Shown here piece after piece: positions 1 through 64,000 of a stretch of DNA of 64,000 nucleotides. A model generated the notes under the pieces. It ran no database searches, had not been told where the DNA came from, and was given only the letters and a program-made list of their open reading frames with translations. Positions within the stretch are counted from its first letter, which is position 1. Every line of letters starts with the position of its first letter. Source of the DNA: Pempheris klunzingeri (taxonomy: Eukaryota > Chordata > Actinopteri > Acropomatiformes > Pempheridae); the NCBI RefSeq assembly GCF_042242105.1, contig NC_092029.1, forward strand, positions 8,681,885-8,745,884, written 5' to 3'. The position numbers and the translations under genes were made by a program.

Positions 1-1971
1 CAGACAAGCCAAGAAAGCACGGCCGTCCATTTTGGCAGAGATGTTGTTATGATAACTTGCTGTGCTTTTCTTAATAAGCAGCACATGGTTTGACAGGTTT
101 CGAGTGTGTCACTGTTTCTGCCCATGTCTTTTTGCTCTGAAGAGAAATCGAATAATTTTGGTCTAACAACCATTTGACAAGATGTTTAGAAATGAGCCCA
201 AGCAACATCAGAAAATTTGGCTTAATAGCAAATTTTAGAAATTGTGATTGTATAAGATTTGACAGGCTTTGAAGGGACTGTGGACTGAAGCAAAGAGGCA
301 TGAATTACAGAGGGAAACCAGTTCCAGGAAGGGGTATGTGAAGAGTTCAAATCTGTTTTTGAGAAGGGGGGGGAAGAATCGCAGAGTTCCCAAAACAGGC
401 GATAACACACACACCGGGATGCCAAACAACAAATCGTCTGGAGGACTTGAAGCTTTCATCACCTTCCAGCATTTTTGTGGGGATCGCTGATCCTCTATGA
501 CACCTCCAGCTCTGCAGTGTTCTTCTCTCATTGGGAGGTAGTCAAATCAGCTGGTATTTTTGTTTTTCATTTCCAGAATCCACTCTTCATGGAGAACATG
601 AAGTGCCCTGTCACGGCTTGAGCCAAATCTAAAAAGTGTGGGCACATGTTTTTTTTTTTATACTCCATTCCATCGCCATCACTTTATCCAGCCCGTGTGA
701 GAAGACTTTGAAAAGCTGGTGTTGATGTTGTGATGAAAAGCTTTGAAAACACAATTGCGCTTTTGTTGTTTTTAAAATGGAACCAAATGCGTCGATATTT
801 TGTTGTCATGGTAACACACTCGCACTATTTGCCATTAGGCAGAACAGAGAGTGTGTGGTTTAAAGACATGAGTAAAAGATGGGTTTTGTGTACTTGATAT
901 GTCTAAGAGTAACAGCAGTTTTGTATGCTGATATAAAATATTGACCAAATGTTTTTTGGGCCAAAACATCAGTGTAGCTCTTTTTATGAGAATTCTGAGC
1001 TGCAGTCAAACAATAATTAAAGATCCCCAACCAGATGTGTTTTCATACGCATAAAATAAAAAATGTTTACTCAATGTTTATTGTCTAATATAGCTTTTTC
1101 ACACTATTGAATCAAATAACTCCATTATTTTATTTTAACAAGATGATGAGGGACTACTACTGAATATGTATTATTATATGTTATATAAATATTTATTCCA
1201 AAAGTTTAAATACTTAATACGGCCATCTGGCAGTGTACAGTGTGTGAACTGGATTCTATAACTTTCTACACCACATTTGTGTAAGCTGCTTATTGGATCA
1301 CCATTGACTTCCAGTTGTGATGAACTTGTATTTAAAGTGAGCACAGAGAAGCTTTGCTCCTTCAGCAGATGTGTGAAAACAGTCCCAAACTCTGCAGAGT
1401 GAAGGTCAAACCTCCAAGTAAAAAAAAATCAAAACACGTCTTTCAGTAGAGGACAGACTTGCAGACTTAAGTTAATAAATGCAGTGATTGTGACATATGA
1501 GGATTAAGGTTTCCAGTAAGTCAAATAATCACGTAGAAATGACAGCATTATTATTTCAGACTGACGGGGAGGAGGGTCGTGAAGGGAGGGTGACACAGGA
1601 GAGGAGGCTGGGAGTGTGAGAGAGTGTGTGCGTGTGTGTGTGTGGGAAACGGAGACAAGCCCACAGCAGCTCACCCAAACTTGCATTAGATCTGCGTTGC
1701 GGCTATCATATGATGGTTTCTCTCCTGTTTGCAGTCTTCATGGCATTCTGCCGACTTGTGTGATCTCATGGAATGCACAAGGGGTTTTTCTTCAAGAAAA
1801 CTTTTAGCCGAACTCTACACTCAACTGCTCTCTTACACAGACCGTAGTCTCTGCATGGGTCCGTCTGAATGAATTTTGTGGAGGAGTTCACAGACTTTTT
1901 GAAATGTATTTGGGATGCGACGCACGCTCCCTCTGCTGACTGGATCAATGCTGTACTGAAGGTGAAGAAAA

Positions 1972-2376
1972 ATGCGGCTGCCATCATTAATTTGGATTCT
2001 GCACTTGATGAATCTCACAGAAGGCCTCGACAACACAAGTGATCTGCGATACAGACGTGAGTTTTCCAGCATGACTTGTCATCTCCACCTCTCTAATACT
2101 ATTGCTAAACTTGGCTCCTGTGAAATGTGTCTTATCTCGCCCCATTTTCTCAGTAGGAGATAGTAAACAGTAGACGGACACAACATATGGAGACAATAAG
2201 TGTATTCTATCAGGGAACAATGTGGTCATAGATTTCCGTTTGTTTCACCCTCTTGCACACTATGAATTTGAAGGCTTGGCTCTCTCTCTTGGCTCTGATC
2301 TCGTAAAAGCAAGTTTCTTGTGAAATCGCATTCTGTAAATGGTGCACAGTATCTGATCTCAGTGAGGCTCCCCCTC

Positions 2377-2407
<31 letters not shown>

Positions 2408-3489
2408 CTTGTATCTGTTTATCCACAGGTAGCTCCTCTGTGAGCAGAATCTGTCCAGCAGGTTGTGCGACATGCTCGGCCCCGAATGGCTGCCTGTCCT
2501 GTAAACCTCGCCTCTTCTTCCACTTGGAGCTGGATGGGATGCGGCAGAGGGGCACCTGTCTGTCCTCCTGTCCCCGAGGTCACTATGACATGCGAGCGCC
2601 ACACATCAACACCTGCACTAGTAGGTACCCATCAACAAAGATAGGAGCAGTGGAATGATGTAAAATAATAAGAGGAACATCCTTTGGTGTCCTGACAGTA
2701 TGATATTAACAAAAGTTTATTCCCTGCAGGGTGCAGGGAAGACTGTGCTTCCTGCTTCAGTGAAAACTTTTGCACACATTGTCATCCAGGCCACTTCCTG
2801 TTCCAGGGCAAATGTGAAAACAGCTGTCCAAACGGACTGACGGCGAACACGGCACTGCGAGAATGCACAGGTGAGACAGTTATGTCATGTTATTTTGAAT
2901 GCATGTAATGCTGATATGAGGTCTTCTGTGATGTCGGGGTAGCGCAGCACAATATAAGGCGGTTGTGTCTCTCTGTGTCAGAGTGCTCTTTAGGCTGTGA
3001 GGTGTGTGTGAGGAGGAACATGTGTGTGCGGTGCAGAGCAGACCTGTACTTCCTCCACGGCCAGTGCCATCTCACCTGCCCAAAGGGATTCGAGCCTGAT
3101 GTGCAGCTTATGCAATGCACCCCTCAAGGTGAGAGAAATTCCCTTTTGCCACACAGTTGAAACATCCAATCCAACAGTGCATATCAACTCACCATTACAG
3201 TATAGAGGTCTCTGATTGTGTCTCCACTGTCCCACATTTTTCCGTCTTGTTGACTATGAGGATGTGTCTCACCATCTCTCTCCTCACAGTGCACTGTGAG
3301 GTCGGGGAGTGGACAGACTGGGGTCCATGTGTTCGGAGAAAGAGCGTGCGATCCTACAGGAGGGGACAGGAGACACGTACCCGACAAGTTCTGCAGCCCC
3401 CGAGTGTGTTCGGCAACCCCTGTCCACACGTGTCAGAGATCAGGAAGTGTGTCATCAAAAAGAGACTGAAGAGCCCAAGCAGGTTGTAA
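1972..3489 (+). CDS. rspo3: R-spondin 3-like secreted Wnt enhancer, five coding exons
   Basis: Exons 1972-2056, 2429-2620, 2730-2870, 2982-3128 and 3290-3489 join in frame (all junctions phase 1, all GT-AG) into 254 residues. Residues 1-18 form a signal peptide ([18 protein letters not shown]), followed by a basic RYRR segment. FU1 (about 30-92) contains [12 protein letters not shown] and [12 protein letters not shown], very close to mammalian RSPO3; in this family FU1 binds ZNRF3/RNF43. FU2 (93-139) keeps the FSENF motif, whose phenylalanines bind LGR4-6 in the family. A third FU-like unit (140-188) is extra compared with the two of mammalian R-spondins. The TSP1 domain (189-245) keeps WTDWGPC, but only four cysteines (191, 202, 233, 242). 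The protein ends after [10 protein letters not shown], without the long Lys/Arg tail typical of RSPO3. A tail exon reached by an unrecognised donor cannot be excluded. The ortholog call also rests on rnf146 lying downstream. Confidence 0.9.
2384..2406. repeat. (CA)n microsatellite in rspo3 intron 1
   Basis: An uninterrupted CA run of about 11 units ends 22 bases before the first base of rspo3 exon 2, so it lies where the branch point and pyrimidine tract would be. Confidence 0.9.
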
Positions 3490-3677
3490 TAAGCTGAAGG
3501 AGAGCCCCTTACGAAGTATTTGTTAATATTGCAGAGGTATACAACATGTCATTGCACATTCCACATTGGTTGGTAATTTAAAAACTTTGAAAACTATTTT
3601 AAATTGTAAAGATGTGAAAGTAAAGATGTATCAATCTAAAATAAGACCGATTTATATAATGAACTTCAACGGAAATT

Positions 3678-3683
3678 AATAAA
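3678..3683 (+). other. rspo3: Candidate rspo3 polyadenylation signal
   Basis: AATAAA lies about 190 bases after the rspo3 stop codon. It is the first canonical hexamer I see downstream on this strand and would give a short 3' UTR. No transcript evidence is available. Confidence 0.45.
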
Positions 3684-4284
3684 AGGGTTTGATGGATTTA
3701 ATGATTTTTTTAAAATTCTTGTCTGCCAACAAATTCAACACCTTTCCTGCATCGTTTGGCCTCATCTGGACTTTGGCTGAATCTGACACACTTCATATGA
3801 AAAGCAGTCATGCTAAATTAATGCCACTTGTGGTCAGCCAGGGTGAAATTACTTAATTGTTTTGCGAAGTGATTGCCTAACTTGACTTAAAGTTTTGGCC
3901 ATAATCCCTTCATGTAAAAACTGGATAAAACAGCATATACTGTACAGCCAACACTTATCTGAGCACAGGCCAATAGGCCTTTTCCACAGAGGAAACTCTG
4001 ACATATTAGACCAGAAAAAACACAGTTGTAAATAATAAGATGAATGCTGGCTGAATTCCATTTAGCTGCTCTGGTTTCAGAGGCCTGGTGCTCGTCATGC
4101 TGGCTCGCTGTCACACCGTCATGACTTACTGGGACACAGTAACAGAGCCATTGTTAATGTTATTAGTAACATCTGCACTTTTCCTACCGTGACAATTCAA
4201 AATGTCTGCTGTGAAAAAGGACTTTCAATCAGTCCCACAACCCATTCATTCATTAGCATGAGAAGACAAAAGAAGACCTTAACC

Positions 4285-4363
4285 TTAAAAAGTCTTATGT
4301 CAGAGAGGACAAAAGAAGACCGTTAAGGTCTTCTTTTGTCCTCTCTGACATAAGACTTTTTAA
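4285..4363. repeat. Perfect 37-bp inverted repeat, 5-base loop
   Basis: The left arm 4285-4321 is the exact reverse complement of the right arm 4327-4363, with GTTAA between them. A further partial copy of the inner part (GACAAAAGAAGACCTTAA) lies just upstream near 4265-4282. Perfect arms of this length point to a recent event. It lies between the 3' end of rspo3 and the first exon of rnf146. Confidence 0.97.
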
Positions 4364-4480
4364 TCTGTATGTAATGATATCAACACCTCCCAGTATAGCA
4401 GGCCTATACCTCTGAACATAGGCTACAAGAGTAACACATTTTAATAGACTTAGAAATCTATATGAAAGAAAATGTATAAT

Positions 4481-4584
4481 TCTCAAAAGAAACTACACAT
4501 TAAAATTATTCTAATAATTTTTTCTCAAAAGAAACTACACATTAAAATTATTCTAATAATTTTAATGTGTAGTTTCTTTTGAGA
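4481..4584. repeat. Tandem repeat ending in a perfect 30-bp palindrome
   Basis: The unit starting TCTCAAAAGAAACTACACAT occurs at 4481-4520 and again from 4523. The second copy's first 30 bases (4523-4552) are followed, after two bases (CT), by their exact reverse complement at 4555-4584. Confidence 0.97.
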
Positions 4585-4608
4585 ATGGATATTTTCTAAT
4601 GTTGGTCT

Positions 4609-4650
4609 CATAGACTGTATAGAAGAATATTACCTTACATACAGTCTATG
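4609..4650. repeat. 12-bp inverted repeat, CATAGACTGTAT family footprint
   Basis: CATAGACTGTAT at 4609-4620 is matched by ATACAGTCTATG at 4639-4650 with 18 bases between. From memory, CATAGACTGTAT opens a short non-autonomous repeat that is widespread in percomorph fishes; this could be an internally deleted copy. A relative seems to lie near 47.16 kb. Confidence 0.75.
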
Positions 4651-4689
4651 GTTGGCCTATAAATGCGTGGCCCCGTACGTACAGTGCGC

Positions 4690-4910
4690 AGCTACAGTAG
4701 ATCTACAGAACATACGGACAGTCAGTGGAGATGAGGTGAGCGCCATCCAGGAGCTCTGAAGTCAGCGGGGCTTGGCTGGAACAGAGCCCCAGCAACAACG
4801 CAGTCACTCCTCGGCGCACTTAACTTCACAACCAAATATAAATGCAGCTTTATAAATATCTTCATCCGCGCTTCTCCTGAGGACGCTTCCAGAGGCATCC
4901 CAAAGATCAG
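4690..4910 (+). other. rnf146: Probable non-coding first exon and core promoter of rnf146
   Basis: A strong donor (CAG before GTGAGTG at 4911) ends a GC-richer stretch with no open reading frame. The next acceptor is CCGCAG at 5314, one base before the rnf146 start codon, so this is the likely 5' UTR exon. The start of transcription cannot be placed; the left edge is a guess. Confidence 0.55.
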
Positions 4911-5315
4911 GTGAGTGATTTTAATAACGGAGAAGTTAAGCAGACAGGATGCTCACCGACAGCTAGCATGCTAACTCCATACAGTAAGCTAAAGCAGCTG
5001 TCAAGTCAACGTTAGCTAGATGAATGTTAGCGTGACATTGACTTTACAGTATCTTCGTCCTAGTGTGACTTCACATTTAAACAGAGGACTCTTTAACGCC
5101 ACTGCTTGGAATATACGCTATTTAAATTTATGCTGTCAAGTTAGCCTAGCTAGCCTAGTTAGCCTAGCAATGTCTTAGACACCGCGCATGTCAAGTAGGA
5201 ACACCACCAAATTGCATAGCTACTTTCATACTTCATACTTCATACTGCTATGTAGTACAGCACTCACGTGTTGCCAGGCAGACCTGTTGTGACGCTGCTG
5301 GTTTCTCTCCGCAGT

Positions 5316-6395
5316 ATGGCAGGCTGTGGAGAAGTGGACTGTTCCCTGAATGCCCTGGCTACCTCCAAGCTGATCGAGGATGTAGGAGATACCTGTGTGA
5401 CAGATCCCTCCAGTTCCACCACCACTAACACCCCAGAGTGTGCCATCTGTCTGCAGACCTGCATCCACCCTGTGCGCCTTCCATGCTTCCACGTCTTCTG
5501 TTTCCTGTGTGTGAAAGGCGCCTCCTGGCACAGTAAGCGCTGTGCTCTCTGCCGGCAAGAGATCCCAGAAGACTTCCTGGAGCGGCCTGTTCTTCTCTCA
5601 CCTGAAGAACTGAAAGCAGCAGCTGCAGGGGTGAACCGAAGTGTAGGGACATCAGGCAGTACCCGGGGGGACAATGTGTGGTACTATGAAGGGCGCAACG
5701 GCTGGTGGCAGTATGATGAGAGGACCAGCCGTGAGCTGGAAGAGGCCTTCTCCAAGGGCAGGAAGACCACAGAGATGCTGATTGCAGGGTTTCTTTATGT
5801 GGCCGACCTGGAGAACATGGTGCAATATCGCCGGAATGAGCATGGCCGCAGACGCAAGATAAAGCGGGACGTTTTAGATATCCCCAAGAAGGGAGTCGCG
5901 GGACTGAGGTTAGACCCTGAACCTGCCCCAATTCCTGCTTTACCAGTTGTCACCTCAGCTCCAACAGAACGTGTCAGCTCAGCTGATGGATCAGACACTG
6001 CAGCCCAATCACAACCTTCATCCTTTGGGATAATGGTGTCTCTTCCCCCTGTTCGACCTCCAACACTCCTGGGGCGCCATCTTACCAGTCCCCTTTCTCC
6101 CTCACCCTCAGCCCTGGAGGAGTCTTTCTCCCAGCTCCTAATCAGCCAGCCAGAGTGTGAGGAGGTGGAAGGAGACGATGAGCTACAGACGTATGAGTAT
6201 GCATCAGGCAGCAGTGAGAGTGAGGAGGAGAGGGAGAGGGGGAGAGCGGAGTCGATGCCAAGGAGAAGACATAGGCAAAGACCCCTAAGAGAGAGCCAGC
6301 CAGCCAGAATGCCTCCGAGGGGCGGACCCTCCAACTCTGCACTTAATCTCCGCTCCCGTAGTCCTGACGGACAGTGTACTGTGACAGAAGTGTGA
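5316..6395 (+). CDS. rnf146: E3 ubiquitin-protein ligase RNF146 (Iduna), RING plus WWE
   Basis: A single coding exon gives 359 residues. The ATG at 5316 is one base after a splice acceptor and starts MAGCGE, as in mammalian RNF146, so I prefer it to the longer open frame upstream. A C3HC4 RING spans residues 42-79 (CAICLQTC, then CFHVFCFLC, then CALC). The WWE domain spans about 122-185 ([39 protein letters not shown]) and in this family binds iso-ADP-ribose on PARylated proteins. The middle is Ser/Pro-rich; an acidic [14 protein letters not shown] stretch follows, and the tail [14 protein letters not shown] matches the mammalian C-terminus. Known role: PAR-dependent ubiquitination of tankyrase targets such as Axin, which promotes Wnt signalling. 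The intronless coding region is usual for the gene. I see no damage. Confidence 0.96.
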
Positions 6396-7680
6396 TCATG
6401 ACTGGACCGTGGTATCTGCTCCACAGATAATAGTTCTTAAACTTTATCAGTTCTGCAAAAAACTTTGAAAACCAGTATGCATCTTTAAAGGTCCCATGAA
6501 ATTTGTGTTATTACTCGTGTCACCAGATGCAGTTCCCCCTCATTTTACCTCATTTTTCATCGAAATGTTCTGGGTTGTTCAAAGATCTCCATCCAATTAA
6601 ATATTATCTTAGAAGTGAGGGGAATCCTGCCAACCATTTCTTCCACATCTGCAGATCTACAAGGTAACTAGCAGTCGCAGCAGAGATGTGGGTCACAGCT
6701 GTTCTTGGATGTTAGTTTGCAAAAACATCATTAACAGCTCTCTCCAACACTAACGTAACTGCTTGGATAAATTCATGTCTCACATCTTTGTTGTCCTCCT
6801 CCCAATATTGTGTTTGGTGCAGTAGATCCATTTCAAGGGACCTTTTAAAACATGCCTTTTGTTTCCTGCAGCAATATACTGTATACATTGTTAGTTGTGC
6901 ATCCCTCCAGGAATCAGGTTATTTGGTGAAGCATAACACTGTCTTGTTTTAGGGCCAAAATAAGGTGACACAGTTTTATCTGACCGCTACCATCTGCCAC
7001 TGCCTTTACATCAGTTTCTGACATGGCAATACGATCTCTGAAATGAAACAACACCCTCTTTGTTTTGTCTTTCGAGCTCGTGGTTAACGTGGTCATCATC
7101 CCTTGTTTTCGCTTTTGAAGTATAAAAATCTTAAATGTAGCACTTCTGGAGGGTTAAAACTGCTTACGATTTCCTGCTCTGCTGAATAGTTTTTAAGTTA
7201 AGAAGTTTTAATCAGGACCTAATTAATAAGTAAACTGGAATGTGTGTGTGTGTGTGTTAAAGTGTGTGGTGGAGAGACTTTATTCTCTCTTTTACTGTGA
7301 AAGTCTTGTTTTAATAATGGCGTGTATCTGTGTAGTGAGTGGTGTTGGGTGTTGAAAAGCTACTGGCAGAACCACTGGAAAGTATAAGGCTATATATGTA
7401 GAGAGACGCATTTGGATTTCTATTTCTTGTCATAGTACTCTCGATAGGGCTACTATCAAAGCACTGGCATTGACACGTGCGTGGATGAGCTTGAGCTGTC
7501 TTCACACACTCTGGTTTTTTTTTTTCCCCCCTTTTTGCTCCAGCTGGTATTATTTTAATTGTCATTGTTTCACTGTCGGTGTCTTACCATGTGAATTACC
7601 TATAAGAAACTCCTGTCTGTGTGGTGTTGCCCGTGTGGTGTTTTGTCAAGTTATTAAAGGTGTTTATCTATGATTTAAAA
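6396..7680 (+). other. rnf146: Probable 3' UTR of rnf146
   Basis: The stretch after the stop codon has no supported coding region. It contains a short TG run at 7241-7257 and an ATTAAA variant polyadenylation signal at 7653-7658. The end of the transcript is inferred only from that hexamer. Confidence 0.35.
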
Positions 7681-9299
7681 TCTTACGTCGGCTGATTCAT
7701 CTTTTTGTTAAAATGGAGGAACACATTACAGAATTATGAGAAGAGAAGTGGCGCTGATCCACAGGCCTGTTTGCAACGTGTGTCCTGATTTCAGTCTAAC
7801 TGCAGTGAACCGTAAGACTCCACCGGATGGAGCTGTTGCACAGAGCAAGTAGCTCTGAGAACTCCAGCCAAAACAAACAGGTTATTGTGGTCCCACAAGT
7901 ATTATACAAACTTATTGCTGAATTTTGCATGAAGATCAGCAAGAAAGCAAATAAGCACATTTCCCAAAGTGTCAAACTATTTATTTATTACTTACCTGCT
8001 GTATTGGTTTCCTCTTGTCTGCATCTGCTTTGGAAGTTTCAACTGAAAGAAATGTGATCAAAGTACTGAATCTGTAGCATTTGGACACAATACAATACTA
8101 ACAACTTTCTTAATCCCACAGTTTGTCAAATTGTTTGGAGCACTTAATTGTACATAAAGCACAATAACACAAGCAAAAATGATGCAGCAAAGCAAAAGGT
8201 GACAGCAATGAAAGTAAAAAAAGGATGTTTATGATTTGCAAAACTCTACATTTTGTGCTTTACAATAATTTACTACTAACCTGTAACCCTGGATGTGCTG
8301 CAAATTATCTTATTTGATTGTGGAGTGGCTTTTATTGTAAATAGATGATTTATATTTGTTTCAGTTTTGTGGAGAAGATGAAACCAAGGCCGCTGCCACC
8401 AATGCAGCTGAGCTGGAGCATTTGCCAACTGAAGGAAAACCACAGGCTCAGTTTGTGCAGTCGGGCTGTGACTTGAATAAGAAACATAGCATAATGAGCC
8501 AGACTGTGGCTAGTGTCTTTTCAGAGCCTCTTTATAACTGTGTACTCTGTAACTTCAACGAGAAGGGTGGTCAAATTTTGACTGGCAATTTTGCTTTTGG
8601 ATAATTTGTGTATAATTTACATCTGCAGCCTATAAACCAGGCCTTCACAGACATCACAAAACACGATTATTCCATATTTGAATAAAGCCTGACCCTCATG
8701 ACAGGGTCTAATCAACACAGCCATGTTGACAGTTAAAATCTGTGATGCTCTGAAGTAATTCATGTCAATGTTTTCCAATTTTTCAGAAATCAGATGTTCA
8801 TTTCAATGTTATACGTATATATTTCCATTTACTGACATGTAAAAAGAAAAACAGGGATTTCTGTTGTAGCCATCAAAATAGTTTCTTGCAGGCTTTTCTT
8901 TCCCAGTGCAAGTACGAGGTAGACATTACACAATGCATCTTAACTTTTACATCTTTAGGGTTCCAGTCAGCACTTTTATGTGGGTCTGGTAGGGCAATAA
9001 ATTACTGGGACTTGTTTAAAAAGAGAGAGAATGCCCGAAGTTGATTTATAATTTAGATTTGCACAATAGCCTATAGGGCAACCTGAACTGAACCCATATG
9101 GTAACCAAAAATCATGCTGCTAGGGACCATCTGTTACTACCATTGGAGATCCACATGGACAAACGCTCATTGTTCTAATGTGACCCATGTTGTTTACCAG
9201 CCCATCACTAAACCACATGGAAATACTTTTATTGTGCACACTTATCCAATTACTGCCATATTTTGTACAGTAATTATTCCACAAGTATTATCAAAATGT

Positions 9300-9445
9300 T
9301 ATCAATAGACTGCTGTACTGTGCTTTGAGCTAAATGCTAACGTCAGCATGCTATCAAATTCACAGTGATGATGCTAGCATGTTGATGGTTGATGTTGATT
9401 CACCATCTTAGTTCGAGTGTTGACACGTTAACATTTGCGTGATAT
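9300..9445. repeat. Fish interspersed repeat fragment (GCTAAATGCTAACGTCAGCA type)
   Basis: The phrase GCTAAATGCTAACGTCAGCA followed by repeated GCTAGCATGTTGATG-like words belongs, from memory, to a non-autonomous element very common in percomorph genomes. Ends are approximate. Confidence 0.55.
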
Positions 9446-9599
9446 AAATTATAATAGTTACAGATGAGACTAATGGGAACGTCATTTGCAGGAATATAGT
9501 TATTATGATGATGATAACGGAAATACTTAGGCCCACTTAATATAAAAGCAGTCCAATACAATGCCAGTTTGAATGCATCCTAAGAGGAACATAAATGTA

Positions 9600-9860
9600 T
9601 GTACAGATTTTAATGGCAAACCATCCAATAGTTGTTGGGACATTTTATCCTGAAAACAAAAGTACAACCTAATATGGGTGCCGGAGGTAAAGCCAGATCA
9701 CTGAACCTCTGCGGACCATCAATGTCTGTACACAATCTCCACAAACCAATTTCCACAAACTGTTCACACCAATATGTGTGATATTTTTCCAATGTGGAGC
9801 TGCACTGTATACGGATACATCAATACTATGTCCTACATTATGTAGAGGCGCCACCTTCAC
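9600..9860. repeat. Probable fish interspersed repeat, decayed
   Basis: GGCAAACCATCCAATAGTTG resembles the common phrase about an 'atggattgccat' block in the same repeat family as the 12.3 kb copy, in the opposite orientation. Divergent; ends approximate. Confidence 0.35.
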
Positions 9861-12289
9861 TGACCTGCTGTGACATGCTATGAGACAGGCAGATTCATGT
9901 CATGGAAACAGAGACTGTATTTAGATTGAACATGTATAGAGCAGCATCTGGTGGGGGGGCATGAGACATGTGGTGCCAAAGTGAAGGACAACAACACACG
10001 AAGAGCAGATACATGAGGTTCACTGGTCTGGCAATGCACTTGATAGGACCAGTCATAATGACCCAGATTACAGCCAGTCAGTCAGTCAGACAGACAGGAG
10101 ACGACACTACTATATGTTTTCAGACACATAGATGCCCTTTAACTCATATGCGCTATCATATCTTGGTTAAATGCCTTCTGTAGCCTACCTCTTCACACTA
10201 CAGAAAATACACACACTGTCTCCAATCCCTCCACAAATAGTCCCGTCATACACGCATCTTTCGCCACCCAGAGGCCCACAGTAGAGCATTGTTGTTGCGT
10301 GGATTATTTATGACCTTGTTTTTGTTGAACAAGGTCGACTGGTTGTGTCCATTAAGTGTATGCAAAAATACACACACATGTATATGTGTATATAAATATA
10401 TATACGGTGTAAATGCAATGGTGTAGTGACTGTATCATTTGAAGAACTTTTAGTATTTGGATTCTGTCCTGCAGCTGTGCATGTTGTGTCTGTACATTAG
10501 TGTACATCAGTATTTCTCACCATTATACTGAGATTCACAGACAGGGTATCTCACTGCTGCAGGAGCCAGGAATGACCTCACTCCTACTGTAACCATCATC
10601 GAGCTCACGCTATTAGAGCCTATCGAGTGACACGCCTCGCTAAGCCTGGTGCTACTGAACCATTTATAACAGCCATGCGTCACGTCATTACTATGATGAC
10701 TTCTGAAATCATAAAGTTAATATTTATGGGTATTCTCCGTGTCTAAATACAGCACCATATGACTGCACAGTCCATTTTTGGTTTGTCATCTATTGTTTCT
10801 GCTATCTAAAGAAGAGTGGGTCAGGTGAGATATAGAAATGGAAAAGAGGAGTGCATGAAGTGTCCTCATTATTATATACACTAAGCTAGAGGTATGTGTA
10901 GTTTTTACACATGGCCAGAAATGTCCTGCAGGAATCAGATCTGTTACTGTCACACTTTGAAGTAGCGCAATCAAGCTGTTAACTGATTTTTCACCGGAGG
11001 TGTCCTCTGAATCATGATGTATGAATGAATGTGTCATTTACATTAATGTAAGACTGACCTTTGCCAATAGAACATTCCCAACACAAGTACTTAAATAAAA
11101 GGCTGTAAAAGGCATGGTGCAGTCATTAATTGCTGTTTATGACAAACTGCAGTACATTATTTATCAGCCTGTGCTACCACACAGTTATATGCACAGTAGT
11201 GATCAGGATTTTGTGGTTTCTGGGTAAACCCAGAGGGTCTAATGCATGTCTTATTATTTCTCTGTGTTGATTCTGTAGTTGATTTTAAGGAGGTTAGATT
11301 GCAGTCATTTATCTGGATTATTCCTCCTCTTTCCTGACAAAGACTGCTTACAGGACCACTTTTAATGTGTTTTTGTTCCTATTTTCAAAGAAAATAACAG
11401 TTTCTTGCCAAGAGTTCTTGAAAAGTTCAGCCTGTATGGTGAACATGAAGCTTGAGCCAATAGCTTAGATAGTATAAAGATTAGAACAAGGAGGAGGAGC
11501 TAAACTGCTAAAAAAGAAATCTGCCCACTGGCGCGTCTTCATTTTGATAAAGAACATATTATAACTTGTTTTTTTAAATTACTCTTTTAGTGTTAATGGA
11601 TAGTGTGAAAAGTTAGGACAAAGCCCTGCAGGCTTCTCTCATCTCATCTTTCCTTTTTCAGAGTAGTCAAGTATACTTCAAACAATTTCTCCCTCTATTT
11701 TAGACAAACAACCATGTGTTTCAATATTTTATTATTGCAACTCCATATTTTATGAGTCAAAGGCTGTAATTCTATTTGTGCCATAATTTGAGTATGAATC
11801 TGAGTACAAAATAGAACTGTAACTGTCATGAGGGTGGGATTTACTGCAGGGCTATGGCTGCATTAGTTTTAGAAACTGAACTTTATAAACTGGCAATTGA
11901 GTGTTGGTGTGGATGTGTGATGGACTGCTCTCATGATAAGTGGGCTTATCGGGGTAATTATCATGCTCATTGTGCTCACTGTGTGTGTGACAGTTGCACC
12001 TCTTCCATTAGCTCTGGCTCTCATTCCAGCCTGTCAGTCCCCTCTGCGGTGCAGAGACACTCCAGGAACATCTGTCTGTTGATCCCACGACTCCAGCTTC
12101 AGTTTACCTTTTATCATGTCAGCCAGTGAGTGTGTGTGTGTGCTCTGTGTAGAGTGAGTGATGGTTTTATCCATCACTAATGTGGAGCGAATGTCTTGCT
12201 TTTTAGTCACAGTAGTGGGGCGGTTCAGTGGATGGCAATGTCAGTCTGGTACTCAACCAGTTGTGCAGACAGATTGATTTCATAAATTT

Positions 12290-12690
12290 ATATAGTAGAT
12301 ATTGCCTTGAATTTTTGTGCACACATTCATAGTCCCCAGAGGATTAACCCTACTGCCTTTGGTGGTCCTGGTGACATTTACGGTTTTAAGTTAAATGTCC
12401 CAATAACTGCTGGATAGCTTACCGTGAAATATGGTACAATGCATGTTCCTGTCAGGCTGCATTTTAGTGATTCCCTGACTTGCTATCTGGTGCTATAATC
12501 AGTTTGAAATGTAATTTTATTCAATATATTGGTTTAGCAAATGTTAAATCATGATGGCAAACATGGTAATCATTATTCCTGCTAGAAACATCAGCATGTT
12601 AATGTTGTCACATGTTGGCATGCTGACATTAGCCTTTAGCTAAAGTTAGTATAGCCTCATGCAGCTGGTCGTTTGGCTGCAGACGTTAAG
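12290..12690. repeat. Fish interspersed repeat, longest copy in the window
   Basis: Blocks such as CATTCATAGTCCCCAGAGGA, CCTGGTGACATTTACGG and AATAACTGCTGGATAG, ending in GCATGCTGACATTAGCC words, appear in the order I recall for an abundant non-autonomous percomorph repeat. Related fragments lie at 9.3, 9.6 and 25.6 kb. Confidence 0.65.
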
Positions 12691-15071
12691 TCTTATTGTT
12701 CAATGCACTTTATTACGTGTGTGTGTGTATGTGTGTGCATGCTTGTGTGAGTTGAACATGTTTGCACGGACCATAGGCCAGACGGTGGGTCATGTAGTCG
12801 CTCCCAGCTGACCACTCCACTGAAACCAAATTAAAATTGGTCATTCGTCACACAATAAATAGACCACTATAGTCACCTCTGCCGGGCAACACCAGCTAAT
12901 CCCACGAGAGCGCCCCGTTCTTGTTTTGAAAGGCGAGCCTCGCGGGTTGTCTTTCAAAGTGGAGATATTTGGGCCCCATTCTATTTTAATGGAGAGGTCT
13001 GAAATTCTCAAGAACTCTTTAGGGTCCCCCTGCCTGTCCTTGATGGTCCCACCTCTTGTACCGCCACACTCATCATCTGGCATTTGAGATGGCCATTTCA
13101 ATGCATGGGCGCAGACACACTGACAGTTCGGACATGTGGACGAAGATAGAGCGAGCAGGACCGTGACACTCGCTACATCCCAGCAGATGTGACGTTTTGT
13201 ACTTTGTAGTTAAAGTAGGTGAAAAATGGAAGTGTGGAGTAGTTGGATTTAAAACTACACCTATGCTCTAACAGGGTTGACCCCTAAATTCATAATTTAA
13301 GCCATCAACACTTGTGGTGTGGGTGAACAACAGCTTGGGAATCCATGTTGTCCCGTTACTGATACAGCTGTTCTAAAGGAATAGACTCAGCAACTGTTGT
13401 AGCTATGTGAATCTGACAGAAGCCTCACTTGCCTTGATCTTATTTAATATCATCTAATCGTATCTTTAAAGTCATCAAGGAATTATTTAATTCTATATTT
13501 GATATATTTGAGATACAAAGAGTGAGCGCTCCTTGTGTTTAAGGGACACTAAATTGTATTTTGATGTCAGGCCTCCATCCAAATTTTGTACGAAACATCT
13601 GAAAGAACATTCAACACCAAAACATCATGACAAGGCCTCAAAGCAGGTGTCCATCTTGTCAGCTTGTTTGTGAAGCCACACACTCACATGTTAAGTGCAG
13701 GTGGATGCCAGTGAGGGAGCATCCTTTTAAAGCAGAATAAAAATGCAAACACTGTAGAACTTGAAAGTGCACTAAAATGCATGTTGTTTGAGACATGCAA
13801 ACGTCTCTGGACTGTTAAGTTTTAACAAGAAAAAATGCAATGCAAAGAGAAGGAAGGAGCCTGTTAAACGGCTGTAAAACAGCTCAGTTCCGTGTCGTCC
13901 GGTCCGCTTTACGTTTAACCTCAGGAACAGGATGGTCCTGTCACTCTGCTATTCACATTTTTGTGAGACACACACATACAAGTGGCAGTTAACCATCTAT
14001 TTTGAGTCTGTCGCAGTAGCAACTGACACATGCTGAGGATTTTAGTGTAGACCCCCGAGCCCAGCTCCAATGAATTGAGGGGCTTGTCAGGAACGAGATG
14101 CAGCGCAGGGCCAGAGGGCACAGGACAGGGGACAGGTGGATGTGGGCGAGAAGACGAAGGAAGGAGCGTGAGATTCACACGTGCCTCCCGACAACTAAGA
14201 AGACATTATGTCAGCCACCAGGGGCTTATTCAGACAGATGTAACACTCATATTCACACATGCATAGAAGCTTGCTTACATGAATAGAGGCCTCTAAGTCT
14301 GCCTAACAACTAGTGTTCACTGTGCTCTGTAAGAGAACTTAAACCCAGGTGTAGTCTGTAACCCTAACCCTATGTAGTAGAAGAAATTTAGATAACTGAG
14401 ATTATTCTTTGTAAAAGTACTTTACTCTTTGTAAGTAAAAAAATATGAAATGCACATATCTATGCAAGCAAAGTATGGCCGTGGCTGCAAGAAATGATTT
14501 TACAATGTTACCATAACATCACAAGTTAGTTTTTTCAATACCTCAGAATAGAGGAGTTGTTTTCTCAATTATTCTCTTATTTCTATAAGAAAACGAAAGG
14601 TTGTTTTCCTTAATATAACAAATTTTGTAGTCTCAAATTATTTGTCAACAGCAGGCTTAGCGAACTCAAATCAGCTCTGATTTGAGCTGATAACATCAAA
14701 TCCAAGACAGGCGATATAAAAAGCTGTTTTTCTCACAGCAGACATGACTTATCACTGTAGGACTATTTACATTGATGAGGGCTCAGTTCCATTAAAAGTC
14801 CCAGTCAGCTATTCCACTTTTATTATGTTCATGGTTATTAATTGCACCTGTGCTTTTCTGCTATTGCATGTCAATATAAAATGTCTGCTGCAAAAAAAGG
14901 CCTATTTATAACACTGATACCCTGATGTCTCCTGGCACTGTACTTTAAAATTAAGACTGATGAGCTATTATTGTTTTAACAGAGGGGTGATCACCACCAC
15001 TATTGGTTCACGTCTTTGGTGACATCACAGGACACAAATGCATGTGGGTGTCCTCTTATGTCGGGGCTGGC

Positions 15072-15093
15072 CACACACACACACACACACACT
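15072..15093. repeat. (CA)n microsatellite
   Basis: Uninterrupted CA dinucleotides, about 11 units, in intergenic DNA. Confidence 0.9.
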
Positions 15094-17018
15094 CCAGTAA
15101 CTCATTCAAAAGGGCATATCAGCACCCTTACAATGATCAAAGTCATAAGGACAGATGCTGAGGCTCTACATCAGTACAGATGTACAGTTGGTAATATATC
15201 TTCATAAATGTGGATATATGAGTTGTGCAGGATTCCTGTACATTGGGAGCACCTGCACACAAAAGCATTATGTAAAGGTTGTGTAACCCATTAGAGTCCT
15301 AGAAGTTTTCTGTGCTGTGATGCAAAACTTTTGATGGGTGTTACGTCCTCCAGGGTCAGAGTTTGTGCGTTAACTTCGCCTGCTGACGTCACAGGAGCCA
15401 TGGCTACAGTTCAGCTGTCTGCTCTTGTGTTCCCTTTCTTTCTCTGTCTGTCATCTGTCTGTCTGTGCTCTCATGAATAGCCTGTCCAGTAGAGAACATG
15501 CTGTGCCAAGCTCTGCCATGCCGTGTCTGCTTGCAGTCAGGGAAGCGGGGAAGACAGGAGTAGAGGGCAAAGGAGCAGGAGGAGGAAACGTATACACCAA
15601 AGAATGTATCTTCTGTACACTTTATACTGCAGGCCTCCAGTTATATCATGCAGACAGCAGCTTGCCAAGAGTTAGCAGGGGGTTTGATGAGGACAGAGGA
15701 GTGGTGGCCAACAGGACGCCTTGTTAAAATACCCTCATCTGGCCCAAGTAGGTGCCAACCTGTAAGATAGGCTCACATTTACACACACACACACACTCAC
15801 ACACAAACGGAGAGGATAGACAGGGAGAGACAAGAAGAAAAAGAGGTTACTGCAGAGAAGCAGATAGGGAAAGTGGACGGTCTTAAAACCAGTAAGGGTG
15901 GAAATAAAAAGGGAGAAATCATTATTTGACCAAAAACAGTGTAGAAAATTGACTAATGGATAGATTTGATGGCAGGACAAAGCCCTGCCATCAAGGGGCC
16001 AAACTAAATCCCAAATTTCTCAACATTTGTTTAATATTACATGTTTGATGTTTCATTGGGAGGCAGAAATAGCGATGGACAAGATGAAAGACAGAGAGCT
16101 ACGGAGACAGAGAGAGGAACCAACGCTCCCCTCCTACTTTATTTATACCCCCAAAGACAGCAGGCTAAGATTTCTGGCACCAAAACACACGTCACGCTTG
16201 CTATTTCTGTCTGAGGTGCCACATAGCACCGAGAGGTTGGGTGACAGGGCTGAGGCATCATGGGGCCAAGGGACTTCCGTACACCCACTAAGCCTTTATG
16301 CGACATTTCACACTTTGGCCACCTCTGCCAGAAGGGAGCGTCTCTACGTGAATGTGTGGCAGAGCGTGTGCTTATGTGTGCAGAAAATGCATAGTTTATG
16401 GGAAAACTGCTCGATTCGTGTGCTTGTGTAGTTGAAATTGTGGTCTTGTGTGTGCGGGAGTGTGTGTATGTGAAACTGAGAGTGTGTTTCCTCACCTTCC
16501 ACGGAGCACTATGAGATGTCAGGGAGGCCAGAGGTTGTTGATGCAGTCTTATGAGGCGAGAAACAGAGAGCATGAAAATGATCCCGAATGCTGCGGGATG
16601 TCTGTCTGTGCTGCACACTGGATATCCTGGTATTGATGCATCAGTGCTCTTGATTACTTATATTCAGTGTGACAAATGGCTCTAAAAATATAATTAAATC
16701 TATATAATCTAAGCTCTCTGTCATACATGAGCCTCTAAAATCACTGTGTGTAGAGTAAAATCATGAGTAGTCCCTCAGGTATGTTTGAACCAGTTGATGT
16801 GTTGAAGTTGGTGGGCAGTTAGCTCATTTGCAACGGCGACTGACACTACTTGAGCTGCCACTGCGCTGGCATGCAGGGAGCTGCTAGTGTCAGATATCCA
16901 TAGACTTGACATGCAGTAAATCATCAACACCATGAAATATGACCGATCATTAATAGAACAATACAATGCGATGCTGCAACAGAGAGAGACAGAGTCTTTA
17001 TGTCAAAGCACTGTCATA

Positions 17019-17024
17019 TTTATT
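17019..17024 (-). other. Candidate polyadenylation signal of the KIAA0408-like gene
   Basis: AATAAA on the - strand lies about 560 bases after the stop codon at 17584. It would place the hairpin at 17189-17225 inside the 3' UTR. Confidence 0.45.
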
Positions 17025-17188
17025 ACCAAGAAAAAAATACATTAAAGGCATATCATAGTCATTTGTCACAGCTGTTGTTCGAACATCTTAAATATATTAC
17101 TTTGACAATATGATACAGTAAAACACACTGTTGTTGACAGTTAGCAGATTGCTGCTGGGAGCACAGTTGCGAGTTAGTCGGCTCCTAC

Positions 17189-17225
17189 TGGTGGCCAGGT
17201 CGAATTCGATTCAACCTGGCCACCA
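17189..17225 (-). repeat. Perfect 12-bp stem-loop in the presumed 3' UTR
   Basis: TGGTGGCCAGGT (17189-17200) pairs exactly with ACCTGGCCACCA (17214-17225) around a 13-base loop. The stem is GC-rich, unlike the AT-rich surroundings. It lies about 360 bases past the stop codon of the KIAA0408-like gene. Confidence 0.85.
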
Positions 17226-17583
17226 CGAGGATTAAACACATGAGCACGCACCCTCAAACTAGGGCAGCATGCAAAATCTCAGTATACAGAAAACACCTGA
17301 AATTCTATATTAAAAAAAAAAGAGGAAAGTGGATTAGGAGGAACTGCAACAAAGCAATATGCTGATGTGTTGGCAAAGGTTTGGCACAGAAGAAGCAAAA
17401 AGCCACGGCAACACTGGAGAATGTTGAGGATGTGTTTTATATTGAACATTGCATCGAGGTGAAATTAAGCATTTCTTTGTAACTCTTGTAAAGCATTTTG
17501 TCTGACAAAAGTCCTTACTATTTACACAGAGAGAGAGAGTTTTCTTGGAGGAAAGGAACAAGCTCTACTGAAATGGAAAGGTA

Positions 17584-20500
17584 TCACATAATGACAGTCT
17601 CAGTCTGAAGAGAATAGGAAATGGGAGGCCGATGCTTCAGCGCAGGACTTGGGGTTCTGGTCATGGGGCTAGGGGTGCGGGTAAGGGGGCTTGGGGGACG
17701 GTACATTGGGCCTGATGGGGCTGTGATCCTGGCAGTCGGGGTGCGGCTGGCCCATCTGGAGGGAGGTCGCTGGTTGGCTGGCCGTGCTGGACGAGAGAAG
17801 CTCTTCTTAAGTTCGGCTGGGTTTACCTGAACACACATAATGGGACCGGTGTCAGCTTGTACAGTATCAGCACCAGTTTCATTGGTTGCTTTTGCAGAAT
17901 TTAAGTGAATCAAAGTAGCAGTGAAAACCCTACCTGCTGTGGCTCCTGTCTGTAAGCTGTGTGTACTGCTTTGGGACTGGAGCTGTACTCATGTTGGATC
18001 TCCAGCATGTCCAGCAGCTCGATCAGTCCTTCATCCCTCACTCGGCCACAACCTGGAAACTCCTGTCCTGCTAACCCTCCCCTCTGGATCTTCTGAGCTC
18101 CAGAAGAAGCACTTGAGACCCTGTAGTCCATTTTGGGCTCCGCATGCTGGGACGCAGGCTTTCTAGCTCTCTCCCCAAGAGCCAGTCCTCCATCTCTGTC
18201 CGCCCCACTGTTAGCCCTGGGTCTAATCTTTGGGCTCCCGGCCACCTGTGGTCTCCTTTGGGACTGTTGAGGACTCCGCTGGGACCCTTTAGAACCACTG
18301 TAGCCTCCTCTGTGATCCTTGTGGTTCTGTCTACCAGAGTCTGATACTAACCCCCACTCTTGGCTGGGCTCTATCGCTGCTGTCAGCACGTCAGAATCTG
18401 CTTGGCATTTCTGGGTAGGCACGCGCACGGGCGCCCTGCCGGTGGCTGCTGCGGCTCCCAGAGCTCTGCGCTGACAGCCGGGTGTGGGGCACTTTGGCTC
18501 CAGGGCCGGCCCCTGATGGGTCACCACCCCTGATTCGGTGAGCATTTTGCCCTCGTTTTCATGAAGCATGGCTCCAAACTTCCTGAGAACTGAGGGACTG
18601 CTGCACTTCCTATCTCCCAGGACGCCAGCACTGAAGGGCTTCCTGTCCAGAGCGGGAGATTCAGCTTTTGTGATTGGGAGCTGCGAGCGTGGCTGCACAG
18701 TAGGCGTGTCCCTTTGTCCAAGAGGGGGCTTGGAACCTGTGTTTTCTTTGTTGGGGGAACTCTCTCGGCGGGACGAGCTCCTCACGTGAGACACTTGGTT
18801 CTTCCTGTTTTCAGCCTCCTCAAAACTGCCCAAAAACTGCTCCTGACCAACCCTGAACCAAACAAAAATAAGATTAACGGTTGTTTCCCTCACATCACAT
18901 CACTCTTTTAAATGTCCATGAATCCAGGGTGACCTCACTTACCTTTCATTTCCAGAGCTGCTTCTGATCTCATCCTGGTATGCAGGAATGTGCGGGCTCA
19001 CTTTGATTGTGTCACTGAAGCGCTAGGAGAGATGGGAAATATATATTTAAAAAACCATCCGACATCAATCTCCACATACTATATTTAAAAGCTTTTAACT
19101 AGAATGAGCTACTTCAGGATCACTGGCAAGCTTTCGTTTACTGTACCTTACCAAAACTGAACCTCTCCTGACCCTTGATCATCACTCGATATAGCACTGC
19201 TAAAACTAAGCTGATCTACTGTACTTCAATGTTAGCGGCGCACGTGGCTTTTCATGTGGACTAGGGAACGTCTTGACTGCTTTGTCAGGAGTTAGGAAAG
19301 TGCACGGGTTGGGAAAGACCGCTGTAAAAGTATGTGAGGCTTACTCCTATCTGGTAACCTGTGTGTGTAAGCAGACTTGAAGGAACCAGCTAACTGTAAT
19401 CAATATCTTCCTGACTGAACCCCTGCTTTGACTCATATCATATCCAACTATCTGGTTTCGTGGTGTCAACAGAATGAGGCATAAGGCAGGGAAATGATAA
19501 GAATTGCCTTCACTTACCACATGGCGAGCTCCATTGTTCTTTCGACTCATTTGCTTCTCCTGCACCAGATAATCCTGCAATAAGTCTCCGATCTCTGAAA
19601 CGCCGCTGCTGTGACAGTAAGCGTAACCATTCTGATGACTCACAGGGTAGCTGTACCCATTGGGGCTATAGTTACAGCCGTTACTATAGTGATGTGGCAC
19701 AGTAATAGCTCCAGAGTGATTCTTGCTGTGATGGCCCGGCGCAAAAAGACCATTACCATGGTGCCCTCGGCCACACTCCAACTCGCCGCCATTTTTCTGG
19801 TTGTCAGTAGTGATATCGTTTGCTCCTCTGCGGGCCTGAACTTCACAGTACAACTGAAAAATAAAAACAGAGGAAAACATAAATAACTCCCTGCTGATTT
19901 CCTGTTAATTAATTAGTGTTTTATTCCTCAAATACCGAGCCCGATAATCTGCGTTTCTACACACGCATATTGTAAACACCTTCATGCAAAACACGACAGG
20001 AACTGTGTTTAGACAACAAACAAGTCCTATAATTATCGTAAAATCATTGCACAGCCAAACCTATATTTATGATCAGCACATGTTATTCCACTTTGCACAA
20101 GCATCTGTTTCCCATTGCAACTTTTAATACTTCCTTTAGTATCCACTTTCAGACTCTGTGTGTGTGTGTGTGTTCAGCATGTCTGTCAGTGCTTCAGAGT
20201 TTAATTAGCTTGTTAACATTTGTCTGTATCATTGCTCCAACAAGGCCATGAGGTTGAGTCAGTCGCTGCACTGCCAACAGTTTATTATGGTGCACAGGCG
20301 GACACGCATGCACACACACACACACTCATTACACCAATTAACACACACTCAAGGGATTACAGAAGCATAACCTGGAAACAAAACCATTAACATGTTCACA
20401 CACTCCAGTGTAACATGTGTGAGTAAAATGGTGTATTTGAGGCCAACCAACTTTGGACAATTGTTAAACTCTTAAGAAAGTCTTAGTGATTCTATGCAGC

Positions 20501-20923
20501 TGAATTTCTCTGTTTCTTGTAAAGTCATAAATGGCTTCTACAGTTAAAGATACAGGACAGAATTAACCATGAAAACAAGCTACTTTAATTTAAACTCTAC
20601 ATTTCTGTATCCGTTGGTGCACGATTGTACAATAGAGATCAATCAGAGGAGAAAGGAAAAAATGTATTAAACTGACATTGGTGTGTAAGAGATTTTTCTG
20701 AGATTTCAGGTAAAAAGTCAGCTTGAGATAATCATTTTTGGATATTTTTGTCCACTCATTATTATATATGAAATCTTACCTCTTCGATTTTTCTCTGGAT
20801 GTCCTGCAGCTGGTCTTCCCATTCCTGCATCTCTGAGTCAAAGTTGTCCATCAGCTCAGGCCTCTCTTGCCCCCATCCCCGGCCGCTGTGTTCCAGCCCC
20901 CGCTCCAGATCAATGGCTGCCAT
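17584..20923 (-). CDS. KIAA0408-like coiled-coil protein, five coding exons
   Basis: Coding exons on the - strand are 20923-20780, 19853-19518, 19022-18943, 18852-17934 and 17826-17584, joining in frame into 573 residues. The start ATG sits in a good context after an acceptor near 21051. Residues 20-48 (RPELMDNFDSEMQEWEDQLQ, then DIQRKIEE) and the next exon's LYCEVQARRG match the N-terminus of mammalian KIAA0408, and are likely coiled coil. Exon 2 is rich in Asn, Gly, Tyr and His and ends in EIGDLLQDYLVQEKQMSRKN. Exon 3 encodes RFSDTIKVSPHIPAYQDEIR. Exon 4 is a long, polar, probably disordered region with IELLDMLEIQHEYSSSPK near its end. The last exon repeats RTPSP and ends PPISYSLQTETVIM. 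Function is not known to me; no catalytic motif is visible. It sits directly downstream of soga3 on the same strand, as in mammals. Confidence 0.85.
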
Positions 20924-21050
20924 GACGCAGGGCGCTCGATATCCAGAGGCCTTTTTAAACGGCAATTTCCCCTTTCTCCTGTTTCACTTTCCTGTCAGAG
21001 GTCACTGTCAGCTGCCAGCGAGGGACAAAAGGATCGATAGCCTGGAAACA
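20780..21050 (-). other. First coding exon of the KIAA0408-like gene with 5' UTR
   Basis: The acceptor TTTATAG on the - strand starts the exon at 21050. The coding start is ATG at 20923, and the donor GTAAGA follows 20780. The longer open frame upstream begins with TTG, not ATG, and was not used. Confidence 0.6.
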
Positions 21051-22080
21051 CTATAAAGACAAAATGCAGGGGAGAAAAAGAGGGTTGGCATAATTTTTAA
21101 AGAACCAAACAAATCCTACTTTCAGCTTATTTTCTCTCTATTTCTTTGTCACTCAGTCCCTCATTTTTCTTAGGCAACTGACCATTCTTTACAATGCTTG
21201 AATTAGAGTTCTGTTACTTGTCTCTGCTGCTTAAATGACTCGTTATGTTGGACACTCTCTGCCCTCACCAAGGTCAGGCATTCATGGGTGTCAGGTCCAA
21301 AATTCACTGGCATGTACTGTGAGCCTACCTATACAGCACGTGTGGATGCAAGTATTGCATGACAGCATTGGAGGTGTTGAGACTCGTGGTCACTTTGACC
21401 TCCAGCCTGCCTCTGTACGCCTTGCGACACGAGAGGAGAAACTTAACCTAACCTCTGGGTTTCAAATGCAGGGTTCAAAGTCAAAGTCTTGTCAAGTCGT
21501 ATCTTAGAAGTATAATCAAGGTTGTGCCTCAGGTGTTTCCCCAAACCCTGTAAATGTGACCTGGTCAATAATGGGACCGATTCACTACATACTGCGTCAG
21601 CTCCTATCAAGTAAACTAAGTCAACCAGGGTTTTGTTGTTGTTGTTGTTGAATGTGACAAGCATCCTGGTCGAAAGTGCCCTTATGTACCAGCCACTTCC
21701 CTCCCATGTGTGATGCAAGAGTAGGGATATTAATAATCTTGTAACTATGCATAGTAATCTGGCTGCACGACCTGTGCGCATTGGAGAGGGACAGAGTGAG
21801 TGTATGTGTGTCACTGGCACAGAAAATTTTAAAAAAAGATGCACATACAAAATATAATATACGATATACAATATAAAATAAATATGGTTAAAAATGAAAT
21901 GAAGAAAAAACAAATTTTAAAAAAATCACCATGAGGATAAACATGACGACAGAGCAACTTCAGCTTTTGCCATCCTTGCTGTCTACGATGTAAAATGTTC
22001 AGCCCGTAGAGTTAAATTAAAATTATATCGCTCCATTTTGCACTAAACCATAATAACCACATAATTACAGCTGTCCTTAC

Positions 22081-22345
22081 CTGGCTGAACACTAAAGTTT
22101 TCACTGCCCTCCGGTAAAAATCCTCAGTCTGCTCTAGTCCCTGCGCGCTGTGCGCTCTGTCCTCTCCAACACATCCACTCCCCTCGTCGCCAAGGTGCCA
22201 AGTCCCCTCTCTCCTGTGGATCCCTCGCTTTTCCTCCTCTGTGTTACGTAAAACCCCGCGGACTCGGATTTAAAGGGCCCCCTTCTTCTAGTCACGCCTC
22301 GGTGTCGGGGTTAAGTCCGGAGCGTCGATCTTAAAGGGTAAACAA
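22081..22345 (-). promoter_or_regulatory. Probable 5' UTR exon and TATA-containing promoter of the KIAA0408-like gene
   Basis: On the - strand a clean donor (CCAG before GTAAGGAC) ends an exon at 22081. The upstream DNA is GC-rich, and GGTATAAAGG occurs at 22371-22380 as a possible TATA box, about 30 bases before the suggested left edge at 22345. No open frame is present. The transcription start is inferred. Confidence 0.4.
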
Positions 22346-23070
22346 CTCCTGTTCCAGCCGGGGTACCCAGCCTTTATACCGCTCCCCAGTGTTTACGTGA
22401 GCGCGCCATTGGAGCCGGGATCATGTGTCATAATGTCAAATTTATTCCAGCATTTGAAGTCTCCATGGGACAACTGTCGTCACCAGCATCCTGGCTAAAA
22501 TTACCGGGGCTCACGGAGAGAGGGAAAGTGTTTACATAGCTATTTCAGCTGCTGCAATCTCCCGGCCAATAAGCTTCTCTGTTGCTACTCTGCTTTAGGA
22601 TGCTTGGGCAGATTTTGTCTTGTGACCATGTCCGACTGCAAATCTTTTTTTTTTTTCAAGGGATGCCAAATGGACGTGGGTGACACATTGAGTAATAATG
22701 TGTCACAGTCAATTATATCTTTATTGAAGGTAGTCACGAAAAGGAAACTGCAAGATGGATGCCTGGCATGTTTGGCAAAATGTCAGGCATTTTCTTTTAT
22801 TCTACAGAGACTTTCAATGTCATCTAAGTTCGAGTGGCATTTTTATTGTTTTACAATCATTTCTGGCACATTTTGCAGAATGCTAACCAATACAAATATC
22901 ACAGGTTTCAGATACTGTGTGTAAATTTAGCAAAAGAGCAAAATGTGTGAAACATACAATATCCTGGAGTAACCAGAACCTGTGACTGTGCTCCTGACTC
23001 ATCCTGCTGCAGTGACGCCTGTAGACAGTTGCTACTGTTCATCTGCCACACCATCAGTTACTAATGCCTG

Positions 23071-23095
23071 CCCCCCCCCCCCCCCCCCCCCCCCC
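23071..23095. repeat. Poly-C tract of 25 bases
   Basis: Twenty-five C in a row. The G-rich strand could fold into a quadruplex, and the length is likely to vary between copies and to be misread in sequencing. Confidence 0.95.
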
Positions 23096-23619
23096 TCCGG
23101 ACAAGTTCCGACATTTGGCACCAACATGATTATCAGAATTCCTTCCAGTTCGAAGCCCCGGGATCATCACCATTATTCCTCCACCTGTTGTGTTCCCTAA
23201 TAAATAACAAATCATTCAGGAGTAAAGGAGGGGGATGAAAACAAACTTTATCCTTACTTTACCTTGAGGCAACAACAGCAGGGCAGTAAAGACAGTGTTG
23301 TTCTGAAAAACAAAGGAGAGTTGACGGCTGTCATAACCTGTTACATGAGGAAATATATTTAGTAACAAGGTTAAACCAGGACATAAAGCAGCATGTGAAG
23401 GCGGTTTAGGCGTCCTCCCCTACAGTCTTGTGACCTTAAAGCTCTAAGTATTGAAACCTGTTATCATATGTGTAACCACATGGTCTCAACTCAAAGGTCC
23501 ACTTACTAGCTTTTCAGGACTTTTAGCCACATCTAATGTGTGGGTTATCTTGCATAGTTTCACATTCTTGAAATACATTTTTTCATTTTCTTGTCGAGGA
23601 GATTGTTGCTGTTTTCAGG

Positions 23620-24050
23620 TATGCTAAATATGAAGGTTAAGCCAGCTGCAGTTAGCTTTACTAGCTAGCTTAGCATAAATATTGGAAGTATGGGGAAACA
23701 ACCATCTCTGTCCAAAGTTAAAAATGCACCTAGCAACACCTTTTGAGCTCACTAACATGTTTTAACTTGTTTGTTTAATCCGTGGAAAAACTGAAATGTA
23801 AAAACAAAAGCCAAGCTAGCTCTTTCCCCCGGGTTCCCTCTCGTTATGCTAAGCTAAGCTAATCCGCTTTTGGCTCTAGCTCCACGTTTAGCATTTAGAC
23901 TTAGTATATATAGTGGTAAATTATTCTTAGCGACAAAGCAATTAACTGTATTTCCCCAAATGTCCAAATATTCCTCCGAGATAGACATCTCATCCATCTG
24001 AGGCCGACATGGACAAGAGGTCCTATAAATGCTCCTTAGCACCCTTGAGT
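23620..24050. repeat. Fish interspersed repeat, folded-back copy
   Basis: GCTAGCTTAGCATAAATATTGG and 'ctctgtccaaag' followed by 'gctcactaacatg' and 'tttgtttaatccgtg' are the ordered blocks of a repeat also present near 56.8 kb. From 23.81 kb the opening block recurs inverted (GCTAAGCTAAGCTAATCCG), so two copies in opposite orientation are probably joined. Confidence 0.6.
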
Positions 24051-24492
24051 TAAAATTATTTTGTCACACTTGAACTTCAAACTGACATAAATCCTGAAAC
24101 TACTAACACTTGCAAAAACAGAGGACATATTATGTGACCATATTCTCTTTGTTGATTGCTGTCATGCAACAATCTTGTCCCTACTGTGACACATTGACGG
24201 GACAATCGTCACCTTTAACAGAACTGGGATAGTATCAGTTCCAGTGTTGTTATACACACAGTAACTCACCTTGTTGAGGGACTGGCGTGGACAGTGGTGT
24301 GTTATAGATAATGAAGACTCCAGTGTTGAATCTAGCCACTCCTTCTTGAATGTGACTGCAGCCTTAACAAGTGCTGAGCTTTTCCTGTGCTTTTGGTTAC
24401 CTTGGCAACAAAGGATGCGAGGAATAAAAAAAATAAAAAAATCAAAAGAGCAAAAACAAACGGGGGATGATGTGAATTACGGGAGGCGTACA

Positions 24493-29640
<5,148 letters not shown>

Positions 29641-30100
29641 TTTCTGCTCCACTGTAAATAAACTCCAAACAAAACCTATAATTCCTTGTTATTTATCATT
29701 CGTGGGACTGAAAATAGTTACATAGAAGAGCCAAACTTATTTAAACACTAAGCAAAGCTCGGATTAACTAAACTATAACAACTAAAAAGTTTAAACTCAG
29801 TGGATGAGTGAGTGAGCCACTAGATGCCGCCTTTCTCATCTCATCAAGAGCCACAGCCTGACTTTAGTTTACTTGTTTTGACCAGGACCTGAAAAGATGG
29901 GCTGCAGCCTCCTGGACCGACATCCACTGACCGACGTGTTTATAAAAACTAAAATGAATCAAAGTCCAAACTAATGCATTTTCACGCAGAGCTCCTCCAC
30001 ATAATGGGTGAGTTCTTACCGCAGAGGCCTGTGCTGAGTCGCTGACACGGGGCACCACCAGGCACTGCAGGGGCACACTGACCAAATGACGTATGGATGT
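29641..30100 (-). promoter_or_regulatory. soga3: Probable 5' UTR and promoter region of soga3
   Basis: DNA directly upstream of the soga3 start codon on the - strand. CpG content is high inside exon 1 and falls off here. I see no clear TATA box or splice acceptor before the ATG, so the first coding exon may also be the first exon. Confidence 0.35.
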
Positions 30101-30929
30101 ACGTCAAACCAGGAAGCAAACACACAACACCCCCAACACCACCTCCTCCTTTATTTCCTTGGATTTTTGTTGTTGTTGTTTTTTTACTTATCTGGGTCAC
30201 CACTAAAGAAGCAGCGTCTCTTCCTGGGGTCCTTCCCTCAAAGTAGAATTAGTCTTATTGGCTACAATGAAGCAGGCTGCTGTGTTGCAGGTCGCACAAG
30301 GTTTAAAAAGAGACACTGTAGTGTCCAGCGTATTTACAGTTTGACCCATAGCAGGGACTAAAAATACGGTCATCTCAGCCTCTGATGCTTTAATTTCGAC
30401 CGTCCTCTTGTGATTAATAAACTGCAATAATATCACACTTAATTCAGTGCCCCTCTGCAGGACTGAACCTCAATATGAAGTACTTTAATAACACTTTGAA
30501 GCCCTTATCGTTTGAATTTAGAATGTTCAATTTACATAGCAGTAGATACAGTATCGCCAAGCATGTTTATAAGTTCCATATTTCCACTTAATCACATTAT
30601 GTGCCATCACGCCTCATCTGCTTCTGATCCACAGATGCAATGTGCCTAAATTCAGGCCCAGCAGAGGGTGCTCTGCACATACAAAACGGAGTTAGCACAA
30701 GCTCTGAAGGCAATCTGTCCCACGCAGACGGAGAGGCAGTAAAACGCTGACTGTTTCCACTCTGTAAGGCTAGAATGAGCTCCTTAGTCATATAATTGCT
30801 AATGAGATGAGTGAGTGACAGGTCAGGTTTGCAGAGATTTACCCTCTGCAAACTGACCCTTCACCGTCCAACAGACTCTGAGAAGCCTGAGTGTGTCAGT
30901 CGATGAAATGATGAAGGCCTATATGCAGA

Positions 30930-31795
30930 TGGGTGTCAAATTAAAGGAAAAACCTGAATACATGAGCGGAGAAGCATAACAAATGCAGTTGCTTCCACAC
31001 AGGAGCACTGCATGGTATGATTAAGCGTATATCATGTTCTGTGTCATGTGTAAAAATGCTAAACACGCCCAGTTGACTGATTTTGCATTTAGATGCAAGA
31101 GGAAAAGATTTAAGAGACCTTAAAAGAAGGTTTAACGTTGCGGTATGAATGAAACTGATTGACGGCACACATGCTTGTGCATTAGTGTGACACGTAGGGA
31201 TAAAGAGTGGTGCAGTGCATAAACCCCTCATTACAAAGATGGATGTGCATATGAGAGTTAAGTGGTGCAGTGGAGTCATCCCTCATCGTATTCTCGACAA
31301 GTGGGCAAGTTAATTTTTGTCATACGCTGAGAGAAGAATGCAGGCCTGAATACTCGACCCTGACAGTGAGGGGATCCAGTGGCTCTTCTATTCTGTGGGG
31401 GACATTTTGCTGGCATGGTTTGGCTGCATTTATTGGGAAGGATCACTACAGATTAAAACACTGTTGTTCTGAGTGATCACTTTTATCCTGTGATGGAACA
31501 TTTCTATCCTGATGGGAATGGTCTCTTCCGGGGTGACTTCCAGGTGCCAAAGGGCACAAGAGGTGACTGTATGTTTTGATGAGTATGAAGATAATAGAAT
31601 AATATGCTCTGGCCTTCGCAGTAACCAGATCTCAACCTTATTGAATGCCTAGTGTTTGGGAGATTTTGAACGGACGTGTTAGACAGCGCTCTCCACCACC
31701 ATCAACAAAACACCAAATGGGGGAATGTCTTTTGGAAAGAGTTCAATCTCTTCCAAAGTGCAATGAAGCTGCTCTGGCGGCACAACTCATTTTAT
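30930..31795 (+). mobile_element. Decayed Tc1/mariner-type transposon, 3' end missing
   Basis: The left end GTGTCAAATTAAAGGAAAAA matches the inverted terminal repeat of a Tc1/mariner family I recall from many teleosts. Inside, broken frames still read as transposase C-terminal pieces: GTFCWHGLAAF near 31.4 kb, then a stretch like a DLNPIEHLWEIL block at 31.63 kb, then RVRQRSPPPSTKHQMGECLL from about 31.67 kb. Stops and frameshifts interrupt it, so it is dead. No matching right end is seen; at about 31.8 kb a different repeat begins. Confidence 0.7.
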
Positions 31796-31799
31796 GCCT

Positions 31800-32315
31800 T
31801 TATGTCAGCGATAGCAGTGGTCCATCCGTCCGTCTGTCTGTCCGTCCCATTCTCATGAACACAATATCTTTGGAACGCTTTGAGGTGAATTCCTCAACTT
31901 TGGCACAAATGTCCTATTGGGCTCAATGATGAACTAGAATTACATTTTGGTGGTCAAAGGTCAAGGTCGCTGTGACCTCACAAAACATGTTTTTGGCTGT
32001 ACCTTGAAGAATTCATACATTATTTATGGAAAAATGACAAAATATTCAACCAAATATCTAATAGGATGAATTTATGGTATTTTATATCCAAAAGGTCAAA
32101 GGTCAATTTTACTGTGACATCATAATGTTCTGTAAAAACACTTTTCTGGTCATTATTTATCACCATAACTCAGGAACAGAACAACAGAATGTAACAATTT
32201 CGACATCTGGCTTGATACTGAATTGGTGACAGTAATCTTGGGTGGAGACAGTCATGGATGTAAACACTTGTTGGCAGAGGCAAACAATCACTGGGTGGTA
32301 ATTCTAGTTTCTTTA
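31800..32315. repeat. Fish interspersed repeat (GGTCAAAGGTCAAGGTCGCT type)
   Basis: Two GGTCAAAGGTCA blocks about 140 bases apart, each followed by a 'tgtgacctcac' or 'tgtgacatcat' phrase, and the end block TGGCTTGATACTGAATTGG, TGGGTGGAGACAGTCATGG, GTTGGCAGAGGC are in the order I remember for an abundant teleost repeat. It abuts the broken transposon on its left. Confidence 0.65.
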
Positions 32316-32319
32316 ATAT

Positions 32320-34000
32320 ATCACCTGTCTGTATATGTACCACATTATTAAAGGCAGAGGAACCAGTCATTTGTTTTATATGTAAATACTAAATTTCTAG
32401 AATTTCCCCCCCGGGGATCATTACAGTATTTCTATCTATCTATCATCTATCTATAGGGATGTATGAACTTATTACTCTATATCGAAGTGCACTTGCAGTA
32501 CGCCTATATTAGTTAATCTCTTAACAAGGTCTATGCTGTCTGTGCCTAAGGTCTATAATATGTGAGTGCATACAGGTATTTGTATTCACATTCCTGCAGC
32601 AGCAGGGATGCGGGTTATAGTGACCTGTGCTAAATGCCTTTGATAGAAAAGCCTCAGCCCTTCTACAATCCTCTTAGTCCCTGGCTTAGATCCCTCTGTG
32701 TCCCCATGGAGGACATACGCCTCCCTCTTACTCATCTCATCCAGTCTATCATTCACGTCCACACCCTTAGACCTTCCACCTCCACCCTGATGCCATGGGT
32801 GCAAAGAGACAGGTGGTGGTGCACCAGGATAAGATGTAAGTGGTGCATGTGCAGTAGCTTGGAAAGAGGAGGATGTGGAAAAATGTGGCTAAGCATGAAA
32901 AAACCATAAGTGGCCTGAGACATTAAGTGTCAGGAATAAGAGAATGTGTATGATATGAGGCTTTTGGACAACAGGAAAAGGATAGTGGATGAATAATTTA
33001 ATAGATGCCATTAGCAGAGCCACAATGTGATGAAGGAGCAGTGGGATACAGTGCTTTTGTCAAAGGCTAATGAAGAAATGGATGGTGAGTGTGTGGAAAA
33101 AATATATGGATTAGAGGGAATGAACCAGGATATTAAATTCAAAGAAAAGACATCCCTAAAAATCGTATTCACTCTGTCCACCATCCCATGTAAGCTCATG
33201 TATTGTGTGGTAATTTGCACAACACTATATCAAAGCCAAATGTTAACTAACTCATATGGTTTGAGAGGTACAGTAGCGGCTTGATGGCAGATTAGTAAAG
33301 GCTTCTCTTCCAGTGACCTGCTTTCCTGGGTAACTCATGGAGTGACGTGGAAATAAGCTCTTTTGGAGCTAAAGCCAATTTACCCCCAAAGATTAGGGCA
33401 GATCTGTCTGGACAGGCCAAAGACCCACAGCCTACCTCTGCCTCTCACACACACCTATAATTGTCCTTTCCATCTCGTAGATCCTAGGATGGAAGAGAGA
33501 GAGAGAGAGAGAGGGAGAGAGAAGAAAGCAGAGGAATGAGGAGAACGAGGAAATAGGAAGATGGGGGATGTGAAGGCTTCAGCTCCAGATTAGGTTTCTA
33601 ATTGGTGACATCTTGATCCTATATGTTTAGTGCTACTTTAGCAGTGAAGTATCCGATTTAAATTGCTTTTGCAAATGCATGGATTGTGCGCACATCCTCA
33701 CACCAGAACTAACACAAACACACACACATATAAGCTATGGGGTGCTGACATTGTCTTTATTTCAGTTATGTGTGCAGCCAGAAGCTGTGTTGATTGAAGA
33801 CAATGAAATAACCATTTGTTTTCTTTAAAAAAAAAAAAAGCTCTTTTCAGGATGAGTTTCCCTTCAGTCCTACATGGCAGTGAGACAACATTGAGCTGAA
33901 CTTCAATCTCTTATTCTTGCACCTCAGCTACATCACACAGCAAAAATAAATAAATCATGTGGACCCACACAAAAATATTATAACAAAGATACCCACGAAT
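32320..34000. other. Gene-free interval downstream of elovl4
   Basis: No supported coding region. It contains a short TATC tetranucleotide run near 32.44 kb and a (GA)n run at 33495-33522. Confidence 0.5.
33495..33522. repeat. (GA)n microsatellite
   Basis: GA dinucleotide run with one GGGA interruption, in intergenic DNA. Confidence 0.85.
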
Positions 34001-34851
34001 TTGCATAAACACTAAAAGAAACTACAGTCTCCCCTCCAAAGTGTTTCAAACCAGGTTTTTAATTCACAATGAACACAAACAAAATAGCATGTCATTCTGT
34101 AAATGCAGCACAGTTATATCAGTTTGAGACAGCGGAGAAATGTAAAGTCCATGACATGTTGGATTTGTAGATGGTGTAGACGAATGAAAAGTAGTTAAAT
34201 AAAATAGATGGCAAGAATGTGTTGTGATATTTCGTTTGCTAACATTGCACAACTCTAAGTAAACAAAAAAGTCCCCCCCCCCCCCGAACCAAGAAAAAAA
34301 AAAACTTTGGTATAAACATCTGCATGTGTTGTTGGTAATAGTTAAATTCATTAAAACTCTTTTAGAGCACTATAAAATAAATTAGCATATTAAAGACTAT
34401 TTAAGCTTTCATTTAAAACAATACTGGAATCCAGAGTACAAAAGTTGGAGGTGAATTTTGGTTGGTAGGTTAGCTGATGCTGAGCAGTTTGTAGGTCTTT
34501 TAATATTTTGGTCCTATTACGGTCCAAAACACAGTTGGACAGAAGAGCGCGGAGCCTACATGATCAGCATTATGCTTTTCTTGATTATTAAAAAAAAAAA
34601 AATCTGTTATGGAGACAACCAACACCCCTCTCTTCCTCAAATCCAGAAACCCTTACAGACACACACACTGCTACTCTTTCACCTGTCCAAGTTGGTCAAA
34701 AATCACATCCTTCTACATTATTCGCAGGGATGATGATGCCGATCTTGTTTTCAACTTCTCTGCATATCCCTCCCCTCTCCTCCCTCCTCCTCTGGCCCTT
34801 AAAAACAACTGTCCTCTTCCTGTTAATCGCCAAGCAAGCTCTCCTCCTTCT

Positions 34852-37800
34852 TTACTCCCTTTTCGCTCTTCCTTTCTTTTGGCTCTTCCCGTTATCCTCC
34901 GTCTCCTCCGCTTTGCTATGACCGTTAGTTACCATGGAGGTGCCATTTGCGACGGGCTTGCCTCCCTTCTGTGTGGAGGAAGGTTTGCGTCGGTAAGCGT
35001 GGTAGTAGAAGTTGGCGAAAAGGATGATGAAGGTGACGGCGTAGCCAATCAGAGCCCACTGCATCCAAGCGGGGAATGGGCAGCCAGTGTAGAGGGAGTG
35101 GCCGGCGTGGCCGATGGTCACGTGGAACTGGATCTGTTGAACACACAATATGTACACACATAATACAACAACACTGCCTGAAACGCAGTAAAAATGACTA
35201 GACAGAAATCAGTAACAAACTATGGACTTGAATTTATCTTTCCTGCTTTTAAATTTGGTGCATTTTGCTCAAAGACAAATAAGACAACAGATTTAAGTAT
35301 ATCTCTGTATTTGTCTTTTTCTAGTGCCTCTAACTACAATGTTATGACTTTAGTATAACAGTATAATCGCTGCTTATAGCATAATATACTTTTAAGGAGG
35401 GTATTTCATCAAATGCGTCTTCTATCTGCACAAATATGCTTTGTTTTTCAAAGAGCATTGCTTCGGGCTGGAGCCTGACAGCCACAGAACACACACAAAA
35501 CCACAGCTCCGAAGTGATACCCACCATCTGAATAATGGTGAGGTATTTCTTCCACCAGAGGTACTTCTGCATCTGAGGCCCCAGTGCTGCCAGACCATAG
35601 TAACCATACATGAGGACGTGGATGGAGGAGTTGATAGTCGCACCAAAAAATGCTGTGGAGAGAATGCGTTGGATCTGAGTTAGTATCAGATACGGAGGCG
35701 GTGCTGTTTGTTAACGGTTAACGTGTAACTGAGTGCCGGTGCTTTATGCAGTCGGACGGATTCAGCAGCTGGATATTATAAAAATCACGATCTGGTTACT
35801 TACATTGTCCACCGGGGACCCACTTGATACCGATCCACCAAAGGATGAACATGGTGCAGTGATGGTAGACATGGAGGAAGCTGACCTGGTTGAACTTCTT
35901 TCTCAGGATGAAGAAGACTGTGTCGAGGAATTCCACTCCTTTGGAGATGTAGTACCACCAGAGAGCCGATGCTATCTAAAGACACGAAACAGAGTGGAGT
36001 GAATTACTGGAGCCCACTGGGCTGGATCTTAGACACCAACAGCACTGTATGAGACGGCGTCTTCGACAGATAGCAGCTTCAGACTGTGAATACAATGTGC
36101 AGACATTGCAGCAGACACCTACAACTCATGGCAGTCACTTAAGGTCCAAGTTAATCAGCCCTTTAAAGCCTCTGTCTGATTCCAGACATGTGGGACTGTT
36201 AAGTGAAGTATTTGTCCTGCAGAGTACAGTTGCAACAATTAATTGATTAATAAATTACTTGTCAGCTATTAATCCCCAACTATTTTGTTAATCTATTAAT
36301 CAGTTTGAGTAATTTTAGCATGAAAGAAACATTCTCAAATCCTGATTCTCAAATGTGAATATTTTCTAGGTTCTTTATTCTTCTGACAGTGGTGTGGACA
36401 AAACAAGACATTTGAGGACGTCACCTTGCTCTTTGATTTTCTGATATTATATAGGACAAACAACTAACTAATAAATTGAGATGTCACAGCCCTTCTACTG
36501 AGAGCAGCTTTTAAAAATACTGAAAAACAAAACTATAATCTTTGACGCGGGTAAAAGATAAAATCGAGGAAAAGTAAGAAATGAAGCTTAAAACATACAG
36601 TAAAGTAATATTATATTGTAGGATTGATACTAAGAAGTAAAGATCATAGTATACTGAGCCACTGAAGAGCACAATAAATACTTGGTCACTCAGATATCAT
36701 ATATTAAGAGTAATTGTATCACATACAGTATATTGATTCTATTCATAGTGATGTTAAAAAATGATGCAGCTCCGTTAACTGAAATCAATATTTAAATTGT
36801 ATTAAACTGTACACATATCTTATAAGACACGATGGGATGGCCATCAGTTTAGAGTTTAGAGTTTCATTGATAGATTTTCATGTGAGGAGACCTGCAAACC
36901 AAAGGCTCTGCAGATGTATTCACTAACAGGACGTCCCACAACAACATGTCACAGAACGCAGCGAGTGTGTTGTCTTATTTAGCTCTTCATCCTGATACAC
37001 ACGTGCACACAGATGCTCTCTCTGGCATCGTGCCACCATGAAAGAGTAAGGCCTGAAGGTGGAGAGCGGGGGGGTGGAGTGTTGCGGTGGTGAGACCAAT
37101 TACTCCCGCCTATCTGAGTACCGACCACGCCCTGTTTGACCTGAACTCACTAGAGATGTACAAATGTTTATTTCTCTCTGTAATCTGAATTCACTGAAAC
37201 ATATACACCACAGAAATGGCCATCTCCTTAATATCAACAGTAGGATTCCACTGCTTAGCATGCGCTAAAGTTAGAACATGATTAGTCAAATCAAGTCTAT
37301 TTTCCCAAGATGATTTTGGTGCGTGTGAATCTATGTAGTGGCATGGGATGTGTGTGCTGGAGGGAACTTACCCTGACTTCATTGACATCGTTGGAGTATT
37401 TAACAGGCTGACAGAGGTAGCTGTACCCGGCTGCTCTAGAGCCTATAAGGAGCTGATGGGGAGAGGGAGGAAAAGGACAGCGGTCAGAAAGAGGATGAGA
37501 GGAAAATGGCTGACATTCCTAACTCTGATTTGGAGAAAGCAACACCAACTGCAGTGAACGATATTAATCCCTGTTGACACCCTTTTTTTTTCTAAAAAAA
37601 GAGCATCTTAACACTAAAGGATGCTCACAGAACTGATGTACAGAGCAAGATGTAAAATACTCAAGTGTTTTTTTTTTAGGATTTAATGATTTGCCAACAA
37701 ATTTTTAATTTTCTTAGAAAGAACTGAGAGCTATTAGACATTTCTTTGCTACGGTAGAATCCATCCTCTGCTGCTGGAGATGTGTCATTGGAGAGGATAC

Positions 37801-39417
37801 ATCACAAAACACAAAGCATTTGTACATCATTTGCTGTAAATAAGTAATCAGATACACAACCGTTTGCTAGGTGCTCTGCTGAGATAATATGTAGACTAGG
37901 TTGACTATTCATCCATTTAAATGGCATATTAACGTGGTTCAAATGTGAGTAATTATGTTGTATCTTTACATTCAGTAGTAGGTCACTGGTGTAAGTTTCT
38001 CTACAACATCCTTGTTTTCTCAAAAAACACAGACAGATGCTTTTTGTGAGACTGCAAACACACAACATACAAAAAGCTAAATGAAACATGCATGATTACT
38101 GAAAACGAGTGACAGCCACAGAAAAAGCACCTGCAACGTGTCTTTTGACTTGTTAGGAGATCTTATTTTAGAAGATTGTGGCAGAGTTGAGATGACTGCC
38201 CTCTATATGCAAGTTTTATGTAATGTAAGTTTTTACAAGTCACATTTTTTGGAACCTTTTAGAGTGACAGAGTCTAGAAACACAGGACGGATTTACACAG
38301 GATTCCTTTTTTTACTAAATGTCTGCAAAGCACAGATTGACCATTACATGGTGTTTCTTCAATGTAGTCTTAGGAAAAGCCCTTTGGAAACACTGGTATT
38401 GGGAGAACTTATTAGGATCTTATTACTTAGTTAACACATCACCCTTTAAAGACTATGAATCTGTGTTATGAGTCATGTGCTCTCTGTACTACATGACGTC
38501 ATCCACGTGCCCTTCCGAGCCTCACCTCTTTGGCGATGTAGAAATTGAGGACCACCATGCTGAAGTTGTAGACTATGAGGGTCTTCCTGAGTGTGTAGGG
38601 CTGGCGGTCCTGCATGTATCTAGGCCCCGCCCACAGGAAAAGCAGGTACAGGCAGCTGATGACCAGAGTGGGGAGGGGAGACGACATCATCGGCCAGTTC
38701 TCCACCCTCTTGTCTGGGGAGAAAAAGGGATTAAATTCAAGGGTGGGAGGGAGAATGGTAAAGAGACGGGATGGCGATTGTAAATGTTGATTCACACATT
38801 TAACGCATACAGTATTAAGCTTGTTACAATCAACCCACCCATCCTCCCATATACACAACTATAGAACATACACACACTCTCCCACAACTTTTTTAAACCA
38901 CTTGACACTTTACTAGTACATTTATAACAAGATTTTGCCCTATTTGTGCATTTTATCTCAAAACATACAGGAGCAGTGCACAGGAACAAGTCCCCAGTTT
39001 GACCATATTAAACTACTTATTTGGAGGTGAAAACAAATTGAATGTTAAAATTATTACATAAACTGCATGTGGCTGATTCCTGCTCTGCATGTTACCTGCT
39101 ATCCTTCTCCAGTGCAATGAATAATCGTAATTTATATAAGTCACACTTCTAAAAAGACAAAAAGGTCAAACTGGATACTTGTCTTATCTTTTCCCCAGCT
39201 GTACAAGTGAGCTGGTGACTAAAGTCTTATCATTGGCCACAAGATTTACCCCATGACAATGATAAACTATACTCTATAATCATAACTATAATCATGCATC
39301 TGAAGTGGCACAGTGCTCTTATGTGATTTAGTGAATAGTGAAGATCTTACCTGCTATAGAAAGGCCCCATTTGTAAAATTCTACAGTGTCGTTCACAAAA
39401 TGTGTTACAACCTCCAT
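34852..39417 (-). CDS. elovl4: Very-long-chain fatty-acid elongase ELOVL4, six coding exons
   Basis: Coding exons on the - strand are 39417-39351, 38713-38526, 37452-37372, 35975-35804, 35652-35525 and 35133-34852, joining in frame into 305 residues. It starts [17 protein letters not shown], with an N-glycosylation site NDT at 9-11. The block KRVENWPMM and [19 protein letters not shown] give the first membrane segment. The catalytic histidine box HVYHH is at residues 147-151, after the conserved [28 protein letters not shown] and [20 protein letters not shown] follow, with further membrane helices to [11 protein letters not shown]. The C-terminus RAKRE fits an ER-retrieval signal of the dibasic type. 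ELOVL4 condenses malonyl-CoA with C24 and longer acyl-CoA in the ER, making very-long-chain fatty acids for retina, brain and skin. Teleosts have two copies, a and b; I lean to b from memory of the N-terminus but cannot prove it. No damage is seen. Confidence 0.95.
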
Positions 39418-39452
39418 GGCTCTATCTTTGGTCTTGATTATACTGTGGGAGG

Positions 39453-39490
<38 letters not shown>
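39418..39490 (-). other. elovl4: 5' UTR part of the first coding elovl4 exon and its (CT)n acceptor tract
   Basis: On the - strand the acceptor CCCTCCCACAG precedes base 39442, giving 25 untranslated bases before the ATG at 39417. The + strand GA microsatellite at 39458-39490 is, on the gene's strand, an unbroken CT run that serves as the pyrimidine tract of this acceptor. Confidence 0.6.
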
Positions 39491-39493
<3 letters not shown>

Positions 39494-40362
39494 GGGGAAG
39501 GCAAAAGAGTCACGCAAATGAAATTACAGGCCGTACGTTCCTTATAAGTGTAACTAGTTGCATGAGGAGCTACAATACTTAATCATTTTGTGCTCTTAGT
39601 ACTTGTCACTCTCTACAAATACTCTTCTCTGCCATACCATGCCATTAGGCTGTACCAAGTGAGAGCTGTTTAGATGGGGATTTGCATTGTGCTGTGTCAC
39701 AGAATATCCTACAGCATGAAGTTATTCGCCTCATTATAAATTCATGGCTAAAGTTTTCCCATTTTGCTCTTTTCTGCATTGCTGTAACCACCCTAAAAGA
39801 CAACACCAGGCCCCTCTTTGCTCGCCCTCGTTTGAAACGGTATGGTAACATTATCTTCTACAAGACGCTAATGCACTTTGCATTGATTCGTATGATTGCT
39901 GCACAGTCACAACAGTTTGAGATAATCGTAGGAAATAGGATGGAGAATAATGGATAATTCATTTCCTCTGTTTCTGACACTATTCTCTCTCTTACAGATT
40001 AGATGGATGGATGGATGGATGTATTTAAAAATTCCTCAATTAACCTCTTATATGTTACTGACAGGACAAATATGACTTGTAAAATCTACCTTAAAGTTAG
40101 TCATAATGGTGCATCAGCAGAGAGAGATGTGTTTATTGACTGTAATTAAAGCAGCATTACATAACAAATACTTCGCATCCACCTGAGAGCAGGTGTCTCA
40201 ATATTAATCTATAATTAATCCCATGAGTCAGATCAGCTGTCCCTTAAATAATTAATTCCTCTGTGCAGCGGCTGGTGGCCATCAATGAGTGTCCGCTGGC
40301 AGGAAAGTGCTAGAGCAATAATGCACATGGCTGTGAGCACTATATAATCTGCAGAATGGACC

Positions 40363-40383
40363 TTTTTTTTTTTTTTTTTTTTT
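40363..40383. repeat. Poly-T tract of 21 bases
   Basis: Twenty-one T in a row within the presumed first intron of elovl4; read on the gene's strand it is poly-A. Confidence 0.9.
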
Positions 40384-41116
40384 GCAGGACCTCATATGAT
40401 AACACTCAGGGTTTAGTTTAGTTGCAGTTGGCCGCGGATGGAAATGAGATAGAGAGGGTTAACGGGGTTTGTGCGCACACAAAAAGACAGGGGCGCATGT
40501 GTCAGCAGGTTTCGGTCGGACCGCTCAAGAGGCTTAAATTCAATTGATCTACGAGCTTAGATGTGGGCCTAAGTACAAATGCCCAACGACCCACACGCCT
40601 GTTGATGGTTATCTGCCTGCATGTGCGATGGCACACTAAAACAGCCTCCATGAGGAAAATGGAGAATAAAATTTGCACACTGTTGGAATAACACTGTTAT
40701 TGTGCATTTGCAATAATAATAATGCAGCATTAAAAATACCTCTCACGACAGCCTGATGTATTTTGAAATAAGTCCATCCCATAAAATCATTTAGGCTTAT
40801 TTTTATCTCGCGGATGTTTGGTTAATCCAAATGTGCTCAGGCTTAACAGGTGGGTGGGTGAAAGGTGCTGAGAGCGAATGAAGATGAGGATAAAATTAGC
40901 TTCCAAACTCTAAAAATGTCATGAAACGTGTCTCCTGCTACAGACGTAGAAATAATGGATATGTCGTGAACAAAGGGCTGGGCTCTTCTCCAGCAAAGCT
41001 ACTTCAATAATCCCCCAAATAAGACTGAAAGGTGGGACTAAGCAGGTTTGGAAAATAAATGCCGGTAAATCATTCAGCGTGCGTAAAAACAAATTACAGC
41101 AACACAGCACACACAT

Positions 41117-41147
<31 letters not shown>
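41117..41147. repeat. (CA)n microsatellite just inside elovl4 intron 1
   Basis: About 15 CA units lie 35 bases from the presumed donor at 41182 on the - strand. Confidence 0.9.
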
Positions 41148-41154
<7 letters not shown>

Positions 41155-41182
41155 GATGATAAAAAACGATGCAGTTACTCAC

Positions 41183-41300
41183 GTCCTCGATATTTAAGAG
41201 CGTGTAATGACATCCGGTGCAATTTGATGCCCAACTCCTCTCACTTACTGCTTCAGTCCTCTTCTCACTGCTAATCAGTCTCTACAGCGCACCGGCTACA
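41183..41300 (-). other. elovl4: Probable non-coding first exon of elovl4
   Basis: A strong donor (GAGGAC before GTGAGTAA on the - strand) ends at 41183. It can splice to the acceptor at 39442, so the start codon would be in exon 2. The upstream edge is not visible; 41300 is a guess. Confidence 0.45.
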
Positions 41301-41375
41301 GTTCGACATTAAACAGCAATTTGGCAAGAAACTGGACAAGGCAAGTGAAAATCTATGACTAAGATAGGCCAATTA

Positions 41376-41580
41376 TGCATTCAGTCCGTTCCGGCCGCTC
41401 AGCCGCCTCATCTTCTTTGCAATCTCCTAGACGCCGAGGAGCCAGATGGCATTGCGCATGCGGGAATCCACTCTCGTGTCTCGTGTGCGTGTGCGCACTA
41501 GCAGTGGGCAGCTCGTGGCTACTGGATCTCTGTGATAAAGACAATTAACTACTTCCTTTTGTGCATCCTCGGTACTACGA
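41376..41580 (-). promoter_or_regulatory. elovl4: GC-rich promoter-like region upstream of elovl4
   Basis: This GC- and CpG-rich patch in AT-rich surroundings contains TGCGCATGCG at 41453-41462, which matches the NRF1 consensus core. It lies about 270 bases upstream of the presumed non-coding first exon. Whether it drives elovl4 or an unseen divergent transcript is open. Confidence 0.4.
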
Positions 41581-41599
41581 CTTTATAAACGAAGAAACA

Positions 41600-44500
41600 A
41601 TTATGCAATGAACCAAAAAACGAATTGACCCATAAGAACCCACGGTGCCACAGACCTTTTAAATATTCTGGAAATGTCCCTTTACGGCTTTATCCTTGAA
41701 TTTAACTCAAGAAGTCCCAAAGTGACAGCTACTAAACATCCTGGTGCAGTCATGTGACCCAGTGTGTCAATTTGTGTTCCCAGGACACCATTTCCAAAAT
41801 GATGGTCTGCCTGCTTAACACGTGTCACGACTAGCCAATTTTAGATTAGACAAAATGACAAAAACGAGCTGTTGTCATTGAAAGGTAAATTTCAAATAAT
41901 TTAACAATCCTAATACTGTCCTAGATTATAATTAACCTGTCCAGACCATATTATATGAAAAAGTTGGCATGAAACAACTTCAAAAAGTAATGCTGTGACA
42001 TGTATTTGACATTCTCAAAAATAAGTTCAGAAATGTGTTCCTTGTGGTCAGTTTAGTCTGTTTTATGTTTCCTGTGATTATACTCAAAGGAGAAAAAGGT
42101 CCGGGTTCTTATGGGTTAACCAACCAGAGGACTTAATAAATCTAAATGAGTTCCACTTGTGTGCCATGGGCTTTTTGTTAGGGCTACAAAGCTTAGTGCA
42201 TATGCCTCCACATCCTAAAAACAATAGTCTACATCCATGTGCTTTGGCTGTGGTAACTCGTTGTCACCCTGTCCTCTCTGAGCACCACTAGATGGTGATG
42301 TCACGCTACCATTGGGCCTGCAGCTCTCCTGAACCATGATCCTGCCCTGATCGGGCCTCAGGAGACAGACTTACTCTCTTAAACTAAGACAACCTCTAAG
42401 TTCCTGTTTTTTTTCTTACCTAACCCAAACATCCTGCTAAGGCATGTTGCAAAGTCACCATACAGACACCACGCACCAGTAAATTACTAAACATTTGCTT
42501 GAAATTTAGTTGTTTGGATAGTTAGTGTTTACAGTACGTCCAGGATCTTTGAGGTTTCAGCATGACATGAGCTGTGCCATCTTCAAGCACCTGGCTCCCA
42601 GAAAGACTCCACTGCTCTGTCCTTTTCCGATGTCATTTATGGATTTGTTCTTACTTTGATTTTCCATGAGCCATGGTGACGGACCTGGTCCAAAGACCAA
42701 AGACCTGGTGTTATCCAAAAACAGTGAAGGAGTGGAGCGTGCATGTGTTTGGAGGAAACATTTGGCTCCTGATGTGGAAAAACTTGTACTTCGGATCAAT
42801 ATTTGCTTAGATGACTATAAAAATAAACTTGTTCAGCCCAAGTTGTTCTTACATATGTTCCTTACAACACAAATGTGACGCCAGAGAAGATGGACAGCAG
42901 AGGAAGAAGACATAACACAGTTCATACCGAGATGTGAGAGTAACATTACATTCTCTCAGATTTCTGCACTTTGTCCTACATCATACAGAATCACATCTAA
43001 TCACACCAGCAGAGAGGAGGCAAAACAATGTGCTACTATTATCAAGGGGGTCAGGAACATCAACAAGGTCGACATCATATCATTATCTCTGGACACACAG
43101 TCTCCTCGCATAAGTGTGCCAAGTGTGAAGGAGTCTGAAGCCCTCTCACGTCAACTAACCTAAACAGTGGATAAAATAAACATTCCTTAAAAACAGGTCT
43201 CCCACTTTCCCTATAAGATGAATACATGATCATACATTTGTCACTTCCTCACAAATCTGAGGCATAAATCTATTGAATCCTGCTGACGGCCAAAGCATTT
43301 TTGCATGTATGTGAATGTGAATTCACAGTTTATAAATCAGTCCAATATAGACTTCTATAGGAATCCATACTTCTATACTTTGCATACAACATATCACTAC
43401 CACTGATGAATCTATCACCTTAATGATTGTCTGCTTAATTTGGCATGAATGATAATGTGTAAATTTAAAAGTAAATTCTGTATTCACACTATAAAGAATG
43501 CAGTAGAAAAGTTGTTTCTCCTGGCGCAATGTGTTCCACATTTGTCCGGATGGTTCAGTTCATAACTGCTGTTCCACTGTAATTACGGTACTTGCAGTTA
43601 TTTGCTCAGGAAAGAGAAAACCGCTTATGTCTAAAATTGACAATCTTAAGAGTATCCGTCCTGTCCTTGCTTCAAAGTGGTTGGTTTTGGAGAGGAGCGT
43701 TTGCCATTCAGGCTGTCTCAAAAAAGTACAGTTTGTTTGTAGATTAATACATTTTTGTGATTAGAAAAACCACCTGAAGGTCGCACAACCTGTAGCTACA
43801 TCCGCAGCTTAAACTTTTACTGGTATCACTTTCCCATCCTTTCCCATCCTTTCCCATCGTTGGTGCAGGTCGGCACATGCAGAGCTAGTCTGACAATGGC
43901 CAAACAAACGCCCCATGAGGAGAAATAAAACATAAAGCTGCTTGCTTGATGTGAATGTGTGAGTTTCTGAGTGAGACACGACTTGTTTTTTTTTGTCAGG
44001 TTCACCTGCCTGCCTGCACACCAATGGCCTTACCTCCCTGGCACACACATTCATATCTGTGTGGTCCTCGCATCAGTGTGGCTTGGTGTACTCAGAGTGT
44101 GGTAAAGGCAGAATGTGAAGGAGGCACATTGGCTGTCCTATAATCAGAAAAGTCATGACTGCTGGTCTGTACTTCCACCGACCACATCAGGATCACATGG
44201 AAGGTTGGGTTGTCTGCAGATTGCGGCTTGAATAAATACACTTAATATTAGAACAGCCCTGAATGGTGAACTAACAACTCTTGGCTGTATTACAGTAATG
44301 CAGAGTTTCTGTGTAAAGTGGTACGGCTCATGGGACATCTGGAAAGTGAGTCCCACTGAGCTGTGGTTGTCCAAAAATTCTACATAGAGATTCAATTTAA
44401 GATTGTTGCTTATTATATTATATATATATTGTGAAGTAACATATGTTATATAGTGTTATTGCCATAATAATGCAGGGAGAAACTTGAAAACGTATCTGAA

Positions 44501-47140
44501 ATCAGATATTCAAGTTGGTGAAAATAAAAAAAAAGACATCTAGGACTATATAGGACACAGTATGCAAGGTTTTAGACAACATGGAGCCAAACATGCCTTC
44601 TTTAACAAGAAGAGAGCATATTGGCATGATAAATGTTCTTTACTATGATCCCATTTGAAATTTATAAAGGTTTATACGAGCTTCATGCGTTTTGAATATT
44701 GTCATTAGGGAAGCATGTTGTATTACCACAGAGTTTGAGTCTCATGTTGAAAAGTACCAGTAACATTTGGAGACCTTATAAATAAGATGGTTACAGCAAA
44801 GCAGTAAGCGAAGGCTTCTCCAAATGTCTGCATCCGAATGTGTTCTTTTGTGTGTGTCAAAGTGGTCACATCGCAGTGTCATGTGTTGGTGACTGAACTT
44901 CCTCTTTTCGCCCTCTGGCTTCTGTCTTTCTTTTCTTTCTTATTCTCGTCCTGTTCGCTCTTTCTTTCACTTCACTTTTGGCCTGTATGTTGTTTTTTCA
45001 TGGCTTGTAAAGTTAGCGTCTGTTAATCTTACGCCCTCTTTATCGCTCTTTATGGTCTTCATATTTCACTCTACATCTGGCAGTGCCATTTTCAAAAGGG
45101 TAAACACTTCACAGTTTCCAATCTAGCAAATGCCAGAGCATAGCCATCTCTTTTTAGCCCCCAAAGCATCCATCAGAGATATATTAGCTTGTGATTTATG
45201 CTGGAACACACTGTGCACAAACCACCAGAATCTCAGTGAAGGAAATTTCCTTCTGTAGGCCACATTCACAGCCAACCACCTGGGACGAACCATTTTCCAC
45301 ATACCGCTGCACTGCTGTAAAAAAGCCTTTTGGGAAATACCACTTTTTCCAAAACATTCACCTAGTAAGGGGGTAATTTCTTTCACGCGGGGCCCCCTGT
45401 AACTGGGATAGGTGGAAGGTCAAAAATTTGCAACACGAAGCATCCGTGTGCACATGTGGAAAAACTCATACAACACTGAACACACGTCAACACGTCACTG
45501 TCATCAGCGCTGGCAAAGATTCTGGTGATTTTTTTGATGATGTGTGAGAGGAGCAGCACAGATAGGAATAACACAGTCAAGATGTATTCTCCACTCATAC
45601 CTCCATTTCAGCACGTGCGGCCAGGAAATTACAGGCTTAAGGGGATTTGGCACTTACTGTGTGTATATGTATATACAGTATGTCGTTTTCTCAATGGTTT
45701 CTCTCATGTATGTTCAGTAGGTGGATATGCATGTGAACACGTGTGGAATCACTTTATGGCTGCGTCTGCACAATGTACATGCATCCTAAGAAAGGACTTT
45801 GAATTTTAGTATAAATTGGTGTTTTTGTTTCAGGTTAAACAGAGTGGGTTATATCATTCACATTGGCAGAAAAGTGCAGCAATTTCCCATAAACGACTGA
45901 GTTCGTGCTCCTTTGAATAAGGCTCCTGCTCTAACTACGGTTTCTCCAATTGTATCTAATTGCCGTGAGTCTTTTTATTTCACAGTTTCTGTGTAATCTG
46001 GATCAAGTCCGTTCCACTGGAGTCATTTCATATGGTTTTAATTTGAAAGGCATATGCATCAGGCTGAGATTTAACTAGCTTCACTCAGTAGCTGATCCCT
46101 CTCTGTCTATAGTGGCTCACTAGATGTGGCATTAGGTCACAGCTTGTGCCATTTTGAGGATAACTGGGCTTTTTTACTGCTTCCCATAAAAACAGGATTT
46201 AATCTGCACACATATATATGTACTCTACATGTGCACACACACAGTGTCTTGTCCTCATTTGGCCTTTGGAGTAAGCGGAACCCCTCCCCTGTGGTAGTGT
46301 GTGGCTAGAAGTGCCCTCTGCCCGCATGCAGAAAGTGCCTCAACACAGGACTGATGATGGAGCACCAATTTTCCTGTTAAACTATTACTTTTGTACCTTT
46401 CTTTCTGTTCTAATTAAATTTTCTCCTCATCCTCCTCATTGTAGCCTCCCGCTCTATTCATTCTACAGTTTCCATTTATTCTGTCTTTCACTCATTCAGT
46501 GTGTTGTGCTTTCGATCACTCAGCTCTTAACCATTTTCATTCATCATCATCTTTCTGAAGTAGTTTCTCTTCTGCTTTTTTCTTTTTCTTTTCTTCCACG
46601 TCACATGTCCATCCACACTGTTTAGTCTGCTTTTGCATGCATACACACACTCATTTTTTAGCCTTTATACAGGGTAAGTTGGCTGAGCATGCGGCAACAT
46701 CCTGTTTATGTTTTTTGCTGAAAACTGAATGTAATATTCAGTATAACAAGAACAGACATAAACAGAACATAACAATAAACAAAAGCAGTTCAAGCAGTTA
46801 CAGGCAGGTTTGGGGATTATTGAGAAAGATCTTGAAATTACAGAGGGATATAAATTCTTTAGTTTTAGGTGGCTTCGCAAATAATTCCAGTAAAAGTAAT
46901 ATTTAATAGTTAATTTCAGAATCAGTGAATCAGTACAGCAAGTCAAGCGTAAATCACAGTTCCAGTGAAGCAAAGATGAGATATAAGATGGTGATTTTCT
47001 GAAAAGGGCTTCTTAAAATAAAAACATACTGGTAATTATTACCTCTTGCATGTTGGGAAAGCCGACCAACCATACCATTTTAAATGGTGAGTATTATAAT
47101 TATCTCCTGTAGCGAAGCTAAGAGCAGAATGGTTCATTCA
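41600..47140. other. Gene-free interval upstream of elovl4, part 1
   Basis: No exon on either strand reads as a known protein. I see a triplicated 10-bp unit (CTTTCCCATC) at about 43829-43858 and otherwise unremarkable AT-rich DNA. Confidence 0.5.
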
Positions 47141-47149
47141 ATTCAAGGG

Positions 47150-47450
47150 TTTAAGTGTTTCAACCATAGACCTTTATTTAAGATGGATGGCAGTTCCCTA
47201 ATGGTAAAGCCAAAACATCTGGATCGCCCCCTGGTGGCTGGCAGCAGTATAGGTCCTAAACCCTTCTATGTTGGCGGATGGGAAAATCAAAGTACAAATT
47301 TTCAGCCATTTTTGGAAGTTCTTATCACAGTGATGAATATTCAAGTCTTAATTTATTATTTGTTTGGTTTTGATTATTTATTTGATGCTATAAAATCAGG
47401 TTGTGATGTCATGATTGACGAACGATCCTAACCTATGATTAAGTCAGAGG
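47150..47450. repeat. Short fish repeat of the CATAGACTGTAT family
   Basis: CATAGACCTTTATTTAAGATGG is followed by AAAGCCAAAACATCTGGATC and CGCCCCCTGGTGGCTGGCAG, then 'gtcctaaacccttc' and 'atgttggcggatgg'. This order matches a short non-autonomous repeat I recall as abundant in percomorphs. The right end is uncertain. Confidence 0.6.
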
Positions 47451-48262
47451 GGTGTACTTTACTACCTGCTCAGCACCAAAATGAAGTCGGACATAGTTAA
47501 CAACTGGCTAAGGATTGTAGCGTAGCATTTAACATAAAAAACGCTAGATTGCTCTCTCAGGAACTGGTGGAGACCAAAAACAGAGATAAAAGAGGGTGAA
47601 CCTCTGCACAGTTAGATGTTTAAATGGCTTCTATTTCTTACAAATAGGTCCCACTATTTGCACGGATGCACGGATGCTCATCCTGTGACAAAAGTACTGA
47701 GCAATTTGGACAATTGGCCATATGAGTGTGTACCATTTTCTAAAAGTCTGTTCTGCAGTAAATGCTTTTTGTGTCTGAAGCACAGAGCTTTAGCAGGTTG
47801 TAAGATCATTACTGCACATTACACTAAAAAAAGACTATAAGGTCTACTGTAATATTTTTATTACCTATAGTACAACCTGTCAGTCACAGATGAGTGCAAA
47901 CCACAGACATACTACAGAAGAAGATCCCATGGGTGGCTGCTGTGTGTGTGTTTGTTCGAGGGGGTGGGGGTGGGTTTAGGCTGCTGGGCTTGTGCTCTTC
48001 TTCTCCTCTGCTGAAATGTGAGTCTCGGCTTTAAGCTGCAGACTCTGTTAATAAGGATCGACATTCTTTGTCCTGGATTTGACCATACCGTAACCTATGC
48101 AGTGATCCCAAAAAACTGTTGATTCATGCACTTAATGAAAACCAGGTTTATAAAATAATTGCTCGACACTCCCGTTAATACCATGAAGAAGTTTCTTAAA
48201 TTTTAATGATCTTTTATCTGTTTGTCACTCTTTATTAATATGAAGCTCTAATATATTAAGGG

Positions 48263-48276
48263 TTATATATATATAT

Positions 48277-48333
<57 letters not shown>
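48263..48333. repeat. (TA)n followed by (TG)n microsatellite
   Basis: A slightly interrupted TA run at 48263-48308 passes directly into about 13 TG units ending at 48333. Confidence 0.9.
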
Positions 48334-51300
48334 AGTCCAGAAATGGAGCCTAATAACCTCTATGACCAAACTCCACTTGTAAAAATCCACTTCTTATTCA
48401 ACTACCTGCAGTATATTAACAGTGATTTTACTTACTGTGAAAAACACTGTTACAAGCTCCTCATTACCCACTTTATGACCTCTTACATAGTGATGTAAGA
48501 TGTACGATGCATGTTTGTTCTTGATGCTAACAGTATTGTTGTGTAAGCCGGTCAGAGTATGATAATATTTTGAGGGAAAATATTTTTCTCTTTAGACTAA
48601 AGCTGGAATCAGTTACACTTTGTTCACTGACTTGGCTTTACTTCAGGAAATCTGATTCCCAGGATTTTTCCTCGCTGGCACCCTGGACAGCCACTTATTT
48701 TGTCTGCAAACTTTGTCGTAGTGCATGGTGGATGGTGTAATGTAAAACCATTAAAAAAACAAGTACTGCTACACAACACAAAAGTTATTAAAAAAGTTTT
48801 GGTGTTACAAGAAGTTTAAAGAGTAGCCAGCAGAGAAGGTCTGCAACTGTGGCCTGGAAAGCAGGAGTCAACATGAGGCACTTCCAGCACAATGTGGTCA
48901 CTAATTATATTTACAGCTGCTTCAGGACCAGCTCTGCCAATAAGCACATAATGGGGACATGGTTAATGGGCAGATAGGCTACACTGCTGATTTAAATTAG
49001 CTTGAGTTCTCCTCTCTGGCGTGTTTTTTTGTCCCAGCAAACCTCTCAGTCACGCTCAGTGAAGAAATAAAAACAGAAAAACTATTAATAAAAAGCTCAA
49101 AGCCATATCAAATATGATATACAAATTTAGGTGTATTGTTTATATATAAACTGCAAGGTAGAAAATAAGTACAACACTAACCAAATGGCTACCTAAGACT
49201 CACAGATTAATCCAAATTCAATTCACTCAATGATTTATCATAAATCATGATAATAAATAGTCATCAAAGCCATTAGTTGTGTGCCTTGGACAAAGAGCTA
49301 ACTACTGGCAAATACTAATACTATCCATGTGCCATCCTAGTCGTCATACAGTGATACACTGTATCTGCAGTAGAAAGTAGAGAAGAAATGGATGTACAGT
49401 GTCATTTTCACTATCAAGAAATGACATGATATGCACTGATGACTGATATCAGTCTCCGTATTACTTGGAAATATGTCTGCCAATTAAACATAAAGAGATA
49501 CTACAGAGGAAAAACAGGTTTAAAAAATGGTCAGTGCTGTTGCAGCAGAGGCTCACATATCTTGAATTTATGTCCTTCATGTGAATTAAACTTTACAAAG
49601 GCTGGGTCCTACAATTCCCATGATACAACTCAACAGCTTTTTTCATTAGACCATACAAGCCTGGTAAATACGCTCATCCTTAAAACTCCATACCCCTAGT
49701 TTTAAACATAGGTTTCCTATCAAATATCCCATCATCCATTCCCTGCTGAAAGCCGTCCCCCCTCTTGTTGGCTGAAAGTCATGAAGGTCCACCAGCCCAT
49801 CAACAAGTACTGCTTTTCCTGCAGCCCTCCTCCTCAGATGCTGTCTCTGTTGTTATTATTGGCGACTCCATAATTAGAGATGAGAGGTTAAAAGGCTCCC
49901 ACTCCTACTGCTCCTAACGCAGGTATGCAATTCCTCGACATAATTGAAAAACAGCTGTTTATCTTAAAATGACATCCTGAGTCTACAATCAAAGCAGCCA
50001 GGAGTCCAAGAGACCTTAAAACTTCACATGGATTCTCTGTTATCTTCAGGGAAACAGATTGTTCTCTCAGGCCCAATACAACGACCAAAGACCACCCTCT
50101 CTCTTTTTCTCCTGAACATGTGATCCCCTCAACAGGCTGATGGTTCCACCCACTGAAAACCTGAATCCACCTCGCTGTCCGTCATTGCTGTTATTTCGCT
50201 AATGCTAGCTAGATAAAACTAAGATGCCAAAGGTATGAGCAATGCATGCAAATAGTTCAGACAACAGCCTTCATGTCCTCCAACCATTTGAAGAGGTGAA
50301 GACTCATCAGATTTACTTTTTTCTAAATACACACATTCCAGTTTTGCATTGTTAAGGAGACATATCCCCATAACAACTTAAAACTGGAATAAGTGTGTAA
50401 TGCTGTTTAATCAGGACTTCTTTATTAATGACGACCTGTGATTGTACAGCACTAGGATGGATTGATACTGGCTGTCTGCGACCTGACTTTTATTTGACAG
50501 GTTAGCCTGTTGAACTTAGCAGGTTTCACGGCTAATATGTTTCCCTTCGCAGTTGACCAATAAGAGCAGACTTGACTTTTGAGAGGGGGGTCTTGAAGAG
50601 GCAGGAGCTAAACCGAAGTGTTCAGAACGAAAGTGAAAAGAACAGTATGCAGTATGAAAAGTTTGTATTGTAATGTGTATTTTTTTAACATTATAGCATA
50701 TTACAATATTCTAGTAGGAGCCCCAAATAAAAGTATGAACCCCAAACTGGACACAATATGTTTCCTGCTCATATGCTGCCCATTTGTCTATATCTCTGTC
50801 CTCCCAAAAAAGGTCAGCGTTAATAAAGACATCAACCAGAGCAGCTCTGGAATCTCTTCCTGATGCTTTACCAAAACTGAATGAGTAAGCTATCCAGATG
50901 GATATCTGGAAAGCCTAATAGATAAACAAAATAACACCTTACTAAGTGTGTCTGACTCTTAAACGCCCTTCAGATTAGGAAACACTCCTCAACTTTTCCT
51001 CGTGGTTCAATAAGTCTCTTTGGGCACTTAAACAATTATGTTCAACTGTTGAGAGAAAACTGTCGCAATACATCATTAGATGATAAGTTCTCTAAAATAA
51101 CCTCATCCTGGCTATTTCACTGAAAGAATGAGCTAATCAGGAAAGATATTGCTGATGAAGCAGTGTCCCTCTCATACTGATCACAGATCCATCAGCCGCC
51201 TTCTTCAGCTTGATCCAGTTAATTCAGACTCCCAAAATTGTCACTTTCGCCAAACCAAAAACATGTATTCTGGATCTAATTCCTGGCAACCTCGTAAAAG

Positions 51301-51727
51301 ATCTGTTCACGGTGATAGGAAACCTGCAGTGCAGTGCTCCCACTGCTTTTAAAACTCTTAAAACTACTCCCTTAATAAAAAAGACCCAACCTTGACCCAA
51401 AAACACTAAACAGTAATGGACCAATTACAAATCTCCCATTCATGTCCAAACTGCTAGAAAAGGTAGTTTCCAGCCAACTCACTGCCCATTTATCCAGTAA
51501 TGACCCTCTTTCAGTCTGGTTTCAGACACAAACACTGTACTAAAACTGCCCTAACTTAGGTAAGTAACAATCTATTAATTGCAAAGGACTCTGATCTTTC
51601 ACCTGTCCTGCTGTTACTAGATTTCAGCATGGTCTTTGATGCTGTGGACCACAATGTTCACAACCTACAACGTCTTGAGAGCCTCACTGACCTTATGGGG
51701 CTGGCACCTTTTCATTTATACCTGACA

Positions 51728-51990
51728 TTATCCTCTTCTGTTTACTGTTCTGTTTAGTTGCCCGTCATCATGTTATTCATTCATTTATTTTGTAGTATTC
51801 TTCTCTTGTTTCTGTTACCTCCTGCCTTCGTGTGTTTTCCGGCCCTTGTGATTGTCTGCACCTGTTCCTTGTTCACTTCACCTGTCTTCACTCTCCTCAT
51901 CAGTGATCAGTCAGTCTTTATTTATACCCCGTCGGCTGCTTATTTGGGTCCTTCTCCTCTATGCTTGGCAGCCACACATCAAGATTATAA
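51728..51990. repeat. Foreign stretch inside the LINE remnant
   Basis: Reverse-transcriptase similarity stops near 51.72 kb and resumes near 52.0 kb. The stretch between has the words GTGATTGTCTGCACCTGTTC and TTCACTTCACCTGTCTTCAC, which I associate with another dispersed fish repeat. It seems to replace or interrupt the catalytic core. Confidence 0.45.
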
Positions 51991-52700
51991 CAGGAAACTG
52001 CCGTTCCACCTCTGTAAACCTGTGTAAAATAGCCCAAATACGCCTGAATTTATCAAAATCAGATGCTGAAATCCTTGTACGTGCCTTTATAATATTGAGA
52101 ACATAGTACTATAACACACTTTTCTATGGCCTACCTAAGACAGCAGCAAAAGATCCAATTGTTTCATAACGTAGCTGCCAGAGTCCTCACAAGATCTAAG
52201 AATCTGGATCATATGACACCTGTACAGAATTCCCTGCACTGGCCAACGGCTCATGTAAGAGCTGATTTCAGAGCCCTCCCTCTCACCAATAAAGCTTTAA
52301 AAGGACTGGCTCACTCATATTATCTCCAGCCTTAGTTCTCCATGAGCTCAGTCACATTCTTTACGTTCCCTCGATGCCTGTTACTTCACTGTTCCTTGAT
52401 TTAATAAGAACTCTTTTGGTGGTTGAGCCGTTGCCCCTCATCACTTCATCCCTTCATCTTCCATCACATTTCCATCGCACATTTGGGACACAAGTTCTGT
52501 TGATACTTTGAAATCCAGACTGAAAACACATATTTTCTCTATTCACTGTGATCTTTCCTGATTTCGCTGACTGACTGAATGTTTTAATCTCTTCATTGAT
52601 AAATAGGCAAGCTATCCCAACCCCATTACGGGTATACTGCATTATCTCTGTCATTGGAATTATTAACCTCAGTCTTGTTGGCATATTAACATTATGACTT

Positions 52701-52730
52701 GTGTGTGTGTGTGTGTGTGTGCGTGCGTGT
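52701..52730. repeat. (GT)n microsatellite at the LINE end
   Basis: A GT run with two GC variants. It lies near the 3' end of the LINE remnant. Confidence 0.85.
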
Positions 52731-52899
52731 ACCTTTACATGTAATATTGTATGTGTGTTTTGTTTTCGTATTGTCGTTTTTACCTTTTAGACTTTACTGT
52801 TGCTCTCACTGACTTGTAAAGTGTATAGAGACTCTTTGGGTGATCAACACTTTAAGTAAACTGAGGTTGAAGACTCAAGCCTTACTCAAGATAACCCAT

Positions 52900-55800
52900 C
52901 ATCAGGGTTATTTTCTCATACTTTAGAAAGCTCCCTTCACAACTACAGAAGACATTGTACGACTGTTTATTCTCTCTAATGAGGACACTGAACTTTGTAT
53001 AAAATTGGCGGAGTGCCCCTTTCTCAACAAACACAAAGCAAATTGCTTTTCCAAAGACTCATTACTTTATTTTCCCTCAGTTTCAGAGACGTTCCTGGAG
53101 CTGAATCACCTGTGTGAGGAACCTGAAATGTGTATCTGTGAGTAGCTCCTTCACTTCTGTTGTAAATGGCCCTCTTGTATTGGAATGTCGTATGGAACTG
53201 GGAGTGCATTAGTTGTAGGAAGGCGCCGCAGGTATAGCAGTCGGTAGTTAATCCCCTGCCCCAGAGAGCTGAAAGCCTCTCAGCACTGTCACGTTCTGTT
53301 AATGATAATCTGAACTGGATGCACTGCCAAGGGGCTGACCCACTGCCTGCGACCCTGCCACGGCTGAGGTCAGTGTCTGACGTCACTCAGAGAGGCAGGG
53401 TGACCTGTGCCAGTGTGCTGCACTGTGAGAATTACCGCCAATTACCTGGGTCTAAAATGCCAGCGACCTCTGGTAACACTTTGCAGTTTCCACATTTTAA
53501 AGGCATGTAAATAAAATAAAAGATAGTGTGTAACCATATGTGTGAATGCATGGGCTATTAGCTTAATTCTACTTGCTTAACAGAAATGAGAGAGGTGAGA
53601 AAGCCAAACAGAAACATAACTTTTAAAAGGAATTTTGTTTTGATCTCAGGTGAGTTATTAATTCAGAGGGAAAGCAGATCTCCGCTGGTCTGTGTATTGG
53701 AGTGGCACAGTTTGTCAGCTCACTATTTAGACACTTAGAACAAAGGGAAGCAGGCACTTTAATTTAGTACATATGCAGCCAATACCACTTTGTACCTAAT
53801 AGACAGCCACTCTGTGAAACCGTTACATCCAGGAGGGAAATTTGAAACAGTTCAGGAAGGAATTCAGTTATTTGAGTGGGTCTTATTCAACAAATTACTG
53901 TCACTCAGAGTTATGTGAGCTGACAGTATAGCCCCTGTGTGTACAGAATAGACCAGGCGTGTAGGCATTTGTTAGCTCTATGTGCTGGTGAGTATCAAAT
54001 GAATGAACCAGGGGTTGTTATTTTAAACGATAAGCCTATGGAGGGCGAGGAGTGTGTGAAATAGCTTAAACATTATGTATTATAAGTGTCAATGACTTTG
54101 TGGATGCTAGATGGGCCTCCGTGCTTATATAAATAAGACTGATAGCAATGAAAAAGACCAGACGCTGCTCCTTCTGTGCTCATAGCACAACGGTTATAAC
54201 ACATAACCTTAAATGATATCGTATCTGATAATGCACAATGTACAGAATAGAATAATATTTTAGTGTGCACATTTATTAACAAACCAGGAGTGTTTAATCT
54301 AAATAAAACTTACATATAGATTAATATGGAAGTACATACTGTCTGCATCCTGCCAATATGACGACAAGCTAACTTTTCCTCTGGACCAACTAAATCAGCA
54401 AATACACTTCCTCTAGACACTGCGGTTGGCAAATATTTACCAAAGCTGTCCAAGAATTGCCATTAGTCCCACAAGTGCCTGTTTCTCATCACTGTAGGCT
54501 TATAACAACATATCTGTCATCTTCAACAACATTGCTTTCTATCATAAAGACAGAGCAAGAGAAGCGCAGCAGAAAACAAAGTGTAGGCAGGATTTGCTGC
54601 ATTGTTAGTGGGGAATGGAACTCCTATTTTATGTTCAATAAATAACCCATGTATGTTAATCCCTATTTACTAAACATCCCCTTTTATTTCTCCCACAGAG
54701 AGATCAGATTACTGTAATACTGGACATATTGATTTAAGTATGCCAGTTCCAGTGCTGAGTACTGAATGTGCTGGCTCACTGTCTTACTGGCACACCAAAA
54801 TGGAACAGAGCCATCACTAATGTTATTTTTTTCAACTGTGCTTCGCATGCTGTAAAAAGTCTAAATTTACACTTATTTTTTAAAAAATTACTAAATAATA
54901 CTGCCATCCATTCAAGGCTGTTTGATTGGCTGCCACAAAACACAGCTGTTGTATGATTTTTTTTCCCTGCTGTGTAACCAATGGCTCAGTGTCTTTCAGC
55001 AGCTGCAGTCTCTTCACTCATCAAAAACCACACATTCAAAACACACTTAGGTTGTCTTAGATATGTGTTCTAAATGTCGTAAATATATTTCAGCTCATTT
55101 CTGTCTATCTCTGTTTCTGTAATTAGCTCATTTCAGCAATTTTTTACATTTTTCTTCCTACCTTGTCTTTAATAATGGACATTTATTGACAAGCATATGC
55201 TCTTGATGATGATGAAATGTAAAACAAATTCTATTTATCAATCCATTGATTAAGAAATACCAGCATTTCACTCTATATCATCTAAACACCTCTAGTATCT
55301 CAACATGTGGTATTTTTTAAATGAAACAAGGCACACAAAACTAGTAGCTCAGTTTAAAAGGTTCCCTGTGAAGTTTTCTCTCAAGTAAACAAGTTAAAGT
55401 ATGTGAATGTGGTTGCAACATATTGTGTCAATCCTTGAGGTGCATTTCCTTCCTCATTAAACTGCAAAACCAATTTTGAAAAATATCTAAAAACCGACAT
55501 TGTTTACATCTATGTTCACCAGCTAGCAGACGGAAGACAAAGTCTGCTAGCTGCATTTGTTGCCATATTTCTTAGAACTAGAACTTAATAGACTTTTAAA
55601 AGAAAGTTTAAAAAGCCTGCATGAGACAATTATGTTGAAACCCTAGCAGATTTCCCATAAGAAAAACTTCTTTGGAAGTGAACAGAACAAACCAAGAAAT
55701 CCCCAAACTTTCCCCTGCCAGATCTGGCCTTCAACACTGTTGGAGCTTTTGTCCATATCTAAGGCTACATACCAAATGTCAGCCTGCACTGATTTGAGAC

Positions 55801-56700
55801 ATTTGTTACCATTAAGTAGGATAAGTCTTCTGCAGGCGAGATGCCACATGTATGAGATGTGCCTCTTTTTATCTGGGTTCTGATTCAACAAATGTGAACA
55901 AAGCCAAAAACACAATGAGCTTAAGTCACCAAAGGATTATCTCATTTATAGAGATTATTTATCAAAACAGACATAAACTCTGCATGGGAGAATGATCAGC
56001 CTTGTGCCTTTCCTGCTAAGAGTTAAATGTGCAGTTCTAACTGAGATCTTTCTGAAGGAAGTGGTCTGTTGCACAGCCATGCTTTTCAGTTTTACTGGAT
56101 GAGCTCAAAACTGGCTGTCTTGCTGCTTTTGCTCACCATTTTAAAGAAAGTTCTTTGTTGTTTGTGGCCTTTGATGCCATTTAAAAGTTTTTCATTTAAG
56201 CAGCCATCATTAGGGGTTTGTCTTTAAATGGATAAAAAATACTTTAATGTGTTTATTCTCCGACCAGGGTTTAATTTTTTTGTTTGTGTAGTCATTTCTA
56301 GTTGTCCTAAGGCCTCCTGCATGTTACACAAACACATTTACATTGTTAGTTGGATGTGTCACATTGTGTTGTTCTCGCAGTTGCGGCAAAAAGAAATATG
56401 ATAAAGGGAAAAGTGAGGCAGGCAGAATGTTTGGGAGTGTGCATGTGTGCGCTTGTTTGTGTGTTTGTTGACTGAAAAAATGTTTGTTGCATAGTTTCTC
56501 GGCCGTTGCCAGCTGGTAGACTCATCCCAGCCCACACCACAGCTCTTACCTACACACTGTAGTCTTCATGACCAGTTAACCAAAACCTCTGTTATGGTTG
56601 TGTCATTATGGCTGGGGAATAACATAATTAACATTTCTTTGGGGGTGGTTGGGTCTCGAGGGTTTTATTTAGCATCACAGAAGATTTAGATGGGAGAGTC
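52900..56700. other. Gene-free interval
   Basis: No supported exon. A stretch near 54.66-55.07 kb has weak similarity to the 3' coding end of LINEs (for example SRLFDWLPQNTAVV), too eroded to call. Confidence 0.4.
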
Positions 56701-56719
56701 GGTCCTACAAAATAACATT

Positions 56720-57130
56720 AGAGGAATAGTTACATTTTGGGAAATATATTGATTTACTTTCTTGCTTCAAGTTAGATGAGGAGATTGATACCGCTCACAT
56801 GTCTATAAACTCAATTTGAAGCTACAACCAGCAGCTGGTTAGCTTAGCTTAGTACAAAGACTGGAAACAGAGGGAAACAGCTAGCCTGGCTCTGTCCAGA
56901 GGTAAAAAAATTTGCCTGACAGCATCTCTAAAGCTCACTAAATAACACGTTATATCTCATTAATTCTTTATCAAAACGAAAAACAAGATGTGGTTCTAGA
57001 GGACTTAGGTGTGGGGTTATCTTGGAAGACTCCAGGAAGTCATTACATCGGGACATGCAGTCTGTGCATATTTTAGTCATTGGGAAATTTAGTAATTAGC
57101 TTGATCATTAGGGATGCAGATTATATAGAA
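56720..57130. repeat. Fish interspersed repeat (GGTTAGCTTAGCTTAGTACA type)
   Basis: GGGAAATATATTGATTTACT, GAGATTGATACCGCTCACATG, GGTTAGCTTAGCTTAGTACA, AACAGCTAGCCTGGCTCTGT and AAAGCTCACTAAATAACACG follow in the fixed order of an abundant percomorph repeat. Relatives lie at 23.6 kb and, weakly, at 58.93 kb. Confidence 0.7.
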
Positions 57131-57277
57131 TTATGATGATAAATATACAGTGCTTGCAGTGAGAAATGAATGCATGCGCTGTATTCAGAATACTCACATA
57201 TGTTGCAGGGTCATTGATGAGTAGGAGCTGCAGAGATCAGCTCATCCTAAAAAAAATCCCTTACCTACAAGAAGAAG

Positions 57278-57304
57278 TGTGTGTGTGTGTGTGTGTGTGT
57301 GTGT
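57278..57304. repeat. (GT)n microsatellite
   Basis: About 13 GT units, intergenic. Confidence 0.9.
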
Positions 57305-58924
57305 CTTTGAAGTTCTGAAAAGTTAGTGAAAAATGAGTGAGTATGTAAAACCTTTTTTGGCAGACAGGGCAATGCGCTTCCTCGGGTAAAGGGCTGATTT
57401 TGATTTTCCTGCTACGATGTTTTCAAAATGACACTCACTAGATTATGTCCTACATCAGAGGAGTTAATGATTATAAAGGAATGTGACTCAGAAAGGCTCC
57501 ATTTTCTTCACAGAAAACCACAACATGTTTCATGCTGAAGATTAAAAGAGACATTATCAGTCACGACATTATCTGTGTTCCTAAAGTGTTTGGTACAACA
57601 AACCATTGTCTGTGTGCTGCGATTAAGGTCAATTAGACTGATTGAGTGTCTGTAACAGGGAATGTCAGCCACAACATCAGCCAATACCATTCCTGATAAA
57701 TTATTGATTAGGTATGAGAACTCTGGAAGAAACAGCTGTGGGTGGTTTGTGTTGCTGTGAAACAAACATTTTCGCTGAAGGATTTAGAAAAAGAGAAAAA
57801 CTTGCACAGACAGGCGGATAGTTTGAAGACTTGGCTGTACTCTCTAAGAGATTTTTTTTATTCTCACCCCAAGGAAATGTTTCTTCTGGATTTTAAAGAA
57901 CAAAATAGCTGCATTTGATTGTTTTCTTCATGGTGATTCGGTAAAATGTCAGAACATATTAGGCAGGCAACAATGATTAATATGTCTAAGTGGAGCGAGT
58001 TGGCAATGCCGTGGAAAATTCCACAAATACAGAGATTCAGACGACTCTACCGGCGATGAAAAATACCCTCAAGGTTTTTTCTCAAAAAACACCAAGGACG
58101 CAGAGATTTCTGTTACAGAGGAGGAGGACACAGAAACCACATGCCCACAGACGCACATGCACACCATCCAGACACCCCTTTGAGCTTCCTCAGGGATGAT
58201 TCATCTGGAATCTGATGTGGTTAACGTCGACCAGTGTTTCCGTGTTTGCTCGGATTCCACCCTCACGGCCACATGGGACTTGATAGATTAAGAAGCTGCG
58301 ATTAGCTGAGTCATCACAAAGTTTCCTTCATTCCCACGATTCTATCTGTGGTTGCTGACTCAGCCAAAGAAGCAAATTTTCTCTAGTGAAACAGCACAGC
58401 TTGACTTGTAAATATTATATTTGACATTAGATTGTCCAATAAGTCAAGTTGCATTACGTGGATATACCTTACAGATCTAGGAAGAGCTTTTAAGTATGCC
58501 ACTGATTCAGCACTGTAGTCCTGTAACATTGTTTAAATCTTGACGTTTAGAAACCGTAAATCTTGGTGTTTAGAAAAGGATCAAAATTGTTGCACTAACA
58601 CAAGAAATTGTCTTTATTATTTCACACATTAAAAATATGGCACCTACGTTATCCACAATGCATTGCTAGTAGCAACTAATTTAACCTCAATACAGACTTT
58701 AATGTGTAAAATTGGTGGGGTTTGATTGTATGTGACTCCTTACTGTATGCCACAACATGAAAAAGTGAAAAATGGTTTTACATATTTGATTTATATTAAC
58801 CCTCCTGCCTTGGTTACATATGGAATAAGAAAAAACTTTTGATGTATCTTTATCCGTGTTTGACAGTAGATTGATATCCTGTCTGATGCTGATGTTTTTA
58901 CACATTAAGATTTATGCAACTCCA

Positions 58925-59170
58925 AGAAATAGTTTGACATTCTTTCTGCTAAGTATGAAACGCCAGGAGACGGTCAGCTAACAGCTAAAATAACAACCTT
59001 ACAATCACAACATGTCATTTTTACACATAACTTTTTGTGCTGATTAAACAAATGCAATAGAGCAGGACAGTGCAGTTTTTATTTATACTACTTATACTTA
59101 TACTTATATTTACATGTATAAATAGAGTTTTATGAATCTTGAAAGCAATTAAGCAAAATGTCATACTATT
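58925..59170. repeat. Weak copy of the 56.7 kb repeat family
   Basis: AAATAGTTTGACATTCTTTC and 'ggtcagctaacagcta' resemble the opening blocks of that repeat, heavily diverged. Confidence 0.35.
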
Positions 59171-59199
59171 CCTTTACAGACATCCTAATCAAAGGACCT

Positions 59200-62100
59200 C
59201 CTTTGATTAACTATAAATCTCCTTTGATTACTATAAATGATTTATACTGTACACAGCCATAAATGTCACAAAATGACACATAAAATAGTCACAACTGTCA
59301 CAATCAAAGTGAGGAGCCAAAGAAGTTGCAATTAAATGGTAATTTGCAGTTCTTCCATGTTGCAACCATGTCTGATCGAGTCAAGACAACAAACAATACT
59401 GTGGGGGGAAAAATCTGTATGCATTTCATTTGTTCCTTCATCAAATATGAACTTTCAAAACCCATTAATGATCTAAAGCATAGATAGGTTTGTTCTTTGT
59501 TTGATTGGTCGGTGAAGCATGTGCCCCAGGCAGTAATTTGGGGTCTATTAAAAAAGTTTAGTCAAAACTGCATGGGAGGTTTTGCAGTCATCTTCTTTTA
59601 GCGTGTCATGCAAACAATTATAATCAGCAGTCTTCCACATGAGTAACTTTGATAAGCACTTTAAATTTGGTGCAGAGCTGTGCTTGCATCAGACTGTTCT
59701 AGCTCTGCACCTTTTGCAGCGTGTAAAGTTTAGCAGAGGATAAACAGTCACATAGTGATACAGGTAAGGGCTCCTCCAGCAACAGCAGGACAAGATTTGA
59801 ACCACATCAATCACTTGTCTTTAAATGAGAACCAGATGAAACACACTGAACAAATGAAAAAGTCTGGAACACCATAACATGTTATCATAGATCTTTAGTG
59901 TTGTGCTGAAATGTCTTGCCATTGTAGTCACAGAGTTGTGGTGGTCTTTAGTGTATGGTCTACCTAAGGCAACCAATATGGCTCTGGATGTGTCAGTTTT
60001 GTTTACAGAGATGAGAGGATCCAGGACTAAAAAGATGTAGCCCTCAGCTGCAGCAAATTTTAAAAAGCGTTTTTCTGTTTTGGTATCTAGTATAGTCTCT
60101 CACACTGTAACACACCTGTCTGGTTTTCCTTTATGCTCAAAAAAATACACTTCTCTGAGGCAATAAATTATGTCTGTTGTACTGACAGAGGGCAGCACAA
60201 ATTATGACTATGTGCTGAAGGAAGGTAAAGGCTGTAATTTGTACGAGGAGCGGGATCACGGCTATATTTTTATGGCTCTTTACACCAGCTATCAATATGT
60301 TATTTATGATTCTGTCAGTGCAGGGTACATAGAAGGGGTTGAGGTATTTTTTTCAGGGATTTAAAATGAATTCTGGAAGTGTTCATTCCAGCAGGAATAG
60401 GCCGGTTGTATATCCCAATCTGGAAGAAACTGCCAGTAACAAAGACAGATGCAGAAACATAAAATACAGGAAACAGTCAGAGGATGAGACTGTCAGTATT
60501 CACTATGGTCCTTACTGTCTGCAAATCCCATGAAAAGATCAAAATTTATGTTAGTCTGTCCCTCCACTTTCCTTCACAACCCTATCTGCAGCCCCAAGCA
60601 CATTCATTCGTACTAAATCTTTAAAAAGAACTCATAAATGCAATGTTCTATTCCTGTAAAAGGCTGAGCGTTTCCCTTAAACAGCTGGCCACTGTAGGTT
60701 TTAGCAAACATCACTCAAATGGGAGTAAATAGTGAATTTGTTAGGGACTACTTTCAGCAGCGGAGTCATACTCTGAGTTTACAGCAGCAGGATTGTGTTT
60801 GTGGGACTGACTCGTGGTAAAATACATTGCTCATTGTACTACAGCCAGTGATATGTTTTTAATAGTTTAGTAGACAATACTAGAGCTCTGAGGCACAGAG
60901 GATAACATATATCAGGCTTGGATAGTTGTTTGTAGGATCAATTCCTCATTGGTTTTGATCTTTTCATGGAATTTCAACAAACAAAACTACAATGTCACCT
61001 GCCTCATCCTTGAGGTACAATTAATTGTGAATTTATTAATTCATCAGATTTTTGGTTTGATTTGTAGTTATCACAATCTATGAACGTATTTACACTTGAA
61101 TCCATTATTCTACATTTCCAGATAGAAAAATAAATGTTGGTTCCTCATGTACCAGAGCCATTCAAAGCCAGCAATTCAAAATCTACTTTTTCTTATGCCA
61201 TTTAGTTCCAACCTGTCTGTCTTTTATGTGTGCATTCATTCCTGGGTCGATGTCAGGCTCAATAAAAAAAAAAAAAAAAAGCTTTTCAAAGGTTAGTCCA
61301 GTTCATGGGCAGGTTTGCTCATTTCTTCTGTTGTTTTTCAGGTGACAAAGATCCAAAGGTCAATGAAGGAAGTTTCCCTTTATGCACATAAATTCATTTC
61401 CTGCTTCTTTTTTTCTGGCTGATACTTCAGCAGCTGACATTATGGTTGACAGCAGCATATATTCACCCATACAGAAAACACTCAGATAAAATTAGCTTCC
61501 AAAGAGGGATATTTGAGTGGTTTGGGATACTGTAAGCAGCGTGTCGCATGGGTAACTTTTATGACCATTTAGGGTGAAGTAAATTGACTAGATTGAATTT
61601 TCTTCTGTTTTCAATAAACAGCTTTATTGAAACAAAAATGCCGATGTAAATTGATGTTAACATTCATCTAAATATTTGTAGTTGAAACAGCTTCCTTTTT
61701 TGAGGACTGTCATGCCCCATGAAAGTTAAAGGCTGTAAACAATAAGTAACTATATTGTGCTGCACAACTGTTCTGTAAACCAGATGTTTTTGTCACTCCA
61801 CATATGTTTTATTATGTTGTTGTCATCCATTTTTCAATGAATCTTTGATAGAAGAAAATGGTTTAACAGTAATTTCAGAAGCTTTGCGTGCTTCAAACAT
61901 TGAAATGGAAAAGAGTTTCTCTGCCTTTTAAGACCATGAATCATCTTTTATGCTCGCTTGTTTTTTTCTTTCTGATAAACGATGCCGTCATCTCCGGGAG
62001 GTAAAACCCTCTCGTCTTCCTCACCACTCTCCGGTGATCTGTTCCTCCTTCCCTGCTGCTGTTGGATAATAATCTGTGAACTTAAAAGACAGGAACTCGT

Positions 62101-63890
62101 TTCCTTCAATTTCCATCTTTTTGAATACACTCTCATTTTTCTATTCACGACTTTGTATTTGATCTCAGCATGAAGTTTTCCATGGCAGCAACCGCACAGT
62201 CCACAGGCTAAATCTATAGCCAGCAGCTTCTCATTGGCTGAGATGTGTTTATGTGTGTATGTGTGTAGTTTTGTGACATTATTGAGAAAGTGTTACATCC
62301 TTGGGGTGGTGGAGGATTAAGGACTTTTGGTCATGGCCTTTGACAAACTGTTTGTTGTTGGAGGAATCTTGAATCTCTTGTTGAGGAATCAGGCTGCAGC
62401 CACTGCCGCTCACTTTATTTCTGATTAAAATAACATGCACATACAAAAAAAAATGATCGGGGGAGAGAAGGGCAGAGTGGGGGCGGGAGAAAAAAGAGTG
62501 GAAAGACCTTTGGAGAATGTGAGAGGAACAAAATTTTAAAGTAAGCAGTACTACAAAAAAAAAAGGCTTGTGCTTCTTAAAGACAACCCTGCATTCAGAT
62601 CAGTTAAGTAATGAAACTAATTAAAGTAAAACCAAACAATTACCTGGGCATCCACTCCATCCTAATCTCTGCAGGCAAAAAGGTTTGATGAATTCAACAA
62701 AAGAGCAGAATGTCATTCTTGAAGAGATGAATATCAAACACTAGAAATCAAACCAAACTCTCAAACACAGCTGTATCCATTTTGAGACGTCACGGCCATG
62801 CTTGAGCTCTACCATACACATCCATATTGTTTCTCTACATAAGTTGAGTCTGTCTCACCCTGAATTACCTTTGTCCCCGCTTTCACCCCCTCTCTATTTC
62901 CCCCTCTGTCTAACTTTCTTTGTCCCTCTCTTTCCTTTCCCTCTCTACCCAGATGTCTGCTCACCAGCTGCGCTCAGATGGCTGAGAGGAGCAGACGGGA
63001 TGGGGTTTTATAGAGCGTGCACACACGCAAACACCCACACAGATGTGCATGCAGACATACAGGCACAGAGTATCAGAGGGTGACCTGCTACAGCGGGGAT
63101 CCAGGACTTTTGTCCCCGAGTTTAAAGATTTCTCTCTGTTTTCATTTTTCCTTGTCTTTTCACCGTCTGTGACCACATCAATATGAAACAGATGCCCCAA
63201 ACTCACAAGTGGCTGCAGACAAACATGGGTTATGGTCAGAGAAGGTCAGGAATTTGGCTGTTTCTCTGCTCTAATCGGATTAGCTTTCCTTTTTTTGTGT
63301 GTGACTAATATGAAAGTGATTAGACTGCAGCTTTTGGCCCAGAGAATGAGGAAACTTTGTGGTAAAAACAGGGTTGGTTAAATAACCTGTATTAAAGTTC
63401 AGTCGGCAGTTTTCTCAATGTGTGGAGCTGAACGTGATTTATCCCAGATCTTACGAGAAATTTATTATCAATATGTACTCAATTATGTGTTTTTAATTCT
63501 TCCTCATGCCTCCTCAGTCTTTTAATAGCTGCAGTTAACATTCAAGCAGAAAAACTGACCCTTCAACCTCGAGATAATACTCCATATATAAAGAGTTGTA
63601 TCTTACTTGTGCCCTTTGCACACCACTTTAACATGTAGTGAAATTGGCAGTCCTGACTTGCTTATGGTTGCTGAGTTGTGATTTGATAATCGCTATTCAG
63701 GGGAGGGGTTTAGTGAACTGTCGATCAGCTCCATTTCTCACATTTTACTGCTAAAACTGCAATCTGTGTACCCAGTCTGTGTTGTTGCCATGGTGACAGG
63801 AAGGTCAGGGTGATGCCAGCCCCTCTGACCTTGAGTAAACCGTGACCAGACCTTCTGTGTGTTTTCCCTCTGATCGACTTTTGATGGTGA
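59200..63890. other. Gene-free interval at the right side of the window
   Basis: No supported exon. A pyrimidine-rich tract at about 62870-62950 ending in CAG resembles a splice acceptor but is followed by no convincing coding sequence. A TAATCGGATTA palindrome is at 63272-63282. Confidence 0.45.
63272..63282. promoter_or_regulatory. Palindromic K50 homeodomain site
   Basis: TAATCGGATTA is two inverted TAATC half-sites spaced as for paired binding by OTX/CRX-class homeodomains. Another GATTAG half-site follows near 63319. There is no functional evidence. Confidence 0.3.
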
Positions 63891-63896
63891 CAAACC

Positions 63897-63899
<3 letters not shown>

Positions 63900-63936
<37 letters not shown>
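63900..63936. repeat. (GT)n microsatellite
   Basis: About 18 uninterrupted GT units near the end of the window. Confidence 0.95.
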
Positions 63937-63937
<1 letters not shown>

Positions 63938-64000
63938 GGGTAGTCGGCCAGGAGTAAAGGAGGGGTTGAAGGGGAGAAAAGGAAGGTGAAAGTAGGGTCA

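Follow-up and report, generated by a model that had tools for sequence, protein, structure and literature searches.

The rspo3 locus

The window (the whole 64-kb stretch of DNA that was analysed) is part of contig C18 in a genome of 646 Mb and carries a five-exon R-spondin gene on its plus strand. This gene is followed by rnf146 and, further downstream and on the minus strand, by a soga-family gene and then an elovl gene (Table 1). Joined together, the five exons constitute a single open reading frame of 254 amino acids with phase 1 at all four internal junctions. The deduced protein comprises the R-spondin FU1-FU2 repeats (PF15913; 5.6e-40 and 136.1 bits for the whole protein, with the best stretch in FU1-FU2), a third furin-like repeat (FU3) and a reduced TSP1. 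The gene adjoins rnf146, the neighbor of RSPO3 in vertebrates including human, and the assignment of the locus hosting the FU3 exon to rspo3 is thus supported. Besides the possible polyadenylation signal in Table 1, two further AATAAA/ATTAAA sites were found at 4499 and 4541. Between rspo3 and rnf146, positions 4260-4586 are densely packed with inverted repeats that are nearly perfect (95-100% complementary, with arms of 24, 31, 37 and 43 nt). These repeats lie near a weak candidate for a tail exon at 4257.

Table 1. Features of the rspo3 locus; coordinates are those of the window.
Feature	Coordinates	Strand	Evidence
rspo3 exon 1: start codon and, as judged by eye, a signal peptide; phase 1 at its end	1972..2056	+	spliced ORF, donor gtgagt
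rspo3 exon 2: FU1, phase 1 at both ends	2429..2620	+	Pfam Furin-like_2
Leu codon at the R66 position of FU1 (R66 of RSPO1, R67 of RSPO3)	2530..2532	+	alignment of 6 sequences
rspo3 exon 3: FU2	2730..2870	+	Pfam (7.6e-11), exon borders, alignment
rspo3 exon 4: the third furin-like repeat (FU3), with 8 Cys	2982..3128	+	spliced ORF, Pfam, Cys pattern, structure model
rspo3 last coding exon (best model): reduced TSP1, stop codon 3487-3489	3290..3489	+	Pfam TSP1_spondin, Cys count
possible polyadenylation signal AATAAA, 189 bases past the stop	3678..3683	+	motif search
rnf146, neighbor gene	5316..6392	+	WWE (1.6e-18), RING-type matches
soga-family gene	24680-28250	-	PF11365 in two pieces scanned; duplicate on C8
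elovl gene	34852-38858	-	PF01151 in three pieces; duplicate on C8

A third furin-like repeat on its own exon

An earlier reading of the DNA, made from the sequence only, had proposed a 147-base exon with clean splice sites between FU2 and TSP1, and we recovered the exon with exactly these borders. Its 147 nt are open and in phase 1 at both ends, the acceptor reading gtctctctgtgtcag/AGT and the donor AAG/gtgaga. When splice sites were scored with a simple matrix, the FU3 acceptor ranked 53rd among the 4119 AG sites of the window and the donor 7th among the 3828 GT sites. Within the gene, the former is the best of four (the others rank 122, 101 and 95) and the latter the second of four (the others rank 69, 292 and 6).

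The reading frame stays open with or without FU3, as the sequence-only reading had anticipated, and skipping of the exon is therefore possible as far as phase is concerned. The symmetric phase, together with the identical length and phase of the FU3 exon in the second rspo3 gene on contig C8 (see below), could be taken to suggest a facultative cassette that gives rise to two-FU and three-FU isoforms by splicing. Nevertheless, we regard this scenario as highly improbable, because all of the internal junctions are in phase 1, so that the symmetry of the FU3 exon is no sign of skipping, and because the FU3 splice sites rank at or near the top among those of the gene.

The exon was confirmed to encode a genuine third furin-like repeat in R-spondin-3 of a fish. 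In the six frames of the window, the exact cysteine spacing of FU2 occurred at two places, namely the FU2 and FU3 exons, and it was absent from all of the 200 mononucleotide shuffles of the window, by which a chance cysteine pattern was ruled out. On its own, the FU3 exon scored 35.7 bits with Pfam Furin-like_2 (1e-8; cut-off 28 bits). Every one of the 13 PDB sequences that matched at E values up to 1 was R-spondin-1 or -2, the best being R-spondin-1 over its FU2 part (3.4e-8). FU3 is also predicted to keep the furin-like fold. The structure model had a mean pLDDT of 91.6, albeit with an input alignment that consisted of the three repeats of the window (FU1 and FU2 beside FU3) and may favor an FU-like model. 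The best PDB match of this model was FU1-FU2 of RSPO2 (4c8v_D; TM of 0.88 by query length, rmsd of 0.9). Among the best 50 of the 338 structure matches, the first 32 were entries containing an R-spondin and the 33rd, the insulin receptor, was the first of another fold. Both LGR-contact phenylalanines (F106 and F110) are kept in FU2 of the window copy (codons 2756-2758 and 2768-2770), whereas the alignment places Val and Met at the corresponding positions of FU3, bearing out the earlier remark that FSENF of FU2 is VRRNM in the third unit.

Origin of FU3

The third repeat had been described as mirroring FU2, and FU3 indeed appeared to be nearest to FU2 among the repeats of the window, with a local score of 92 as compared to 72 with FU1. 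The FU2/FU3 score was reached by none of 2000 full shuffles and none of 2000 shuffles with cysteines fixed. The corresponding counts were 0/2000 and 1/2000 for FU1/FU3, and 0/2000 and 6/2000 for FU1/FU2. At the DNA level, the score between the FU2 and FU3 exons (28) exceeded those of all 300 shuffles. The introns flanking the two exons did not stand out, as scores equally high were obtained in 40 and 26 of 300 shuffles. A recent exon duplication was ruled out by the small number of residues shared between the two exons (14/47), the unremarkable flanking introns and the presence of FU3 on C8 as well.

In the tree of the eight FU repeats, the FU3 sequences of the two rspo3 genes grouped together with a support of 85/85, and the FU2 sequences were placed on the other side. 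This tree, inferred from 48 columns, is weak on its own regarding the origin of FU3, as no inner branch reached the 95/80 mark and 44 of 500 shuffled labelings clustered as well. On the other hand, the common length, phase and place of FU3 in the two genes, together with the published result on gar, make a single origin before the duplication the simple reading. Thus, FU3 most likely emerged through a duplication of the FU2 exon before the two rspo3 genes separated from one another.

A second rspo3 gene on contig C8

A search of the genome with FU3 as the query yielded five matches, namely FU3 itself, FU3 and FU2 of a second rspo3 gene on contig C8, and two further places on C8, which are FU2 exons of two genes taken to be rspo1 (L025) and rspo2 (L024) from their similarity to the R-spondins in PDB. 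No FU match was found between FU2 and TSP1 in the rspo1 and rspo2 stretches, and the rspo2 stretch examined yielded no FU1. In the C8 rspo3, FU3 likewise occupies an exon of 147 nt, with the phase seen in the window. The two FU3 sequences are 51% identical over 49 amino acids in the genome search and share 24/49 residues in the spliced reading. The C8 version retains all of the eight cysteines and lacks both of the LGR-contact phenylalanines.

The order and orientation of the block rspo3-rnf146-soga-elovl on C8 are the same as those in the window. All query pieces of rnf146 (1/1), soga (5/5) and elovl (3/3) matched C8 in the order and on the strand of the window, and the rnf146 duplicate was 76% identical over query residues 1-202. 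As the neighbors share order and orientation, the two rspo3 genes are block duplicates. We infer that the duplication was that of the teleost genome.

The C8 copy looks canonical, with a TSP1 of six cysteines ending in a donor that scores 5.9, and a candidate basic-tail exon upstream of rnf146 (74 residues, 36% K/R, acceptor 2.4). The latter was picked by its K/R content and sought only in the phase required by the C8 TSP1 exon, so that its phase lends no independent support. The candidate tail (L007, about C8:9243628 onward) is rich in Arg-Glu repeats (RERERERERE), while the human tail is rich in Lys.

Divergence of the window copy

The window and C8 copies share 38/63 residues in FU1, 23/46 in FU2 and 38/59 in TSP1. 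In FU1 of the window copy, the R66 position is occupied by Leu, whereas the other five aligned R-spondins all have Arg there. The Gln at the Q71 position, five residues on, is kept (codon 2545-2547). The numbering of R66 and Q71 was mapped by the spacing between the two residues. R66 is reported as a contact with ZNRF3/RNF43 (PMC12111769, PMC5800842), and both residues are described as near-universally conserved in R-spondins (PMC12111769). The sequon at N137 near the end of FU2, reportedly used by human RSPO1 and RSPO3 (PMC4926470), is absent from the window protein, in which the sole N-X-S/T sites are N14 and N21.

The C-terminal part is also altered. TSP1 in the window has four of the six cysteines found in the C8 copy and matched Pfam TSP1_spondin with 36.3 bits in the whole protein and 41.3 bits as the exon alone (cut-off 41). 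The frame stops 12 residues past the last TSP1 cysteine, five of the 12 being K/R. Downstream of TSP1, pairing of donors and acceptors combined with a search for K/R-rich ends gave no convincing basic-tail exon. The two GT sites nearest to the stop score -3.7, and among the 55 donor/acceptor pairings, the best two would add an end of 23 residues with 35% K/R (donor 3447, scoring 1.3, and acceptor 4257, scoring 1.6) or one of 15 residues with 27% K/R (sites scoring 1.3 and 2.4). Both of them would remove the last TSP1 cysteine, and the former lies at the edge of the inverted repeats. The basic tail thus seems to have been lost in the window copy. In the FU-repeat tree, the branches of the window copy are longer than those of the C8 copy in both FU2 (1.29 vs 0.14) and FU3 (1.33 vs 0.62). 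Of the two duplicates, that in the window is, judged from its sequence, the more derived one.

The replaced R66, the two missing TSP1 cysteines, the unconvincing tail with its poorly scoring GT sites and the long FU2 and FU3 branches would also be expected if the window gene were a decaying duplicate on the way to a pseudogene, in which FU3 was retained by chance. We consider such decay unlikely, as an open frame runs through all five exons and their splice sites are usable, FU2 and FU3 each retain eight of eight cysteines, AATAAA is found downstream, and an unconstrained duplicate of such divergence would be expected to hold stops. The residues shared with RSPO2 are fewer in the window copy than in the C8 copy for FU2 (22/47 vs 27/48) and TSP1 (22/52 vs 29/52), but FU1 of the window is as near to the R-spondins in PDB as that of C8 (31/62 vs 30/63 with RSPO1; 32/62 vs 27/52 with RSPO2), which counts against general decay.

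Comparison with published R-spondin-3 proteins

An rspo3 exon devoted to a third repeat is already known for ray-finned fishes from the published accounts, as had been suspected in the sequence-only reading, and its novelty was ruled out by four papers in print since 2012. FU3 was reported in exon 4 of medaka rspo3 in 2012 (PMC3542121). In a 2014 report, zebrafish and other ray-finned fishes, unlike elephant shark, were described as having a separate rspo3 exon for FU3, and six-exon rspo3 genes or cDNAs with FU3 have been reported in other fish species. In 2018, FU3 was deleted experimentally from rspo3 of tongue sole, Cynoglossus semilaevis, and all of the ray-finned fish orthologues in the accompanying 35-species tree are stated to carry FU3 (PMC6073468). 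Finally, a survey of 430 proteomes in 2025 noted that RSPO3 has three FU repeats in some Actinopteri and two in Erpetoichthys calabaricus, and that some species possess two or three copies of the gene (PMC12111769). The word "furin" does not occur in the accessible text of the zebrafish rspo2/rspo3 mutant paper (PMC7954795).

The window gene agrees with rspo3 of zebrafish and medaka in that FU3 sits between FU2 and TSP1 on an extra exon of its own, their genes being described as six-exon ones (for medaka, also in PMC3542121). However, the teleost genomes searched there are described as having one rspo3, in contrast to the two in this genome, and medaka Rspo3 is of 328 amino acids as compared to 254 in the window protein. 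Tongue-sole Rspo3 is similar in the order FU1-FU2-FU3-TSP1 and in FU3 being nearer to FU2 than to FU1, but is reported to be 330 amino acids long with a C-terminal coiled-coil region (PMC6073468), whereas a long tail exon is present in the C8 copy and no convincing one in the window. RSPO3 of tetrapods and elephant shark is described with FU1, FU2 and TSP1 as in the window but without FU3. The multi-copy RSPO3 of Actinopteri is similar in that certain species have two or three genes, some with three FU repeats, albeit the accessible account mentions no copy that lacks the tail or R66 or has a reduced TSP1 (PMC12111769). As far as the accessible parts of the open-access literature are concerned, no rspo3 copy without the tail was found in print.

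Functional implications

In R-spondins, FU1 is reported to bind ZNRF3/RNF43 and FU2 to bind LGR4-6. The most likely role of FU3 is to extend and remodel the connection from the FU1-FU2 receptor-binding unit to TSP1. As FU3 is without the LGR-contact phenylalanines, it is more likely to be a linker than a second LGR site. Alternatively, FU3 may be an active module that makes its own contact with a receptor or proteoglycan and changes the Wnt output. The FU3-deleted mRNA of tongue sole reportedly no longer lowered boz significantly (PMC6073468), implying that FU3 may do more than space, and FU3 has been retained with all eight cysteines in both duplicates. We nevertheless regard the active-module scenario as rather doubtful, since the two FU3 sequences are alike in only about half of their residues, neither copy has either of the two phenylalanines, and human RSPO3, with two FU repeats, is reported to have had the same kind of effect in zebrafish embryos as the zebrafish protein.

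The consequences of the changes in the window copy can be considered in light of the mutants of RSPO3 (PMC5800842). Both R67A/Q72A and the joint loss of TSP and BR are reported to abolish signaling in LGR4/5/6-knockout cells and to raise the EC50 in wild-type cells by 21-fold and 333-fold, respectively, whereas the loss of TSP alone or BR alone had minor effects in wild-type cells. The window copy keeps the LGR contacts of FU2 but is without the FU1 arginine, two TSP1 cysteines and, apparently, the basic tail. As the natural changes fall on the parts for the LGR-independent route and the LGR contacts are kept, the window copy, if expressed, would be a weak R-spondin that depends on LGR and shows little activity dependent on heparan sulfate, possibly competing with the C8 copy. 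Altogether, we consider it probable that the gene is a known three-FU rspo3 of which the window copy became a weakened, LGR-dependent R-spondin. One point against this reading is that the window copy differs at R66 alone, with Q71 kept, while the published mutant alters both residues. Another is that FU1 of the window, taken as a whole, is no more distant from the R-spondins in PDB than FU1 of C8, and a third is the weak candidate tail at 4257.

The simple agonist model also fits poorly with the reports that fish Rspo3 inhibits, rather than raises, Wnt signaling in zebrafish embryos (PMC6073468 and the 2014 report), and that human RSPO3 likewise lowers Wnt output in these embryos (the 2014 report). 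A bolder proposal is that, having lost its strong contact with ZNRF3/RNF43, an intact TSP1 and the tail that binds heparin after the duplication, the window copy became a partial antagonist that retains FU3, binds LGR but signals poorly, and competes with the C8 copy. We hold this proposal to be tentative and, on balance, doubtful.

The third repeat represents a clean gain of a domain by exon duplication in a major regulator of Wnt signaling. If confirmed, the shortened duplicate would be a natural experiment separating the LGR-dependent from the LGR-independent action of R-spondins, and may be relevant to the conflicting reports on fish Rspo3.
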